Shown here piece by piece: positions 1 to 64,000 of a stretch of 64,000 nucleotides of DNA. Below the pieces are notes generated by a model. That model saw nothing but the letters and a program-made list of their open reading frames with translations, was not told where the DNA came from and did no database searches. Both the position numbers and the translations under genes were made by a program. Source of the DNA: Geobacter sp. AOG2 (GTDB lineage: Bacteria > Desulfobacterota > Desulfuromonadia > Geobacterales > Pseudopelobacteraceae); assembly GCF_019972295.1 (NCBI RefSeq), contig NZ_BLJA01000001.1, positions 2,794,158 to 2,858,157 on the forward strand, given 5' to 3'. The stretch's first letter is position 1, and every line of letters begins with the position of its first letter.

Positions 1-289
1 AGGCCATCAGGTCCACGTTGTCCGTGGTCAGGCGGAACCAGGGGCGGGCCTGGGAGGTCATGCCGGCGTGCATGCCGGACTTGAGCGTGCGCAGGGCCGT
101 GGTGGCGCAGGAATTGACGATCTTGTCGTTGGCCTTGACCCCCTTGTTGCGGTCGATGACCAGATAGCGGCCCGTGCGGGGGGAGAGGAAATCAGTGAGC
201 TCCCGCCAATGGGGGATAAAGGAACTCCGCTCCTGTTTCAGCTCTCCCAGCCTGCGGGCGACCTGCTCGCGTACCGATTCTTCTGCCAT
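1..289 (-). CDS. Phage head-to-tail connecting (portal) protein, 5' end only
   Basis: The gene starts at an ATG at 289 and runs off the left edge, so only about 96 residues are visible. Translated by hand, the piece has the N-terminal pattern of the podovirus head-tail connector family (PF12236): an Arg/Leu/Glu-rich helix, PHWRELTDFLSPRTGRYL, then IVNSCATTALRTLKSGMHAG and TSQARPWFRL. In phages of this kind the protein forms the dodecameric portal ring through which DNA enters and leaves the capsid. The next gene upstream (508-699) is a typical phage companion. No terminase or capsid gene is in the window, so whether the prophage is intact must be judged from sequence to the left. Confidence 0.75.
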   Translation of the reverse strand, partial: MAEESVREQVARRLGELKQERSSFIPHWRELTDFLSPRTGRYLVIDRNKGVKANDKIVNSCATTALRTLKSGMHAGMTSQARPWFRLTTDNVDLMA

Positions 290-349
290 GGAAATGCGCT
301 CCTGTCGTCGCGACGGTGCTTGATTAACAACCGAAAGAATAGAACCACC

Positions 350-479
350 CCGCCACAGAGACACGGAGACACAGAGGAAACCAGAAACAAGACATACAAA
401 AAGCAACAACGATTCCTGATTATGGTTTTACCCCAAAAAGTCTTTCGCCTTTCTCTGTGTCTCCGTGTCTCTGTGGCGG
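350..479. repeat. 130-bp element with perfect 27-bp inverted arms
   Basis: The left arm (350-376, CCGCCACAGAGACACGG...) is the exact reverse complement of the right arm (453-479). A 76-bp loop lies between. The element sits between the two phage genes and holds no convincing gene. The arms are a quasi-repeat of ACACGGAGACACAGAG type, a sequence I associate with dispersed repeats in environmental Proteobacteria. Its insertion separates the small phage gene from the portal gene. Confidence 0.7.
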
Positions 480-507
480 ATGTCGATTTTGCCTCTGGTT
501 TTTACGT

Positions 508-699
508 CTACTGCCCCAAGAGTGTCTTGCTGACCGTGGGGGCCTGTGCCGTCACCCCCTGCGCTCCGGTCAGGATCGTATTGCTGGCCGCCATCCTCCG
601 GCGCAGGCGTTCCGAATCCCTGGCCGCCACCACCCCGGCATCCTGTTCCTCCGGCGCCGGCGTCACCACCGGCGCGCTGGGCGCTCCTCCTCCGCACAT
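508..699 (-). CDS. Small phage structural protein (MCGGG-type), 63 aa
   Basis: The start is the ATG at 699, preceded by GGGAGG at a good distance; a longer reading to 792 has no ribosome site. The product begins MCGGGAPSAPVV, has a Pro/Ala-rich N-terminus, an Arg-rich middle (RDSERLRRRMAA) and ends in a STILTG-like element (NTILTGAQGV) and KTLLGQ. Small proteins of this design lie next to the portal gene in many podoviruses and prophages. Their exact job is not known to me; virion-associated is the usual guess. It is transcribed towards the portal gene with the inverted-repeat element in between. Confidence 0.6.
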   Translation of the reverse strand: MCGGGAPSAPVVTPAPEEQDAGVVAARDSERLRRRMAASNTILTGAQGVTAQAPTVSKTLLGQ

Positions 700-830
700 A
701 TGGGCCTCCCGTGACGTGTTGTGTTTTTGTAATGCCATCAAAACAAAAAACGGAGATTGCGTCCATGCCGCAACCCCCATGTCTTTCCCCAAAAACGTCG
801 GGGTTGGTGGGAGAGAGTCGATTTTTTTTC

Positions 831-1133
831 TTACATCCGGTTTCGGGAAACAAAAAAGGCGGCCGATTGGCCGCCTTGAGGGTTGGGTATCATGTCCCTT
901 GAATATACTGTTTGCCCATTGACCACTAATGACGTAAGCGCGGGAAGCTTGTTCTCAATACAATACTGTTGAATCGGCCTCAATATGTCACCAATGCCCG
1001 GCGTCATCATACCTGTTGCCTTGGCAATCAAATCATACGTGAGGATTTGGCGATTACGCGCTGCAAGAACAAGAATCGCCCACAGTTGTTGCGCTCTCTC
1101 TTCGCGAGTTTCATGTTCAATCCCTCTAGTCAA
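831..1133 (-). pseudogene. Truncated small hypothetical gene reading through its own terminator
   Basis: The reading frame opens at a TTG (1133) directly after an in-frame stop and has no clear ribosome site. Residues about 15-65 (LWAILVLAARNRQILTYDLI, YCIENKLPALTSLVVN) resemble a small hypothetical family seen in phages and genomic islands in which an LTY..LA element and a PPLT.lVVN element are conserved. After this conserved part the frame continues through the hairpin at 856-877, giving the tail GGQSAAFFV, which is just translated terminator. I infer that the true C-terminus was lost by deletion. Function unknown. Confidence 0.45.
856..877 (-). terminator. Intrinsic terminator
   Basis: AAGGCGGCC-GATT-GGCCGCCTT hairpin, followed on the minus strand by TTTTTTG. 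It lies inside the open frame of the broken gene 831-1133. Confidence 0.8.
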
Positions 1134-1147
1134 TCCCTAAACAGGGC

Positions 1148-1795
1148 TCAAAACCGGTAACGTATCGCCATCTGGCCGATATGGGTCGCAAATTCCTGTT
1201 TTCCAGCCGAATAGGTGTTCACGGCAACATCATCGGTTGCAAAATAACGGTACCCGGCATCCAGGCTTATTCTCGGGGTCACGGCATAGGCAATCCCGCA
1301 ACCGAGCTGATACGCCAGCACTGTATCCGAGGTACCGGCATTGAGATTCGACGTATTACGGTTATCCACGATATAGAGATTGTCTTGTTTCGTATCCATG
1401 AAAGCGACTCCGAGGCCCCCGCCGAGATAAGGCGTCACGCCGTGGGGCAGCTTCACGTCGTAGAAGAGATTGGTCAGGACCGACACGGACGTGATATCGC
1501 TCAGATAATGCACGCTATCGCCGCCCATCTTGAGAGCATTCGTGTCCGCATGCCGATAGGCCACCTCAAGCTCGGTACGGAGATTGTTGTCAAAGGCATA
1601 GCCCACTGCGCCACTGACCGAATAGCCGGTATCGTAGGAGAGCTGATAGCTCCCCGACGAGTCATGTACCTCGGAGTCCGGCACCACGAATACGCCGGCG
1701 CCGACGCTGACGTACGGCCCGGTATCGGAGGCAAAGGCTGCGGTGGCGGACATGGCGGCAACAACGGCGGCAATCATTACGGACAGCAACTTCAT
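1148..1795 (-). CDS. Outer-membrane beta-barrel protein, OmpA-like/opacity-type, 215 aa
   Basis: The start is the ATG at 1795 (MKLLSVMIAAVV), 9 nt after AAGGGG; other ATGs upstream lack spacing. Residues 1-22 are a signal peptide ending AFA. The rest is a run of amphipathic beta strands with YVSVGAGVFVVPD near the N-terminus, GYSVSGAVGYAFD, ELEVAYRHADTN, VTPYLGGGLGVAF and a C-terminal strand ending in aromatic YRF, which is the Bam recognition signature. This fits the 8-stranded OmpA_membrane/Omp_b-brl families. Such proteins are structural or adhesive; no substrate can be named. It is a single gene under its own repeated promoter module (1886-2012). Confidence 0.8.
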   Translation of the reverse strand: MKLLSVMIAAVVAAMSATAAFASDTGPYVSVGAGVFVVPDSEVHDSSGSYQLSYDTGYSVSGAVGYAFDNNLRTELEVAYRHADTNALKMGGDSVHYLSDITSVSVLTNLFYDVKLPHGVTPYLGGGLGVAFMDTKQDNLYIVDNRNTSNLNAGTSDTVLAYQLGCGIAYAVTPRISLDAGYRYFATDDVAVNTYSAGKQEFATHIGQMAIRYRF

Positions 1796-1885
1796 GCGGA
1801 TCATCCCCTTTTCCTGAAAAGTCCTGAGTTTTAGGGCTCCGTTCTCACCAAAACCAGCAAGCGTCACCCACGTTCCAGCCCTCCC

Positions 1886-1944
1886 CTTCTACACCCCCAA
1901 AAACCCAATTTCAACGCAAAATCAAAGTGTTAATAAAATTAACA
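1886..1944 (-). promoter_or_regulatory. Repeated promoter module A: dyad + TTGAAA-N17-TAGAAG
   Basis: On the minus strand the dyad TGTTAATAAAATTAACA (1944-1928) is followed after 13 bp by TTGAAA (1914-1909), 17 bp, then TAGAAG (1891-1886). The same arrangement recurs before six other genes in the window. The dyad centre would be near -57, a position typical of activators that contact RNA polymerase. It drives the OmpA-like gene. Confidence 0.65.
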
Positions 1945-1987
1945 TAAAACCGCCCATCCCCTATCCCCCTGTTTTCACATAAAAAAA

Positions 1988-2012
1988 GGCACCCGAAACC
2001 TGCCCGGATGCC
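1988..2012 (-). terminator. Intrinsic terminator of the HDOD gene, repeated family
   Basis: GGCATCCGGG / CCGGGTGCC-like hairpin with a T-run on the minus strand. It directly follows the HDOD gene stop and belongs to the same conserved block found at 3496, 7098, 18759 and 26372. Confidence 0.8.
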
Positions 2013-2058
2013 TTCTGTTGTGTCATTTCGATACGAAAAAAGTTTTACGGATGCATTC

Positions 2059-2949
2059 CTACCCGGTCCCGCCCGGAGCCGTTTCCAGGTAACCACCGTC
2101 GTCGATGCCCCCGATTAAACTGCACAAATAGCCGCTGTCATCGACCTCCAGCAGCTCCATTTCCGCCTTGAAATCATTGACCGCCGCGCTATCATCCGCC
2201 GCATCGGCCGACAGGATTCCCCGCTCCATGGATTCATGCACTTTACTCGACAACCTGACGGCAGCGACCAGATAATCGTTTGAACCGCATTGCCAATCAT
2301 CGATGCACAGCCTTTCTATGGCATTTGCATATATATCCGGCAAATTAAGGCTGGCCATCACCCTCAAACCCTGTTCAATGTTAAGTTCATCAAGCATTTC
2401 ATCTATTATGGCATTGCCGGGACGGAGCATATCGGTTGTAATCAGCCAGTCGATTACTTTCAGGAGATAGAGCTTGCCGATGTCGTGTAACAACCCGGCC
2501 AGGTACACTTCATCGGGGTCCAGTTCCGGCATATTCTTGTCATGCCTTATCTTGAATGCCAAAGCGGCGCTCGCATTTGCTACGGCATAACAATGCCGCC
2601 ACAGATTTGTCATATAGGTGTTGATGTTTTGGTTATTCGATCTTGTCGTTGCCAAGCTGGCAGCAAAAGCCAGGTTTACTATCTGTTGCGATCCGAGCCT
2701 GATTACGGCGTTCCTGATCGTAGTAATCGGCATTTTACCTGAATTATACGCGCTGTTGGCATATCTGAGCATTTCGGACGCCAATGCCTGGTCTTCATGG
2801 ATCAGATCGACTATATCGTTTATCTCATACGTCTGTTCCTTCATCTTTTGGTGCAACTGTAGCGCTATCCTATTGAAGACAGGGATCACAACAGGCTGGG
2901 AACTCAGGATGTCTTTGACAAGTTTCGGTATATTCGACATAGGAATCAT
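2059..2949 (-). CDS. HDOD domain signalling protein, 296 aa
   Basis: The whole chain fits an HDOD domain (PF08668), a catalytically degenerate relative of HD phosphohydrolases: VIPVFNRIALQL, a QALASEMLRYANSA helix, NAVIRLGSQQIVNLAF, and LAGLLHDIGKLYLL, which does keep the HD pair. HDOD proteins act as signalling or scaffold modules in motility, stress and c-di-GMP control. The ATG overlaps the stop of the receiver gene upstream (ATGA), so both are translated together and probably work together: the phosphorylated receiver is likely to control the HDOD protein. Which process is controlled is not visible. Confidence 0.85.
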   Translation of the reverse strand: MIPMSNIPKLVKDILSSQPVVIPVFNRIALQLHQKMKEQTYEINDIVDLIHEDQALASEMLRYANSAYNSGKMPITTIRNAVIRLGSQQIVNLAFAASLATTRSNNQNINTYMTNLWRHCYAVANASAALAFKIRHDKNMPELDPDEVYLAGLLHDIGKLYLLKVIDWLITTDMLRPGNAIIDEMLDELNIEQGLRVMASLNLPDIYANAIERLCIDDWQCGSNDYLVAAVRLSSKVHESMERGILSADAADDSAAVNDFKAEMELLEVDDSGYLCSLIGGIDDGGYLETAPGGTG

Positions 2950-3314
2950 ACCCCGTAAACATTCGTCAGTATGGCGTGCAACTCGCTAAAACTGAATGGC
3001 TTGAACAAGTAACTATAGCGGCTTTTGCCCAAGTACTGTCCGGCAGCGCTATCCCCGGTTTGCGCCGTAATAAAGACAATGGGGATGTCATAGGTTTCCG
3101 TATAGGTGCTTAACGCGTTGGCCGTGTCAAAACCGTTCCAGCCCGGCATCATTACGTCCAGCAGAATAATGTCCGGCAAGAATTTCCGGGCTTTTTCGCA
3201 CCCCGCCCTGCCGTCGTTGGCCGTTTCCACCTGATATCCGCGTGACGTAAGCTCCAGCACGAGCAGGTCGACAATCTGCTGTTCATCATCAATTACCAGG
3301 ATTTTCTTTGTCAT
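2946..3314 (-). CDS. Single-domain response regulator, 122 aa
   Basis: Starting at the ATG at 3314 gives MTKKILVIDDE. The receiver has the acidic pair D9/D10, phospho-acceptor D53 in IILLDVMMPG, T83 in VFITAQTG and K105 in YLFKPFSF. There is no output domain, so the signal must pass to a partner; the HDOD gene overlaps by 4 nt and is the obvious candidate. No histidine kinase is adjacent. Confidence 0.9.
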   Translation of the reverse strand: MTKKILVIDDEQQIVDLLVLELTSRGYQVETANDGRAGCEKARKFLPDIILLDVMMPGWNGFDTANALSTYTETYDIPIVFITAQTGDSAAGQYLGKSRYSYLFKPFSFSELHAILTNVYGV

Positions 3315-3375
3315 GAAGGCGCCTTTCTTGCCGTCAGCCTCGGTGCAGCGACTCTCCAACACGAAATTAGAGGAA

Positions 3376-3404
3376 ATTATAATATAAGCAAGCTGGTCTG
3401 TCCA
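3376..3404 (-). promoter_or_regulatory. Sigma70-type promoter for receiver-HDOD operon
   Basis: TGGACA (3404-3399), 17 bp, TATAAT (3381-3376) on the minus strand. Here the conserved terminator block (3496-3520) is present upstream but the TGTTAA dyad and TTGAAA promoter are absent, so this operon is outside the repeated module. Confidence 0.6.
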
Positions 3405-3495
3405 TTGCCGGCATACAATTACCTGCCGGCAAAAATCACATGGCGCCGCCCTGCACCCTTCCCGCCTTTTATCCCCCTGTTTTCACATTAAAAAA

Positions 3496-3520
3496 GGCAC
3501 CCGGAACCGGCCCGGATGCC
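3496..3520 (-). terminator. Intrinsic terminator of the FG-GAP lipoprotein gene
   Basis: Same hairpin family as 1988-2012 (GGCATCCGGG...CCGGGTGCC then T-run on the minus strand), including the flanking GTATCGAAATGA and AATGTGAAAACAGGGGG words. Confidence 0.8.
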
Positions 3521-3591
3521 CTTGATTGCATCATTTCGATACAAAAAATGTTTCAAGAGAGCGCAACGTCAGGTGCGCCCCCCTGCCCTTG

Positions 3592-6500
3592 CTACTCGAA
3601 CTGGTACAGCACCGGATCGGAACCGATGAAGATATCCTGGCGACCGTTGCCGTTGACATCCTTCACGGCAATACTGTTGTTCTTCCCCAGGTTGGTGCCA
3701 AGGGATGAACTCCGCCATTTCAGTCCCCCCTGGGCATCCAGAATGGACAGCACCCCGTTGCTGGCCACGAGCCATTCCTGGTTGCCGTCGCCCTTCAGAT
3801 CCGCGATGCGCAGGGCGTCAATCGACGTCGTGCCATAGGTGAAAACGACCTTCTTGACAGCAAAGGTTACGCCGTCGTAGACATCGATATACCCCTTGTC
3901 GCGTCCGACCAGGACTTCGGGGAACCCGTCCCCGTCCACGTCCGCCACTTCCAGGGCCCGGGCGGGGGTTGTAATCAGCTTTTTCTGAACGTGGGTCACC
4001 CCGTCGTAGACGATCAGGCTTTTGTCGGTCATGGTGAGGATGATATCCGGGTGGCCGTCCTTATCCAGGTCGGCAACCTTTATACTGTAGACACCCCACG
4101 AGCTCCCGCCCAGATCGACACTGCGCCATTTTTCCTGCATCGTGACGCCATCGAAAGCAATCAGGTACATGCCTGTTGCCTCAGAAGTGGCAATCCCCGT
4201 GCCCGCAACGACCTCCACCTTGCCGTCATTGTCCACATCACCCGTGGTGACAGCCGAGAAAAAGCTGCCGTTGTATCGGGCGCTCTGACGTTTCAGGGTG
4301 CCGGTCGCGCCGTCGTAGATACTGACGAAGCCGTCGTACGTGTATGAAGAACTGACAACAATCTCGGCACTGCCGTCCCCATCCACATCGCCGATGCTCA
4401 CCGCCCGGTGGTTTCCCATCCAGTCGTACTCTCCCAGAGCCACTTGGTATTTCAGGGCATGAGTCACAGCGTTGAAAACATTGATTATTCCACCACTAAT
4501 GCTGCTGAAGCTGGAATTGGAAACCATAACGATATCGTCCGTGCCATCGTTGTCCACGTCACCCACGGCCACGGTGTTCAAACCATAGAGATCCAGATCC
4601 TGCCACTTGATCGTACCGGTCAACAGGTCTGCTACGTACAGGAAATCACCCCCGGCACCCCACAGCAGTTCCTTTTTGCCGTCCAGGTCCACATCCCCCA
4701 GAGCGATGCCGGAAACGCCGTGTTCGGGATTGGCGACGGCCCACCTTTCGCTATGGGTAAGCACATCCACGGCATGGACCTTGCCCCATTGGCCGTCGCC
4801 GTAGACGATCTCGGGGATACCGTCTCCATCGGCATCAACGACCGTGACGGCGCCGATATCCTGACTGGTTGCGATCTCCCAGGCCGGCGACTGGAGGTCG
4901 GCGTCGAAGATGGTGATCTTGTACCAGGAAGAGGCGCCGACGATCTCCTGCATGCCGTCGCCGTCCAGGTCCGCCAGCCGGACCTTGCTGCCGAAGCTGT
5001 TGGCGTAGGACCATTTGACTGCGCCGGTCTGGCCGTTCAGCACGTACCCCTTGCCGCCGTAAGTGGTGGTGACGATCTCCGGGGCTGCGTCGGCATCCAC
5101 GTTGCCCACGGCGATGGAGGTGCCGCCGCCCGAGGCGACGCTCCACTTCACTGCGCCGGTCTGGCCGTCGTAGACGTACACGCCGCTGCCGTTGCTGGCG
5201 GCGATCTCCCGGGCGCCGTCGCCGTCCAGATCGGCCACGGCAATATCGCTCAACGAGGTGATGATGTGCAGGGTGCGGATCTCCTGAAGGGTCGGCCCGT
5301 CGTAGATATGGACGGTGCCGTCCGCCATGGCGACGACCACATCATCCTTGCCGTCACCGTTCATATCGGCCAGCAGGATACGGGCGATAGTGACCCCATA
5401 CAAGGGGCTGCGCCACACCTGGTCGTACCCGCCGCTCGCGTTCTTCCGGACGACGTACCAGGCGGAATTGCCGGCGAATCCGCTGATAGACGCGCCGGCG
5501 ATGATCTCCGGCGTCCCGTCGCCGTCCAGGTCGGCGGTGTACAGCCCTGCCTGGCCGATGTACGTGCCGTAGCTCCCGTATTGCCACTGTTGCGCCACAT
5601 AGGCCGGGTCGCTGGCTGTCACAGGCGTCACGGTGATGGTCACCGTATCCGCCGGGCTGGAAGATCTGCCGTCATACACCGTCAGGCTCAGCACATAGGT
5701 GCCTTGGGTAGTGGCGTCGAAGGAGGGGGTGGCGGTGCTGGCGCCGGTCAGTGTCGGATAGGCGGGGCCGCTGACAACGCTCCAGGTATAGGTGAGCGGA
5801 TCGCCGTCCGCGTCGCTGCTGGCGCTGCCGTCGAGATGGACTATGCTATACTGGCTGACGCTCTGGTCGGGACCGGCATTGGCCACGGGGGGGGTATTGA
5901 TGGGGGGCGTGGCATTGGAGGCCTCGGTGGTCTGCCAATCAGCCGTGCCGTCGCCGGTGGTATCCGCCTCGAACAGCATGGTGGTGCTCCGGAAGCTCAT
6001 GCGGACCCACCGGCTGCCGTTGCCGCTGAAGGTCAGCGTTCCCTGGTAGGGCCAACTGGTGTTGTACACGGCAACGAGCGGCGTCCCGGTGGTCAGTTCC
6101 ACATAGCCGCTGTTGTGGTCATAGTAGCGCCCGGCAATGGTCTGGGTGAGGCTGGCGGGACCGTAGACGGTGGTCACTTCATAATTGCGGAACCAGTACG
6201 TCTTGGCGCCGCTCACAAGGACCATGTTCATGGAGAGGGTCTCGGTGATTGACGTGCCGTAGACGAAGCCCCACGACAGCGAGCCGGTCAGGGTGAAGGC
6301 CGAGGAGGAGGTGCGGAACGACAGCGAACGGAACGACAGGGTAAACCGGGTGTAGCGACTCCGGCTGGCGTCCAGGGTGCCGAGCACATCCGTGGTGCCG
6401 TCGATGGTGACGCCGTTCGAGGTGAAGCCTTGGTAATTGATGGTTCCGAAAAAGCTGCCGTCGGCGTCGTTGACGTCCAGGGTATAGCTGGCCGTCCCGC

Positions 6501-6939
6501 CGTTGTCGCCCGGGATCTGGAACGTGACGCTCCGGGCCACCTTCGCGGCCGGGGCGGTGGACGGCGTGGCAGTATGCCGTTGGGCGGCCTTCTGCGGCAC
6601 ATCCACCCGCCGCACCGACTGCTTGAGTATCTGGGTTATTTCGAAGATAGTCGGACCGCCGGCGCTGCCTTCGGCGGCGCTATCGGCGCTTGCCTTGGCT
6701 GTGGCCCCATGTATGTCAGAGGCGATCATGGTGCCGGCAAACCCGCTCATGGCAAGCCCTTCGGCGTTTGTCGCCGTCACTACGGCCTGGGTGGTGGTGC
6801 CGGTATAGGTGGACGACGGATCGACCAGTTGGCCCGATTTAGCGCTGTCGCCGCCACCGCCGCTGCATCCCGCCAGCAGGAACGTCAGGCAGCATAACAG
6901 GGAAATACCGGACATCCGGATACGTGCAGCGTTCGACAT
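3592..6939 (-). CDS. Giant FG-GAP/VCBS-repeat lipoprotein with PKD domain, 1115 aa
   Basis: The start is the ATG at 6939, preceded by CAGGAGG; the promoter -10 at 6996-7001 rules out the longer reading. Residues 1-25 are a lipoprotein signal (SLLCCLTFLLAGC, Cys25). Residues about 30-345 are an unassigned beta-rich region. Residues about 350-440 form a PKD/Ig-like domain (ANAGPDQSVSQ, LDGSASSDADGDPLTYTW). From about 450 to the end run about 14 FG-GAP/VCBS blades with calcium-type loops such as ADLDGDGTPE, GDVDNDGTDD and DVNGNGRQD, i.e. two integrin-like beta propellers. It is probably surface exposed and used for binding polymers, cells or minerals; the ligand cannot be named. It is a single gene with its own module promoter. 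Confidence 0.85.
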   Translation of the reverse strand: MSNAARIRMSGISLLCCLTFLLAGCSGGGGDSAKSGQLVDPSSTYTGTTTQAVVTATNAEGLAMSGFAGTMIASDIHGATAKASADSAAEGSAGGPTIFEITQILKQSVRRVDVPQKAAQRHTATPSTAPAAKVARSVTFQIPGDNGGTASYTLDVNDADGSFFGTINYQGFTSNGVTIDGTTDVLGTLDASRSRYTRFTLSFRSLSFRTSSSAFTLTGSLSWGFVYGTSITETLSMNMVLVSGAKTYWFRNYEVTTVYGPASLTQTIAGRYYDHNSGYVELTTGTPLVAVYNTSWPYQGTLTFSGNGSRWVRMSFRSTTMLFEADTTGDGTADWQTTEASNATPPINTPPVANAGPDQSVSQYSIVHLDGSASSDADGDPLTYTWSVVSGPAYPTLTGASTATPSFDATTQGTYVLSLTVYDGRSSSPADTVTITVTPVTASDPAYVAQQWQYGSYGTYIGQAGLYTADLDGDGTPEIIAGASISGFAGNSAWYVVRKNASGGYDQVWRSPLYGVTIARILLADMNGDGKDDVVVAMADGTVHIYDGPTLQEIRTLHIITSLSDIAVADLDGDGAREIAASNGSGVYVYDGQTGAVKWSVASGGGTSIAVGNVDADAAPEIVTTTYGGKGYVLNGQTGAVKWSYANSFGSKVRLADLDGDGMQEIVGASSWYKITIFDADLQSPAWEIATSQDIGAVTVVDADGDGIPEIVYGDGQWGKVHAVDVLTHSERWAVANPEHGVSGIALGDVDLDGKKELLWGAGGDFLYVADLLTGTIKWQDLDLYGLNTVAVGDVDNDGTDDIVMVSNSSFSSISGGIINVFNAVTHALKYQVALGEYDWMGNHRAVSIGDVDGDGSAEIVVSSSYTYDGFVSIYDGATGTLKRQSARYNGSFFSAVTTGDVDNDGKVEVVAGTGIATSEATGMYLIAFDGVTMQEKWRSVDLGGSSWGVYSIKVADLDKDGHPDIILTMTDKSLIVYDGVTHVQKKLITTPARALEVADVDGDGFPEVLVGRDKGYIDVYDGVTFAVKKVVFTYGTTSIDALRIADLKGDGNQEWLVASNGVLSILDAQGGLKWRSSSLGTNLGKNNSIAVKDVNGNGRQDIFIGSDPVLYQFE

Positions 6940-6995
6940 CAGAGCCTCCTGTCCAGTGAAGGGGGTAGATTGTGCACCAACTATGAAACAACCTC

Positions 6996-7054
6996 CTTCT
7001 ACACCCCGCAAAATAGAATTTCAATGCAAAATCAAAGTGTTAAAAAAATTAACA
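6996..7054 (-). promoter_or_regulatory. Repeated promoter module B
   Basis: Dyad TGTTAAAAAAATTAACA at 7054-7038, 13 bp, TTGAAA at 7024-7019, 17 bp, TAGAAG at 7001-6996 on the minus strand. It would start transcription near 6989, 50 nt before the FG-GAP lipoprotein start codon. Confidence 0.65.
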
Positions 7055-7097
7055 TAAAACTGCCAATCCTTTATCTCCTTGTTTTCACATTAAAAAA

Positions 7098-7122
7098 GGC
7101 ACCCGGAACCGGCCCGGATGCC
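7098..7122 (-). terminator. Intrinsic terminator downstream of qorB
   Basis: Hairpin of the repeated GGCATCCGGG/CCGGGTGCC family with TTTTTT on the minus strand, 70 bp after the qorB stop. Confidence 0.8.
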
Positions 7123-7193
7123 CTTGACTGTGTCATTTTGATACAAAATTAGTCGCGCGGGGAGCAGGTAAGCCTGCCCGCAGCTCGACGAAC

Positions 7194-8042
<849 letters not shown>

Positions 8043-8073
8043 GATGAAACTCCTTTCCGCGGTGTTTGACGTA

Positions 8074-8114
8074 TTGTATGGCTTCACCATATCATGTATA
8101 ATTACTTTTAGTAA
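8074..8114 (+). promoter_or_regulatory. qorR promoter with overlapping HxlR-type operator
   Basis: TTGTAT (8074-8079), 17 bp, TATAAT (8097-8102). A perfect dyad TTACT-TTT-AGTAA (8102-8114) covers the end of the -10 and the likely start point. HxlR/YodB-type regulators bind TACT...AGTA dyads of this kind, so autorepression and control of divergent qorB are likely. Confidence 0.55.
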
Positions 8115-8137
8115 GTACGCACAAAAAGGTTAGTACC

Positions 8138-8521
8138 ATGACAAAATCGAAAACCCCGAAACTCTCGGAACTGCTGCGGCGCGGCGAGATCTTTGCCGTG
8201 GAATGCCCCTCGCGGGAGATCCTCAAACACGTCACCAGCCGCTGGGGCGTGCTCGTGCTGGTGGCCCTGATGGGAGGCACGCACCGCTTCAGCGACCTGC
8301 GGCGCAAGGTGGGCGGGGTCAGCGAGAAGATGCTGGCCCAGACGCTGCAATGCCTGGAAAAGGACGGCTTCATCGACCGGGTGTCCTTCCCGGTGGTGCC
8401 GCCCCATGTGGAATATACCCTGACGCCCATGGGCAGGGAGGTCGGCCGGAAGGTGGAATCGCTGGCCGATTGGATAGAGATCAACCTGCCGAAGATCATG
8501 CAGGTGCAGCAGGGGAGGTAA
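8138..8521 (+). CDS. qorR: HxlR-family redox-responsive regulator QorR-like, 127 aa
   Basis: A winged helix of the HxlR family: VECPSREILKHVTSRWGVLV contains the single conserved N-terminal Cys used for redox sensing in YodB/HypR/QorR, then HRFSDLRRKVGGVSEKMLAQ (recognition helix) and GFIDRVSFPVVPPHVEYTLT (wing). It is divergent from qorB and presumably represses it until Cys oxidation or alkylation releases DNA. Confidence 0.85.
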   Translation: MTKSKTPKLSELLRRGEIFAVECPSREILKHVTSRWGVLVLVALMGGTHRFSDLRRKVGGVSEKMLAQTLQCLEKDGFIDRVSFPVVPPHVEYTLTPMGREVGRKVESLADWIEINLPKIMQVQQGR

Positions 8522-8599
8522 CGAGGATCTGTGCGGTAATGGTGTCCCGGATACGGGCACGGCGCGCCTCCGTCCGGGCCGCCCTGCCCCAAAACAGCG

Positions 8600-9583
8600 T
8601 CACAGCCAGTCGGTCAGCATCACGCCCACCCCGATCCGGTTGTTGGAATGATTGTAATCCACCAGGCTCTCGCCATAGCCGTTGAAGTACTGGACATACC
8701 CCCGCAGCTTCTTGTGGAGCGGAAAGCTCCAATCCACCTGCACCGCCCCCTTGTTGCCCTCGGCGCGCAGGTTGTTGCGCAACAACAGCGTCAGGGTGTG
8801 CTGTTGCAGCTTGTGCAGGATGCGCAGCTCCCCGTAGCCGTAATACCGCTCCATATGGGGATTGTCGTCGTCCGCCGCGCTCTCGGGGATGCGGAACCAC
8901 GGCCTGATGTTGACATAGGTCCGGTCCGAACCGAACACCATGTTGGCGTCGATGCGGTTCCAACTGCGGGAAAGCGGCTTGGACCGCCCGTTGGACTGGT
9001 GGTTGAAGCCGACGGTGATGATCTTGCTGGTCACGCCCAACAGGGTGTAATTGGTGGTGAAGGCCAGAAAGGCCTCCGGTTCGAAATTGATCTCGCGGAA
9101 CGGGGCCGACGACCTGCTGTTGTAGGCCTGCCACAAGGCGAGTTGGCTGTAGGCGACAAAGAGGGTGCCGTTGTTGCCGAAGATGTTTTCCCAGAGCGGG
9201 GTCTTGATGCTCAGTTGAAACTTGACCTCCGCCTTGTCCAGGCTCTCGGCGTTGCCCGTCGCGTCGGAGTACACCTTGGCGTTGGGCGACGTGTTATAGG
9301 CCATGGGAAGCAGGTAGTTGGGCTTGTGGGGCATGATGGAAAACAGGGACTTCTTCACCTGGGTTTCCTGGCGCAGGCGCTGTTCCAGCGGGGAATCGTC
9401 GAGGGGCGGCGGGACCTGATCCGGCTCCGGGGATGGCGGCGCCGCGGGGAACAGGGGGAACACCGGGGGCGGAGCCGGGGTGGTACAGACCTCCGCGGCC
9501 CGGGCCGCGGCCGGCAGGCCCAGGGCAAGCAGGGTGAACAGCAGGACACGGACCATCGTTGCGCCGCCGGTGGACAGGGTCAT
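8600..9583 (-). CDS. pldA: Outer-membrane phospholipase A1 (OMPLA), 327 aa
   Basis: The ATG at 9583 has CAGGAGG 9 nt upstream; a signal peptide ends at ARA (residue 29). After a Pro-rich linker comes a 12-stranded barrel with the OMPLA signature: FVAYSQLALWQAYN, PFREINFEPEAF, GFNHQSNGRS and LSRSWNR. The catalytic triad is His195, Ser197 and Asn209, matching the H/S+2/N+14 spacing of the E. coli enzyme. The C-terminus YNHSNNRIGVGVMLTDWL ends in an aromatic/Leu barrel strand. It hydrolyses phospholipids that reach the outer leaflet, usually as a dimer with calcium when the membrane is disturbed. Confidence 0.92.
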   Translation of the reverse strand: MTLSTGGATMVRVLLFTLLALGLPAAARAAEVCTTPAPPPVFPLFPAAPPSPEPDQVPPPLDDSPLEQRLRQETQVKKSLFSIMPHKPNYLLPMAYNTSPNAKVYSDATGNAESLDKAEVKFQLSIKTPLWENIFGNNGTLFVAYSQLALWQAYNSRSSAPFREINFEPEAFLAFTTNYTLLGVTSKIITVGFNHQSNGRSKPLSRSWNRIDANMVFGSDRTYVNIRPWFRIPESAADDDNPHMERYYGYGELRILHKLQQHTLTLLLRNNLRAEGNKGAVQVDWSFPLHKKLRGYVQYFNGYGESLVDYNHSNNRIGVGVMLTDWL

Positions 9584-9773
9584 GGGGACAATCCTCCTGG
9601 GCGGAACAATACCACATAAAGGGGTGGTCACCGCAACGTATTTGCAATGCCCGGATACCGGGCCGGTAACAAATGCGCAACAAAGTCGTTTCAGCATCGG
9701 CACCCCATAACCTGCATGCTTTTGTTATAAATCCATAATCTTTTCACACTACCGATTATGGAGGGCAACAAGC

Positions 9774-10997
9774 ATGGATGCAGTAAAAAAGGGGCTCACG
9801 TGTGCAGCATTGACGATGGTCGCGGCATGTTCCGGCTTGGTGGCCGGCTGCGGCGGAGACAGCTCGGCGCAACCGGCCGCCCAGACGCAGATGATCTTTA
9901 CCTCCGACGCCCACTACGGCATCAAACGGCCCGCGGCGGGCTTCTTTAACGGTTACAGCAGCGGCTATCAGGTCAACGGCGCCATGGTCAGCGTCATGAA
10001 CACCATCTCCGACGTCACGACCCCCTGCGGCGACAGCGGGCTCAACGCCTGCCAGAGCGTCGGCCCCGTGGACTTCATCGTGGAAGGCGGCGATATCGCC
10101 AACCGTTCCGAAGGCGCCACCGGCAACCAGACCGCCGCCACCTCCTGGTCCCAGTTCAAGGCCGACTATATCGACGGCCTGACCTTGAGGAACAAATACG
10201 GCAGGCAGTCCTCGCTGTTCCTGATCCCCGGCAACCATGACGTATCCAATGCCATCGGCTTCTACAAGGCGCCCATGAACGCGGCGGACGGGTCCGGGCT
10301 GGATGCGACCTCGTATGTGCAGATCTACAACCTGATGATGAGCCCGGCCACCGCCCTGACGAACGCGGCATTCGTGGGAGCCAGTCCCAGCGCCGCCACC
10401 GCCGCGGCCAGCTATCTCAGCAACAGGATTAACTACTCCAAGGATATCAACGGCGTCCACTTCGTGTTCATCACCATGTGGCCCGACAGCACCGCCCGCG
10501 CCTGGATCGATAACGACCTCAAGAACGTGGCCGCCACGACCCCGGTCATCCTCTTCGCCCACGACCAGCCGGACATCGAGACCAAACACCTGACCAACCC
10601 CAACGGCACCCACGACATCAACGCCACGGACAAATTCGAGAACATGGTCACGGATGTTGCCGCCAGCGCCACCACCTCCGGCACCAGCACCACCGAGCAG
10701 CGGGCCATGGTGGCGTGGCTGAAGACCCACAAGAACATCGTGGCCTACTTCCACGGCAACGACCATATCAACGGCACCTACACCTACACCGGGCCGGACA
10801 ACGACATCAGTCTGAACGTGGTACGCGTCGATTCCCCCATGAAGGGCTCGCTCTCGGCAACGGACCCGTCCAAACTCACTTTCAAGGTGGTCACCATCGA
10901 CGCCGCCGCCCAGAAGATGACAGTGCGGGACTACCTGTGGTACACCAAGCGCTGGGGCGCCACCACCAACATCTCCCTGGTCCCCCGCACCAACTAG
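9774..10997 (+). CDS. Calcineurin-like metallophosphoesterase lipoprotein, 407 aa
   Basis: ATG at 9774 after ATGGAGGGC. A lipoprotein signal ends LVAGC (Cys26). The metallophosphoesterase motifs are all visible: SDAH (44-47), GGDIAN (105-110), PGNHD (152-156), an AHD element (LFAHDQPD) and the late HGNDH. These bind a dinuclear metal centre and hydrolyse phosphoesters outside the cytoplasm, tethered to a membrane. The natural substrate is not clear; related extracytoplasmic enzymes act on nucleotides, phospholipids or DNA. Monocistronic, closed by the terminator at 11028-11053. Confidence 0.85.
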   Translation: MDAVKKGLTCAALTMVAACSGLVAGCGGDSSAQPAAQTQMIFTSDAHYGIKRPAAGFFNGYSSGYQVNGAMVSVMNTISDVTTPCGDSGLNACQSVGPVDFIVEGGDIANRSEGATGNQTAATSWSQFKADYIDGLTLRNKYGRQSSLFLIPGNHDVSNAIGFYKAPMNAADGSGLDATSYVQIYNLMMSPATALTNAAFVGASPSAATAAASYLSNRINYSKDINGVHFVFITMWPDSTARAWIDNDLKNVAATTPVILFAHDQPDIETKHLTNPNGTHDINATDKFENMVTDVAASATTSGTSTTEQRAMVAWLKTHKNIVAYFHGNDHINGTYTYTGPDNDISLNVVRVDSPMKGSLSATDPSKLTFKVVTIDAAAQKMTVRDYLWYTKRWGATTNISLVPRTN

Positions 10998-11027
10998 TCC
11001 GCCTCCCGCAGCCGCAGCGAAAACAAA

Positions 11028-11053
11028 AACCCGCACTGGAAACAGTGCGGGTT
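11028..11053 (+). terminator. Intrinsic terminator of the phosphoesterase gene
   Basis: ACCCGCACTG-GAAA-CAGTGCGGGT hairpin followed by TTTTTT on the plus strand. Confidence 0.9.
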
Positions 11054-11123
11054 TTTTATGCCGTGCCCCGGCCGGACGAGACTTTTTCCCTGCGGCAGGG
11101 ACCTTCCCGGTAGTGCGGGAGGA

Positions 11124-11390
11124 TCAGGCGGAAACGGAAAACAGGGAATGCAGAGCGGATTTCTCGGCAGTGCTTACGGGCTGGGAGGGTTTCGGCTTGG
11201 CGGGCGTCTCGCCCTCCGCCTGTGTCGAGGAGAGCGTGACCGTGTCCGTTTGCGCGGCGGCGGCCGCGTCGACCGTAGCGATCCTCGTCCGTTTCGGTTT
11301 ATTGGCTTTTTCCTCGGCCTGCTGCTTGCGCAATTGGGCGTATTCCGCCTCCAACTGCATGGCAGCGGCCTTACGCAAAGAGATGCTCAT
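11124..11390 (-). CDS. Small charged hypothetical protein, 88 aa
   Basis: ATG at 11390 overlaps the stop of a 52-aa gene upstream (ATGA), so translation is coupled and this start is well supported. The N-terminal half is a Lys/Glu/Gln-rich helix (LEAEYAQLRKQQAEEKANKP) likely to be coiled coil; the C-terminal half is low-complexity Thr/Ala/Pro. No known family recognised and no signal peptide or membrane segment. Confidence 0.5.
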   Translation of the reverse strand: MSISLRKAAAMQLEAEYAQLRKQQAEEKANKPKRTRIATVDAAAAAQTDTVTLSSTQAEGETPAKPKPSQPVSTAEKSALHSLFSVSA

Positions 11391-11545
11391 TTTATCGGTC
11401 CAGTGGGCTTCAAGATGTCGGAAAATTGTTCCGGTGCCATTAAAACATCTTCCTTGCGGTCAAAAATATGACTTATGGCCACCCGCTCATCCGGCGTGAC
11501 GCCCGTATATTGACTCTCTATTTCGACCACACGTTGCACGTCCAT
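11387..11545 (-). CDS. Small hypothetical protein, 52 aa, coupled to 11124-11390
   Basis: ATG at 11545 after ACAGGTGAAA. The product reads MDVQRVVEIESQYTGVTPDE, then RVAISHIFDRKEDVLMAPEQ and a short tail ending PTGPIK. It is acidic, soluble and helical in character. Its TGA overlaps the ATG of the next gene. Support comes from the ATGA coupling and coding-like composition; function unknown. Confidence 0.45.
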   Translation of the reverse strand: MDVQRVVEIESQYTGVTPDERVAISHIFDRKEDVLMAPEQFSDILKPTGPIK

Positions 11546-11811
11546 CCGCTTTTCACCTGTAATCCCGGTAGTATCGCCGCCCCGACATCGTTATGAGGCC
11601 ATTACTGTCATTCTGACTTACCAAAGATATTAGTGCAAACAGCCTGCCAACATGTCACCGCAGCAACAAAACCCGGAGATACGGCATTGGCCGCCTTGCG
11701 GATTTCTCTATCCTGTCGCCGGAATTCACCCGATGCGGCACTCCACTCCATGGCTCGGGATAAAACGAAAGGGGTAGCTTGCCATTCCGATCTTCAAGGA
11801 ATTAATTACAG
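11546..11811. other. Intergenic stretch without a recognised gene
   Basis: Between the coupled small genes and the terminator of the 503-aa gene I see no convincing coding frame, promoter pair or repeat. Confidence 0.4.
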
Positions 11812-11845
11812 AGAGGCCAAGATGGAACATTCCACCATGGCCTCT
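11812..11845. terminator. Long hairpin after the 503-aa secreted protein gene
   Basis: AGAGGCCA at one end pairs with TGGCCTCT at the other, with further partial pairing of GATGGAA with TTCCACC inside. There is only a weak T-run (TAATTAATT on the minus strand), so it may act as a terminator or as a 3' end stabiliser. Confidence 0.45.
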
Positions 11846-11905
11846 ATTGACATCCGATACGCGATATTTACGTTTTTCTCCGGGGAAGTGGTACGTTCTC
11901 TGCTT

Positions 11906-13417
11906 CTAGCGGCACGCCTTCAGCGCGATCCGTGTGTCGTCGATGTGTTTCTGGAGTCCTTGGGCGCTCTCCATCACGTTGCCGTTGATATCGTTCGCCT
12001 TTGCAAGCCGGTAGAAACTCGCGGCCCATTCGCTGCCGTTGTAAAGCTGCTTCAGTGAAATTTCCGTCAGGCCGATAATCGGAAGCTGATTTTTGACCCA
12101 CTTGCCGAAGATCCGGTTGGCCGCGGCGATCTTGCTGATATCCAGCAGCGTGTTAAGTTCTGGGCTCTCCGCCTGAAAGTACTTCCCCACTTTCGGGTCC
12201 GCCAGGATCTCCCTCACCTCCCCGTTGGAGGAGTTGAGTTGCGCGAGGAGCGCCGACATACCGTCCTTGACAAAGGTCTGCCAATCGTTCACCTGGCTTG
12301 CCAATTCCGCCGCCTTCCCCGACGACGAGAGGAGTTGCAGCCGTCGGATCTTCGCCTCCAGCGCCAGAATGTCCACACCTTCCGCCGCCATCCTGGAGGC
12401 GTTCCGGGTGTAGATCTCCTGCAACCGCTCCGCAGCCTTGCCCCTGTTGCCAAGGGCCTCCAGCAAGCCGCCTGTAAAATATTCGATACCGTCTTTTGCT
12501 GCATTCACCAGCGCGCCCCGGTTTGTGGCCTCCCACTCGGTCACCTGATCCTGAGCCAGAAGGATTGTCTTGTAAAATTTGCCGCGCTGTTCCAGGAAGG
12601 AGTCCAGCTTCCGGGAGAGGGCGACACAGTCGGGCGGCTCGATGATCGGCTCTCCCTCGCCCTTCGCCTGCTTTTTCTTCCGGGGAACCGGCTTCGTACC
12701 GTCCTCCTTCAGGTTGCCGGCAGTGTACGTAACTGCATTGCGCAGATCCACCACCCGCGGGTCGTTCTCCGGCGCCACCAGGAGCCGCAGGTCGGCTTCC
12801 GGCATCGTATCGCCGAAAAAGGAGGTGCCCCGGCCGGTCAGGGTGTCCACCGGCTTCGCGGACCCTCCCGCGGTGTCGAACGGTTGCCGGGCGGCGGCGG
12901 CCTGCGCCTCCGCCTCCCCGTCCAGCGTCTTGAAATCCAGACCGCCTCCGCTCTCCTTGAATCCCAGGGCGGACGTGCCCTCCAACCCCTTGTACGTCCC
13001 GAGCATCCGGTCACGTTCCGCCTGGAACTCCGCTTCCTCCGCCCGCCGCCGCTCTTCCGCCTTGCGGGCCGCCTTGACGGAGGCATCGTGTTGGTCCATG
13101 AGCGCCCGGAGAGCCGGGGAGCTTCCCTGATGCGGGGCGCTCATGTTGGAGATAAGCCCCTGGAAGATACCCCCGACGATCATGGATTTCATCTGCGCCT
13201 CTTGTGAAGCGGAGGAGGCGCGGGGCTTCGCTGCGGCTTTGCCGCCGCAATCCAGTTGGCCGCCGGAACAGGTGCACTTGTATCCCTGGTAGGCGAGGGC
13301 CTGCACCGACCCTTCGCAGTCCATCTTGGGACCATTGACCTGGGGGATGCCGGAGCCCGATGCAGAACCGGCGGCCAGAGCGAGCACCACCCCGCAAATC
13401 GCCGCGCGGCGCATCAT
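11906..13417 (-). CDS. Secreted coiled-coil hypothetical protein, 503 aa
   Basis: ATG at 13417 overlaps the TGA of the upstream gene (ATGA). A signal peptide ends near SASGS (about residue 22). A small Cys-rich segment follows (MDCEGSVQALAYQGYKCTCS, LDCGG; four Cys in all, likely disulfides), then a QMKSMIVGGIFQGLISNM helix, a charged coiled-coil (KAARKAEERRRAEEAEFQAE), a linker, and a long helical C-terminal half. No enzyme motif is recognised. The operon partner is a TPR-PDZ lipoprotein, suggesting a periplasmic assembly or trafficking role, but that is inference. Confidence 0.7.
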   Translation of the reverse strand: MMRRAAICGVVLALAAGSASGSGIPQVNGPKMDCEGSVQALAYQGYKCTCSGGQLDCGGKAAAKPRASSASQEAQMKSMIVGGIFQGLISNMSAPHQGSSPALRALMDQHDASVKAARKAEERRRAEEAEFQAERDRMLGTYKGLEGTSALGFKESGGGLDFKTLDGEAEAQAAAARQPFDTAGGSAKPVDTLTGRGTSFFGDTMPEADLRLLVAPENDPRVVDLRNAVTYTAGNLKEDGTKPVPRKKKQAKGEGEPIIEPPDCVALSRKLDSFLEQRGKFYKTILLAQDQVTEWEATNRGALVNAAKDGIEYFTGGLLEALGNRGKAAERLQEIYTRNASRMAAEGVDILALEAKIRRLQLLSSSGKAAELASQVNDWQTFVKDGMSALLAQLNSSNGEVREILADPKVGKYFQAESPELNTLLDISKIAAANRIFGKWVKNQLPIIGLTEISLKQLYNGSEWAASFYRLAKANDINGNVMESAQGLQKHIDDTRIALKACR

Positions 13418-14628
13418 ACGCTCGGTATCCGCAGGATAGTGAGGGTGACGGGATCCTTTACGTCCTTGCGCAGGATGTCGAGACGGACCGGAGCGCCCGG
13501 CTGGCCGTAGAGCCGCATCATCGCTTCACCGGCGTTGAGGCTCTTTACCGGCACCCCGTCGATGGCCAGTATTTCATCATCGTCCCTCAGCCCCGCCTCA
13601 TATGCCTCGGTTTCTTGGTCGAGACGCACGCCAAGATGCCCCTGCCATCCCTGTCCGACGACAGAGAAACCGCCAGCCCACCAGGAATACAGCCCCTTGT
13701 AGGAGACGCCGGGGCCGAGGCCGGCAGGCCCCAGCGGCCCATAGAGGACCTCTTCGACCCCTCTTTTGCCGGTGACCGTCACTCCCGAACAATAATCGTC
13801 CCCCAGGATCGCCAGTTGGGTTGACGCACTGAACGTGGTGACCTCATAGCGCAGGGTGATCTTCTTTTCCCGTTCGTTTATTTCACCGGCAACCTCGGCG
13901 GTATCCGGCGGGATCTGACACTTCTCGGCGGTGACGGGCCCGCGGCTCCAGGTTCCCGATAGCCGGCCGCCCCGCACCGTCAGATGGTGCTCGGCATGGG
14001 CGCGTTGAGAAATGGGAATGCTCCCGACCAGGGTATAGGTGGAGTGCGCCTCCTCCTCGGTCACTCTCCGCTGGTCGGTCTTGAGGACAATGCCGTTGCC
14101 CTCCATGGCCAAGACGTACCAGGCGCCGGTGGAGGCGACCCAGGAACCCGCCCGCCCCTTCTCCCGGGCAATCTGTTCCTGGCGAAACTCAAGCTTCACG
14201 ATCTCGTCGCGCACCTTCTGAGCGTCTTCCGCCCCCGGCGCAACCGCAAGATACTGCCGGTAACTGGCAATCGCATCGTCATACCGCCCCAGTTGGGTCT
14301 GCACCTTGCCGAGATTGAACCAGGCGCTGCCGAGCTGGGGGGAGATATCGGCGGCAGCCAGAAATTCCTCCTCGGCCAAGGCCAGTTCTTCGGGCGACTT
14401 CGCCATCTCGATGGCGGCCATCCCGCGCAGCATGTGCTTTCTGGCATCCTCGGGCGTTCCCACGGTTTTGATCCGCGGCGGCGGGGAGGGTTTCGTAGCG
14501 GCAACGGCGGCGGCTTGTGCGCGTTCCGCCTTACGCTCCGCAAGCGTCTTTTTCGGGGGAACCGTGGCGCATCCCGCCACCACAAGCGTCAGTGTCAGCA
14601 CCAGTACCGCCGGCCATCCTCTTCGCAT
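13414..14628 (-). CDS. Lipoprotein with TPR and C-terminal PDZ domain, 404 aa
   Basis: ATG at 14628 after GGAGGAGG. The lipobox is LVVAGC (Cys19). Residues about 60-155 carry TPR-like helices (LGSAWFNLGKVQTQLGRYDD, AIASYRQYLAVAPGAED). The middle (about 165-320) is beta-rich and unassigned. Residues about 325-400 form a PDZ domain (HLGVRLDQETEAYEAGLRDD, DEILAIDGVPVKSLNAGEA) that may bind C-termini of other periplasmic proteins. It overlaps the 503-aa secreted protein gene by 4 nt, so the two are made together. No protease domain is present, unlike most PDZ proteins of the envelope. Confidence 0.75.
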   Translation of the reverse strand: MRRGWPAVLVLTLTLVVAGCATVPPKKTLAERKAERAQAAAVAATKPSPPPRIKTVGTPEDARKHMLRGMAAIEMAKSPEELALAEEEFLAAADISPQLGSAWFNLGKVQTQLGRYDDAIASYRQYLAVAPGAEDAQKVRDEIVKLEFRQEQIAREKGRAGSWVASTGAWYVLAMEGNGIVLKTDQRRVTEEEAHSTYTLVGSIPISQRAHAEHHLTVRGGRLSGTWSRGPVTAEKCQIPPDTAEVAGEINEREKKITLRYEVTTFSASTQLAILGDDYCSGVTVTGKRGVEEVLYGPLGPAGLGPGVSYKGLYSWWAGGFSVVGQGWQGHLGVRLDQETEAYEAGLRDDDEILAIDGVPVKSLNAGEAMMRLYGQPGAPVRLDILRKDVKDPVTLTILRIPSV

Positions 14629-14975
14629 AATGATCCTCCTCCAGCATAAGGTCTACGAACGCACCAGTAGGGAACGCCGCACTTCCCAGGACCGAAAACA
14701 TCCCGAGACGCCACATCGAAGCCGGCAAATAGTGCCATACCATATCGCTTGTTGATTATATGAGATTGGCTGGCCCGATAACCGCTCCAAAGGCACTACC
14801 CGGATGATTGAAGAGGAACAAACTTCCGCGCTGCCCTTGCGAGCCCAGCCTTCCACGCCAAGAGGAGCTTTATGAAACTTTACCCCTAAATCGACACGTA
14901 TACAAGTCTCTACTACCCCGCAAGTGGTGAAAAAACTGTGGGATGGCAGGGTTTATTCCATTACTTACAAAAGCC
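14629..14975. other. Intergenic stretch without a recognised gene
   Basis: About 350 bp upstream of the tautomerase promoter. I see only a tiny frame after AAGAGGAG (5 codons) and no structured element; nothing else can be supported. Confidence 0.4.
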
Positions 14976-15019
14976 TTGCTTCTCTTTTAGTAGCATGCTA
15001 TAAAATCAATAGCGCGCTA
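14976..15019 (+). promoter_or_regulatory. Promoter with two 10-bp palindromes
   Basis: TTGCTT (14976-14981), 17 bp, TATAAA (14999-15004). The palindrome TAGCATGCTA (14991-15000) overlaps the -10 and a second, TAGCGCGCTA (15010-15019), covers the start point; they are 19 bp apart from start to start. This looks like a repressor site pair, most simply for the HxlR regulator at 15334. Confidence 0.55.
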
Positions 15020-15044
15020 CAAATTACATAGCAAGGAGATCATC

Positions 15045-15245
15045 ATGCCGGTCATCACTATTGACATGGGAAAAACGGACGTGGAACGGAAGAAGGCCCT
15101 GATCAAAAACTTGACAAAAACCGCCGCAGAGGTCACAAATATCCCCGCAGAAAAGTTCACGGTTTTGATCAATGAACTGGACGGCACCAACATCGGGGTT
15201 GGCGGTCTGACCCTCGCCGAGATCAAGGCGGCGCAGGCTCGCTAA
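15045..15245 (+). CDS. 4-oxalocrotonate tautomerase family protein, 66 aa
   Basis: ATG at 15045 after CAAGGAG. The product begins MPVITIDMG; after Met removal Pro1 is the catalytic base of the 4-OT/MIF superfamily. Length and the ERKKALIKNLTKTAAEVTNI helix fit the short 4-OT subunit, which forms hexamers and moves protons in enol/keto substrates. The physiological substrate is not known. Its promoter has two palindromes and the gene is followed by an HxlR regulator, so it is probably an inducible stress or detoxification gene. Confidence 0.88.
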   Translation: MPVITIDMGKTDVERKKALIKNLTKTAAEVTNIPAEKFTVLINELDGTNIGVGGLTLAEIKAAQAR

Positions 15246-15333
15246 CCGGAACCGGGCACCGATTCCGGCGGTCCGCGGCAGCCCGGATCGGTGCCCGTTC
15301 TTCCCCACCCCAAAAAGGAGACAGCCGCTCCCC

Positions 15334-15720
15334 ATGTCCATTCCAAGCCCCGGAAAAAAGGTACGCGGATCTCTCTCCGGTACCCCGATCAACGCCCTGT
15401 TCGACCTTTTGGGCCGCCGCTGGGCGCTGGGCATCCTGTGGAACCTGGAAAACGGCCCCTGCACGTTCCGCAGCTTGCAGGAACGTTGCGGCGACATCTC
15501 CCCCTCCATCCTCAATAGCCGCATCAAGGACCTGCGCGAGGCGGACCTGGTGGAAAAGACCCTCGATGGGTATGTGTTGACGCGGCGGGGCAAGGAACTG
15601 CGCGCAATCATCCTGCCGCTGGGGAAATGGTCCGCCGTGTGGTCGAAAGAGGTCTTCGACTACATTAAGCCGGGCCTGCTCGAAGAGCCGGAGCCGGTCG
15701 ATCCTCCGGAATCCCGCTAG
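15334..15720 (+). CDS. HxlR-family transcriptional regulator, 128 aa
   Basis: A compact winged helix: INALFDLLGRRWALGILWNL, CTFRSLQERCGDISPSILNS and RIKDLREADLVEKTLDGYVL are the HxlR hallmarks. Three Cys are present (in NGPCTF and ERCG and elsewhere), but the N-terminal sensing Cys of QorR-type members is missing. ATG at 15334 has AAGGAG rather far upstream (13 nt). It follows the tautomerase gene and likely represses the shared promoter at 14976-15019. Confidence 0.8.
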   Translation: MSIPSPGKKVRGSLSGTPINALFDLLGRRWALGILWNLENGPCTFRSLQERCGDISPSILNSRIKDLREADLVEKTLDGYVLTRRGKELRAIILPLGKWSAVWSKEVFDYIKPGLLEEPEPVDPPESR

Positions 15721-15738
15721 CCCCCTCGTCTTCCGACC

Positions 15739-16353
15739 CTATTTTTCCGAAAACGCCAGATGCACGCCCAACCCGGCAAATGCGGCGGCAAAACTGCGGC
15801 GCAGCCAAGACTGGACCGTCTTCGATTCTATGACGGCAGTTCGGAACGCATGGGCCAGCAGGCCATAGACCAGGAACACCGCAAAGGTCATGGCCATGAA
15901 GATGCCGCTGAGAAGCAGCAGTTGCAGGAAGGGGCTGCCCGAGCCGGGTTTGACGAATTGCGGCAGGAACGCCAGGAAGAAGATGGTCAGTTTCGGGTTG
16001 AGGATATTGAGCAGCAAGGCCTTTACCACCAGGGACAGGGCCGTGCTCCGCGGCGGCGTGTTCTCCAGGGCGAATGCGGAGGTGTCTTTCCAGGTCGCAT
16101 AGGCGATGTAGAACAGGTAGGCCACACCGGCGTACTTGAGCGTCTGGAACGCCAGCGCGCTGGCGTGCATGAGCGCGGTCAGGCCGAGGATGGTGGCGAG
16201 AAGGTGGGGGATGATGCCCGCCGTGCAGCCGAGTGCGGCATAGAAGCCGGCCCTGCGTCCCTGGGTGATCCCGGTGGAAACGGTGTAAATCACTCCCGTG
16301 CCGGGAATGAGTACGACGATGAGCGAGGTAATGAGGAATTCAACAGTGATCAT
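15739..16353 (-). CDS. LysE/RhtB-family amino-acid exporter, 204 aa
   Basis: Starts MITVEFLITSLIVVLIPGTG, which is the N-terminal RhtB signature (PGP/PGT in the first helix), after AAGGAG. Six hydrophobic segments are visible, with GRRAGFYAALGCTAGI in the second loop and LLNILNPKLTIFFLAFLPQF in the fourth to fifth helix, all typical of the family. It would export an amino acid or related metabolite across the inner membrane; the substrate cannot be read from sequence. It stands alone, convergent with the HxlR gene. Confidence 0.88.
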   Translation of the reverse strand: MITVEFLITSLIVVLIPGTGVIYTVSTGITQGRRAGFYAALGCTAGIIPHLLATILGLTALMHASALAFQTLKYAGVAYLFYIAYATWKDTSAFALENTPPRSTALSLVVKALLLNILNPKLTIFFLAFLPQFVKPGSGSPFLQLLLLSGIFMAMTFAVFLVYGLLAHAFRTAVIESKTVQSWLRRSFAAAFAGLGVHLAFSEK

Positions 16354-16429
16354 GTAGTATGCTCCTTAATAGGTATTAGGTGGCATGTAAAAATTGAGCT
16401 GCGGATAGGTACCTGTGCCATCTGTAACC

Positions 16430-16708
16430 TCACTTGTAAATGAAACTCGCATACATCAGCAGAATAGTAATTACAAGAGTGGCAACAAAAACGTAGCCAG
16501 CACCCGTCAAAAAAGGATCATTTAATTCAGCAGGTTTGCGCTTTATCATGAATTCAACAATTCGCGCGAGTTGTTTAGGCGATCCAAAGATTGTTTTATC
16601 TAACTCTAAACGGACGAAGACATCGCCATGCTTGTCTTTTAGCCTGACTAGGGTTACTACAAGTAGAATATTCATAATGACGATTACGGTCATCAAAACA
16701 GCAAACAT
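16430..16708 (-). CDS. Small two-helix membrane protein in a cassette, 92 aa
   Basis: ATG at 16708 after CAGGGA. Two membrane segments are visible (residues 1-20, FAVLMTVIVIMNILLVVTLV, and about 68-90, GYVFVATLVITILLMYASFI) around a soluble loop containing DVFVRLELDKTIFGSP. No family recognised. Base composition is clearly more AT-rich than the neighbours. It follows an attC-like site (16742-16803), which together with the next cassette suggests arrival by integron-type recombination. Confidence 0.6.
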   Translation of the reverse strand: MFAVLMTVIVIMNILLVVTLVRLKDKHGDVFVRLELDKTIFGSPKQLARIVEFMIKRKPAELNDPFLTGAGYVFVATLVITILLMYASFIYK

Positions 16709-16741
16709 TCCCTGATTTCCATTTCAATCAGTATTTGATCT

Positions 16742-16803
16742 ACTCAACGGCGTCGGCCTTGACCGGCGACGTTAGGCGTCCGCGTCTGAGGACGTGGTTG
16801 GGT
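16742..16803 (-). repeat. attC-like recombination site 1 (candidate)
   Basis: On the minus strand the 62-bp segment begins ACCCAAC and ends GTTGAGT, fitting RYYYAAC...GTTRRRY. The arms continue as similar inverted sequence (CACGTCC against GGCGTCGG). It starts one base after the stop of the 129-aa gene and ends 33 bp before the 92-aa gene, as expected for a cassette boundary. Confidence 0.45.
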
Positions 16804-16804
16804 G

Positions 16805-17194
16805 TCACTTAGCAAATAATACTCTCGCAATGCCAAAGGTGAACGCAAAGAGAAACCCATATGGGAAACTTTCAAGCCGGACAACATCTCTGCATCTTTT
16901 CTTCAGGTACCGTCCAATCACACTCATCAAAAATCCCAACAGTACCGGAAGAACAATAATACTCATAGACCTCATATTTGGGTCTGTTATCAGGTACTTT
17001 GGGAATATGAGGAGCGAAGACAAGCCTGCAAAGTAACCGACTACTGCATAAATGACCGCAGCAGATATAGGTGAGACTTTACTTTTTTCTGGCGCTCTGG
17101 ATCTGGAAATACTTTTCGCTATTTTCGCAGTACACACTTCAGCGGTGCCGTACAAAATAGCTTGGCCAATTATTTCGATCAGTATTTCCATCAT
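16805..17194 (-). CDS. Small polytopic membrane protein in a cassette, 129 aa
   Basis: ATG at 17194 (MMEILIEIIGQAILYG), about 9 nt after the attC-like site 2. Three hydrophobic segments are seen: SAAVIYAVVGYFAGLSSLLI, SIIVLPVLLGFLMSVIGRYL and a C-terminal FPYGFLFAFTFGIARVLF. It is basic in the loops (KKRCRDVVR). No family recognised. Low GC and short cassette-like spacing set it apart from the chromosome around it. Confidence 0.6.
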   Translation of the reverse strand: MMEILIEIIGQAILYGTAEVCTAKIAKSISRSRAPEKSKVSPISAAVIYAVVGYFAGLSSLLIFPKYLITDPNMRSMSIIVLPVLLGFLMSVIGRYLKKRCRDVVRLESFPYGFLFAFTFGIARVLFAK

Positions 17195-17202
17195 TTTTTG
17201 TC

Positions 17203-17268
17203 ACCTAACGGCTCGGCCGGTAACCCGGCGCAGGGTCATCGCGACCGGGTCCACTGGTCTTGTTAGAG
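17203..17268 (-). repeat. attC-like recombination site 2 (candidate)
   Basis: 66-bp imperfect hairpin on the minus strand, beginning CTCTAAC and ending GTTAGGT. The arms share TCTAAC..GACC and ACCCGG words with GGTAACCCGG in the opposite arm; the loop is TCGCGATGACCCTGCG. It lies just upstream of the 129-aa gene. The first base of the left core deviates from the RYYYAAC consensus. Confidence 0.4.
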
Positions 17269-17391
17269 TCTGATCACTCAAATTTTGGTTCAGGCCACTC
17301 AAAGGGACCAATAAGGGGTCAGGCTGCTTATTGCCCCCTGGCGACTCAATTGTTGCCTACCCCCTTCATCTGCCCTTCACTCCCCCACCAC

Positions 17392-17961
17392 TCACATAAA
17401 CCTCTTCCCCACCGAAAACGCCTTCCCCACCAGCGGCCCGACGGAATGATACCCCCTGTGGGCGGTGTCAAACACCAGCGGCTTCAGCTTGAGGATATCC
17501 GGCAGGCCGTCTTCGTCCACTATCTCCCGGTCCGCCTTCACGTCGATGATCTCGCCGACGAACTGGGTGTGTATCCCCAGGTCGAAGGTATGCACCAGCC
17601 GGCACTCCAGCACCAGCGGGAACTCCGCCGCATAGGGGGCGTCCACCAGTTCGCTCCTCACCTCCGTCAACCCGGCGATGGCGAACTTGTCCGCATTGCG
17701 CCCCGAGGCGATCCCCACGTAGTCGGCCTCGGCCATGTGGGCCTCGTCGGCGATCCCCACGGTGAACGCTTTGCGCTCCACGATGGCGTCGTAGGTATGC
17801 CGGGCCTTGCGCACGGATACGGCGATGCAGGGGGGTTCGGAACAGCAGACGCCGCCCCACGCGGCATTCATCAGGTTTGGTTTGCCTGCGCTGTCATAGG
17901 TGCCGATCATCAGTGCCGGTGTGGGGAACAGCAGGGTCTTTGCACCAAGCGATTGTTTCAT
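17392..17961 (-). CDS. Flavin reductase-like domain protein (flavoredoxin type), 189 aa
   Basis: A single FMN-binding split-barrel domain (PF01613). Recognisable pieces are FPTPALMIGTYDSAGKPNLM, AAWGGVCCSEPPCIAVSVRK, RHTYDAIVERKAFTVG and ADYVGIASGRNADKF, the last being the usual phosphate/flavin loop region. Proteins of this DIM6/NTAB group bind FMN and carry electrons or reduce flavin with NAD(P)H. ATG at 17961 follows GGGAGATGAC. It stands alone. Confidence 0.85.
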   Translation of the reverse strand: MKQSLGAKTLLFPTPALMIGTYDSAGKPNLMNAAWGGVCCSEPPCIAVSVRKARHTYDAIVERKAFTVGIADEAHMAEADYVGIASGRNADKFAIAGLTEVRSELVDAPYAAEFPLVLECRLVHTFDLGIHTQFVGEIIDVKADREIVDEDGLPDILKLKPLVFDTAHRGYHSVGPLVGKAFSVGKRFM

Positions 17962-18052
17962 GTCATCTCCCGTGTAATGGTGTCAAAGTATCTAGGAAGC
18001 GTGAGGCCGGGCTTGACGCCTGAGCATCATCGTTCCCGGAAAAGGGTCCGGC

Positions 18053-18550
18053 TCACCGGCTATCCCTTTCCAGCAGCGCCCGGCCAAGGGCTTTATTCCT
18101 GAGCAGCTTTTGTTTCGCTCTATTAGTGGCAGTAAGCGTTCCGGTGCGGATGCGGTGCAGGGCTTCCTCATTCAGAGACAGGAATCTCCGGAAGTCGCGT
18201 TTTTTGTAGGCCTTATCCGCCGCGGTCAGATAGGCTTTGACCGTGGTGAAGGAGTAGCGTTTATGAGGGACCGCGCGTTCCTGGTGCGGCACAGGCCGTT
18301 CTTTGACCTGCTCCGGCGGTGGCGGCGGCGTGGTCGTTGCCGCAGGCGGTGCCGTTGTTTCTTTTGGCGGTGACGGGGGGGGTGGGGGGACCGGTTGCGT
18401 GGGAGGCGACAGCGGATTGGGTTTGTCCATCCGATCCGCAGGATTGTAGATATTGGATGCGGGGTTCTCGATCTTGAACATCTCCGCCGCTGCAGGCGCA
18501 GTCAGACAGAGAGCAACAACGATTCCGGCGGCGGCTCTTCTCATGGGCAT
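18053..18550 (-). CDS. Secreted proline-rich hypothetical protein, 165 aa
   Basis: ATG at 18550 (MPMRRAAAGIVVALCL) after GTGAGGAAATC; the longer frame begins before the likely transcript. A signal peptide ends APAAA near residue 22. Next come SNIYNPADRMDKPNP, a long Pro-rich linker (PPPPPSPPKETTAPPAA and similar), and a positively charged helical C-terminal third (YSFTTVKAYLTAADKAYKKR). The short SNIYNPA..MD.PNP segment is reminiscent of small conserved Geobacter exported proteins, but I cannot name a family. Driven by module C. Confidence 0.6.
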   Translation of the reverse strand: MPMRRAAAGIVVALCLTAPAAAEMFKIENPASNIYNPADRMDKPNPLSPPTQPVPPPPPSPPKETTAPPAATTTPPPPPEQVKERPVPHQERAVPHKRYSFTTVKAYLTAADKAYKKRDFRRFLSLNEEALHRIRTGTLTATNRAKQKLLRNKALGRALLERDSR

Positions 18551-18656
18551 GATTTCCTCACGTTCCCGATCTTGCGTAACAGGCTGCGGAAAATCCACGG
18601 CTCTGGGCGTCAGGCCGTGCATTCTCTAAAAATAGGCGAGCAAACACCTTCTTCCC

Positions 18657-18715
18657 CTTTTACACCCCGCAAAACCCGATTTCAATATTAAATCAACGTG
18701 TTAATTTTATTAACA
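18657..18715 (-). promoter_or_regulatory. Repeated promoter module C
   Basis: Dyad TGTTAATAAAATTAACA at 18715-18699, 13 bp, TTGAAA at 18685-18680, 17 bp, TAAAAG at 18662-18657 on the minus strand. It precedes the secreted proline-rich protein gene. Confidence 0.65.
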
Positions 18716-18758
18716 TTTTCGCGCCACCATCCTATTTGCCTGTTATCACATGAAAAAA

Positions 18759-18783
18759 GGCACCCGGAACGTGCCCGGATGCC
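18759..18783 (-). terminator. Intrinsic terminator after the TraF-like barrel gene
   Basis: Repeated-family hairpin GGCATCCGGG...CCGGGTGCC with TTTTTT on the minus strand. Confidence 0.8.
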
Positions 18784-18839
18784 TTCGATTGCGTCGTTTT
18801 GCCACGAAAAAAAGTTTCGCGGATGAGCGTTTGAACCTG

Positions 18840-20039
18840 CTAAAACGCCATGTTCAGGCTGCACTGCACCTTGCCCTCGGAGGGATAGGAATGGTTGTCG
18901 TAGCGCACGGAGCCCAGGCCGTAAGCGCCGTCGATATCGAGGAAGAGAAACGGTGCGCCGACGCTGAAACCGGCGGTTACGGCGCCGCTGCCCGATTCGG
19001 CAAGGTCGGTGTAGCCCCCGGCGCGGAACTTGAGAGACTCGAAGGGGTGGAATTCCGCGCCGCCGCCCAGTTTCTGGCTCTTGAGCCCCGGCACCAGGGT
19101 GGTGTTCTTAATCACGTCCACGTCGCCGACCAGATCCAGCCAGCTCAACAGCTCCGCGGAGAATCCGGCGCGGACCTGCGGGTCCACGGTGATCTTGTCG
19201 CCGTTTTTCGCTTTGAACGAGGGGGAGTTGAGGTATTTGCCCACCATGGCGACGGTGACCGGGACCGGCAGGAAGCTACCCATCTTCCACATGGCGCCGA
19301 GATCGACCCCCCACGAGGAGGAGCCGTTGCGGTTTTTGGACAGGTCTTTGGTCAGGTCTTTCGAGGAGATGGAGGTGCCGGTGGCGGTATCGAAGATCTG
19401 CGACGTGGTGGAGGTCGCCTCGCCGTAGAGGTATTTGCCGGTGACGCCGAGGCCGACATGGCCCAGCTTGCCCACATCCATGAGGTAGCCGTAGGATACG
19501 GGGGCTTCGATGAGCGCAATGCCGCGCGTTGTGACGGTCTCTTGCGACAGCGTCGTATTGATGGCGTTTATGGAGCTGGTGTCCACGGGAACGGTGTGGG
19601 GGACCGCCCCACCCTCGAAGGTCCCGAAGACGCCGAAGCCGAACTGCTTGACCTGGACGCCGAGGGCGGCGTCGGCGGTGGCCCGCAGGTTGTCGGTGGG
19701 GGAGACGTTGGCGACGGCGTCGGCAAGGTTAGTCTGGGCGGTGGCGTCCGCCTGGTTGTTGTTCCAGGCGTCGTAGGCCTTGGACATGTTGTCCATGTCT
19801 TCCGCCAGCTTCTTGTCCGGCTGCAGGCCGGCTCCGGCCGTCAGGGACACGGTGACGGACTTCTTCGCAAAGGCCAGGCCGGCGGGATTCCAGTACGGGG
19901 ACATGGCCCCGTCGCTGCGGGCCACCCCGGCCCCGCCGACGCCGAGGGAGCCGTTGCCCACCGCTTGGAATTCGAGAGCATGCCCGCTCTCGCAGAGACC
20001 GAGGACCACAACGGCGGCTACGACCGAACGCTTCAACAT
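18840..20039 (-). CDS. TraF-like outer-membrane beta-barrel protein, 399 aa
   Basis: ATG at 20039 after CAGGAGGAAG. The signal peptide ends GHA (about residue 21). The following GNGSLGVGGAGVARSDGAMS and YWNPAGLAFAKK is the diagnostic start of the TraF_2/FadL-like barrel family (PF13729): a plug-like N-terminus and alternating strands such as RGIALIEAPVSYGYLMD, VGLGVTGKYLYGEAT and RAGGYTDLAESGSG. The chain ends SLNMAF, an aromatic barrel end. The name refers to a plasmid transfer protein but chromosomal members are usually of unknown role, probably hydrophobic-compound passage or envelope structure. Confidence 0.75.
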   Translation of the reverse strand: MLKRSVVAAVVVLGLCESGHALEFQAVGNGSLGVGGAGVARSDGAMSPYWNPAGLAFAKKSVTVSLTAGAGLQPDKKLAEDMDNMSKAYDAWNNNQADATAQTNLADAVANVSPTDNLRATADAALGVQVKQFGFGVFGTFEGGAVPHTVPVDTSSINAINTTLSQETVTTRGIALIEAPVSYGYLMDVGKLGHVGLGVTGKYLYGEATSTTSQIFDTATGTSISSKDLTKDLSKNRNGSSSWGVDLGAMWKMGSFLPVPVTVAMVGKYLNSPSFKAKNGDKITVDPQVRAGFSAELLSWLDLVGDVDVIKNTTLVPGLKSQKLGGGAEFHPFESLKFRAGGYTDLAESGSGAVTAGFSVGAPFLFLDIDGAYGLGSVRYDNHSYPSEGKVQCSLNMAF

Positions 20040-20100
20040 GGGGACTTCCTCCTGGGTTGAGATTACTGTGTGTTGTGCCGGTAATTCGGCCCTTCATTCA

Positions 20101-22122
20101 TCAAGGCTGATCGGTGGCTTTCTTCAAAAGCGCCGCAAGCTCGTTCGGCCGGTACGGCTTCTGGATGAAACCGGCCAGCCCCTTGCCCGAAAAGCGGCTG
20201 ATGGAGTCGGATTCATTGTACCCGCTGGTGAGAATGACCCTGACGTTGGGGTTGATGCGCCTCAGCTCGGTATATGCGGCGGTGCCGTCCATATGCGGCA
20301 TGGTCATGTCCAGCAGCACCAGGTCGATTTCGTCCCCGTGTTTCCGGTATACCTCAAGGGCCTCCAGGCCGTTTTCGGCCGTGAGTACCTTGTAGCCCCA
20401 TTGCGTTATCATCAATTCCGCCACGGTGCGGACGGTTTCCTCGTCGTCCACGACGAGCACGGTCCCGCTGCCGCGCAAATCCTGGAAAGCGTCCAGGACG
20501 TTTTCCCGGCAACGGTCGCTGGTCGCTTCAAGGGCCGGCAGGAGGATTTTGAAGGAGGTGCCCCTGCCGGGTTCGCTGTACACCTTTATGGCGCCGCGAT
20601 GACCGCGAATGATGCCGATGACGGCCGAAAGCCCCAGACCGCGGCCGGTAAACTTCGTCGTGAAGAAGGGGTCGAAAATGCGGAAGCGGGTTTCCTCACT
20701 CATGCCGCACCCGTTGTCGGAAACCTCCAGGGTGAGATAATGGCCTTCGGTGAGGTCCTCGTCGGCAAGGGTCGTGGTCAGATAGTGGCGGTCGACATTG
20801 ATCAATCCCGTGGATACGCAAATCACGCCGCTTTTGTCGTTTATCGCATCGGAGGCGTTGATGACCAGATTCAGGACCACCTGCTGGATTTGCGAGACGT
20901 CGCCCTCGAACAGCGGGAGATTATCGGCAAAATTGAACTTGAGAATGCATGATTTGGATATGGATATGGAGAGTAAATGTTCTATGTCCGTGATCACTTC
21001 GTCGAGTTTCAGGGACTGGGTCGTATACTTGCCTTTTCCCGCATAGGCCAGAAGGTTTTTGGTCAGGTCGGCGGCGCTCTTGGCGGATTTTATGATCTGC
21101 TCGATATTATGCCGGTCCGGAGACGTGAGCGGCAAACGCATCAAGGTCAGATCGGCGTATCCCATCATCCCCACGAGGATATTGTTGAAGTCGTGGGCAA
21201 TCCCGCCGGCAAGGACGCCGAGGCTTTCAAGCTTCTGCACATGAAGCAGTTGCTTGTTCAGGTTCTGCCGTTCCTCCTCCAGCACCTTCATTTGGCTGAT
21301 ATCGTTCAGTATCAGCACGGACCCCTGGAATTTGCCGCTGACATCGAGCATTTTTTGCATGCACACCAGGAAATGAAACCTCCCGGCGGCGGTTTCGACC
21401 TCATTCTCCATGTAGAGGCGGCTGTCCTGGCTTGCCTCGAGCTTCCTGACGTCGTCTTCGATTATGGCCGGGATTGCGGTAACTTGGCCCGAATAATATT
21501 GGGTTCCCGGAGTGTCGACCCCGTAAAAGATCCTGCCCGCCGCCAGATTGAAATTAAGGACCTTATTGTCGTTGCCGATGATGAAGACGGGGTTCGGCGA
21601 ACTTTCGAAGATGGTAAGATACCGGTTCTTCTCGTTGTTCAATTCGATATTCTTCTCTTGCAACTCCCGGTTGCGGCCCGATTCGGTCGTATTGATCCAT
21701 TCCGTCGAGAAAGCCAGCTCCACCCGGTCGAAATACAGGACGACGATCTCCCGGTAACGTTCCTTGTCCTCTGCACTGAAATCCGATTGCCTGATCAGGT
21801 CGACATACGATTTGCGGTAATACTTCATAAGGCCGAGAAAGAGACAGAAATCTATGCCGCGTTCCCGGTGTTTCTGAGCCTCCCCAATACCGAAGGCCCC
21901 TATGGGGTCCCCGAGAAAATCCTCTTTCGCCGCCAGATACGGCAGGGGCGCCCCCCTCTGCAATGCCTCCAGGAGAGGTGCGGAGAGCCCGGAAACCGAT
22001 GTTCGCCAAGCTTCCAGGAGGGTTGAGGTGAATTCCGTATAACGGTGGTCTTTGGCATAACCAAGGACCCGGTCCATCAACCAGTTTTCATTGCTGACGA
22101 TAAGATCGTGCAGATTCCGCAT
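20101..22122 (-). CDS. PAS hybrid histidine kinase with C-terminal receiver, 673 aa
   Basis: ATG at 22122 after GGGGGAA. Residues 1-145 are an all-helical sensory module (FCLFLGLMKYYRKSYVDLI) of a type common in Geobacter kinases and reminiscent of RsbR N-terminal domains. A PAS domain covers about 165-280 (SPNPVFIIGNDNKVLNFNLA). HisKA carries His310 in AGGIAHDFNNIL, then an ATPase domain with VLNLVINASDAI, SDNGCGM, FTTKFTGRGLGL. A receiver at about 555-673 has phospho-Asp605 (LLDMTMPHMDG) and Lys in FIQKPYRP. No membrane segment: a cytoplasmic sensor. No partner regulator adjacent. Confidence 0.9.
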   Translation of the reverse strand: MRNLHDLIVSNENWLMDRVLGYAKDHRYTEFTSTLLEAWRTSVSGLSAPLLEALQRGAPLPYLAAKEDFLGDPIGAFGIGEAQKHRERGIDFCLFLGLMKYYRKSYVDLIRQSDFSAEDKERYREIVVLYFDRVELAFSTEWINTTESGRNRELQEKNIELNNEKNRYLTIFESSPNPVFIIGNDNKVLNFNLAAGRIFYGVDTPGTQYYSGQVTAIPAIIEDDVRKLEASQDSRLYMENEVETAAGRFHFLVCMQKMLDVSGKFQGSVLILNDISQMKVLEEERQNLNKQLLHVQKLESLGVLAGGIAHDFNNILVGMMGYADLTLMRLPLTSPDRHNIEQIIKSAKSAADLTKNLLAYAGKGKYTTQSLKLDEVITDIEHLLSISISKSCILKFNFADNLPLFEGDVSQIQQVVLNLVINASDAINDKSGVICVSTGLINVDRHYLTTTLADEDLTEGHYLTLEVSDNGCGMSEETRFRIFDPFFTTKFTGRGLGLSAVIGIIRGHRGAIKVYSEPGRGTSFKILLPALEATSDRCRENVLDAFQDLRGSGTVLVVDDEETVRTVAELMITQWGYKVLTAENGLEALEVYRKHGDEIDLVLLDMTMPHMDGTAAYTELRRINPNVRVILTSGYNESDSISRFSGKGLAGFIQKPYRPNELAALLKKATDQP

Positions 22123-22231
22123 GCAATAAATTCCCCCAACGAATCTTATCGGCGTCGTAATTCATACCTTTACCATTATGCCGGCCCGGCCAAAATGACG
22201 GCAAACACGACGCCGCACCAACGGTCCTCCT

Positions 22232-22290
22232 CTTCTACCTTACACAAAACAGAATTTCAACGTAATTTCAGGATGCTGAAAATTTTACAC
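22232..22290 (-). promoter_or_regulatory. Repeated promoter module D, dyad degenerate
   Basis: TTGAAA (22260-22255), 17 bp, TAGAAG (22237-22232) match the other modules base for base in the hexamers. At the expected dyad position (22290-22274) only GTGTAA-AATTT-TCAGCA is left, and no family terminator is upstream. It would serve the hybrid kinase gene. Confidence 0.5.
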
Positions 22291-22306
22291 ACATGGAGCA
22301 ATCGGC

Positions 22307-23194
22307 CTATCCCCCGGCGACCTCGGGCGCACCGGCCAATGCCAGCCAGGCCTGGGCGGCGTGGGACAGGTAGCCGCCGCGCCGCCACACCAGGGCCATG
22401 TGCCAATAGATCGCCGGATGCTCGATGGGGAGGCGCTTCGTCAGGGGGTGTGGGCGCTGCTCGGCGATCAACCGCGGCAGCAGGGCGATGCCGAGCCCCG
22501 CGGCGACCAGCTCGATGATGAAATCCACCTGGCTCGACCGGGTCGCCACCCTGGGTGTGAACCCGCTTTCCCGGCATGCCGCCATGATCATCGGATTGAG
22601 CGCGAAGCCTTCGCCGTACAGGATGAACGGCAGATCGGCCAGCGCCTTGAAGGTAAGCTTCTCGCGGCGCGCCAGGGGATGATCGGCGGCCAGGAGCACG
22701 TCGATCGGCTCCCGCCGCACCTCCTGCCAATCGAACTCCCCGCTCACCGGCAAAAGCGAGGCGGCCAGATCCAGCTCGCCGGCCAGCACCAGTTCTTCCA
22801 GGCGCTGGCTGCCATGCTCCAGCAGCTTGATCTCCACACCGGGATACCGGCTCCGGTAGGCGGCAAACCAGCGGGCAAAGAGGGTATTGCTGCCGATCAA
22901 GGGGAATCCCAGGCGCAGCGTGCCCCCCTTGAGGCCCCGCACCTCCTCCAGCTCCGTCCGCAGATCGTCGCCCTGGGCCAGGATGCTCGCGGCCCGGCGA
23001 AAGACGACCTCGCCCGCCTCCGTCAGCCTGCTCTGGTGGCCGACCCGTTCCAGCAACCGGACCCCCAACTCGTCCTCAAGCTGCTTGACCGCCTTGCTCA
23101 CCGTGGATTGGGTGACGAACACCGCCTTGGCGGCCCGGGAAAAGCCCCCCTGGCGGACCACCTCCACAAACGCCCGCAACGCCCGGATTTCCAT
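22307..23194 (-). CDS. LysR-family regulator next to lrgAB (CidR-like), 295 aa
   Basis: The N-terminal winged helix is typical (MEIRALRAFVEVVRQGGFSR, AAKAVFVTQSTVSKAVKQLE, LGVRLLERVG) and is followed by a substrate-binding-type effector domain (RLGFPLIGSNTLFARWFAAY, LLPRLIAEQRPHPLTKR). Divergent from an lrgA/lrgB pair with a 102-bp gap, the same layout as cidR-cidAB, where the regulator responds to acetate or pyruvate overflow. The dyad at 23199-23213 lies in front of its own start, so it probably also controls itself. Confidence 0.85.
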   Translation of the reverse strand: MEIRALRAFVEVVRQGGFSRAAKAVFVTQSTVSKAVKQLEDELGVRLLERVGHQSRLTEAGEVVFRRAASILAQGDDLRTELEEVRGLKGGTLRLGFPLIGSNTLFARWFAAYRSRYPGVEIKLLEHGSQRLEELVLAGELDLAASLLPVSGEFDWQEVRREPIDVLLAADHPLARREKLTFKALADLPFILYGEGFALNPMIMAACRESGFTPRVATRSSQVDFIIELVAAGLGIALLPRLIAEQRPHPLTKRLPIEHPAIYWHMALVWRRGGYLSHAAQAWLALAGAPEVAGG

Positions 23195-23198
23195 GAGT

Positions 23199-23213
23199 AT
23201 TCCTATTTGGAAT
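23199..23213. promoter_or_regulatory. LysR-type operator in the lysR-lrgA intergenic region
   Basis: Perfect dyad ATTCC-TATTT-GGAAT containing a T-N11-A core. It overlaps the ribosome site of the LysR gene. A candidate lrgA promoter, TTTACG-N17-TACAAT, lies downstream on the plus strand. Confidence 0.45.
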
Positions 23214-23296
23214 CAATATAAGTCGATAAATTCATTTTACGAATATCACGAATCGGCTTACAATTCAATCATGCAGGTTGCAGAAAGGGATTAGCC

Positions 23297-23722
23297 ATGA
23301 ATATGTACCATCATCTCAAGATCGTCTGGCGGCGGCGCTGCCGCTCAAGCCTGTTTTTGCAGACACTTCTCATCATGATCTTCTGGCTGGCGGGCGAGTT
23401 TGTCGCACGGGCCGCCCACCTGCCCATACCGGGGGCCATCGTGGGGCTGTTCATCGTCCTTGCCCTTCTGGGGAGCAAGCGGCTCAGCGTGTGCTCGGTG
23501 CAGCGGGGGGCGCGGCTGTTTATCGCGGATATGCTCCTGTTCTTCGTACCGGCCGTATTGGCGGTCCTGGACCATCCCGAGCTGCTCGGCATGGTGGGCT
23601 TGAAGATCCTCGCGGTGATCGTACTGGGGACGCTCACCGTCATGGTCGTCACGGCCACGGTCATCGATGTGTGCTATAGCCTGAACCTGACGGGGAAGGG
23701 ACCTGCCGATGCCGCAGAGTGA
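23297..23722 (+). CDS. lrgA: LrgA/CidA-family membrane protein, 141 aa
   Basis: Four membrane segments with the family marker HLPIPGAIVGLFIVLALL (PIPGxxxGxxxL), RLSVCSVQRGARLFIADMLL and FFVPAVLAVLDHPELLGMVG. The family is described as holin-like and is linked to export of small carboxylates or to cell lysis control. ATG at 23297 after AAAGGGATTAG. It overlaps lrgB by 14 nt. Confidence 0.9.
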   Translation: MNMYHHLKIVWRRRCRSSLFLQTLLIMIFWLAGEFVARAAHLPIPGAIVGLFIVLALLGSKRLSVCSVQRGARLFIADMLLFFVPAVLAVLDHPELLGMVGLKILAVIVLGTLTVMVVTATVIDVCYSLNLTGKGPADAAE

Positions 23723-24407
23723 GATGATCCTGCAGGCCGCGTTCTGGTCCGCCTTGACCATTGCGCTCTATGTGGGCGGGAAAGAGCTGTACCGCCGCTT
23801 CCCCCGCTGGTGGACGTCGCCGCTCCTGGTCGCGCCGCTCGTGCTGATCCTGGCCGCGCTGGCGCTTCACGAGACCTATGGGGAGTACATCCGGGGGACC
23901 CACTGGCTGGTCGCCCTGCTCGCGCCCGTGACCGTATCGTTCGCCGTCCCCATCTACGAGCAACGCTCGTTGATCCGCCGCCACTGGCCTTTGCTGGTCC
24001 TCGGCATGCTGGCGGGGAGCGCCGCGTCCATAGCCTCTTCCTGGGCGCTGTCCAACCTCCTCGGCCTGGACGACGCCACGCGCCTGAGCCTGCTGCCCCG
24101 TTCCCTGAGCACCCCCTTCGCCATGACCGTATCGGGCGACATCGGGGGCATCCCGGCGCTCACGGCGGTGTTCGTGGTGATTACCGGACTTTTGGGCGCG
24201 GTGATGGGCGAGGGTTTGATCAACTTCCTGCCGCTGCGCTCTTCCGTGGCCCGCGGGGCTTTGCTCGGCATGGGCGCCCACGGGGCGGGCACCGCCAAGG
24301 CCTATCAGATCGACGGGGAGATCGGCACCATTGCCGGGCTCGTCATGGTGCTGGTCGGCATGCTCAACGTCCTGGCCGCGCCCCTGCTCGTTCATGTTCT
24401 GCGGTGA
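23709..24407 (+). CDS. lrgB: LrgB/CidB-family membrane protein, 232 aa
   Basis: Polytopic protein with the LrgB hallmarks: TSPLLVAPLVLILAALAL, SLLPRSLSTPFAMTVSGDIG (the conserved PKSVTTPIA-like region) and GALLGMGAHGAGTAKAYQID (GxxxHxxGTA). It works with LrgA; recent work links these pairs to pyruvate or other organic acid movement. The start overlaps lrgA, so the two form an operon under the divergent LysR protein. Confidence 0.92.
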   Translation: MPQSEMILQAAFWSALTIALYVGGKELYRRFPRWWTSPLLVAPLVLILAALALHETYGEYIRGTHWLVALLAPVTVSFAVPIYEQRSLIRRHWPLLVLGMLAGSAASIASSWALSNLLGLDDATRLSLLPRSLSTPFAMTVSGDIGGIPALTAVFVVITGLLGAVMGEGLINFLPLRSSVARGALLGMGAHGAGTAKAYQIDGEIGTIAGLVMVLVGMLNVLAAPLLVHVLR

Positions 24408-24492
24408 TGGGGGGGAAGACAGTATACTTGATTGACCGGAATCCCCCCCTGCCGCCGGAATATCCCTAAAGCACTCGCGGCAATTCCCCGCG

Positions 24493-26118
24493 TCATTTAT
24501 AGCGATAAATGACGTACCCTCCAATATCCTGAATATAGTTTCTGGCGAAGACCTCGATCCCGTATTCGGGGTTGACCGGCGTTCCTCCCAGCGGGCTGAG
24601 AAGCTCCATCAATTCCTCTCGGCGGGACAGGACCGATTTGGTGTCGATCAAGAGGAACTTCGCTCCATTTTTCCTGCCGTAGTCGACCACTTCCCTCACC
24701 CCACCCTTCGGAAGGCCGAGCACCGGGCGATCGGCAAAGTAGCCAACCAACCCCCAACGGGTCATGATGATGTCGCGAGGCTGAGAACTACTCTTTATGA
24801 TCTCGCCGGCTCCCTTGAAGATAGCCTCGGTTTCCACCGCTTCGTGCACGAGCCCCGGCATCTGATAGCTGGCATCGGCAACCCTGTAGGATGTGAGCGC
24901 CATATATGCGACCGGCACCAGCAGAATGCCCGACAAAAGGACCTCCAGGAATCGTGGCCTTAGTGCCGGGAACTTCCCGGCAACCCACATTCCACCGAGC
25001 AGCAGCGTATCGAGGCAGAAGGCGAAACAGATAAAAGTCAGCGCGAACAACGGATAGATATAAGAATGGGTCTTGGGTAAATTTACCACCAATGTCGGCG
25101 CGATAACCGCTACCAAGGCCAAAAGCAGAAGTGTATTGCGCCATGGACTTTTCCACGCCAACAACAGGAAACCGAGCAACGTGGCGACATTCATCCAGGC
25201 AGGAAAGGTGCCGACATATACCCTTGCGAACCCCTTGATATTTTCTCGTATCGCCGCTGCGAACACCGGCAACGTCCTATAGGATTCTTTCCACGCGGAT
25301 AAACCCGTTGCCGCATTTTGTTGCAATCCCCCTTTGGCATTAAGCGTCAGCACGGCATCCGCGCTTTTTACCTGCGTAGCAGTCAGGGCGGACAACGTCC
25401 ACCCCCCTAACGTAAGGCGCAGGGTCACCAGGTAGGGACCGGCTATCAGCAAAAAACCGATCAGGAAAAAAACGGGCAGTGCCAGGTTTTTCCTCTTGAA
25501 GCCGTATGTACCGACAAGGAGCGTCAAACAGAAAAGCAAGCCATAACCGAACCCGACTATCCCTTCCGGTCGTGCCAGAAAGGATAGTGCCATAAATACT
25601 CCAGAGCAGAAAAACCATCTCCGCTCTCTCTTTACCAATCCAAAATGAAGGAGTGCCATGCCGTAAAGAAGATAGCAAAGGTAACTCGACTGGCTCAAAG
25701 GGGAGGTGGAAAAGAAGAGACTGAAGGAAAAGAAAGCCCAAAGCAGGCAAGCCGCAAGAGCTCCGACCCGTGACAGGTAAATTCGCGCTATATAATAAAG
25801 GGGGAGGACAATCATGGCATCCATAAAGATGGAGGCAAGGCGTGCGGCATATTCCAACCCGACGGGAAGCACGGCAAACAATGCGATCACTATCGGGTAA
25901 CCCGGCGGTCTTCCCGCGACACTTGGAATGTTCAGGGAAAGGAAGCTCTTTGCCGTATCCATATATCCAACGGCGTCCTGTTCATGAATCATCATCGGAT
26001 AATGGTATTTCGACAGGAAGTGATATCTCAAGGCGAATGCCAGGAGGAACAGCGTAACCGGCAGAACATATTCGAATTTAACGGTTCCCATTATTTTAGA
26101 AAAACCGGTTCGCTGCAT
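24493..26118 (-). CDS. GT-C-fold (PMT/ArnT-like) membrane glycosyltransferase, 541 aa
   Basis: ATG at 26118 after GGGGGAGATG. The chain has about 10-11 membrane segments. The first outer loop contains MMIHEQDAVGYMDTAKSFLS, with the acidic residues typical of GT-C enzymes that use polyprenyl-phosphate sugars, and SVAGRPPGYPIVIAL matches the GRPPGYP element of the ArnT/PMT group. The C-terminal 130 residues are a soluble domain. It would move a sugar from a lipid carrier onto an envelope acceptor (protein, lipid A or polymer). No partner genes are adjacent. Promoter module E lies upstream. Confidence 0.75.
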   Translation of the reverse strand: MQRTGFSKIMGTVKFEYVLPVTLFLLAFALRYHFLSKYHYPMMIHEQDAVGYMDTAKSFLSLNIPSVAGRPPGYPIVIALFAVLPVGLEYAARLASIFMDAMIVLPLYYIARIYLSRVGALAACLLWAFFSFSLFFSTSPLSQSSYLCYLLYGMALLHFGLVKRERRWFFCSGVFMALSFLARPEGIVGFGYGLLFCLTLLVGTYGFKRKNLALPVFFLIGFLLIAGPYLVTLRLTLGGWTLSALTATQVKSADAVLTLNAKGGLQQNAATGLSAWKESYRTLPVFAAAIRENIKGFARVYVGTFPAWMNVATLLGFLLLAWKSPWRNTLLLLALVAVIAPTLVVNLPKTHSYIYPLFALTFICFAFCLDTLLLGGMWVAGKFPALRPRFLEVLLSGILLVPVAYMALTSYRVADASYQMPGLVHEAVETEAIFKGAGEIIKSSSQPRDIIMTRWGLVGYFADRPVLGLPKGGVREVVDYGRKNGAKFLLIDTKSVLSRREELMELLSPLGGTPVNPEYGIEVFARNYIQDIGGYVIYRYK

Positions 26119-26268
26119 CCCATCTCCCCCAAAACGCGCCGAAGAATTGTCGTTACGTACATATACCCCGGTTCAGCAACACAGGGGCCTGGAATCACCT
26201 TGCCTCAATATCACAACTCCCCTTCCCGTTAAAGAAAATTACATCATTGCCGGAAGAGCGGGAGTTCC

Positions 26269-26325
26269 CTTTCTCCGCCTCGCAGACCTGATTTCACCGC
26301 GAAATCAGAGTGTTAAAAATGAACA
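26269..26325 (-). promoter_or_regulatory. Repeated promoter module E (variant)
   Basis: Dyad shortened to TGTTCA-TTT-TTAACA (26325-26311); GTGAAA (26297-26292), 17 bp, AGAAAG (26274-26269) on the minus strand. The terminator block is intact upstream (26372-26396). Transcription would begin about 145 nt before the GT-C gene. Confidence 0.5.
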
Positions 26326-26371
26326 TGCCAAAGAGCAATCCGGCCACCCCCCTGTTTTCACATGAACAAAA

Positions 26372-26396
26372 GGCACCCGGAACCTGCCCGGATGCC
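26372..26396 (-). terminator. Intrinsic terminator downstream of the Gly/His-rich lipoprotein gene
   Basis: GGCATCCGGG...CCGGGTGCC hairpin, with TTTTGTT on the minus strand; repeated family. Confidence 0.7.
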
Positions 26397-26517
26397 CTCC
26401 TTTGTGTCGATTCAGAAAAATTGCGCGGCTACGCGAAAGCCGCCCGTGGAGGAAATACGGAAACAAATGATCCTGATCTCCGCCTCGCAAGGCTTCGCGC
26501 TGCCCGGCGCCCCTCTC

Positions 26518-26543
26518 CTACCGCCTACCGCCTACCGCCTGCC
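26518..26543. repeat. 7-bp tandem repeat at a stop codon
   Basis: About three copies of CTACCGC followed by a CTGCCGC variant. On the minus strand these read GCGGTAG and include the TAG stop of the lipoprotein gene. Confidence 0.6.
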
Positions 26544-26837
26544 GCCACTGAAGCCCCTGCCGTGGTAACCGCCGCCATGATAACCGCCGTCGCGGGCACC
26601 GTCCCTGTCGTGGTAGCCGCGCCCGCCGTCCGGAGCGCCTCTCCCATGGAAGCCGCCTCCGCCGTGCCCGCCGTGGCCGATGAACACGTAATCGGTGCCC
26701 CAATAGGCGTAGGGGTACGGGCCGTAGTAGTAGTCATAGGTGCGATAGGGTGGATAATAACCGTCGTCGTAGACCGGGACGGCAATACAGCCCGCCGTCA
26801 GAAGTGAAATCGCCATCAGAAGAAGAAGTTTTTTCAT
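26532..26837 (-). CDS. Tyr/Gly/His-rich small lipoprotein, 101 aa
   Basis: ATG at 26837 after AGAAGGAGGTGCC. Lipobox SLLTAGC (Cys17). The mature chain is Tyr/Pro-rich (YDDGYYPPYRTYDYYYGPY) and then Gly/His/Arg-rich (GHGGHGGGGFHGRGAPDGGR, DGGYHGGGYHGRGFSGGRR). The His/Gly tail could bind metals or polymers; no family is recognised beyond general Gly-rich surface lipoproteins. The stop codon lies in a 7-bp tandem repeat (26518-26543), so slippage could alter the C-terminus. Confidence 0.7.
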   Translation of the reverse strand: MKKLLLLMAISLLTAGCIAVPVYDDGYYPPYRTYDYYYGPYPYAYWGTDYVFIGHGGHGGGGFHGRGAPDGGRGYHDRDGARDGGYHGGGYHGRGFSGGRR

Positions 26838-26931
26838 GTGGCACCTCCTTCGATGCCCATATGTCTCTCTGCTGAGTTAGACGTTCGATACGGCTGTTTC
26901 GTTACAAGGATTCGCCGGAGGGAAAAAAACA

Positions 26932-26956
26932 GGGGCCGGACAATCCGCCCGGCCCC
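26932..26956 (-). terminator. Intrinsic terminator of the bacteriohemerythrin gene
   Basis: GGGGCCGGGCGGA / TCCGGCCCC hairpin then TGTTTTTTT on the minus strand. Confidence 0.85.
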
Positions 26957-27002
26957 GCATTAAGGGTATGTTCGCAAACCGTCCCACGGAAGCGCCGAAA
27001 GA

Positions 27003-27410
27003 TTACGCGACCCCTTTGCCGTTGAGGAACGGGCCGTATTTTTTGTCTTCACCCTGGATGTGGTTGACGAGCCAATCCTTGAGGAAGGTCATCACCGCCA
27101 TGCTCAGGGCCGATTTGGTGGCCTGATACTGTTTCTGCAAATCCAGGACCTGCTTGGTGAGCTTGTCGTGCTCGGCCTTGTGCTTGGCCAGGTCGGGATA
27201 GCCGTTTTGCTGCATCAGTTTTTCCTCGTCCGCAAAATGCGAGGCGGTATAGGTGATCAGGGAATTGAGGATCGGCCCCAGGACTTCGCTCCCCTTGCCC
27301 ACCTTCATGGCGTCGTGCAACTGGTTGACCATGACGACCAGTTGTTTGTGCTGTTCGTCAAACTGTTTGACATTGACGCTGAACGCCGAACTCCAGATCA
27401 TGATTGCCAT
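27003..27410 (-). CDS. Bacteriohemerythrin, 135 aa
   Basis: ATG at 27410 (MAIMIWSSAFSV) after GGAGGCAACAGGT. All hemerythrin iron ligands are present at canonical spacing: His21, His58 and Glu62 (HFADEE), His77 and His81 (HKAEH), His117 and Asp122 (HIQGED). The protein carries a di-iron centre that binds O2 reversibly and serves as oxygen store, buffer or sensor in microaerobic and anaerobic bacteria. Stand-alone domain without fused signalling module; monocistronic. Confidence 0.93.
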   Translation of the reverse strand: MAIMIWSSAFSVNVKQFDEQHKQLVVMVNQLHDAMKVGKGSEVLGPILNSLITYTASHFADEEKLMQQNGYPDLAKHKAEHDKLTKQVLDLQKQYQATKSALSMAVMTFLKDWLVNHIQGEDKKYGPFLNGKGVA

Positions 27411-27599
27411 ACCTGTTGCCTCCGTATTCATAAAAAGTTTGGCCACACACATGTGAACAGCCTTATTAAATTATTTATATAACGAATTAACCATTAGCCG
27501 TCAATTATAATCTTATTGATCTTGTTGCCGGGACGTGAAAATTATAGCGGCAAAACCGGCGAGAGCCATGGGCCGGGACGTGAAAACCGGGTGGGGGTC

Positions 27600-27626
27600 G
27601 AGCGGAGGGCGGAGGGCGGAGGGCGG
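27600..27626. repeat. Short CGGAGGG tandem repeat
   Basis: Three to four copies of a 7-bp CGGAGGG unit in the gap between the DUF4197 and bacteriohemerythrin genes. Nothing else in this gap apart from two CCGGGACGTGAAAA words and the terminator at 27654. Confidence 0.5.
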
Positions 27627-27653
27627 CCGGACCCGCTCCCCGAAAACGGCAAA

Positions 27654-27671
27654 GGCGGCCCATCGGCCGCC
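27654..27671 (-). terminator. Intrinsic terminator of the DUF4197 gene
   Basis: GGCGGCC-GATG-GGCCGCC hairpin followed by TTTGCCGTTTT on the minus strand. The stem is nearly identical to the terminator at 856-877. Confidence 0.7.
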
Positions 27672-27736
27672 CTGGTTGTAGCTTGATGCATCCTGTCGCG
27701 GGCATTCCGCGGGGTGCGGTCATCCGCCCCCCCGCC

Positions 27737-28477
27737 CTATCTCCCGAACACCTTCCTGAGCAACTCCGTCCCCCGGGCCGCCGGGTCGGTCCTGATCTTC
27801 TTCTCCTCCTCGCCGAGCATGGTGAAGAGGCCGTCCACCGCCTTGGAGGCGACATAATGGTCCAGGTCGAACCCGCCGACGCTCGCCCCGGCAAAGGGGA
27901 TGGACTCCACCTTGCCCATCATCTCCTTGTAACGGCGGGCCACGCCCACGTCCTGCATGCTCGACGCGACCACCGGCTTGAACGCGGCATAGATCCGGTC
28001 GCCGGTCTTCCGCCGGAAATAGTCGGTCGCCGAGGTGTCGCCCCCCTGGAGGATCTTCCGGGCGTCGTCGAAGGTCATCTCCCTGAGCGCCGAGACGAAA
28101 TACTCCGTGGCCTTGGGCGCCGCCTTTTCCGCGGCCCGGTTCATGCTGAGGACGAAATCGTCCACCTGGTCCTGAAAGCCGAACCTGCCCAAAAGATCGG
28201 CCACGTTGCGGATCTTCTCCGGCATGAGGATCTTGATCGCCGCGTTGGCAAAGTAGCCGTCCCGCTGCCCCACCGCCGTGACCGCCCTGGTGGTGCCGGT
28301 GGCCAGCGCCTCCTTGAGGCCTTTCACGATGGTGGAATCGTCCAGGCTGTCGCCGGAGGAGCCGGAAAGCCCCAGCCCCCTGGTGATATCGTCGAAGAAA
28401 CCGGCATGGGCGGCCGGAGGGGCCGCTGCGAGAAGCAGCAGGGCCAGGCATAGTGCGGGTGCATGACGGCGTTTCAT
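27737..28477 (-). CDS. DUF4197 secreted protein, 246 aa
   Basis: ATG at 28477 after CAGGGAGGCGCC. Signal peptide ends AHA near residue 23. The rest follows the DUF4197 family: [90 protein letters not shown] and [18 protein letters not shown]. All-helical, periplasmic by its signal peptide. Function of the family is unknown. Confidence 0.85.
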
Positions 28478-28609
28478 GGCGCCTCCCTGGTTGGTTTTCG
28501 ATCTCGAACGCTGGGTCTGAACAATTGTACCATCAACCCGCGACTTTCCCACTAAAAGCACACTATTCCCCAGCCCCGGCCCCAAACCGCAACGGACGGC
28601 CCCTCCCCA

Positions 28610-29299
28610 TCACCCCTGTGCGTAGCCGACGATGCTCTCCACATGGATGGCGGTCGTGTTCAGGAACGGGAGGCCCGACGGGCTTTCCTCCAGGATCAGG
28701 GGCAATTCGGTGCAGCCCAGGATCACCCCGTCGATCCCCTCCCGGGCGGCCAGGCGTTCGATCACCGCCAGGAGCCCCTGACGGGTCTCGTCCCGGATGA
28801 CCCCCAACTCTATCTCGGTCATCAGCTTTCCGTGGATGTACTCCTGATCCGCCGCCGGAGGCACCACCACCGAGATCCCCCGGGCCGAAAACACCGGGGC
28901 GAAGAAATTGGCCTGCATGGTGAACTGCGTCCCCAGGAGGCCGACCTTTCCCAGCCCCAGCTCCCGCGCCTTGTCGAGGGTCGCGGCGACGATGCTCAGC
29001 AGGGGGATGGGGGATTGCGCCCGGACCCGGTCGAAAACCACATGGGGGGTGTTGGCCGAGATCGCGGCGAAATCAGCGCCGGCCCGGTGCAACGCCCCGA
29101 TCCGCGCCGCCAGGAGGGCGGTGAGGGCGTCCCATTCCTGCCGGGCAACCAGGCCGAGCACCTCCTCCATATCCACACTGTAGATGACGATCTCCGGGGC
29201 CGCCAGACTCCCCTCCCGCCTGAACGCCTCGATGATCCGCTTATAGTAGTCAACGGTCGATTCCGGGCCGAGACCGCCGATAATGCCGATTCTTTTCAT
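28610..29299 (-). CDS. Aspartate/glutamate racemase family protein, 229 aa
   Basis: ATG at 29299 (MKRIGIIGGLGPEST) after GAGGGAAACGCC. The fold markers are the GGLGPEST loop and GCTELPLIL with catalytic Cys196. The first catalytic cysteine, normally in a CNT motif, is Ala82 here (SANTPH), so a standard two-base racemisation is not possible. E. coli YgeA shows that one-base variants with a non-Cys at this place can act on selected amino acids. Either a one-sided racemase, an isomerase or a hydrolase of the superfamily. Monocistronic. Confidence 0.8.
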   Translation of the reverse strand: MKRIGIIGGLGPESTVDYYKRIIEAFRREGSLAAPEIVIYSVDMEEVLGLVARQEWDALTALLAARIGALHRAGADFAAISANTPHVVFDRVRAQSPIPLLSIVAATLDKARELGLGKVGLLGTQFTMQANFFAPVFSARGISVVVPPAADQEYIHGKLMTEIELGVIRDETRQGLLAVIERLAAREGIDGVILGCTELPLILEESPSGLPFLNTTAIHVESIVGYAQG

Positions 29300-29704
29300 G
29301 GCGTTTCCCTCATCGTTCATTAAAATTCATGCAGGCGGACGAGCCGACGCTACCCATCTCGTCCGCGCACCGTCCCGAACCCGCCCCTGACGAATATACA
29401 CGCTCCGTTCACACGCCACTCAAAAAAATTCAGGGAACCGGTGTTTTTCCCTTGACACCCCCTCTGCCGAAAAACGTGGCAATGTAACAGGACCGTCACA
29501 AATTCAGCATCTTATCGCACTACTCCCCAAGTTTTTCCACAGCCATCTGGGGAAAGCCTTTCCACCGGCCCCGGCGCCGAAAAATCCGTCCGAGGAACGG
29601 CGCCAAGGCCCCCACCCCGGCAAATATGCAAAAAACCGAATTAAATAAGAACCATGGACCTTGTTTTGCCCCATGAAAAGGATGTTTATGTCGTAACTCC
29701 GGTA
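29300..29704. other. Intergenic stretch without a recognised gene
   Basis: About 400 bp between the racemase start and the solitary dyad at 29705. No supported gene or RNA is seen; a TTGACA at 29452 lacks a matching -10. Confidence 0.35.
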
Positions 29705-29721
29705 TGTTAAAAAAATTAACA
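29705..29721. promoter_or_regulatory. Solitary TGTTAA-N5-TTAACA dyad (H)
   Basis: TGTTAAAAAAATTAACA, identical to the dyad of module B, but I see no TTGAAA-N17 promoter at the expected distance on either strand. The word TGGCACAAA that also flanks module F occurs 25 bp away. Confidence 0.5.
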
Positions 29722-29829
29722 CTACCCGGAGCGTGATAAAAAATGTGGCACAAACCGGTCATCGCAGGGAACAATCCGAAGGGGCTCGCCCGGGGTAGCA
29801 GATGAGTCGCAGCCGAGGAGGGAATGATG

Positions 29830-30021
29830 GGCTGATGGACTGATGGGTTGATGGGACTTATAGGACCAATAGGAATTATGGGACTGAAGTCCCATTTGTC
29901 CCATTTGTCCCATTTGTCCCATTTGTCCCATTGGTCCCATTGGTCCCATTGGTCCCATTGGTCCCATTGGTCCCATTGGTCCCATTGGTCCCATTGGTCC
30001 CATTGGTCCCATTGGTCCCAT
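29830..30021. repeat. 9-bp minisatellite (TCCCATTTG/TCCCATTGG) with inverted arm
   Basis: From 29890 to 30021 about 14 units of 9 bp run in phase: first TCCCATTTG, then TCCCATTGG. The preceding 29830-29889 contains ATGGGACTTATAGGACCAAT-type sequence, i.e. units in the opposite sense, so the region can fold into a long hairpin. On the minus strand it would translate to a Gly-Pro-Met repeat, which I do not regard as a gene. Confidence 0.85.
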
Positions 30022-30148
30022 CTTTCCTATCATTCCTACTACCCATCATCCCCATTTTCTGTATCAAAATGACACAAAAAACGCCGTCTGATCCCGGCCC
30101 AAACGTTTTTTCCCATTGAAAACAGCATGATACACATGGCACAAATAA

Positions 30149-30206
30149 TGTTAATTTTTTTAACATATTGAAATTGCATTGTAATTTTTATTTCGTTGTG
30201 TAGAAT
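30149..30206 (+). promoter_or_regulatory. Repeated promoter module F (plus strand)
   Basis: Dyad TGTTAATTTTTTTAACA (30149-30165), 13 bp, TTGTAA (30179-30184), 16 bp, TAGAAT (30201-30206). It drives the hybrid kinase at 30315 with a leader of about 100 nt. Upstream at 30074-30109 an AAAAAACG...CGTTTTTT palindrome takes the place of the usual terminator. Confidence 0.6.
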
Positions 30207-30314
30207 TATTATATACGTTTATGTATTTTAATACTTAGTGAGCCCCCAAGGAGAGTCGGAGCCGCACGAAGGCATCATCACGTTCCGCCACCTGTCCCGC
30301 ACGGAGAGCATGGA

Positions 30315-32654
<2,340 letters not shown>

Positions 32655-32714
32655 CCGCGGAAAGCGATTGCAGTTCCCCGATCACCTGTAGTACCATAAC
32701 CGCCGCTCCACGAG

Positions 32715-35447
32715 ATGGATACCACCACACGGAAGCGGGCGCCTATCCGGCCTACGGGGCGCCTGCCCGGGAAACAGCGGCGCCCTTTGCATAAAACCCC
32801 ACACACCGCACATCCGAGAGACCCGTCCCCCGCCACCTCCCTGAAAACCGCGCTCGACCTGTACTCCTCCGGGAGGTTCGGAGACGCCCTGGCGATGGTC
32901 CAGGGCCTGCTCGACGGCCAACCCCGGAATATCATGGCCCTGAACATAGCGGCTGCATGCTCGCGCTGCCTGGGTAAGGCGGAGGACGCCGAAGGCTACT
33001 GGCTGAAAGCGGTGGAGTTCAAGCCCGACTATGCCGAGGTGCACAACAACCTGGGGGTCCTGTACCAGGAACAGAAGCGCCTGGACGAGGCTGAAACCCG
33101 CCACCGGCGCGCCATCGCCATCCGTCCCGACTATCTGGAGGCATACAACAACCTGGGGAGCCTGCTTCAGGGGCGGGAACGTTTCGACGAGGCCGAGACC
33201 TGCTACCGGCGGGCGCTGGCAATCAGCCCGGAGCGCGCGGAGGTGCACAACAACCTGGCCAACCTGCTCCAGGGGCGGGGGCGCTTCGACGAGGCCGAGA
33301 CCTGCTACCGGCAGGCGCTGGCCCTCCGCCCGGACTATGCCGAGGCGCACTACAACCTGGGCAACCTGTTCAAGGAGATGCAGCGCTTCGGCGAGGCCGA
33401 GGCGTGCTACCGGCAGGCGCTGGCCGTCCGCCCGGATTACGCCGAGGCGTATTACAACCTGGGCGTCCTCCTCCAGGGACAGCAACGCTTCGACGAGGCT
33501 GAGGCCTGCTGCCGCCGGGCCATCGCCCTGCGCCCGGACTACGCCGAGGCATACAACCATCTTGGCGGCCTGTTCCGGGAAGCGCAGCGCTTCGGCGAGG
33601 CCGAGGCGTGCTACCGGCAGGCGGCGGCCGTCCGCCCGGATTACGCCGAGGCGCACCACAACCTGGGCGTCCTCCTCCAGGGGCAGAAACGCTCCGGCGA
33701 GGCCGAGGCCTGCTACCGGCAAGCGCTGGCCTGCCGTCCCGGGTACCTCGACCCCTGCTACAACCTGGGGGTGCTGCTCCAGGGGCAGGGGCGCTTCGGC
33801 GAGGCCGGTGAGTGCTACCGCCGGGCGCTCGCCATCGACCCCGGGTGCGCGGAGGCGCATTACAACCTGGGCATCCTGCACACGGAACTGCATGACGCCG
33901 CCGAGGCCTGCGCCTGTTACCGGCGGGCGCTGGCCGTCCGCCCCGACTATGCGGAGGCGCACTACAACCTGGGGGGCCTGCTCAAGGAATTGGGACGCCC
34001 CGACGAGGCCGAGGCGTGTTACCGGCAGGCGCTGGCCGCCCGCCCCGTCCATGCGGAGACGCACAACAATCTGGGGATACTGCTCCAGGGGCAGGGACGC
34101 CTCGACGAGGCCTTCGCCTGCTACCGGCAGGCGCTGGCCGTCAGCCCCGGCAATGTGGAGGCCTATTACAACCTGGGCAACCTGTTTAAGGAACAAAAGC
34201 GCCCGGACGACGCGGAAGCCTGCTACCGGCGGGCCATCGCCCTGCGCCCGGAGTTTGCGGAGGCACACTACAATCTGGGGGTGACGCTCCAGGAACGGGA
34301 TCGCTTCGACGAGGCCTGCGCCTGCTTCCGGCGGGCCATCGCCCTGCGCCCCGAGTACGCGGAGGCGCATTACAACCTGGGGGTCCTGCTCAGGGAATTG
34401 AGATGCTTCGACGAGGCCGAGGCCTGCTACCGGCGGGCCTTCGCCCTGCACCCCGGTTACACGGAGGCGCGCTGGAACCTGGGCCTGATGCTGCTCTTCC
34501 TGGGGCGCTTCGACGAGGGGTGGCCGCTCTACGAAACGCGCCACGACAAGGATTGGCGGCAAGCGCCGTGCACGGCGCCCGACCTGCCCTGCCCCCCCTG
34601 GTCGGGCGAGGACCTGCGCGGCAAGTCGATCCTCGTCTGGCCGGAGCAGGGGTTCGGCGACGAGATCCAGTTTATCCGGTATCTGGCGCGCTTGAAGGCG
34701 CGCGGCGCCGCCCGCGTCACCCTGGTCTGCAAGGCTCCCCTGAAAACGCTCTTCCTCCATGCCGTCCCAACGGCCGATCAGATCCTCTCGCTGCCCGAGG
34801 CCGGACGGCCCGCGGGCTACGATTTCTGGACGAGTCTGCTCAGCATCCCACTCCACGAACGGACGACGCTGGACACCATTCCAGCGGACCTGCCTTACCT
34901 CGCCGCGGACGGCGACCGGGCCGGGCACTGGAAAAAACGGCTTCCCGATGCGGGATGCAAGGTGGGGCTGGTGTGGAAAGGCGCCGCCGGGCACAAGAAC
35001 GACGCCAACCGGTCGCTGCCGGGGCTCGCCGCCCTCGCACCCCTCTGGTCGGTCGCCGGGGTCGGCTTCGTCAGCCTGCAAAAGGAGATGGGTGAGGAAG
35101 AGGCCGCCGCGCCGCCGCCCGGACAGCCGATCGTCCCCCTCGGCGCGGACATCCGGGACTTCGCGGATACGGCGGCCATCATCGCGAACCTGGACCTGGT
35201 GATCTGCGTGGATACCGCCATTGCCCATCTGGCCGGTGCGCTCGGCACGCCGTGCTGGGTGATGCTGCCCTTTATCGGTACGGACTGGCGCTGGATGGAC
35301 CACCGTGAGGACTCGCCCTGGTATCCGGGTGTGATGCGCCTGTTCCGCCAGGCCGGGCCCGGCGCCTGGGACCCTGTGGTGGAACAGGTGAAAAACGCGC
35401 TGCTGCGGTTCGTCGCCGCCCAGGCCGCGCCGAACCCGCCGCAGTAA
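32715..35447 (+). CDS. TPR-repeat protein fused to a glycosyltransferase-like domain, 910 aa
   Basis: About 15-17 tandem TPR units of 34 residues (AEAHYNLGVLLQ...DEAEACYRRALALRPDY) fill residues 40-590; at DNA level they form a 102-bp repeat. After the last unit and the GWPLYETRH linker comes a domain of about 290 residues like those of TPR-linked glycosyltransferases of the GT-9/GT-41 type: GKSILVWPEQGFGDEIQFIR, VGLVWKGAAGHKNDANRSLP, SLQKEMG, LDLVICVDTAIAHLAGALGT, PCWVMLP and DWRWMDHREDSPWYP. It probably adds sugar to a protein or polymer bound by the TPR superhelix. Adjacent to the hybrid kinase with a 60-bp gap. Confidence 0.85.
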   Translation: MDTTTRKRAPIRPTGRLPGKQRRPLHKTPHTAHPRDPSPATSLKTALDLYSSGRFGDALAMVQGLLDGQPRNIMALNIAAACSRCLGKAEDAEGYWLKAVEFKPDYAEVHNNLGVLYQEQKRLDEAETRHRRAIAIRPDYLEAYNNLGSLLQGRERFDEAETCYRRALAISPERAEVHNNLANLLQGRGRFDEAETCYRQALALRPDYAEAHYNLGNLFKEMQRFGEAEACYRQALAVRPDYAEAYYNLGVLLQGQQRFDEAEACCRRAIALRPDYAEAYNHLGGLFREAQRFGEAEACYRQAAAVRPDYAEAHHNLGVLLQGQKRSGEAEACYRQALACRPGYLDPCYNLGVLLQGQGRFGEAGECYRRALAIDPGCAEAHYNLGILHTELHDAAEACACYRRALAVRPDYAEAHYNLGGLLKELGRPDEAEACYRQALAARPVHAETHNNLGILLQGQGRLDEAFACYRQALAVSPGNVEAYYNLGNLFKEQKRPDDAEACYRRAIALRPEFAEAHYNLGVTLQERDRFDEACACFRRAIALRPEYAEAHYNLGVLLRELRCFDEAEACYRRAFALHPGYTEARWNLGLMLLFLGRFDEGWPLYETRHDKDWRQAPCTAPDLPCPPWSGEDLRGKSILVWPEQGFGDEIQFIRYLARLKARGAARVTLVCKAPLKTLFLHAVPTADQILSLPEAGRPAGYDFWTSLLSIPLHERTTLDTIPADLPYLAADGDRAGHWKKRLPDAGCKVGLVWKGAAGHKNDANRSLPGLAALAPLWSVAGVGFVSLQKEMGEEEAAAPPPGQPIVPLGADIRDFADTAAIIANLDLVICVDTAIAHLAGALGTPCWVMLPFIGTDWRWMDHREDSPWYPGVMRLFRQAGPGAWDPVVEQVKNALLRFVAAQAAPNPPQ

Positions 35448-35462
35448 ACCGCACGCCCCCTG

Positions 35463-37082
35463 CTACGCCAGCTTGAACCGCCTGACCAGGCTCTGCAACT
35501 CCTGGGCTAGGTGGTTGAGGCTGGCAGCGGCCCCGGCGGTCTCCTCGGCCCCCCGCGCGGTCTGGGCCACCACCGCCGTGATCTGCTGGATGTTCATGGT
35601 CACCTCGTTGGTGGTGGCGGTCTGCTCTTCCGACGCCGTGGCGATCTGGTTGATCTGCATGGTGACCTCGTTGATCTGCCCCAGGATCTCATCCAGGGCC
35701 TCCCCGGACTTCTGGGAGGACAAGGCCCCCTTTTCCACCTCACGCACCCCTTCGTCCATGGATTTCACCGCGGTCTGGGTCTCGTTCTGGATGGCCCGGA
35801 TCATCTCCCCGATCTCCTTGGTCGCCTTGGTGGTCCGCTCGGCCAGGGCGCGCACCTCGTCGGCGACCACGGCGAAGCCCCTGCCCTGCTCCCCGGCCCG
35901 GGCCGCCTCGATGGCCGCGTTCAGGGCCAGAAGGTTGGTCTGGTCGGCAATATCCTCGATGGTGCCGACAATATCCCCGATCTGTTCGGAGCGCGCGCCG
36001 AGGGTCTCTATCGTTTTTGAGGTGTGGCGCACCCGCTCCGCGATGATGTTCATGCCGATGATGGTCTCCTGCACGACCGCGGCGCCGCTGTGGGTAGCCT
36101 CCGCCGTCTTGCGCGAGGCGTCGGCGGCCAGGGTGCAGTTGCGGGCGATGTCGCTGCTGGTGTGGGACATCTCCTCGCTGGCGGTGGCCACGGTCCCGGC
36201 CTGCGAAGCGACCTCCTCGGCGCCGGTGGCGATCTGTTCCGAGGTGGATTCCAGTTGCACCGCGGCGGACGCCAGTTGGCTGGAGGTGGCGCTCGCATTG
36301 CCCATGAGGTCGCGCAGGGTCAGGACCACATTGCGCATGGCCGCCATCAATTGGCCGGTTTCATCCTTGGCGTCCACCCGGACCTCCACGGTCAGGTCCC
36401 CGGCGGCCAGGCAGTTGGCCACCACGACGCACTCCCCGATCGGCCGGGTCACGCCGCGGGTCAGGGTGACGGCGATCAGGACGCTGATCAGGACCGCGGC
36501 GAGCCCGAAGACGCCGAACATGAGCTTGGCCTGCCTCTCGCTTTGATCGGCGCTTTGCAGCAATTCCTTCACCCTGCCGTCGTTGTATGCGGCCATCTTG
36601 TTGAGCATGGCGTGGCTGTTGGCGTCGATCGGTTCGAACTCCTTTTTGTAGGTGTCGATAAACTCCTGCATCTTGTTATCCATGGCATAGGCGATCAACT
36701 TCTTGTTGACCTCCCGGCCGGCGGCCGTGGTCTTCTTGTACTCCTCGAACAACTGTTTCGCCTCAGGCGACACCGCCGTCTTGGACACCATTTCCAGATT
36801 GTCCACGTAGATCTTGCGCCGCTCCGCGATCTTGGCCAGGACCGCCTTTTTCTCCGACTCGTCGCTGTTCATGGCCACCTGTTTCACCAGGTCGTTGATA
36901 TCGAAGATGGAGGTCTGAACCCGCTGGGAGTAACCGCTGATCGTGTTGAAGGCCTGGGCCTCGTCGAACTGCCGCCCGATCCTGTTGAGCAGCAGGATCC
37001 CTGCGGTTACGGTGCAGATCATGATGGCCGATACGATCCCGAACCCGAGTAGCATTTTGGTGCCGATCTTCAAATCCTTCAT
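35463..37082 (-). CDS. Methyl-accepting chemotaxis protein, 539 aa
   Basis: ATG at 37082 ([20 protein letters not shown]) after CAGGAGG. Layout: TM1 about 10-32, a four-helix-bundle sensor domain (4HB_MCP type) about 35-185, TM2 about 190-212 ([20 protein letters not shown]), HAMP about 213-265 ([20 protein letters not shown]), then the cytoplasmic coiled coil with the tip [20 protein letters not shown] and [18 protein letters not shown]. It binds CheW/CheA. No C-terminal CheR/CheB pentapeptide. The mRNA leader carries a GEMM riboswitch and terminator, so expression follows the cyclic dinucleotide level. Confidence 0.93.
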
Positions 37083-37153
37083 TTCCAGGCCTCCTGTGTG
37101 ATGTCGAAACGATAGTGACGCCAACGGCAACCACGAAAAACAAGGGCACAAAA

Positions 37154-37184
37154 AAGGCCCTGCCTTTACGCAAAGGCGGGCCTT
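37154..37184 (-). terminator. Terminator in the MCP leader (riboswitch expression platform)
   Basis: AAGGCCCGCCTTT-GCGT-AAAGGCAGGGCCTT hairpin followed by TTTTTT on the minus strand. It stands between the GEMM aptamer (37211-37288) and the MCP start, where it can only serve to stop or allow transcription of the MCP. Confidence 0.8.
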
Positions 37185-37210
37185 GTCACAATCGGGAGAC
37201 TTGTGTCATT

Positions 37211-37288
37211 TCGGCGGCCCCTCTATCCACGGCAGGTTGGACAGGTAGCTTTGCGTCGCCAGGTTACCCTGGTTTTGCCTCTTCGATG
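37211..37288 (-). promoter_or_regulatory. GEMM-I (c-di-GMP-I type) riboswitch before the MCP
   Basis: On the minus strand: GGCAAAACC, a CCAGG-GTAA-CCTGG hairpin (GNRA loop), then the core GCGACGCAAAGCTACC, a CTGTCC/GGATAG hairpin, and the closing GGGGCCGCCGA. Order, loop type and the GACGCAAAGC box fit the GEMM-I consensus, which binds c-di-GMP or, in Geobacter variants, 3',3'-cGAMP. The terminator follows 26 nt later. Which dinucleotide is sensed cannot be told here. Confidence 0.8.
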
Positions 37289-37547
37289 AGTCTGATTTTT
37301 CATGAACCGTACAACGATGCGCGCCGGTGCCGGGCGGCGCCGGCTGGTCCCGGGACGCACCTCCCCGGCACTATAACAATGGCAAGGAACATACCAACGG
37401 ACGGCACATCCTAACAGCCTGTAACCGTTATGGTTTGCTCTACCAAACCGTTTCACTACCTCTCATTTCGATAATCATTTTCTCATTTCGGTAAATGACT
37501 TCGTCAAATTGATCATGCTAAATAACGAGAGGATCATCGACAAAAAA
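37289..37547. other. Upstream leader region of the MCP
   Basis: No gene supported. Around 37458-37500 the minus strand has two ATCGAAATGAGA-like words 18 bp apart (TTACCGAAATGAGAAAATG, ATTATCGAAATGAGAGG); these could be regulatory. I could not settle on a promoter. Confidence 0.3.
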
Positions 37548-37586
37548 GTGCCCGGAACATGTCCGGACGCCTTTGGCGCATCTGTT
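37548..37586 (-). terminator. Intrinsic terminator of the small lipoprotein gene
   Basis: GGCGTCCGGACATGTTCCGGGCAC then TTTTTT on the minus strand, a divergent member of the repeated terminator family, 55 bp after the lipoprotein stop. Confidence 0.7.
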
Positions 37587-37640
37587 CGGGAACCCGGCGC
37601 ACCCGGGAAGGACAACCCGATCCCCCCGGAGCCGGGCCGG

Positions 37641-38039
37641 TCACCGCTTGTGGGCGATGATCTCGTGCCAGTTGTCCTGGTCCGGCGCGGCCGTGATCGT
37701 CATGCTCCCGGCGTGCTCCGGAGAATCGACCTCCACCAGGTAGGTCTCGCCGGATAACGCCCCGGTCAGGGTGAAATTGCCGATGAGGTCCGTGTACGTC
37801 TCCCCGACGATGGGCGCCTGCCCGCTCTTTCTGAGCACGATATGCACCCCCGGCAGCGGCGTGGCGCGATCCTCCATCAGGAGCGTGCCGCACATGCCGG
37901 TGGGTTTGCCGGCTGCTGCCCCAGCAAGGGCGGCGGGATCTGCGGCCTGCCGGGAAACGCCGCCGGCGCGGTGCACACACCCCCCCGCCGATACGCACAA
38001 GCCCCCCAACATCAGGGCAATAACGAATTTTCCGACCAT
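37641..38039 (-). CDS. Small lipoprotein with carboxypeptidase-regulatory-like domain, 132 aa
   Basis: ATG at 38039 (MVGKFVIALMLGGLCVSAGG) after GGGAGGAAC. A lipoprotein-type signal leads to Cys21; the residue at -3 is Ala rather than Leu, so lipidation is probable but not certain. The mature part has one CarboxypepD_reg/Cna-B-like beta sandwich: GTLLMEDRATPLPGVHIVLR, ETYTDLIGNFTLTGALSGET and YLVEVDSPEHAGSMTIT. Such domains are structural or ligand-binding. Driven by the double-dyad module G. Confidence 0.7.
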   Translation of the reverse strand: MVGKFVIALMLGGLCVSAGGCVHRAGGVSRQAADPAALAGAAAGKPTGMCGTLLMEDRATPLPGVHIVLRKSGQAPIVGETYTDLIGNFTLTGALSGETYLVEVDSPEHAGSMTITAAPDQDNWHEIIAHKR

Positions 38040-38181
38040 AGTTCCTCCCATGAGCCTCCAACCGGAGGGACTTTCGGGGATAAGCGGGTAAACCAAAGCC
38101 GGTCACGGGACCGTGCCGGCGATATCCTCGTCAAGAGACGCCGGGTTGTCTCCTCTTGGGGACCGGCGCTATTGAGTTTGA

Positions 38182-38270
38182 GTATAACGCCAAGCTGACA
38201 TTAATTTCAATAATAATATCAATATGTTAAAAATTTTAACACTATTTGCAAAATGTTAATTTTTTTAACA
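38182..38270 (-). promoter_or_regulatory. Repeated promoter module G with two tandem dyads
   Basis: On the minus strand: dyad TGTTAAAAAAATTAACA (38270-38254), dyad TGTTAAAATTTTTAACA (38241-38225), 14 bp, TTGAAA (38210-38205), 17 bp, TTATAC (38187-38182). Dyad centres are 29 bp apart and would lie near -58 and -87. Drives the small lipoprotein gene. Confidence 0.7.
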
Positions 38271-38310
38271 TAAAACAGCTATTCACGGAACTGCCGGTAA
38301 TTTATACGAA

Positions 38311-38344
38311 AAGAGGCACCCGGAAGACTACCGGGCGCCTCTTT
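38311..38344 (-). terminator. Intrinsic terminator after the PhnA-like gene
   Basis: AAGAGGCGCCCGG...CCGGGTGCCTCTT hairpin then TTCG on the minus strand; member of the repeated family and bordered by GATACAAAAG. Confidence 0.7.
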
Positions 38345-38384
38345 TGTATCGTTTTGACCCATTGGTGCAAAGGGGAGGGAAGTG

Positions 38385-38480
38385 TTATGGGACTTATGGG
38401 ACTTATGGGACTTATGGGACTTATGGGACCTATGGGACTTATGGGACTTATGAGACTTAAAGTCCTATAAGTCCTATAAA
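38385..38480. repeat. 9-bp minisatellite (GGGACTTAT) with inverted arm
   Basis: Eight to nine units of GGGACTTAT run from 38385 to about 38458, followed by the reverse units AAGTCCTAT twice. The two arms can pair. It fills the gap between the terminator and the stop of the PhnA-like gene. Confidence 0.85.
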
Positions 38481-38502
38481 CCCGAAGCCCCTTAGGCTCT
38501 TC

Positions 38503-38904
38503 CTATCTCCGCCCGGCCGGATTCCCCTGCCTGAGCAATTCGGACTTGACGTTGTCGTCGATATAGCTGTCTTCGATGGCGGTCCGCGCCCAGGCTTCCC
38601 GGCACCGGGCGAGCACCCGGGCGGCGCCTTCCGCTACCGAGGGGGTGTTGTTCCAGAGCGCCTTGCGGATGGAGTGCAACTCCTCCGGGGCGGCCCGCCT
38701 GCCGTGGGCCAGGTCCCGGCACCGCGTGCATAACAGCGCCAGGGTATCCATATTGGGGCTCATATCCGGCTTGTAATCCCACAGGCGCAGGTCATCCTTG
38801 CTCCCGCACCACTCGCAGGTAAACCCTGCCCGCTTGCCGACCGACTTGCCGAAGATGCCGATCGTCTCCATACGTACCTTGTTGGTTTCAAATCCCTTTG
38901 CCAT
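38503..38904 (-). CDS. PhnA-like zinc-ribbon protein, 133 aa
   Basis: ATG at 38904 (MAKGFETNKVRMETIGIFGK) after CGAGGAG; the longer frame would start inside the RNA element upstream. The chain follows the family of PhnA-domain proteins with a short N-terminal helix, a four-Cys zinc site (FTCEWCGS and ALLCTRCRDL), and a conserved C-terminal helix bundle (IRKALWNNTPSVAEGAARVL, WARTAIEDSYIDDNVKSELL). These proteins are named after the phn locus but the name does not imply phosphonate use. Function unknown; possibly a DNA- or RNA-binding or regulatory role. Controlled by a GEMM-like leader. Confidence 0.75.
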   Translation of the reverse strand: MAKGFETNKVRMETIGIFGKSVGKRAGFTCEWCGSKDDLRLWDYKPDMSPNMDTLALLCTRCRDLAHGRRAAPEELHSIRKALWNNTPSVAEGAARVLARCREAWARTAIEDSYIDDNVKSELLRQGNPAGRR

Positions 38905-38997
38905 GCGTGTTTCTCCTCGCGGGTCCGGTCCGCCGTCCACGGAACCCCGCGGTGCGGACATGCGCGCTCCCTCCGGCCCGCCCCGGAATCGGGACGC

Positions 38998-39046
38998 AAA
39001 AAGGCCGGGAAGCGCAAAAGAAGTATTTTCCTTCGGCAACCCGGCC
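38998..39046 (-). terminator. Expression-platform terminator of GEMM-like RNA 1
   Basis: GGCCGGG (39046-39040), which is also the 3' strand of the aptamer, pairs with CCCGGCC (39009-39003) and is followed by TTTTT (39002-38998). The shared strand makes aptamer and terminator mutually exclusive, the layout of an ON switch. Confidence 0.7.
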
Positions 39047-39106
39047 ATCTTCGGTACGAAGATCCGCGGCTTTCCGCCCCCTCCTCGCGAAGGGTTTGGC
39101 TTTATC
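39031..39106 (-). promoter_or_regulatory. GEMM-like variant riboswitch 1 (before the PhnA-like gene)
   Basis: Minus strand: GATAAAGCCAAACC, hairpin CCCTTC-GCGA-GGAGGG with a GNRA loop, GGCGGAAAGCCGCGG, hairpin ATCTTCG-TAC-CGAAGAT, then GGCCGGGTTGCCGAAG. The order and the end GGGTTGCCGA match GEMM-I RNAs, but the core GACGCAAAGC is GGCGGAAAGC and the usual GGCAAACC is GCCAAACC. A second copy with the same changes stands at 41536-41610, so the differences are conserved. Ligand unknown. Confidence 0.6.
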
Positions 39107-39148
39107 GGAACGTGTCTTTATCGGAATATGCAATACAACTAAAGTAGC

Positions 39149-39176
39149 ATCCTATCATTTATTCATAACTAGTCAA
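39149..39176 (-). promoter_or_regulatory. Promoter for GEMM-like RNA 1
   Basis: TTGACT (39176-39171), 16 bp, TAGGAT (39154-39149) on the minus strand, about 40 bp before the aptamer. Confidence 0.5.
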
Positions 39177-39229
39177 TAATTTTAGACATTATTTTCATTT
39201 AATCCTGGCGAATGTTCCAGACTTCCCGG

Positions 39230-40135
39230 TCACCAGGTGAAGGTGAGGGCCACGCGGCCGAAGGGCGCGCCGTCCAGATTGATGTCGTTGCGGTTGCCGT
39301 CGTAGAAGACGAACTTCCGGGCAAAGGCGTAGCCCCCCGCGATCCCCATCTTGGCAAAGGGGAGGACCCGGAGGTCGACCCCGGCCACCGCCCGGTAATC
39401 CCGGTAGCTCACGACATTGGCCCCCACCGGGGGGTCGTGCAGTTGATATTCGCCGCCGGCGAACTCGGCCCCCACGTAGAGGTCGGTTTTCCGGTCCGGC
39501 TTGTAGACGACGCCGGTGCGGGGAAAGCCCAGGGCAAAGACCCACTGTTCCGATGGGATATACAACAGGCCCAGCACCGGCATGACCGGGTAGGAATGAT
39601 TCATCCCGGTGTAGGCGACCCCACCGATGAGGGACAGGCTTCGGGACGCCTGAAAATTGGCGTGGACCGCCACCGGCACCCGCACATCCCCCGCCGAGAA
39701 GCCCTTGAAATCGCTGCCGACCCCCGGCGACACCCGGACCCCCAGGGTGAGGCGCTTGTCCACATGGTACACCGCTCCCAGGTCCAGCGACAGGGTATGC
39801 AGCGACTCGGGGAGACGGGCGCTGTCCGGGGCGTCGATCTCCCGGAGCGAATACTTCAGGCCCGCGGACAGGTCAATCTTCGGGTCGATGACGAACCGGC
39901 GGGAAAAACCCACCTTCGCCTCGCCCATGGTGAGGTCTCCGCCCGTAGTGCGGATATGGCTGCCGGCGAGCCAGGTGGTGTCGGCGGTAACCTCCGAGAG
40001 CGGCTGCTCCCGTTGGGGATAGACGACCTTTTTGTCCGGCTTTGTCGTTTCATTGCTCTCCTGGGCCAAGGCCCAGGATGAGACAGCAAGTGTGGCCATG
40101 CAGCAGACGATGGACAACGAAAACCTCAAATTCAT
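39230..40135 (-). CDS. Outer-membrane beta-barrel protein (DUF6268-like), 301 aa
   Basis: ATG at 40135 after AAAGGAGATCG. Signal peptide ends ALA (about residue 24). A charged linker is followed by beta strands with repeated patterns: TTWLAGSHIRTTGGDLTMGE, VGFSRRFVIDPKIDLSAGLK, LDLGAVYHVDKRLTLGVRVS and a terminal RVALTFTW strand. The PVMPVLGLLYIPSEQWVFAL segment resembles the DUF6268 family of predicted barrels. No function is known. Monocistronic, its 5' flank is a minisatellite. Confidence 0.7.
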   Translation of the reverse strand: MNLRFSLSIVCCMATLAVSSWALAQESNETTKPDKKVVYPQREQPLSEVTADTTWLAGSHIRTTGGDLTMGEAKVGFSRRFVIDPKIDLSAGLKYSLREIDAPDSARLPESLHTLSLDLGAVYHVDKRLTLGVRVSPGVGSDFKGFSAGDVRVPVAVHANFQASRSLSLIGGVAYTGMNHSYPVMPVLGLLYIPSEQWVFALGFPRTGVVYKPDRKTDLYVGAEFAGGEYQLHDPPVGANVVSYRDYRAVAGVDLRVLPFAKMGIAGGYAFARKFVFYDGNRNDINLDGAPFGRVALTFTW

Positions 40136-40163
40136 TCGATCTCCTTTGGACTGGGGATAAGAG

Positions 40164-40368
40164 GTATGGGGGGTATGGGACTTATGGGACTTATGGGACT
40201 TATGGGACTTATGGGACTTATAGGACTTATGTGACTTATAATTCCTATTAGTCCTATTAATTCCTATTAGTCCTATTAATTCCTATTAGTCCTATTAATT
40301 CCTATTAGTCCTATCAATTCCCATTAGTCCTATTAATTCCCATAAGTCCCATACCCCTAAAGTCCCAC
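40164..40368. repeat. Minisatellite: GGGACTTAT array facing an 18-bp ATTAGTCCTATTAATTCC array
   Basis: About six GGGACTTAT/AGGACTTAT units (40172-40240) face about seven units of the reverse type, arranged as an 18-bp higher repeat TCCTATTAGTCCTATTAAT (40240-40368). The two halves can pair into a long AT-rich stem. It fills the gap between the DUF6268-like gene and the stop of the amidohydrolase gene. Confidence 0.85.
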
Positions 40369-40373
40369 AACAA

Positions 40374-41147
40374 TCATTCCCCGCCCTTCCCTGGCCGATA
40401 AAACCTCACGGCATTCTCGCACAGGACCCGCCGTGCGCCTTCCTCCCCCAGGGCTCCGACCACCAGGGCGAAATCGTCGTCCCGGTAGGGGCGGGGCGCG
40501 CGGGTGGAGGGGAGGTCGGTGCCGAACATCAACGCCTCGGGATTGGCGGCATACAGGGCTTGCAGGGCGGTGCGCACGTCGAAATCCACCCGGCCGAAGC
40601 CGGTGGCCTTCACATGGACGCCGCGCTCCACCAGGGCCAGCAGCGTGCCGAAGCCGTCCCCGGTAAGCCCCAGATGGTCGATGCTCACGGCGGGCAGGGC
40701 CGCCAGGGTGGCGAAGAGCGCAGGCAACTCACGGGAATCGGCGTACAATTCCACGTGCCAGCCCGCCAGTTCGTGGACCCGCCGCGCCATGGCGTCCAGA
40801 TGACCGATCTCCTCCGAACCGCCGCGCTTGAGGTTGAAGCGGACGGCGCGTACCCCGGCCCGGTCCAGCTCCAGCAATTCGGCGTCGCTTGCGGTGGCCG
40901 GCACCTGGGTCACCCCCACGAATGCGGGGCCGAGCTGCCTGAGGGCGTGGACCAGGTAGGTCTGGTCGAAGGCCTGGAAGGAGCCGGAGACCACGGCACC
41001 CCCCGCCAGGGCGTACCGCTTCATGCGGCCCAGGTAATCGTCGCAGGTGAACGGCTCCGGCAGATAGCCGTTATTGGGGACCAGGGGGAAACGGTTGTCG
41101 ATGATATGCAGATGTGCGTCGAAGAGTTTGAAATCCCGGGATGCCAT
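40374..41147 (-). CDS. Amidohydrolase-2 family metal-dependent hydrolase, 257 aa
   Basis: ATG at 41147 (MASRDFKLFDAHLHIIDNRF) after CAGGGGGACC. It has the family N-terminal HxH (DAHLHI), a TIM-barrel pattern with VSIDHLGLTG (metal His) and ALMFGTDLPSTRAPRP (catalytic Asp), and the conserved C-terminal RVLCENAVRFYRP. Relatives hydrolyse lactones such as 2-pyrone-4,6-dicarboxylate or decarboxylate aromatic acids; the substrate here is open. It is the second gene after GEMM-like RNA 2 and a 79-aa small protein gene. Confidence 0.85.
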   Translation of the reverse strand: MASRDFKLFDAHLHIIDNRFPLVPNNGYLPEPFTCDDYLGRMKRYALAGGAVVSGSFQAFDQTYLVHALRQLGPAFVGVTQVPATASDAELLELDRAGVRAVRFNLKRGGSEEIGHLDAMARRVHELAGWHVELYADSRELPALFATLAALPAVSIDHLGLTGDGFGTLLALVERGVHVKATGFGRVDFDVRTALQALYAANPEALMFGTDLPSTRAPRPYRDDDFALVVGALGEEGARRVLCENAVRFYRPGKGGE

Positions 41148-41217
41148 GGGGTCCCCCTGAGGTGGTATCTGACGGCCGGCGGCTCCATTGCGGCATTCCG
41201 GGCTGAAAAAGCGGCGC

Positions 41218-41457
41218 TCAGCGCGGCACATGCCATCCGTAGGCCCGCCGGTCCCCGGGGCCGCCCGGAACCAGCATGCCCTGAAGGCTGCGGTGATTGG
41301 GGTGGATGCAGTAGCTGCTGCTGGTGCCGGCGGGAACGGCATAGCGGCAGGCGGTGTTGTTGGACAGACACCGGGAGAAGTCCTCCACCACGTGCTCGGT
41401 TGCGCATTGATTCAGGTCCGGCTCTTTTCCGGAAACATTCTGAACGGGTATGGCCAT
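41218..41457 (-). CDS. Small Cys/His-containing hypothetical protein, 79 aa
   Basis: ATG at 41457 (MAIPVQNVSGKEPDLNQCAT) after GAGGAG. Three Cys (QCATEH, SRCLSNNTACRYA) plus SSSYCIHPNHRSLQG make a possible zinc or disulfide knot; the tail is Gly/Pro-rich (VPGGPGDRRAYGWHVPR). No family recognised. It is the first gene after the GEMM-like RNA and 70 bp before the amidohydrolase gene, so the two are probably one operon. Confidence 0.5.
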   Translation of the reverse strand: MAIPVQNVSGKEPDLNQCATEHVVEDFSRCLSNNTACRYAVPAGTSSSYCIHPNHRSLQGMLVPGGPGDRRAYGWHVPR

Positions 41458-41505
41458 GGGTGCTGCATCTCCTCTCGGCCGTGCCGGCCGGTTTGTCACG
41501 CGCGC

Positions 41506-41550
41506 AAAAAGGCCGGGTCCTCGGAAGAGCACTCCTCCGGCAACCCGGCC
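41506..41550 (-). terminator. Expression-platform terminator of GEMM-like RNA 2
   Basis: GGCCGGGT (41550-41543), shared with the aptamer, pairs with ACCCGGCC (41518-41511) and is followed by TTTTT on the minus strand. Confidence 0.7.
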
Positions 41551-41610
41551 ATCTTCAAGGTGAAGATCCGTAGCTTTCCGCCCCCTCCTCGCGAAGGGTT
41601 CGGCTTTATC
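41536..41610 (-). promoter_or_regulatory. GEMM-like variant riboswitch 2 (before the 79-aa / amidohydrolase operon)
   Basis: Minus strand: GATAAAGCCGAACC, hairpin CCCTTC-GCGA-GGAGGG, GGCGGAAAGCTACGG, hairpin ATCTTCA-CCT-TGAAGAT, GGCCGGGTTGCCGG. It differs from copy 1 in several bases that keep pairing (for example the second hairpin, closed by A-T instead of G-C), a sign of selection on structure. Confidence 0.6.
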
Positions 41611-41646
41611 GAGGCGTCACGGCTGAACTATATAATTTGTTACATA

Positions 41647-41674
41647 ACTATAGCATTATCCCGTAGTTATTCAA
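41647..41674 (-). promoter_or_regulatory. Promoter for GEMM-like RNA 2
   Basis: TTGAAT (41674-41669), 16 bp, TATAGT (41652-41647) on the minus strand; same spacer length and same distance to the aptamer as for copy 1. Confidence 0.5.
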
Positions 41675-41752
41675 TCCCGCACTAAATTATTTTTTCTTTA
41701 TATACAAAGAGATAGGACGTTCCGCAGGTACGTTCACGTGAGGAGGGGACAG

Positions 41753-41778
41753 GCCCCGCGGGGGTTTTTTGCCGTCCT
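41753..41778 (+). terminator. Short GC hairpin with T-run between divergent units
   Basis: GGCCCCGCGGGGGTTTTTTGCC on the plus strand around 41752-41775. Its role is unclear because no plus gene ends just upstream; it may insulate the DUF4388 gene from upstream transcription. Confidence 0.4.
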
Positions 41779-41888
41779 GCCGGCGGTCGCGGCAACCACC
41801 GCCGGAGGTTATTTTTCATTGTACATCAAACCGGACTAACCGTTATACTACGGAAACTTGAAGCCTTACGACGCAAAGGGCAGGAACC

Positions 41889-42491
41889 ATGTCTCTCATT
41901 GGTGATCTCAGCCAATTTCCCATCAGCGATATCATCCAGTTCGTGCACGAAACCCGCAAGTCCGGGACGATCCGCATCGGCTGTTTCAAGGGAGAATGCA
42001 ACCTGGTGTTCTCGAAAGGGGATATCGTCAGCGCAAACTACCTGAACGGCATGGTCAGGATCGGGCAGATCCTCGTGCATATCGGCGCCATCACCAAAGC
42101 GGAGCTTGCCTGGGCCCTGGCCATACAGGAGCAGGACCCCCCGAACCGCAAGCCGTTGGTGCTGACGCTGCTGGAAAACAGCATGGTCGCAAAGGAAGCG
42201 GCGTGCGAGGGCCTGAAGATGCTGATCGAGATGACCCTGGTGGAGATCCTTTCATGGGATTTTGGGCATTACGAATTCGAGGAATGCAACGTCCTGAACC
42301 TGGGAAGCTGGTTTTACAACCTGACGGACCACCAGGAGGTCTCCCTGAACGCCCGGGCCGCGCTGCTGGAATCCTTGCGGATCTTCGACGAGAAGCGCCG
42401 CGACGGCACCATGGACAACATCCTCGGCATCGCGGGGCTGGACGGTTCGCTGCCGCTCTTGGTGGAGCCCCGCAGGTTCCAGGTGACGTGA
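41889..42491 (+). CDS. DUF4388 domain protein, 200 aa
   Basis: Starts MSLIGDLSQFPISDIIQFVH after GGGCAGGAACC. The first 90 residues are the DUF4388 (PATAN-like) domain: SGTIRIGCFKGECNLVFSKG, DIVSANYLNGMVRIGQILVH. The rest (to 200) is a helical and beta extension (LENSMVAKEAACEGLKMLIE, MTLVEILSWDFGHYEFEEC) typical of the long version. These proteins appear with two-component and gliding/twitching regulators in deltaproteobacteria and are probably adaptor modules of signalling. Single gene. Confidence 0.85.
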   Translation: MSLIGDLSQFPISDIIQFVHETRKSGTIRIGCFKGECNLVFSKGDIVSANYLNGMVRIGQILVHIGAITKAELAWALAIQEQDPPNRKPLVLTLLENSMVAKEAACEGLKMLIEMTLVEILSWDFGHYEFEECNVLNLGSWFYNLTDHQEVSLNARAALLESLRIFDEKRRDGTMDNILGIAGLDGSLPLLVEPRRFQVT

Positions 42492-42501
42492 GGAGGCGGT
42501 G

Positions 42502-42816
42502 TCAGTGCAGCGGTTCCTCTTCCTCCTCCTCGCCGCTTTTGGCGAGGGATTGCACCGAACTTTCCGCCTGCCTGCCCTGAAGGATGTTCTCGATCTCCCG
42601 GTACGGCATGATCCGCACCTGGTGAAGGCTGATGTTGGTGCATACCGGATGGGTTTCGACGAATGACCGGGCCTGGTAGTACGTCAGCCTCACCGGGTCC
42701 TCGGCGCTGTCCGGGGTCAGGATGTGGAACCGGTACATTTTTCCGTCATGACAGAGGACGTGATACTTCCCTTCAACAAAAAAGCCTATGCCGTAACCTT
42801 CTTCCGCCGCCGCCAT
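42502..42816 (-). CDS. Small hypothetical protein, 104 aa
   Basis: ATG at 42816 (MAAAEEGYGIGFFVEGKYHV) after GAAGGAACGT. Likely a small beta-rich fold (YHVLCHDGKMYRFHILTPDS, AEDPVRLTYYQARSFVETHP) with an acidic Glu-rich tail (SGEEEEEEPLH). No family known to me. It is convergent with the DUF4388 gene, only 10 bp between the stops. Confidence 0.55.
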   Translation of the reverse strand: MAAAEEGYGIGFFVEGKYHVLCHDGKMYRFHILTPDSAEDPVRLTYYQARSFVETHPVCTNISLHQVRIMPYREIENILQGRQAESSVQSLAKSGEEEEEEPLH

Positions 42817-43084
42817 ACGTTCCTTCCCGCTTGTCCCCTCCCCGCCCAAAGTTCGGCTTCGGGGAGGCGCTGCGATGAAACCATCCGATTTTGTGACGCA
42901 ATTATAGCAGCTTTCCGCAATTGCACAAACCCGCGCACATTTATTTCATATTTCAATCTGCAGGGAATGAAGACTACGGGCGTGGGGCGTGAGGAGTACG
43001 CTGAAAATTCGGTGCTGGCCCTCGTGCACATTTTTGTGTAAAATCGCCGGGACGGAAAAGTAACGCAGAATTGAGGGGGTACGT

Positions 43085-43975
43085 GTGTTGGCTGACGCTG
43101 CCATTTACAACATTCCAGGGGCTCGCGACGACATGCCGTTTATGGATGTCGCCCCGGGCATTGCCAGTTTTTGCCGGGAGTCGGACGGATTCAATGTCGC
43201 GGCTCTCAATATAAAACCGCATGAAACCGAAGAGATGTACCCCGATTGGTACATCCCCATCCACCTGGACCCCGCATCGGAAATCCACTATTGGAGCAAA
43301 GGCTCATTTCACCGCCAGGTAATGAAACAGGGGATGTTCAACCTCTGCCCCCAAGGGGTGACGGAAAAAGTTCGGGCTGGGGATGAACATAAAATCATCC
43401 TGGTGACGTTCAACCAGAAATTCATCGAGAAGACGACGGAATACCGCATTACCGGCAACCGGTTGCAACAAAACGCCCATTACGGGCTTATGGATAATTC
43501 GGTATGTTATCTTGCCATGGCCCTTCGGGCGGATTTTGCCGCGGGCTCGCCCTACGGCCGCCTGCACGGCCAGACGCTGGCATTGGCTCTTTTAAGCCGC
43601 ATCTTCGACATAACCAACGCCTCAGGCTCCAGCAAAACGGAGCAAGGCTGCCTCGATGCCAACCGTTTGAGGCGCGTCACGGAATACATCAAGGCGCACT
43701 TGCATAAAAACCTGTCGTTGGACGAAATTGCCGATGTGGCCTGCCTCACGCCGTTCCACTTCTCCCGTCAATTCAAAAATGCAACGCATGTGTCCCCCCA
43801 TCGGTTCGTCCTGAAGCTGAAGGTCGAACAAGCCGAAAGGCTGCTGACCACCACCGACCTGCCCATTGCCGATATTGCCCTTGAACTGGGTTTTCAAAGC
43901 CAGAGCCACTTTACCCTGGTGTTTCATAAAATCGTCGGCGTCACCCCGGGCAAATACCGCAAGGCAATTGTGTGA
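43085..43975 (+). CDS. AraC-family transcriptional regulator, 296 aa
   Basis: GTG start at 43085 (or TTG at 43088) after GAGGGGG. The C-terminal 100 residues are the double helix-turn-helix: YIKAHLHKNLSLDEIADVAC, LTPFHFSRQFKNATHVSPHR and ADIALELGFQSQSHFTLVFH, closing with GVTPGKYRK. The N-terminal 190 residues have the beta pattern of a cupin-like effector domain. Its neighbour downstream is the porin-cytochrome operon on the same strand, 320 bp away, so regulation of that operon is a reasonable guess. Confidence 0.85.
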   Translation: MLADAAIYNIPGARDDMPFMDVAPGIASFCRESDGFNVAALNIKPHETEEMYPDWYIPIHLDPASEIHYWSKGSFHRQVMKQGMFNLCPQGVTEKVRAGDEHKIILVTFNQKFIEKTTEYRITGNRLQQNAHYGLMDNSVCYLAMALRADFAAGSPYGRLHGQTLALALLSRIFDITNASGSSKTEQGCLDANRLRRVTEYIKAHLHKNLSLDEIADVACLTPFHFSRQFKNATHVSPHRFVLKLKVEQAERLLTTTDLPIADIALELGFQSQSHFTLVFHKIVGVTPGKYRKAIV

Positions 43976-44255
43976 AAATATCGCAATTTTTTGACAAAAC
44001 TCCGCAATAACTGAAAAGACCCCGCCTCTCACTCCGTAATAAAGTACCAATTCAATTTTTCGTATACCGAAACCGGCACGCCGCCAGGCTCGCGCACGCA
44101 CGCCGGCCCTCTTTCGTGCGCACAGACCGACGGGCGGCCAATTTCCGGGCCTCCGGGCGTCTCTTTGGACCGGGGACCATTGGTGCATTCATGCGTCAGG
44201 AGCCGGTGCGGCAAGAAATAACCGGAAAGGAGGAGAGAGGGTTTTGCATTGTTAT
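43976..44255. other. Leader region of the porin-cytochrome operon
   Basis: About 300 bp. It holds the dyad TTTCG-TATAC-CGAAA (44058-44072), a GC-rich stretch without a clear hairpin-plus-T terminator, and purine-rich GGAAAGGAGGAGAGAGGG just before the palindrome at 44256. No gene supported. Confidence 0.4.
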
Positions 44256-44273
44256 GTTCTCCCCGCGGAGAAC
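44256..44273. promoter_or_regulatory. Palindrome GTTCTCC-CCGC-GGAGAAC in the porin gene leader
   Basis: Perfect 7-bp arms with a 4-bp loop, 23 bp before the porin ATG. It can form a stable RNA hairpin just upstream of AAAGGAGG, or be an operator. No T-run follows. Confidence 0.5.
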
Positions 44274-44296
44274 AATTACATGAAAGGAGGTTTCTG

Positions 44297-45511
44297 ATGA
44301 CATGTAAAAGATTTTTCTGCCTGCTGGCCTGCATAACGGTTGTCCTGGCATCGACAGCCGCCTGGTCGGCGGAGATCCACGGCAGAAGTTCCACCCAGTT
44401 TGCCTGGTTCAACGACGTCTTCACCGGCAACAAGCAGCATGAATTCGGCGAGTACCTCAACCTGTCGGTGACCAAGATCGACAAAGAGGGCAAGCTGTCC
44501 TTCCAGGGCTACGGCCGCGTCACCCAGGATATCAACAACGGTGAGGGCCTCAATGGCCGGCTCTACTACCTGTACGGCGACTACAGCAACCTGTTCGACA
44601 AGGTCGACATCCGGCTCGGCCGCCAGTTCGTCAACTATGCGGCCGGCTCGGCCCTGATCGACGGCGGCAAGATCGACCTGAAGAATGTCGGTCCCATCGG
44701 CTTCTCGGTGATGGGGGGGCGCAACGTCTTCTTCGACCTGAACGGCGAGGCCACCCGCGACCGGGATTTCGCCTTCGGCGCAGCCGTCTACCTGAACGGC
44801 TACAAGAACACCGACGCCGAACTGAGCTATTTCCTCAAGCTGGACAACGACGGTGTCGCCCGCGACCAGCTCGGCTTCTCCGCCAAGCAATACTGGAACT
44901 CGTTCAAGGGATACGTCGACACCCGCTTCGACCTGCCCAGCGAAACCTTCACCGAACTGCTGGTGGGGGCCAAGTACTTCCCCACGGCCAACCTCGTCCT
45001 GACCGCGGAATGGTACCAGAGCTACCCGACCTTCGACTCCACATCGATTTATTCGATCTTTGCCGTTGATCGTTACCAGGAAGCCCTGGTCCGGGCCGAC
45101 TACACCATCAACGACATGCTGTCGGTCAATGCCGGCTATACCCGGCAATTCTACGGCGAAGGCAGCGACGCCTCCGATGTCGTCGAGGTCGGGTGCCGCA
45201 TCCGTCCCATCGAAAACCTCCGGCTGGACCTGAACTACGACCACAACAACGGCTACGGCGGCAACCTGAACGGCGGCAGCGCCGAGGTTACCTACACCCC
45301 GGTCAAGCCGCTGGACCTGGCCGCCGGCCTCCAGTACGACGTCTATGCGTTCGACCGGAGCACCGGAGATGAGACCGCGCGCAAATACTGGTTTGGCGCC
45401 AAGTACAAACTTGCCAGGAACATGTCCGCGTCCGTCCGGGCTGAAGACAACGTCAATGCCCAGTACGAAAACGACTGGCAGGGGCGGGTCGTCTTCAACT
45501 ACGACTTTTAG
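44297..45511 (+). CDS. Outer-membrane porin of a porin-cytochrome conduit, 404 aa
   Basis: ATG at 44297 after GAAAGGAGGTTTCTG. Signal peptide ends WSA (about residue 24). The mature protein is a classic large barrel with short turns and long aromatic-girdled strands: SSTQFAWFNDVFTGNKQHEF, GYGRVTQDINNGEG, DIRLGRQFVNYAAGSALIDG, and an end strand WQGRVVFNYDF. DIRLGRQ..N is typical of barrels found beside Geobacter multiheme cytochromes (Ext/Omb type). It probably forms a sheath that lets cytochromes touch through the outer membrane. It is the first gene of the operon; gaps to the next genes are 15 and 29 bp. Confidence 0.8.
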   Translation: MTCKRFFCLLACITVVLASTAAWSAEIHGRSSTQFAWFNDVFTGNKQHEFGEYLNLSVTKIDKEGKLSFQGYGRVTQDINNGEGLNGRLYYLYGDYSNLFDKVDIRLGRQFVNYAAGSALIDGGKIDLKNVGPIGFSVMGGRNVFFDLNGEATRDRDFAFGAAVYLNGYKNTDAELSYFLKLDNDGVARDQLGFSAKQYWNSFKGYVDTRFDLPSETFTELLVGAKYFPTANLVLTAEWYQSYPTFDSTSIYSIFAVDRYQEALVRADYTINDMLSVNAGYTRQFYGEGSDASDVVEVGCRIRPIENLRLDLNYDHNNGYGGNLNGGSAEVTYTPVKPLDLAAGLQYDVYAFDRSTGDETARKYWFGAKYKLARNMSASVRAEDNVNAQYENDWQGRVVFNYDF

Positions 45512-45526
45512 AAAGGAGGGACCTAC

Positions 45527-46279
45527 GTGAAGCGAATTGTATTTATCCTAGCACTTCTCGGCTTCGGCCTGGTCTGCCTGCAGCAACGGTCGTACGCCGA
45601 CAAGAAGATGTCCCACGCGGAATACGCCACGATGGCGATCAAGGACTGCAACGAATGCCATAAAGGCGAAGGGGTTGCCCCCAACCACGACGCCGACTTC
45701 GTGCGCGGGCACCGGGTCCTGGCGAGCCGGGCGAACAACAACTGCAACCAGTGCCATGCCCAGGCCTGGTGCCTGGACTGCCACCAGGGCGGCGGCTCGG
45801 GCGAAGACCTCTCCCAGAGCAACGCGGGCCGGGACTACAAGCCGAAAAGCCACCGCAGCGGCTGGCTGCAGATCCACCCGATCAAGGCCCAGGACAACCA
45901 GCAGCAATGCTACCGCTGCCACGACCAGAAATACTGCACGGCCTGCCACAGCAAACTGCCCCAGAGCGGCCTGAAGTCACTGGGTTTCGTGTCGCACCGG
46001 ACCCAAGTCTCGGATACGGTGGGAGAACAGCGCTGGGGATTTGAGCATGGCCGCGAGGCGCGGCGGAATCTGCAGGCCTGCCAGACCTGCCATGAAGACG
46101 GCTCGACCTGCAAAAAGTGCCACAGCTCGTCGACGAGGACGGACCCGCTTACAGGCAATATGATTAGAAGCGGTGCCAATCCCCACCCGAGGGGCTTCAA
46201 GGCCGGCAACTACAAGGACAGAAGCAGCAAGAAGGTCTGTTTGCAGTGCCACAGTGCCGGAGATCCTGAAATTAACTGA
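45527..46279 (+). CDS. Octaheme c-type cytochrome, periplasmic or outer-membrane associated, 250 aa
   Basis: GTG start at 45527 after AAAGGAGGGACCTAC. Signal peptide ends SYA (about residue 24). Eight CxxCH heme sites are visible in order: CNECH, CNQCH, CLDCH, CYRCH, CTACH, CQTCH, CKKCH, CLQCH. No lipobox. The dense heme spacing fits an electron wire. Between a porin and a decaheme lipoprotein, it is likely to pass electrons from the periplasm into or through the porin. Confidence 0.88.
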   Translation: MKRIVFILALLGFGLVCLQQRSYADKKMSHAEYATMAIKDCNECHKGEGVAPNHDADFVRGHRVLASRANNNCNQCHAQAWCLDCHQGGGSGEDLSQSNAGRDYKPKSHRSGWLQIHPIKAQDNQQQCYRCHDQKYCTACHSKLPQSGLKSLGFVSHRTQVSDTVGEQRWGFEHGREARRNLQACQTCHEDGSTCKKCHSSSTRTDPLTGNMIRSGANPHPRGFKAGNYKDRSSKKVCLQCHSAGDPEIN

Positions 46280-46308
46280 GCCATCACTAAACAAGAAGGG
46301 GGAAAACT

Positions 46309-48723
46309 ATGCAGATCAAGAAGTTAAGCATGATGCTGTTAAGCGCGTTATCTTGTGCCGCACTGTTGAACGGGTGCGGTTCGTCCAGCAAAGAGGGGAC
46401 GACTGATTTCGGTGGGGCGGCATTGGTCAGCGAAAGTACGTGCATTGTCTGCCACTCAACCACAACTGATTCCGTATCGGGCGCCTCACTTGTCCAGGAA
46501 TATGCAAACTCGGTGCATAACCCGGCCAATTTTGCGGGCGCGCAAGGATGCCAGGGATGTCATGGCGGTGGAGCCCAGCACAACGGTGTCGGCCCGATTC
46601 CATTTCCAAACCCGCTGGCCAGTGACAGGTGCACAGTGTGCCATACCGATGCCGACCTCGCCCCGCTTTTTGTGATGGCCAAAGCTGACTTTGTCGGCAA
46701 CAACTGTTCCCATTGCCACACCGCTAGCGGTAGCGGCAGTGTCCACGCCATTCAGGTGACCACCACGCTACCTACTGACAAACGTGATAACTGCGTTGGT
46801 TGCCATGACGTCGCCGCACCGCAGCATGGAGCGGAGCGAATCAACGACAACAACGGCGTCCGCGCCATCATACCTGAATTCAACAAGAGATCTCACCACA
46901 TCACCGGTGCCACACCTACGAATGCTCAGTGTGCAGTTTGCCATCTGGAAGGCAAAGTTGTGTCTGGTAAGGTTGTTGTAGACGCGACGAGGCACATGGC
47001 AGACGCCAAAGTCCACCTGCGTGACGCAGATAACAACCTTGATCATGCTTGGGACGGCACGAACCACTCTGAGATGGACAACTTCTGTTTCTCCTGCCAT
47101 GACAGTAACGGCGCCGCCGCAATACCCAATACTTTCTCTGGCGTTGCCGGCTTCACCGGAACCGCCATGAACCCGTTCGGCGACACCCTGACCAACGGCT
47201 ACGACCAGGTTGCCCGCGCCGGCGTTGTTGATGTAAAAACCGCATTCACCACCACCAACGCTTCGCACCACGCCGTATCCGGCCAGCGTTACACCTACCG
47301 CTTCTCCACCGCTGCCAATGCCGCAGCTTGGGCAGCCCGTACCGGCAACCCTGTTCCCGATGCCAGCCAGATCGCCGAAGGCCACACGGTCAGCGGTGTG
47401 ACGAGCCCGTTCGGTACAGGCCTGACCTATGACCCGGCCGGCCCCGAAGAGGGCGGCGAAGCAACCCTGTACGAAGGCGGCAAGTTCGTTGCCACCTACA
47501 TCCCGCTGGGCGCTACCCAGAATGTCGGCGATAACTCCATCCTCCATTGCGGCGACTGCCACACCGTCGGCCAGTGGAAAGTCGGTTCCTCCACCAACGC
47601 TGACGGCACCACCACCTCCGTCGCCATCGGCGCCCACGGTTCGGTGAACGAGTACCTGCTGCGTAACAGCCTCGGCACCGACGAGATCCACAACAACCTG
47701 ACCTATGTCTGCTTCAACTGCCACAAAGCCGGGGAAGAAGCAGCCACCCAGACTCTGTGGAATGAATTGGTGGCAGAAGGCAAGATTACGGATTCAGTTG
47801 CTGTAACGGGCACGTACCTTAACTGCGCCGACTTCGGTGGTTACACCAATGCCAGCAAGACAGCTTGTGTGAGCGGCGCCGGTGTTACGGTCACCGTCAA
47901 CAAGCCGGCAACTAGGGTACCTACCTGGAAAGCCGGTTGGAATGCTCTCCATCCGACCGTAGTTATGGGTCAGCTCACCGGTTACTACGTAGCCCACGCC
48001 GTATCCGCAATGCACGGCCAGTGCCAGGCCGACTCGGCCAATGCCATCGGCGCTACCCGTCTGGTTGCCTCTTGGGAACCTGACAAGGTGGGGGTCTATG
48101 ACTACTTGCCCGCGGCAGGTGCAACTGCCGCATCACCCAGTAGCGGTTCCACCGAGCCGTTTGTTGCCGGCAGCAACGCCAACTCCGGTAACATCACCGG
48201 CATCGCCTGCATCAACTGCCACAACAGCGGCCTGCGCAGCGCTTTTGGCGGCATCCACGGCGGCAACTACACCTATACCGACGGTCTTGGCCGTCTGCAG
48301 ACCACCTACCGCTTCATGCCTGGTATGGGCAACTACCGCTATGCACCTCCGGGCGGCTGGGATGGCAAGGATGTTTCCGATCCGACCCTGCTGACGGTTA
48401 ACAATCCGATTGCGGATAATGGACCTGCTTTCGGCTCCGGCTCGGCAGGCTTCCCCGGCGCATCCGGAAAACCGATCGGTGGCTGCTACACCAACAGCGA
48501 TACCGACACCAACCCCGGTTACAGCACCTGTAGCCACCACGGCACCAGCTCGGCTGCACAGTCGAACTACAACCCCGCTGGCACCGTAACCCAGTCGGGC
48601 GCCACCGCGTACTTCCGCACCACCTATGGCGGCGGCACTACCGGTAACCCGACCACCTACGAGCCGACTGTTCGCGAAGCGACTTCCGGCAGCACCCTGG
48701 TAACACGGCCTCTGAAGTACTAG
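46309..48723 (+). CDS. Decaheme outer-surface c-type cytochrome lipoprotein, 804 aa
   Basis: ATG at 46309 after AAGGGGGAAAACT. Lipobox LLNGC (Cys23). Ten CxxCH sites: CIVCH, CQGCH, CTVCH, CSHCH, CVGCH, CAVCH, CFSCH, CGDCH, CFNCH and CINCH. Long heme-free stretches (residues about 275-405 and 660-804) are beta-rich, rich in Gly/Asn/Thr, as in surface-exposed OmcB/Ext cytochromes. The last 130 residues after CINCH contain no heme. It is the probable extracellular terminal of the conduit, able to reduce metals, electrodes or partner cells. Named family membership (OmcB, ExtA-D) cannot be decided by eye. Confidence 0.85.
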   Translation: MQIKKLSMMLLSALSCAALLNGCGSSSKEGTTDFGGAALVSESTCIVCHSTTTDSVSGASLVQEYANSVHNPANFAGAQGCQGCHGGGAQHNGVGPIPFPNPLASDRCTVCHTDADLAPLFVMAKADFVGNNCSHCHTASGSGSVHAIQVTTTLPTDKRDNCVGCHDVAAPQHGAERINDNNGVRAIIPEFNKRSHHITGATPTNAQCAVCHLEGKVVSGKVVVDATRHMADAKVHLRDADNNLDHAWDGTNHSEMDNFCFSCHDSNGAAAIPNTFSGVAGFTGTAMNPFGDTLTNGYDQVARAGVVDVKTAFTTTNASHHAVSGQRYTYRFSTAANAAAWAARTGNPVPDASQIAEGHTVSGVTSPFGTGLTYDPAGPEEGGEATLYEGGKFVATYIPLGATQNVGDNSILHCGDCHTVGQWKVGSSTNADGTTTSVAIGAHGSVNEYLLRNSLGTDEIHNNLTYVCFNCHKAGEEAATQTLWNELVAEGKITDSVAVTGTYLNCADFGGYTNASKTACVSGAGVTVTVNKPATRVPTWKAGWNALHPTVVMGQLTGYYVAHAVSAMHGQCQADSANAIGATRLVASWEPDKVGVYDYLPAAGATAASPSSGSTEPFVAGSNANSGNITGIACINCHNSGLRSAFGGIHGGNYTYTDGLGRLQTTYRFMPGMGNYRYAPPGGWDGKDVSDPTLLTVNNPIADNGPAFGSGSAGFPGASGKPIGGCYTNSDTDTNPGYSTCSHHGTSSAAQSNYNPAGTVTQSGATAYFRTTYGGGTTGNPTTYEPTVREATSGSTLVTRPLKY

Positions 48724-48783
48724 GCCTCTGCTGTAGGGGAGGGGCCGTCCTGGCCCCTCCCCCTTCCATATGTCAACCATTTA

Positions 48784-48809
48784 AGCCGGCCTTGCGCCGG
48801 CTTTTTTTA
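48784..48809 (+). terminator. Intrinsic terminator of the porin-cytochrome operon
   Basis: AGCCGG-CCTTG-CGCCGGCT type hairpin with TTTTTTT on the plus strand, 60 bp after the cytochrome stop. Confidence 0.9.
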
Positions 48810-48853
48810 AAACAAGCGCAAGTCATGTTTATTTATTCGGGATTTCGGGACGA

Positions 48854-50005
48854 ATGAAAACACCATCTGATAAAATCCGAACATTGACTGCCTATACAGG
48901 GTTATCCATTTTGGCACACCTGTTGGTATTGTATTCCATGGGCAGGTTCGGGAACTACAATTTTGCCGCGCCGGTTAACCTTCTCCAGGCCGTAATGGTA
49001 GACGTTGCACAACCATCTGCCGCCACCGCGCCGGTAGCCGTTTCCAGCGACCTGAAGACCAACCATTCGGACAAGGTCGCGGAAGAGCAGCCTGATAACG
49101 GGAATCGCGCCCAGGTACAGGGGGAGGAGGTCGGCACGCCTCCGGCCGCACCGGAAAAAAGCCCGATCAAGCCGCAGGCTGTTGAGCCTGCTGCAATCGG
49201 CAAAGAAACGACCGATGGCGGTACCCGTGCCGGTGAACCGTCACCGACAACGCAACCGGTCCTCCGGCAGCACAATGCGGTGACGCCGCCAATACCCCCT
49301 CCATTGAGAACCGCCGGCGAGTTCATGTCCTCAAAAGATGAAAAACTCACTTACTTGATCACCTTGCTGGGCGTCCCGGTGGGGAACGTGGAGTTGGAAG
49401 CAAAGAACGAAAAAGGCGAGGTAAGGATAATCCTGAGAACCAGGACAAACACCGCCCTGTCGGGCGTATATCCTGTCGATGATCTTATGGAAGCCAGACA
49501 CATTGCCGGCAACTTCATCATTGCCACGATCAGGCAGCAGGAAGGATCTTTCAAAAGTGATATCGGTTTCACCATATTCCTGAGGGATAAGCGCGTGTTC
49601 TGGATCGACCGCATTCGGAAGCGCTACTCGGATGAGACCATACCCAACAGCGACGTGCTTGATACCCTCTCCTCGTTCTATTACCTCAGGAACCGGCCGT
49701 TACAGATCGGCACGACGGAAATACTGAATATTTACGATGGCGACGCCTATGCGTCCGTGCCGGTTGAAGTTATACGCCGGGAGGAAGTCCGGCTGCGAAA
49801 TCTAACGAAGGTGGATAGCCTGCTGTTGCGTCATGTCAAACAGAAAGGGATTTTCAGGAGAACAGGGGATATGTTGATCTGGCTGACCAACGATAAAAAC
49901 AAGGTGCCGGTAAAGATGGAAACGACCACACCGTTCGGAAAGGTGGCTGTCGAGCTTGTGTCGTCAGAAACCACGCCTCTGGAGGAAGGGGCCAAGGAAA
50001 AATAG
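48854..50005 (+). CDS. DUF3108 periplasmic protein with N-terminal TonB-like anchor, 383 aa
   Basis: Starts MKTPSDKIRTLTAYTGLSIL with one membrane segment (about 12-32), then a long Pro/Ala/Glu-rich linker (to about 150). Residues about 160-375 form a DUF3108 domain: DEKLTYLITLLGVPVGNVEL, YPVDDLMEARHIAGNFI, DTLSSFYYLRNRPLQIGTTE and WLTNDKNKVPVKMETTTPFG. The linker plus single anchor places the domain in the periplasm. DUF3108 function is unknown; the LolA/LppX-like fold seen in relatives suggests lipid handling. It is followed 38 bp later by mtgA on the same strand. Confidence 0.8.
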   Translation: MKTPSDKIRTLTAYTGLSILAHLLVLYSMGRFGNYNFAAPVNLLQAVMVDVAQPSAATAPVAVSSDLKTNHSDKVAEEQPDNGNRAQVQGEEVGTPPAAPEKSPIKPQAVEPAAIGKETTDGGTRAGEPSPTTQPVLRQHNAVTPPIPPPLRTAGEFMSSKDEKLTYLITLLGVPVGNVELEAKNEKGEVRIILRTRTNTALSGVYPVDDLMEARHIAGNFIIATIRQQEGSFKSDIGFTIFLRDKRVFWIDRIRKRYSDETIPNSDVLDTLSSFYYLRNRPLQIGTTEILNIYDGDAYASVPVEVIRREEVRLRNLTKVDSLLLRHVKQKGIFRRTGDMLIWLTNDKNKVPVKMETTTPFGKVAVELVSSETTPLEEGAKEK

Positions 50006-50043
50006 TTCCCGCCGCCGCCGTATTCTGGTAATAATATCCACTT

Positions 50044-50985
50044 ATGAAAAAGCTCATCTATGGCACCCTGCTGGTAATCGCCTGCTACCTCGCCTACATC
50101 GTCATCTCCCTGAGCCTGGCGCCGCCGGTTTCCGATCTGGCCGACCGGAAATTCACCATGACCATCCAGGTGAAGGATTGGCAGGGGGAATACCATCCTT
50201 TCGTCGTTGGGCCGAAAAACCGCTATTGGACCCCTTCCGGCCGCATCCCGCCCGAGATGAAATGGGCCGTGATCCTGGCTGAGGACAGCAACTTTTATCA
50301 ACACGAGGGTTTCGACGTCAAGGCCATCAAGAACGCCATCAAGTACGACCTGGAAAAGAAAAGCCTCAAGCGCGGCGCCTCCACCATCACCCAGCAGACG
50401 GCAAAGAACCTGTTCCTCTCCCGGGAGAAGACCGTTACCCGCAAGCTCAAGGAGATCTACCTGGCCTGGCGCATGGAGCAGGAGTTGAGCAAGGGGCGCA
50501 TCATCGAACTTTATCTGAACGTGGTCGAGCTGGGGCCCATGGTCTACGGCATCGGCAACGGCGCTCATTACTACTTCGGAAAACCGGCGTCGGCCCTGAC
50601 CCCCAGGGAGTGCGCCTTCCTCGCCGCCATGCTGCCCGGCCCGCGTCTTGCCTATAATCCCTACAAGAATCTGGGCAAGGTGTTGCGTCGTTCGGACATG
50701 ATCCTGAGACTCTTACGCAAGAAGGGGGTCTTGAGCGAGGGCGAATACCAGGCGGCGGTGGCCCAGCAGCCCAATATCGCCGGTATGCAGCGCAAGGTCG
50801 ATAAGAGCATCGCCACGCCGCCGGTGTTCACCGCCCCGTCGTCGGCCCGGAATGAGTCTGTCGAACCCACGCCGGCCGTGCCGCAGGAGCTGGCGCCGGA
50901 GACGGAAAAGAACCCTTCCGCGGAGCCGCCGGCCGACGGCCCGCCACCGGTAGCACCGGAAGAAAGCGGGCAGGAAAAGAAATGA
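50044..50985 (+). CDS. mtgA: Monofunctional peptidoglycan glycosyltransferase, 313 aa
   Basis: ATG at 50044. One N-terminal membrane anchor (about 4-26), then a GT51 transglycosylase domain: AVILAEDSNFYQHEGFDVKA with catalytic Glu80, KRGASTITQQTAKNLFL, LKEIYLAWRMEQELSKGRII and ELYLNVVELG with the second acidic site, ending RECAFLAAMLPGP. It polymerises lipid II into glycan strands. There is no transpeptidase domain. The last 60 residues are an unusual Pro/Glu/Ala-rich tail (EKNPSAEPPADGPPPVAPEE). Followed by rlmN 23 bp later. Confidence 0.92.
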   Translation: MKKLIYGTLLVIACYLAYIVISLSLAPPVSDLADRKFTMTIQVKDWQGEYHPFVVGPKNRYWTPSGRIPPEMKWAVILAEDSNFYQHEGFDVKAIKNAIKYDLEKKSLKRGASTITQQTAKNLFLSREKTVTRKLKEIYLAWRMEQELSKGRIIELYLNVVELGPMVYGIGNGAHYYFGKPASALTPRECAFLAAMLPGPRLAYNPYKNLGKVLRRSDMILRLLRKKGVLSEGEYQAAVAQQPNIAGMQRKVDKSIATPPVFTAPSSARNESVEPTPAVPQELAPETEKNPSAEPPADGPPPVAPEESGQEKK

Positions 50986-51008
50986 TCACGGGTTTGTGGA
51001 TACGATAG

Positions 51009-52034
51009 ATGACGGAAAAGACCGACCTTAAAAATCTGACGCTGCCGGCTCTGGAGCAATTTCTCCAGGGCAAGGGCAAGGAGCGTTTCCGCGCCACCCA
51101 GATCTTCAAGTGGATCTACCAGCAGAATGCGCGTTCGTTCGAGGAGATGAGCAATATCTCCAAGGATCTGCGGGCGGAGTTGGCCGAGACCGCCTTTATC
51201 AGCGACCTCGAACCGGAAGCGGTGGAGGAGGGAAGCGACGGGACGCGCAAGTATCTCTTCGCGCTTTCGGACGGCAATGCCGTCGAAGCGGTGTTGATCC
51301 CGGACGAGGGGCGCAACACCTTGTGCATCTCGTCCCAGGCCGGCTGTGCCATGGGCTGCGAGTTCTGCCTGACCGGAACCTTCAAGCTGACCCGCAACCT
51401 GACGACCGCCGAGATCGTCAACCAGATCATGGCGGTCAGGCGCGAGTTCGAGATCCGCAACATCGTCATGATGGGCATGGGCGAACCGCTGCACAACCTG
51501 GACAACGTCATCCCGGCCATCCAGATCATGATCGACGGCAATGGCCTGCAATTCTCCAACCGGCGGGTGACGGTCTCGACCTGCGGATTGGTGCCGGAGA
51601 TGGAGCGGCTCGGCCGCGAGGTGCCGACCGTCAACCTGGCGGTCTCGCTGAACGCCACCACCGACGAATTGCGCGACCGGATCATGCCGGTCAACCGGAG
51701 GTATCCGCTCCGGGATCTGCTCAAGGCCTGCAAGGAGTTCCCCCTGCCGGGCCGGCGCAAGGTCACCTTCGAATATGTCATGCTGGGAGGGTTGAACGAC
51801 ACGCTGGAGGATGCCAAGCGCCTGCTGCGCCTGACCAGCGACATCCCCAACAAGGTGAACCTGATTCCCTTCAACGAACATGAAGGGTGCGATCTCAAGG
51901 CCCCGACCCGAGCTGCCGTGGATGCCTTCCACAAATACCTGATCGACCGCCATGTGACGGTCATCACCCGGGACAGCCGCGGCGGGGACATCTCGGCGGC
52001 CTGCGGCCAGCTCAAGGGGCGGCTGAAAAAATGA
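51009..52034 (+). CDS. rlmN: Dual-specificity 23S rRNA/tRNA adenine-C2 methyltransferase RlmN, 341 aa
   Basis: Radical-SAM enzyme with the RlmN cluster motif CAMGCEFC (Cys113, Cys117, Cys120), SSQAGCAMG before it, and the reactive mono-methyl-carrying Cys332 near the C-terminus (DISAACGQL). Other hallmarks: [66 protein letters not shown]. It methylates A2503 of 23S rRNA and A37 of some tRNAs. Length fits the family. Closed by the terminator at 52055. Confidence 0.96.
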
Positions 52035-52054
52035 TCGGATGAAGAAACAAAAAA

Positions 52055-52083
52055 ACCTCGGAGCCTGGTAAGGCTGCCGAGGT
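52055..52083 (+). terminator. Intrinsic terminator of rlmN
   Basis: ACCTCGGAGCC-TGGTAA-GGCTGCCGAGGT hairpin with flanking A-run and TTTTTTT; it can work in both directions. Confidence 0.92.
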
Positions 52084-52121
52084 TTTTTTGTTCTGGGGTC
52101 CAGCAGACAGTTGAAAGCCTC

Positions 52122-52242
52122 AGGTTGTTCAAAAATAGCCAGATCGTCGCACCCGCAGAAAACCACGAGGAGGCGTAGCAGCGCTACGCCGCACGAAGTG
52201 GCTTTCGAGGACGGCGGCGATCTGGCTGTTTTTCAACAACCT
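52122..52242. repeat. 121-bp palindromic repeat element, copy 1
   Basis: Starts AGGTTGTTCAAAAATAGCC and ends with its near reverse complement GGCTGTTTTTCAACAACCT; inner parts (GATCGTCGCACCCGCAG, GTAGCAGCGCTAC, GGACGGCGGCGATC) also pair. Copy 2 is at 62765-62885 in inverse orientation and equal length. It lies one base after the helicase stop codon. No coding capacity. Confidence 0.85.
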
Positions 52243-52243
52243 C

Positions 52244-53593
52244 CTAACGAGGTTCGGATGGTGCCCGCCTGCTGCGGTATTCCACTACCGGCTGGTGGCC
52301 CGGTGCACGGCGCGGTCTGGCGGAAGAGGACTTCCCGGCATTATCCCACGGTTTCCCCTGCCCCTGCGCGGCGCCGGACTTGACGCCCGGTTTAGCGTAA
52401 CGGTTTGCTCCCGGCCCTGCCGGCCTTTTCGACCCTCCGGCACTCCGGCGCAGGACGGCGAGAGGGGCCAGCCCGTCAATATTCTGTTCGGGCAGCCTCT
52501 TGCCGATGAAGCGTTCGATCTTCTCCAGGTAGCTTACTTCCGAACGGGAAACAAAGGAGATGGCGATACCCGAAGCCCCGGCCCTGCCGGTGCGGCCGAT
52601 GCGGTGGACATAATCCTCGGCAAAGCGCGGCAGGTCGAAGTTGATGACATGGCTGACTCCGGTGACGTCCAGGCCGCGTGCGGCAACATCGGTCGCCACC
52701 AACAGGCGGATACCGCCGCGGCGCATGCGCTCGATGGTCTTGTTGCGGGCAATCTGGTTCATATCGCCGTGAAGGGCCGCCGCCTGGTGGCCGTTGCGGC
52801 TAAGTTCGCGCGCCAACTCGTCGGCATCGCGTTTGGTGGCCGAAAAGATGATGGCCCTGGTCAACGCGTTGTCGCTGACCAGGTGGTTGAGGAGTTCCTT
52901 CTTGTGATTCAGGTTGTCGGCGACGTGAAGGCGCTGCTCGATCAGGGCGTGGGAGGTGGTGCGTACAGCCAGTTCCACCCGTTGCGGATTGCGCAGCATG
53001 CGTTCCGCCAGCCTGCTGACGGTGGCGTCCATGGTGGCGGTGAACATCATGGTCTGGCGGTTGGAAGGGGCGCGGGCGACGATCTTCTCCATGTCTTCGC
53101 TGAAACCCATGTCCAGCATGCGGTCCGCCTCGTCCAGGATCAGCATCTCCAGGCGGTCCAGGCGGACGCTGCCGCGCTCCAGGTGGTCCAGCAGGCGGCC
53201 CGGCGTGGCGACGATAATGTCCACCGGAGCCGAGAGCAGGCGCAACTGCTCACGATAGGGCATGCCGCCCAGCAGTGTGCCGCAGCGGGGGCGAAAAGCG
53301 CGTCCGTAGGCGCGCGCCGCCTCCATGACTTGGCCTGCCAATTCGCGGGTCGGGGTGAGGACCAGGATGCGGGGGCCTTTGCCGGGTACGGTGGAGGGCG
53401 TGGCCAGGCGTTGCAGGGCAGGCAATACGAATGCCGCTGTTTTGCCGGTGCCGGTTTGGGCCGTGGCGATCAGGTCGTGGCCGGCCATGGCCAACGGTAT
53501 GGATTGTTCCTGGACAGGTGTGGGGGTCGTGTAGCCGCAGTCGGCCACCGCTTTGAGGATGGCCGCATTGAGGCCAAGTTCGTCAAACGTCAT
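52244..53593 (-). CDS. rhlE: DEAD-box RNA helicase RhlE-like, 449 aa
   Basis: All superfamily-2 motifs are visible: Q-motif TPTPVQEQSIPLAMAG, motif I AQTGTGKT (45-52), PTRELA, GG, TPGRLLDH, DEAD in MLILDEADRMLD, TAT in MFTATMD, TDVAARGLDV and HRIGRTGRAG. The C-terminal tail after about 370 is basic, Gly/Arg/Pro-rich (RRAPGHQPVVEYRSRRAP), as in RhlE-type helicases, and would bind RNA. It unwinds RNA in ribosome assembly or mRNA decay, often cold induced. ATG at 53593 after AAAAGGAATAG. The stop codon sits directly at the palindromic element. A terminator is present in its 230-nt leader. Confidence 0.92.
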   Translation of the reverse strand: MTFDELGLNAAILKAVADCGYTTPTPVQEQSIPLAMAGHDLIATAQTGTGKTAAFVLPALQRLATPSTVPGKGPRILVLTPTRELAGQVMEAARAYGRAFRPRCGTLLGGMPYREQLRLLSAPVDIIVATPGRLLDHLERGSVRLDRLEMLILDEADRMLDMGFSEDMEKIVARAPSNRQTMMFTATMDATVSRLAERMLRNPQRVELAVRTTSHALIEQRLHVADNLNHKKELLNHLVSDNALTRAIIFSATKRDADELARELSRNGHQAAALHGDMNQIARNKTIERMRRGGIRLLVATDVAARGLDVTGVSHVINFDLPRFAEDYVHRIGRTGRAGASGIAISFVSRSEVSYLEKIERFIGKRLPEQNIDGLAPLAVLRRSAGGSKRPAGPGANRYAKPGVKSGAAQGQGKPWDNAGKSSSARPRRAPGHQPVVEYRSRRAPSEPR

Positions 53594-53781
53594 GAGTCTA
53601 TTCCTTTTCTTTGGTGTTGTCGGTGTGAGGACAGGCGCGCGCGGGCCGCAGAATCAACCGGAATGATCCATGGACAGGACGGCAGTACCGTGCGGCAGAC
53701 ATAATCTTCGCCTGCCAAAGGGTCTGCGTTGTTCAATGGGAAATTGAATGCAGGAGGGGCAGAATGCGATGATCAAAATAA

Positions 53782-53807
53782 AAACGGCGGACACCATGCC
53801 GCCGTTT
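53782..53807 (-). terminator. Terminator inside the rhlE mRNA leader
   Basis: AAACGGCGG-(CATGGTGT)-CCGCCGTTT hairpin followed by TTATTTT on the minus strand. It is about 15 nt after the likely start point and 190 nt before the rhlE ATG, so it probably attenuates rhlE or makes a short RNA. Confidence 0.65.
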
Positions 53808-53827
53808 CGGGTAGAAGTCTAACCAGC

Positions 53828-53856
53828 AGCATAAAGGCCTTCGGGCAGAAAGGCAA
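53828..53856 (-). promoter_or_regulatory. rhlE promoter
   Basis: TTGCCT (53856-53851), 17 bp, TATGCT (53833-53828) on the minus strand. Confidence 0.5.
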
Positions 53857-54001
53857 GCACTAATTTCCCCCGGCAGGGGATGTTTCTGCGGAAAGCCGCG
53901 CAGGAGGGGGCATTCAGTGGAAAATAACGGTTGAAGTTTATGCCTAAAACCCTTACAGTTTACGGCGTTTTACAGGCACGTATAAAGAAGGAGCAGGGAC
54001 C

Positions 54002-54868
54002 ATGAAGGATGCGGCAATCGGAGTTATCGGCGGGAGCGGGCTCTATGAGATGGAAGGTCTGGATGACGTGCGACGGGTGCAGGTGGAGACGCCTTTCGGC
54101 GACCCTTCGGACGAGTACGTCACCGGTGTGCTGAACGGCGTGCGGATGGCGTTCCTCCCCCGCCACGGGCGTGGCCACCGTTTGCTGCCGTCCGAAGTCA
54201 ATTATCGCGCCAACATCTATGGCATGAAGAAACTCGGCGTGGAACGGATCATCTCCGTGTCGGCCGTGGGGAGCCTCAAGGAAATCATTGCCCCCGGCCA
54301 TATCGTGATACCTGACCAGTTTATCGACCGGACCAAGGGCATCCGCAAGGACACTTTTTTCGGCGAAGGGGTCGTGGCCCATGTCGGTTTTGCCGACCCG
54401 GTCTGCCATGACCTGTCGGAGGTCCTCTATGCCGCGGCCCTCAAGGCCGGAGCGGTCGCCCACAAAGGCGGCACCTACATCTGCATGGAGGGGCCGGCCT
54501 TTTCCACCCGTGCCGAATCGTTCATGTACCGCGAGCGCGAGGCGGCAGTCATCGGCATGACCAACCTGACCGAAGCCAAGCTGGCGCGCGAGGCCGAGAT
54601 CTGTTACGGCATCATCGCCCTTTCCACCGATTATGACTGCTGGCACACCGCCCACGACGACGTATCGGTGGAGGCGGTGGTCCAGATCATAAAGCAGAAC
54701 GTCGCCATGGCCAAGGACATCATCCGCCACGCCGTGGCCGTCATCCATGGCAGGGAGCAAAGCTGCCCCTGCGGCAGCGCCATGCAGTACGCCATTATCA
54801 GCGACAGGTCGGTAATCCCGGCTGAAACGAAACAAAAGCTCGATCTGCTCATCGGTAAATATTTGTAG
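54002..54868 (+). CDS. mtnP: S-methyl-5'-thioadenosine phosphorylase, 288 aa
   Basis: Starts MKDAAIGVIGGSGLYEME after AAGGAGCAGGG. MTAP/PNP-type phosphorylase: the IGGSG phosphate loop, FLPRHGRGHRLLPSEVNYRA, ISVSAVGSLKEIIAPGHIVI, CMEGPAFSTRAESFMYRE and MTNLTEAKLAREAEICYGII all fit. It splits 5'-methylthioadenosine with phosphate to adenine and methylthioribose-1-phosphate in methionine salvage. ALSTDYDCWH keeps the purine-site Asp. 33 bp before the PfkB kinase gene; the pairing suggests a sugar/nucleoside salvage unit. Confidence 0.95.
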   Translation: MKDAAIGVIGGSGLYEMEGLDDVRRVQVETPFGDPSDEYVTGVLNGVRMAFLPRHGRGHRLLPSEVNYRANIYGMKKLGVERIISVSAVGSLKEIIAPGHIVIPDQFIDRTKGIRKDTFFGEGVVAHVGFADPVCHDLSEVLYAAALKAGAVAHKGGTYICMEGPAFSTRAESFMYREREAAVIGMTNLTEAKLAREAEICYGIIALSTDYDCWHTAHDDVSVEAVVQIIKQNVAMAKDIIRHAVAVIHGREQSCPCGSAMQYAIISDRSVIPAETKQKLDLLIGKYL

Positions 54869-54900
54869 TTCTTAATTTGTCGCAAGGAGAGATTATTTCT

Positions 54901-55824
54901 ATGGGAATCGTTGTCGTCGGCACCGTGGCCTTTGATACGGTGGAAACCCCTTTTGGCAAGGGTGAGAATGTCCTGGGCGGTTCGGCCACCTATTTTTCCA
55001 CCTCGGCCAGCTTCTTTACCGATGTCTCGCTGGTGGCGGTCGTGGGAGAGGATTTCCCCGCGGAGCACATAAGCTTTCTTAAATCCCGCGATATCAATAC
55101 CGATGGTCTTCAGCGGCTCCCCGGCAAGACCTTTCACTGGACCGGAAAGTACGGCTACGACTTAAACGAGGCCCAGACCCTGGACACGCAGCTCAATGTG
55201 CTGACGGAGTTCCGTCCCGACCTGCCCGAATCCTACCGTGACGCCGACTATCTCTTCCTGGCGAACATCGATCCCGACCTGCAAATGGAGGTGCTGGACC
55301 AGGTGCGCAGGCCGAAGCTGGTGGCGTGCGACACCATGAATTTCTGGATTACGTCCAAGCCCGAGGCATTGAAGCAGGTGCTCCGGAAGGTTGATATCGT
55401 GGTGATCAACGAAGGCGAGGCGCGTCAGTTCACCAATCAATCGAACCTGGTCAAGGCGGCCCGCGAAATCATCGCTCTGGGGTGCAAACGGTTGGTGGTC
55501 AAGCGCGGGGAGTACGGTGTGCTGATGTTCACGGCGGATTCGGTCTTTGCCGCGCCCGCCTACCCCCTGGAAGAGGTTTTTGATCCGACCGGCGCCGGAG
55601 ACACCTTTGCCGGAGGTTTCATGGGGTACCTGGCCAATACCGGCGACCTGTCCGAGGAGGGGATCCGCCAGGCGATCGTCTTCGGTTCGGTGATGGCCTC
55701 CTTCAATGTGGAGGATTTCAGCCTCGACCGCATGAAACGCTTGGAATACCGGGAGATCGAGGCTCGTTACCGGAGTTTCAAAGCGCTGACGAGTTTTCGG
55801 GATATTAGAGACCTTAAATCGTAA
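54901..55824 (+). CDS. PfkB/ribokinase-family sugar kinase, 307 aa
   Basis: ATG at 54901 (MGIVVVGTVAFDTVETPFGK) after AAGGAGAG, 11 nt away. The N-terminal GGSATYFSTSASFF is the substrate loop, and DPTGAGDTFAGGFMGYL is the ATP site with catalytic Asp. LFLANIDPDLQMEVLDQVRR and LVACDTMNFWITSKPEALKQ fit the sub-family found beside mtnP in Geobacter. The substrate may be a nucleoside or sugar from salvage; methylthioribose kinase is a different fold, so this is not MtnK. Confidence 0.88.
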   Translation: MGIVVVGTVAFDTVETPFGKGENVLGGSATYFSTSASFFTDVSLVAVVGEDFPAEHISFLKSRDINTDGLQRLPGKTFHWTGKYGYDLNEAQTLDTQLNVLTEFRPDLPESYRDADYLFLANIDPDLQMEVLDQVRRPKLVACDTMNFWITSKPEALKQVLRKVDIVVINEGEARQFTNQSNLVKAAREIIALGCKRLVVKRGEYGVLMFTADSVFAAPAYPLEEVFDPTGAGDTFAGGFMGYLANTGDLSEEGIRQAIVFGSVMASFNVEDFSLDRMKRLEYREIEARYRSFKALTSFRDIRDLKS

Positions 55825-55836
55825 CCATTTGATTTA

Positions 55837-55865
55837 TTGACAATTTTGTATTGTTTTGCTAGTTT
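55837..55865 (+). promoter_or_regulatory. Sigma70-type promoter for the TPR lipoprotein gene
   Basis: TTGACA (55837-55842), 17 bp, TAGTTT (55860-55865). It places the start point near 55872, so the coding start must be at or after about 55895. Confidence 0.6.
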
Positions 55866-55894
55866 TGCCGAGGAGTTCACTACTGCTTGATCGG

Positions 55895-56650
55895 ATGCCC
55901 ATGAAATCCTGTGGATATTACATGGTTTGCCTTCTCGTGACACTGGCTGTGACCGGCTGCGCCACGCAGGGGGTAAAGAGCAACCAGGAGTCCTACCATT
56001 ACCAGATGGGACTTTCCTACCTGGGGGAGCGCAATTATACCAGCGCCCTGATAGAGCTGACCGAAGCGGAAAAAATGGACTCCGAGAACCCGGAACTGCT
56101 CTATAATCTGGGTCTGGCCTATCTGGGGAAGAAGCGTTTTGACCTGGCGGAACAGAAGCTCCAGAAGGCCATTCTGCTGAAGCCGGACTATTCGTCGGCG
56201 CGGAATGACCTGGGGGTGGTCTATCTCGAACTCAAACGGTGGGATAACGCCATCCAGCAGTTCAAGATCGTCAAGAACGACATCTTTTACCAGGACAGCG
56301 AGAATGCGGCCATCAACCTGGGGCTGGCCTATCTCGGCAAGGGAGATTACTCCAAGGCGCTTGAGGAACTCCGGGCCGTGATCGTCGCCAACCCGCGCAA
56401 CCCGTTGGCCCGGCTTTCCCTCGGCAGGGTCTGGTTCGCCATGGATAAGACCGAACAGGCCATTGTCGAATATCGTAAGGCTTTGGAGATATTCAAAGAC
56501 TTTGGCGCCGCCTATTATTATCTCGGGCTGGCCCAGCTCAAGCAAAATAGTCTCGATGCCGCCAAACGTTCTTTTAACGAGGTGCTTCGCATCATCCCCG
56601 ACTCCGAATTGGGGCATGCATCAATAGGGTATCTGGAGCTTCTCAAGTAG
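55895..56650 (+). CDS. PilF/PilW-like TPR lipoprotein, 251 aa
   Basis: ATG at 55895 (MPMKSCGYYMVCLLVTLAVT; a second ATG 6 nt on), chosen because the promoter excludes the longer frame. GAGGAG lies farther upstream than usual. Lipobox LAVTGC. Six to seven TPR units follow (ESYHYQMGLSYLGERNYTSA, LLYNLGLAYLGKKRFDLAEQ, LGVVYLELKRWDNAIQQFK and others). This is the layout of PilF/PilW pilotins that help PilQ secretins into the outer membrane, though generic TPR lipoproteins look alike. It precedes a RodZ-like gene. Confidence 0.8.
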   Translation: MPMKSCGYYMVCLLVTLAVTGCATQGVKSNQESYHYQMGLSYLGERNYTSALIELTEAEKMDSENPELLYNLGLAYLGKKRFDLAEQKLQKAILLKPDYSSARNDLGVVYLELKRWDNAIQQFKIVKNDIFYQDSENAAINLGLAYLGKGDYSKALEELRAVIVANPRNPLARLSLGRVWFAMDKTEQAIVEYRKALEIFKDFGAAYYYLGLAQLKQNSLDAAKRSFNEVLRIIPDSELGHASIGYLELLK

Positions 56651-56813
56651 TTTTCATCCGGAACCGGCCCTTTTCCGCCATGGCGGCGTCAATCTTCGGG
56701 CTTGCTTGTGCGGCGTACCGATGTATGCCTCCGCGCAACCCATTGATTTCCTGCCAATGGCGAAAATTTGCTCGTTTCCGAATTGAAAACAAATAGTTTT
56801 CATCCGGAACCGG
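56648..56813. repeat. 20-bp direct repeats flanking a 126-bp insert
   Basis: TAGTTTTCATCCGGAACCGG occurs at 56648-56667, beginning with the TAG stop of the TPR lipoprotein gene, and again at 56794-56813. The DNA between them (56668-56793) has no gene. Duplication of a gene end or an old insertion would give this picture. Confidence 0.75.
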
Positions 56814-56839
56814 ATGGAAACCAAGTAAGCGAGGACAGT

Positions 56840-57724
56840 TTGTCCGAAACCGTGCCGCACAACGAAGATTCCTCTTCCACCTCCTTGGGGGCCGTTCTCA
56901 GGCGCTGCCGCGAGTACCACGGCATTTCTATCGACGAAGCCGCCGAAGCGACCAAAATGGGCAAGAACTATCTTTTGGCCCTGGAAAACGACAGGACCAA
57001 GGAATTTGCCAACCAAGCCTATCTGAAAGGCTTTCTGCGGATCTACGCCGGTTACCTCGGCCTTAACCCCGACGACATGCTCCGGTTGCACGACAAACAG
57101 CAGGCGCAGGGCATCGGCCTCGCGGCCGCGGCGCACAAGGAAGGCGCGCGGGGCGGCGCCGAAATTCCGAAGAAACGAATATCGTTACGCAAATTCGCGC
57201 TGCCCGCTTTTCTGCTGCTGCTTATCGTCATCACGGCAAGTATCATCAATCGCTCCGACGCTCCCCCCAGGCGGGAGCAGATCGCCCCGCAGGTCGCCCC
57301 GCTACAGCCGGTGCCGACAACCGTACCGGTGCCGGCGATCCAGCCGGTGCGCTCCAGCGCCCACCCGCCGCCCCCCCCGCAAAAGAAGGAAAAAAAGCCG
57401 GTCCCCGTCGAGCAGTCCCAAGATGCGCCGCCGGTCGACCAGAAGGGTGCCCTGTCGCCGGCCGAGCAGCCGAAAAGCTTCATTGTGCGCATGAAGGTGA
57501 GCCAGAACGGGACCCTCAACGTCACCATCGATGGGGCGCTGTCCCAAACCTATGACCTGACGGCCGGCGACGCCATCGAATGGAAGGCGGAAAAGAATAT
57601 TGCCCTCGAGTTGTCCAACGCCGGGGGGGTTGAGGTCGAGGTAAACGGTAAACCGCTCAAAGCGCTCGGGCCCGTCGGGAAACCTGTTTCCATCGAGCTT
57701 GACGCCAATGGCATCCGGCCCTAG
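56840..57724 (+). CDS. RodZ-like helix-turn-helix membrane protein, 294 aa
   Basis: TTG start at 56840, 4-6 nt after GAGGA; an earlier TTG (56768) would put the 20-bp repeat inside the gene. Residues about 12-90 are the RodZ-type HTH (SLGAVLRRCREYHGISIDEA, AEATKMGKNYLLALENDRTK, YLKGFLRIYAGYLGLNPDDM). A membrane segment lies at about 122-138 (FALPAFLLLLIVITASIINR), then a Pro-rich linker and a C-terminal DUF4115 beta domain (FIVRMKVSQNGTLNVTIDGA). RodZ links MreB to the membrane and shapes the rod; the fold match is to this family, the role in this species is inferred. Confidence 0.85.
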   Translation: MSETVPHNEDSSSTSLGAVLRRCREYHGISIDEAAEATKMGKNYLLALENDRTKEFANQAYLKGFLRIYAGYLGLNPDDMLRLHDKQQAQGIGLAAAAHKEGARGGAEIPKKRISLRKFALPAFLLLLIVITASIINRSDAPPRREQIAPQVAPLQPVPTTVPVPAIQPVRSSAHPPPPPQKKEKKPVPVEQSQDAPPVDQKGALSPAEQPKSFIVRMKVSQNGTLNVTIDGALSQTYDLTAGDAIEWKAEKNIALELSNAGGVEVEVNGKPLKALGPVGKPVSIELDANGIRP

Positions 57725-57762
57725 TGTCCGGGCCGATCTGAAAACCTTCCAAGGAGAGCACC

Positions 57763-58509
57763 ATGCAGATAGCGGCACGTTGCCGTAAGTGCGGTAAGGT
57801 AATGAGCAGTCAGCGCATCGATAACTACCGGGTCAAAATGACCTGTACCTGTGGTTTTTCCGATTTTCGCACCCAGACGGAAAAGGTCAAAACCGTCAAC
57901 CCGTTCTACCATAAGGCGAATTTCACCCCCTATGTGGAAAGTGAAAAGGGAAAGATGGTGCTGACCATGCAACGGGCGAACCGCGAGCACATGGAGATCA
58001 TCTCCCTGGAAGAGATCAGCATGCTGGTATCTTCCGATTTTGAACTCTCCGAAGTGCTGCATATGGTGGCAACCAAACTGGCCGTACAACTCCATGCCAG
58101 TGTCTGCAATATCTATCTCCTGGAGAATGGGGAACTGGTCCTGAAGGCCACCTACGGGTACGAGCAGGAAAAGATAGGCATGATCCGCCTCAAGATCGGT
58201 GAAGGGATTACCGGCACCGTCGCCAGGGAGATGCAGCCCATCAACCTGAGCCGTGCTTCACGGGACCCTCGTTACAAGGTATTCCCCGAGCTGAACGAGG
58301 AGAAATACAACTCCATGCTCTCCTTTCCCATCACCGACAAGAAGGACGTTTATGGGGTCATCAACCTTCAGACCACATCCATGCGCAGCTTCCCCGAGGA
58401 CGAGATCTACTTTGTTTCGATCATCGCAAACCTGATCCTTTCCGCCATCAAGCTTCGCCAGAAAGTCGCGTCCGCCAAAAACGGGGAGAAAAGGCCCGCC
58501 GTTTCTTGA
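57763..58509 (+). CDS. Zinc-ribbon + GAF domain signalling protein, 248 aa
   Basis: ATG at 57763 after CAAGGAGAGCACC. Residues 7-30 hold a four-Cys metal site (CRKC, then CTC: Cys7, Cys10, Cys28, Cys30). After a linker, residues about 85-235 form a GAF domain: ISMLVSSDFELSEVLHMVAT, ASVCNIYLLENGELVLKATY, IGEGITGTVAREMQPINLSR and SFPITDKKDVYGVINLQTTS. It is probably a cytoplasmic sensor or a scaffold for the receiver and kinase genes that follow on the same strand. No output domain. Confidence 0.85.
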   Translation: MQIAARCRKCGKVMSSQRIDNYRVKMTCTCGFSDFRTQTEKVKTVNPFYHKANFTPYVESEKGKMVLTMQRANREHMEIISLEEISMLVSSDFELSEVLHMVATKLAVQLHASVCNIYLLENGELVLKATYGYEQEKIGMIRLKIGEGITGTVAREMQPINLSRASRDPRYKVFPELNEEKYNSMLSFPITDKKDVYGVINLQTTSMRSFPEDEIYFVSIIANLILSAIKLRQKVASAKNGEKRPAVS

Positions 58510-58565
58510 CACGGCAGTGCCCCGTGCTAGAATCACAGTACAGGTTCGAGTCGGGGAGCGCGCTA

Positions 58566-58934
58566 GTGGCAGAGCAACAAAAACGCATACTGGTGGTTGA
58601 CGATGAGGAGAACGCCCGTATCGCGCTCTCGAAAATCCTGACTCGTGAAGGGTATGAGGTGGCATCGGCCGGCAACGGTTGCGAGGCGCTCAACTACCTG
58701 CGGGGCAAGGAGGTGGAGCTGATCATCACGGACATCAATATGCCGGAGATGAACGGGCTTACGTTCCTGCGGGAACTGGGCAGGATCCATCCCCACAGCA
58801 ATGTGATCATGGTTACCGCCTACGGCGAGGTGGAGTCGTATATCGAGGCCATGAACCTGGGGGCTTTCGAGTACATCAACAAACCGGTCAAGATTGATGA
58901 ACTCAAGCAGATAATTCGAAAAATATTCAACTAG
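58566..58934 (+). CDS. Single-domain response regulator, 122 aa
   Basis: GTG start at 58566 after GGGGAGCGCG. Receiver with Asp12/Asp13 (VVDDEENARIA), phospho-Asp56 (IITDINMPEMNG), Thr in VTAYG and Lys in YINKPVKI. No output domain. It lies between the GAF protein and a USP, near a histidine kinase with its own receiver, so this may be part of a phosphorelay. Confidence 0.9.
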   Translation: MAEQQKRILVVDDEENARIALSKILTREGYEVASAGNGCEALNYLRGKEVELIITDINMPEMNGLTFLRELGRIHPHSNVIMVTAYGEVESYIEAMNLGAFEYINKPVKIDELKQIIRKIFN

Positions 58935-59004
58935 TGCCCCATGACCGACCGCACGGGACACTCGTTAGCTGCATCTTACTCCATCGACATGAGGAGGCTG
59001 CAAA

Positions 59005-59457
59005 ATGAAACCGTTCAACAAAATCCTGACGGCCATCGACTTTTCGGAAAACTCCGAATACGCATTCGATTACGCCCTGACCCTGGCGAAACAGTTCGGT
59101 TCCCAGCTTACGATACTGCATGTCATCAATGAACCGGTGGACTTGCGCGGCTTCTACGTCCCCCACATCTCCTTCGAGCAGTTGGAGAAAGAGATCGAAG
59201 AAGGGGCCGAAAAGATGATGGCCAAGTTCTGCGCTTCGAAGATGGGGGATTTTACCAGCTTCACGACATCCATCGTCACCGGGATACCTTACGAGGAGAT
59301 TATTCGCACCGCCGAGGAATCAGCCGCTTCGCTGATCGTGCTCGGCACCCACGGACGTACCGGCCTCGACCACCTGATCTTCGGCAGCACGGCTGAGCGT
59401 GTCGTTCGCGGCGCTTCCTGTCCGGTCCTGACGATTCGTCTGCCGGCGGTACAATGA
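59005..59457 (+). CDS. Universal stress protein, 150 aa
   Basis: ATG at 59005 after GAGGAGGCTGCAAA. UspA fold with the full ATP-binding signature GTHGRTGLDHLIFGSTAERV (G-2x-G-9x-G-S/T), so it is of the nucleotide-binding type. The N-terminal FNKILTAIDFSENSEYAFDY is standard. It probably acts in stress adaptation; no specific partner known. Confidence 0.93.
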   Translation: MKPFNKILTAIDFSENSEYAFDYALTLAKQFGSQLTILHVINEPVDLRGFYVPHISFEQLEKEIEEGAEKMMAKFCASKMGDFTSFTTSIVTGIPYEEIIRTAEESAASLIVLGTHGRTGLDHLIFGSTAERVVRGASCPVLTIRLPAVQ

Positions 59458-59497
59458 CCGGTGCCCCGGACGCCGTTTCCGTGTGGCGTTTCCCGCT

Positions 59498-60691
59498 ATG
59501 AGCGCGACCCCCCCCCCCGATAGTAAGGCAACGGTCGTCGTCATCGACGACGACCTGCATATCCTCGAGCTTGCCAGTGTGATCCTGTCCCGGAAAGGGT
59601 ATCATGTGCTTACCGCCTCCACGGCCCGCAAGGGGATGGAGATCATTTCCACGCAGGTGCCGGAGCTGGCGCTTCTGGACTACATGATGCCCGAGATGGA
59701 CGGCCTTGCGACCTTGCGGAAGATCAAGGCTCACTACCCGGATACCTACGTCATCATGTTCACCGGCAAGGGGAATGAAGAGATTGCCGTTGAACTGATG
59801 AAGGGCGGCGCTTCCGAATACATCCTCAAGCCGTTCAACAACCGCGACCTGCTCGACCGTCTCGACAACGTCCTGCGCATCCGGGAGATCGAACTCCACA
59901 ACAAGGCGCTGCGACAGGAACATGTACGGCTTCTTGAAGAGATCGACAACTGGAACCAGGAGTTGCAGAAGCGGGTTCGCGAGAAAACGGAGGCGCTGCA
60001 AAAGGCCCAGTCCGAGATCGCCCAATCCGAAAAGCTGGCCGCGCTGGGCTACCTTTCGGCCGGCATGGCCCATGAGATCCGCAATCCGCTCAATACCATC
60101 TCGCTTTTCGTTCAGCTTATGCGCCAGAACATCGCCGATCAGGAACAATTGGACTACCTGGATAAGGTCCTCAAGGAGGTAGACCGGATCGATGACATCA
60201 TCTCCAAACTCCTTGATGCCTCCCGCCGTAACCGCAGCATAATCTCCGATGTGCAGATCGACCGGGTGGTGGATAATGCCATCGATGCCTTTTCTCCCCA
60301 GATCGAGACCGGGAGCATCCGAGTCGAACGGCATTATCGCGGCCTCCCCCCACCCATCAAGGCCGACCCGGCGGAACTGGAGCAGATCTTCACCAACCTG
60401 TTCCTCAACGCCCTGGACGAGATGCCCGGCGGAGGCCGTCTCGAGATAGAAATTTACGAGGAAAACGGCCGGGTGGTGGTCCGGGTCGGCGACAGCGGCG
60501 GCGGCATTCCGGCCGAGGCCCTGCCGAGCATCTTTGAACCTTTTTTTACCACCAAGTCCCGCGGCACCGGCATGGGGCTGCCGGTAGTCCAACGTATCGC
60601 CCGCATCTACCAGGGAAGCATTGCCGTGGAAAAGAGTTCGCCTGAGGGGACGGTGTTCCGCCTGGAATTTCCCGCCGTTTTTCAAGCCTGA
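59498..60691 (+). CDS. Receiver-histidine kinase fusion, 397 aa
   Basis: ATG at 59498 chosen as first ATG; an in-frame GTG at 59483 also exists and neither has a strong ribosome site. Residues 10-125 form a receiver with phospho-Asp61 ([14 protein letters not shown]) and Lys111 (YILKPFNN). A coiled coil (about 130-180) leads into HisKA with His192 in [14 protein letters not shown], then the ATPase ([38 protein letters not shown]). No membrane segment. With the receiver in front, it is a response-regulated kinase, plausibly fed by the other receivers of this cluster. Confidence 0.92.
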
Positions 60692-60785
60692 AGAACTGAA
60701 ATCCGCACGTTCACGAGCATTCCACTTTTCTTTCCCGCAATAAATGGCTATAGTTAGCCGTATATTCCCCTATGACGGGCCAGCC

Positions 60786-61184
60786 ATGATGGAATCGCGC
60801 GGAAAAATTTTGATCATCGACGACGACCCTTTTTTCCAGAAGGTGTTGTCCGACGCCTTCAACGAGAACGGCTATACGGCATTTAACGCCAGCGACGGCG
60901 TTGAAGGGATCAAGGTCTTTCTGGAAAAGGCCCCCGATGCCGTCCTCTCCGACCTGGTCATGCCGCGCATGGGCGGTGTCAGCACCTGCATGGAGATCAG
61001 CCGCCTGGCGGGCGACAGGCAGCCGGTGATCGTCCTGTTGACCTCCATGTTCCATGAGCCGCCTCACGAGCACGATGCCCCCGACATGGGAGCCAGGGTG
61101 CACATCCCCAAATCCACCAAAGCCGTGGATATCGTCATTATCGTCGAGCAACTCCTGGAACGGAAAAAATTTCAGCAAGGCTGA
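60786..61184 (+). CDS. Single-domain response regulator, 132 aa
   Basis: Start taken at the ATG at 60786 (MMESRGKILIIDDDP); a longer frame from 60744 lacks a ribosome site. Receiver with IIDDDP (Asp12-14), phospho-Asp56 (VLSDLVMPRMGG), Thr in LLTSM and Lys in HIPKSTKA. No output domain. It follows the kinase gene by about 95 bp and precedes the FAD oxidoreductase by 3 bp. Confidence 0.88.
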   Translation: MMESRGKILIIDDDPFFQKVLSDAFNENGYTAFNASDGVEGIKVFLEKAPDAVLSDLVMPRMGGVSTCMEISRLAGDRQPVIVLLTSMFHEPPHEHDAPDMGARVHIPKSTKAVDIVIIVEQLLERKKFQQG

Positions 61185-61187
61185 CGG

Positions 61188-62774
61188 ATGCCGTTTATCT
61201 ATCGTAACCTCACCCTTTCTCCGCACGACGGAGAAGACCGCCTGCCTGAGCTTGTTGCCGCGCAACTCGCCGTCTCCCCTGCATCCCTGCGGGATTTCCG
61301 TATCCTCCGCAAGGGGATCGACGCCCGTCGCAAACCTCGTATCAAGGTCATTTATACCGTTTCCTTCTCCCTCGCCGAGGACGCTCCCCTGCTGGCCCGT
61401 CTCGCCCAGGAACCGGACCTGGAATGGCAGCCGGAATCGGCTCCCCACCTGTTCGCGCCGGTCAGGTCGCCGCAGCGGATCGTCATTGTGGGCAGCGGTC
61501 CGGCCGGGCTGTTCACGGCGCTGCGCCTGGCGGAATACGGCCTGACGGCAACCGTCATCGAGCGGGGCCAGCCGGTGGAACAGCGCAGCCTCGATGTCCA
61601 GAGGTTTTGGAAATCGGGCGTGCTGGACCCGGAGAGTAATGTCCAGTTCGGCGAGGGGGGTGCGGGCACCTTCTCGGACGGCAAGTTGACCTGCCGGTCC
61701 AAAGACCCGCTTGTGTCCTGGGTACTGGAGCGGATGGCCGGTTTCGGGGCGCCGCCCGAGATCCGCTATCTGGCCAAGCCCCATGTGGGCACCGATCGCC
61801 TGCGCACGGTCGTCGGCGCCATACGGCGGTATCTGCTGGATAAGGGGTTCACGATCCGTTTCGGTTGCCGCCTCACCGATATTGTCGCCGCCGACGGGGC
61901 CGTTTCCGCGATCATGGTCAACGGGGAGACGGAACTGCCGTGCGACCTGCTGGTCCTGGCCAGCGGCCACAGCGCCCGGGACACCTATGAAATGCTGGAG
62001 CGGCGCGGTGTGCCGCTGGAGCAGAAGGCGTTCGCCATGGGGCTCCGGGTGGAACATCCCCAGGCCCTGATCGACCGTATCCAGTACGGCGGCCCGCGCC
62101 ACCCAAGCCTTCCGGCGGCCGACTATGCCGTGGCCTGGAACAACGGCGCCAGCGGCCGCAGCGCCTATTCCTTCTGCATGTGCCCCGGCGGCGTGGTCAT
62201 CGGCGGCGCATCCGAGGAGGGGGGCGTGGTCACCAACGGCATGAGCGGCCAGATGCGCAATGCTCCGTTCGCCAACAGCGCCCTGGTGGTGAACGTCACC
62301 CCGGCCGACTTCGGCGGCGGCGACCCGTTGGCCGGGGTCAGGTTTCAACGCCATTGGGAGCGACAGGCCTTCCTGGCCGGGGGAGGCGGCTACCGCGCCC
62401 CGGCCAGCAATCTGATGGGGTTCATGGGGCTGCCCGGCAAGGGCCCGCTCTCGTCCAGCTACCGTCCCGGCATCGTCGAGGCCGACCTGGGCGAGGCGCT
62501 GCCGCCGTTCATCACCCGGACCCTGCGGGAAGGGATCAACGAATTCGGGCGCAAGTTGCGGGGCTTCGTCACCGCCGAGGCCGTCCTGGTGGGCATCGAG
62601 TCCCGAACCTCGGCCCCGGTGCGCATTCCGCGCAATGAGCGCTATGAGTCGGTCGGGCTTGCGGGGCTGTACCCGGCGGGCGAGGGGGCCGGCTATGCCG
62701 GCGGCATCATGAGCTCGGCGATTGACGGCATCAGGATAGCGGACACCATAGCAGCCCGGTTAAGAGGTTGTTGA
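61188..62774 (+). CDS. FAD-dependent oxidoreductase of the COG2509 type, 528 aa
   Basis: Starts [20 protein letters not shown]. The first 90 residues are a small alpha/beta domain; then the FAD Rossmann motif [20 protein letters not shown] and [66 protein letters not shown] and [20 protein letters not shown] are hallmarks of this uncharacterised dehydrogenase family. Reaction unknown. The last codons (GGT TGT) and the TGA stop come from the palindromic element that begins at 62765, so the original C-terminus was probably altered. Confidence 0.85.
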
Positions 62775-62885
62775 AAAACAGCCATCTCGCCGCCGTCCTC
62801 GAATGCCCCTTCGTGCGGCGTAGCGCTGCTACGCCTCCTTTGGGCCTTCTGCGGGTGCGACGATCTGGCTATTTTTGAACAACCT
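62765..62885. repeat. 121-bp palindromic repeat element, copy 2
   Basis: Same length as copy 1 (52122-52242) and inverse orientation: AGGTTGTTGAAAAACAGCC at the left, GGCTATTTTTGAACAACCT at the right. It supplies the last codons and stop of the FAD oxidoreductase gene. Confidence 0.85.
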
Positions 62886-62932
62886 GAATTGCTGAGAGCT
62901 TGTTTGAAAATCAAGAAGTAAAGGAGCGCCGC

Positions 62933-64000
62933 GTGGCAAAACAATTCGTAGCCGACATAAAGGACCGTGACCCGGTCGCCGCCGTTTTTCTGGTCAAGGA
63001 GAAGATCATGGCCATGGCCAAGAACGGCAAGCCCTATATGAACCTGCGCCTGATGGATAAGAGCGGCGATGTGGACGCCAAGATCTGGGACAACGTGGAC
63101 GCCCTGGACAAGCTCTTCGAGCGGGACGATTTCGTGCAGGTGCGCGGCAAGGCATCGGTCTATCTGAACAAGATGCAGGTGGTGGTGGCCGAGATCACCC
63201 GGATCCCCGAGGAAACGGTCAACCTGGCCGACTTTCTGCCCGAATCGCCCCGCGACAGCGGCGAGATGTGCCGGGAGCTGGATGCGGTGGTGGCCGCCAT
63301 AGCCGATCCCCACCTCAAGGCGCTCATGGAGGCGTTCCTGGCGGATGGCCCCCTCATGGCCAAGTACCGCACGGCCCCGGCCGCCAAGGGGATGCACCAT
63401 GTCTATCTGGGAGGGCTTCTGGAACACTCCCTGTCGCTCGTCAGGCTGGTGAAGACCATCGTGCCGATGTACGTGGGGATCAACGAGGACCTGCTGGTGG
63501 TGGGGGCGCTGCTGCACGACGTGGGCAAGATCCACGAGATGAGCTATGAGCGCGCCTTCGACTATACGGACGAGGGGAAGCTCCTGGGACACATCACCAT
63601 CGGCGTGGCGCTGGTGGAGGACAAGATCCGCACGGTGGAGGGATTTTCCCGGGAGCTGGCCATGCTGCTCAAACACATGCTCCTCTCCCACCACGGCCAG
63701 TACGAGTACGGTTCGCCCAAGCGCCCCAAGACCGTGGAGGCCACCATCCTCAACTATCTGGACGACATGGACTCCAAGATCAACGGCATCCAGGCCCATA
63801 TCGCCAAGGAAAGCGCCAGCAGTTCACGCTGGACCTCCCACCATCGGCTCTATGACCGTTATTTTTTCAAGGGTAACGGCATGGGCGGCGAGGAGGTGGA
63901 ACAGGAGGAGTGCGAAGAGCAGGCCCCGGAGTCGGATGAGCCGGTCATCCAGGTGGAGTCCCCTGCCCGCCCGGCGCGGCGGGAGGAAAAGCCAGGCTTT
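62933..64000 (+). CDS. YhaM/CbfI-family 3'-5' exoribonuclease, 3' end beyond window
   Basis: GTG start at 62933 after AAAGGAGCGCC; 356 codons are open to the window edge. Residues about 10-85 are an OB-fold (DPVAAVFLVKEKIMAMAKNG, PYMNLRLMDKSGDVDAKIWD). Residues about 115-300 are an HD phosphohydrolase domain with HHVYLGGLLEHSLSLVRLV, LVVGALLHDVGKIHEM, LLGHITIG and HMLLSHHGQYEYGSPKRPKT, the order seen in YhaM. These enzymes trim RNA or DNA from the 3' end. After about residue 310 the chain is an acidic tail (EEVEQEEC). Confidence 0.9.
   Translation, partial: MAKQFVADIKDRDPVAAVFLVKEKIMAMAKNGKPYMNLRLMDKSGDVDAKIWDNVDALDKLFERDDFVQVRGKASVYLNKMQVVVAEITRIPEETVNLADFLPESPRDSGEMCRELDAVVAAIADPHLKALMEAFLADGPLMAKYRTAPAAKGMHHVYLGGLLEHSLSLVRLVKTIVPMYVGINEDLLVVGALLHDVGKIHEMSYERAFDYTDEGKLLGHITIGVALVEDKIRTVEGFSRELAMLLKHMLLSHHGQYEYGSPKRPKTVEATILNYLDDMDSKINGIQAHIAKESASSSRWTSHHRLYDRYFFKGNGMGGEEVEQEECEEQAPESDEPVIQVESPARPARREEKPGF

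Follow-up and report, generated by a model that had tools for sequence, protein, structure and literature searches.

Two leader RNAs on the minus strand of a 64,000-nucleotide stretch of the Geobacter sp. AOG2 genome (the window) resemble GEMM-I riboswitches and carry changes in two conserved boxes of the aptamer core. The original prediction took these changes to affect residues that contact the ligand, and suggested recognition of another compound. The question raised by the locus is what the box changes amount to, and which ligand they imply. The two aptamers and their key residues (Vc2 numbering) are as follows.

39031-39109, minus strand: aptamer 1, GEMM-I / c-di-GMP-I type by RF03167, RF01051 and our own covariance model; G20 at 39100, C21 at 39099, G46 at 39074, A47 at 39073, C92 at 39036
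41535-41613, minus strand: aptamer 2, GEMM-I / c-di-GMP-I type by the same three models; G20 at 41604, C21 at 41603, G46 at 41578, A47 at 41577, C92 at 41540

The numbering was set by alignment to the Vc2 sequence, and at the key positions it is consistent with the consensus lines of Rfam.

Both RNAs strongly match an established family of riboswitches, a result of the sort that the original prediction had listed as counting against it. Run over the 64-kb window, RF03167 (c-di-GMP-I-GGC) scored 69.1 bits for aptamer 1 and 68.0 bits for aptamer 2 (E = 2.9e-14 and 6e-14; gathering cut-off 59 bits), and in a whole-genome search RF01051 (c-di-GMP-I) scored 66.0 and 59.4 bits (cut-off 35 bits), bearing out the prediction of two minus-strand elements of GEMM-I-like layout at these places. 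Our own covariance model gave 97.4 and 94.3 bits. The GNRA-capped P2, P3 and the 3' end are present in both aptamers as first described. In a model-fitted alignment of homologues, 19 of the 23 pairs of the P2 and P3 helices are changed on both sides and 92.4% of cells are paired; this covariation exceeds that of all shuffles and all slides, and agrees with the compensatory changes originally noticed in the second stem. Energy folding of the aptamers alone did not recover the full ligand-bound fold and gave stabilities not clearly above those of shuffles (z = -1.1 and -1.7); the basis for the structure described here is instead the covariance models together with covariation.

In Vc2, c-di-GMP is contacted by G20, A47 and C92 (PMC4744006). 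All three are retained in both window aptamers. Among aligned homologues A47 and C92 are invariant, with A47 in 101 of 101 distinct homologues and C in the column assigned to C92 in 114 of 114 aligned matches. The altered boxes read G20-C21-C22 and G42-G43-C44-G45-G46-A47, and the change from GGC...CGC to GCC...CGG is an exchange of the partners of pair 21-46 at the base of P2: G-C in the RF01051 consensus, this pair is C-G in both aptamers, with pairing kept. Exact patterns, alike at every other fixed position, were searched in 141 genomes of the order and matched 77 C21-G46 elements (in 42 genomes) and 62 G21-C46 elements (in 45 genomes), but no element with C21 and C46 or with G21 and G46; backward-read control patterns gave no matches. 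The flip is thus a compensatory change. In a sample of 395 genomes from across the phylum, 57 have the C21-G46 pattern. The same picture came from aligning 101 distinct elements to a covariance model (pair 21-46 C-G in 80, G-C in 20 and broken in none; pair 22-45 C-G, U-G or U-A with one exception), although 12 of the same sequences had been used to build that model, which makes the exact-pattern counts the cleaner evidence. In the pilM cGAMP switch of G. metallireducens, NMR identified the lower G-U pair of P2 as U15-G38 and placed G39 beside it (PMC9262584). Put in register, G39 corresponds to G46, which means that the window RNAs are not alone in carrying the flip.

The only other difference of note lies at position 43, which is G in both window copies instead of A and is either A or G among homologues; A43 to G is thus no conserved change. 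Judged from these alignments, the altered core is mainly one compensated pair (21-46) together with a variable position 43, and the view that two conserved boxes and the ligand contacts had been changed finds no support. Compared with Vc2 of Vibrio cholerae (RF01051), the window RNAs share the P1/P2/P3 layout, the GNRA-capped P2, the interhelical C44-G83, the three contact residues and a score above the family cut-off; they differ in having C-G rather than G-C at 21-46, and G at position 43. They belong, as ordinary members, to an established riboswitch family, and a compensated flip mimicked a changed core. A striking change in a riboswitch box may, as here, be a compensated base-pair flip, and should be read with that caution.

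Each aptamer is accompanied by a terminator and a promoter-like site.

38998-39046, minus strand: intrinsic terminator 1, a stem of GGCCGGG (from the aptamer 3' strand) and CCCGGCC with UUUUU after it
41506-41550, minus strand: intrinsic terminator 2, in which GGCCGGG(UU) pairs with (GA)CCCGGCC, followed by UUUUU
39149-39176, minus strand: promoter-like site 1, TTGACT-16-TAGGAT with TG before the -10, 9/12 in a consensus scan
41647-41674, minus strand: promoter-like site 2, TTGAAT-16-TATAGT with TG before the -10, 9/12 in a consensus scan

The terminators fold with -28.1 and -31.3 kcal/mol, respectively (z = -5.7 and -4.5 relative to shuffled sequences); GGCCGGG is part of both stems, in line with the expected sharing of the aptamer 3' strand. 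Copies elsewhere in the genome carry GGCCGAG/CTCGGCC and GGCCGAA/TTCGGCC, indicating that the terminator arm tracks the aptamer strand. Pairing of the terminator with the aptamer 3' strand was found in 47 of 55 elements of the window kind (shuffled tails, 3 of 55), 24 of 25 A20-type elements (shuffled tails, 1) and 5 of 21 canonical elements (shuffled tails, 0). With terminators swapped between elements, 176 of 271 trials still gave a match, as the arms resemble one another, and these counts show a common layout more than co-evolution. It is likely, from the extended -10 sites directly upstream of each aptamer, that both switches have promoters of their own, as was proposed; chance alone would give 1.0 site of this quality in the region, which tempers this part of the prediction.

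Without ligand, the nascent RNA would fold the terminator, using the aptamer 3' strand GGCCGGG as its 5' arm. Ligand binding would keep this strand in P3/P1 and block the terminator, allowing RNA polymerase to continue into the gene. The same terminator layout has been described for the pilM ON switch (PMC9262584), and by analogy the ON direction proposed for both window switches is probable.

The genes that these switches would serve are listed below.

38503-38904, minus strand: gene of switch 1, a 133-aa CxxC...CxxC protein of no firm family (Pfam/NCBIfam search)
41218-41457, minus strand: gene of switch 2, a 79-aa cysteine-containing protein
40374-41147, minus strand: Amidohydro_2 (PF04909) protein, Pfam E = 5.8e-23

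The 133-aa protein had been called PhnA-like, a name that is abandoned here, as it has no PhnA match in Pfam or NCBIfam. The small Cys protein and amidohydrolase expected behind switch 2 are both in place; the two genes lie on the same strand with a short gap and are probably cotranscribed. In sister species each switch is again found with its gene: orthologues 72% identical to the 133-aa protein follow the same aptamer type in two congeneric species (G001 and G002), and orthologues 59-62% identical to the 79-aa protein do so in two species (G002 and G003). Genes downstream of other homologues mostly encode predicted exported proteins (signal peptides judged by eye), and include cytochrome c, chemotaxis-receptor, metallo-beta-lactamase-fold and multicopper-oxidase domains. 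A DUF6268 (PF19783) protein, encoded on the minus strand at 39230-40135, lies between the units of switch 1 and switch 2. Short tandem repeats at 38385-38459, 40174-40239 and 40239-40349, with a 9-base unit TTATGGGAC and a 19-base unit TAATTCCTATTAGTCCTAT, flank this gene and its neighbour on both sides.

The genome (3.92 Mb, one contig) contains 16 matches to RF03167 and 16 to RF01051. Clear G20/C21-G46 elements number four (both window aptamers, and those at 1544814 and 3848997), seven are A20/C21-G46/U22.G45 elements of the cGAMP type, three are canonical G20/G21-C46 elements, one is a U20 relative and one is a degenerate copy. Canonical aptamers thus occur together with flipped-pair aptamers of the G20 and A20 kinds, a natural set which would permit a clean test of how the P2 closing pairs affect selectivity between c-di-GMP and cGAMP. 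In a wider set, whose sampling was biased towards the window kind by the search patterns, 23 distinct A20 aptamers combine C21-G46 with U22.G45, and one has G21-C46. By its predicted gene content the genome is able to make both signals, since it has 33 GGDEF-domain matches, one of them Hypr-type. Hypr cGAMP synthases are marked by a Ser/GGDEF combination (PMC6456294), and one GGDEF gene (L095) has the Hypr Ser in place of Asp together with the GGDEF motif; the Hypr-type count is at least one, the pattern having missed some of the 30 GGDEF domains scanned.

In-line probing of related aptamers from Desulfobacca acetoxidans found that G at the equivalent of position 20 favours c-di-GMP, and that A there improves c-AMP-GMP binding (PMC9481103). 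With G at position 20, the window RNAs would be expected to bind c-di-GMP rather than cGAMP. We consider it likely, on sequence grounds, that both belong to the class-I c-di-GMP (GEMM-I) riboswitches and work as ON switches of transcription. That they are instead cGAMP (GEMM-Ib) or promiscuous c-di-GMP/cGAMP switches is unlikely. Such a reading draws on their resemblance to the cGAMP switches of the same genome, with which they share C21-G46 and the layout of the terminator; on the flipped pair and U22.G45 of the A20 aptamers of the wider set and the near-universal occurrence of this layout in A20-type elements; on the Hypr GGDEF; and on the finding that P2-base changes can tune selectivity (PMC9262584). 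The G. metallireducens pilM / Gm0970 cGAMP switch likewise has C21-G46 at the P2 base and an ON-type terminator using the aptamer 3' strand. However, it has A20 and U22.G45 where the window RNAs have G20 and C22-G45, and the same two positions speak against cGAMP more generally: position 20 is G, not A, in both copies, nearly all A20 elements carry U22.G45, and the G-type relatives that have been measured favour c-di-GMP (PMC9481103). Somewhat more doubtful is a separate GEMM-I lineage of G20/C21-G46/C22-G45 aptamers in which the P2-base change shifts affinity or specificity, for instance a tuned or dual c-di-GMP/cGAMP sensor. The literature searched, in which coverage of cGAMP-riboswitch papers was incomplete, contained no binding data for any aptamer of this composition. 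This weighs against the c-di-GMP reading, as do the mixed and mostly unassigned functions of the downstream genes and the grouping of most such elements in the masked tree described below, which may point to a specialised property.

It is improbable that the window RNAs form a variant class for a third ligand, neither c-di-GMP nor cGAMP, the direction in which the original prediction leaned and at which the Rfam label might hint. RF03167, the GGC variant, is the best-scoring Rfam model and both RNAs exceed its cut-off. Its consensus reads GACGCGAAgC against GACGCAAAgC in RF01051, and is distinguished there by G at position 47; we infer that 'GGC' in its name stands for G20-G47-C92. Position 47 is A in both window copies. 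The apparently defining residue of the variant is therefore missing, and the label mirrors overall similarity, giving no evidence for altered specificity. Overall similarity can evidently earn an RNA an Rfam variant label even when the seemingly defining residue is absent. Elements of the window kind also form a mostly pure group in a tree with the diagnostic columns masked (40 of 41 elements, support 0.965; 9 label changes between the kinds, which separate, against a shuffle mean of 40), although about 80 bases per element carry little signal and the tree is not relied on for descent. Against a new ligand stand the canonical contacts G20, A47 and C92 and a flipped pair that is compensated across the order and widespread. 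It is least probable, to a very marked degree, that the window elements are remnants or non-functional copies: a further copy in the genome does look degenerate, but in the window pair the P2/P3 changes are compensatory, the terminators are intact, promoter-like sites are present and pairing with the same genes is conserved in sister species. The degenerate copy, at 719838-719917 (G000:C1, L016), has a broken 22-45 pair and lies upstream of an apparent operon with 6-phosphogluconate and glucose-6-phosphate dehydrogenase genes (identified by eye). The reading preferred here remains that of c-di-GMP ON switches.

A third aptamer in the window was absent from the original prediction.

37210-37289, minus strand: canonical c-di-GMP-I aptamer (G20, G21-C46, A47), RF01051 56.1 bits

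It lies upstream of a chemotaxis-receptor (MCP) gene identified by Pfam. In this aptamer and in the canonical one at genome positions 839716-839795, before a CheW-like gene, the terminator hairpin contains CTTTGCGT, which is complementary to the aptamer box ACGCAAAG. Pairing of CTTTGCGT with ACGCAAAG could form an antiterminator, in which case these two canonical aptamers would be OFF switches, opposite in sense to the probable ON pair nearby. Tandem aptamers, with an A20 element followed by a G20 element before the same gene, were observed at L119 (1309/1494), L116 (1653/1466), L040 (1313/1501), L054 (1243/1501) and L063 (1701/1501), and are possibly two-signal switches.
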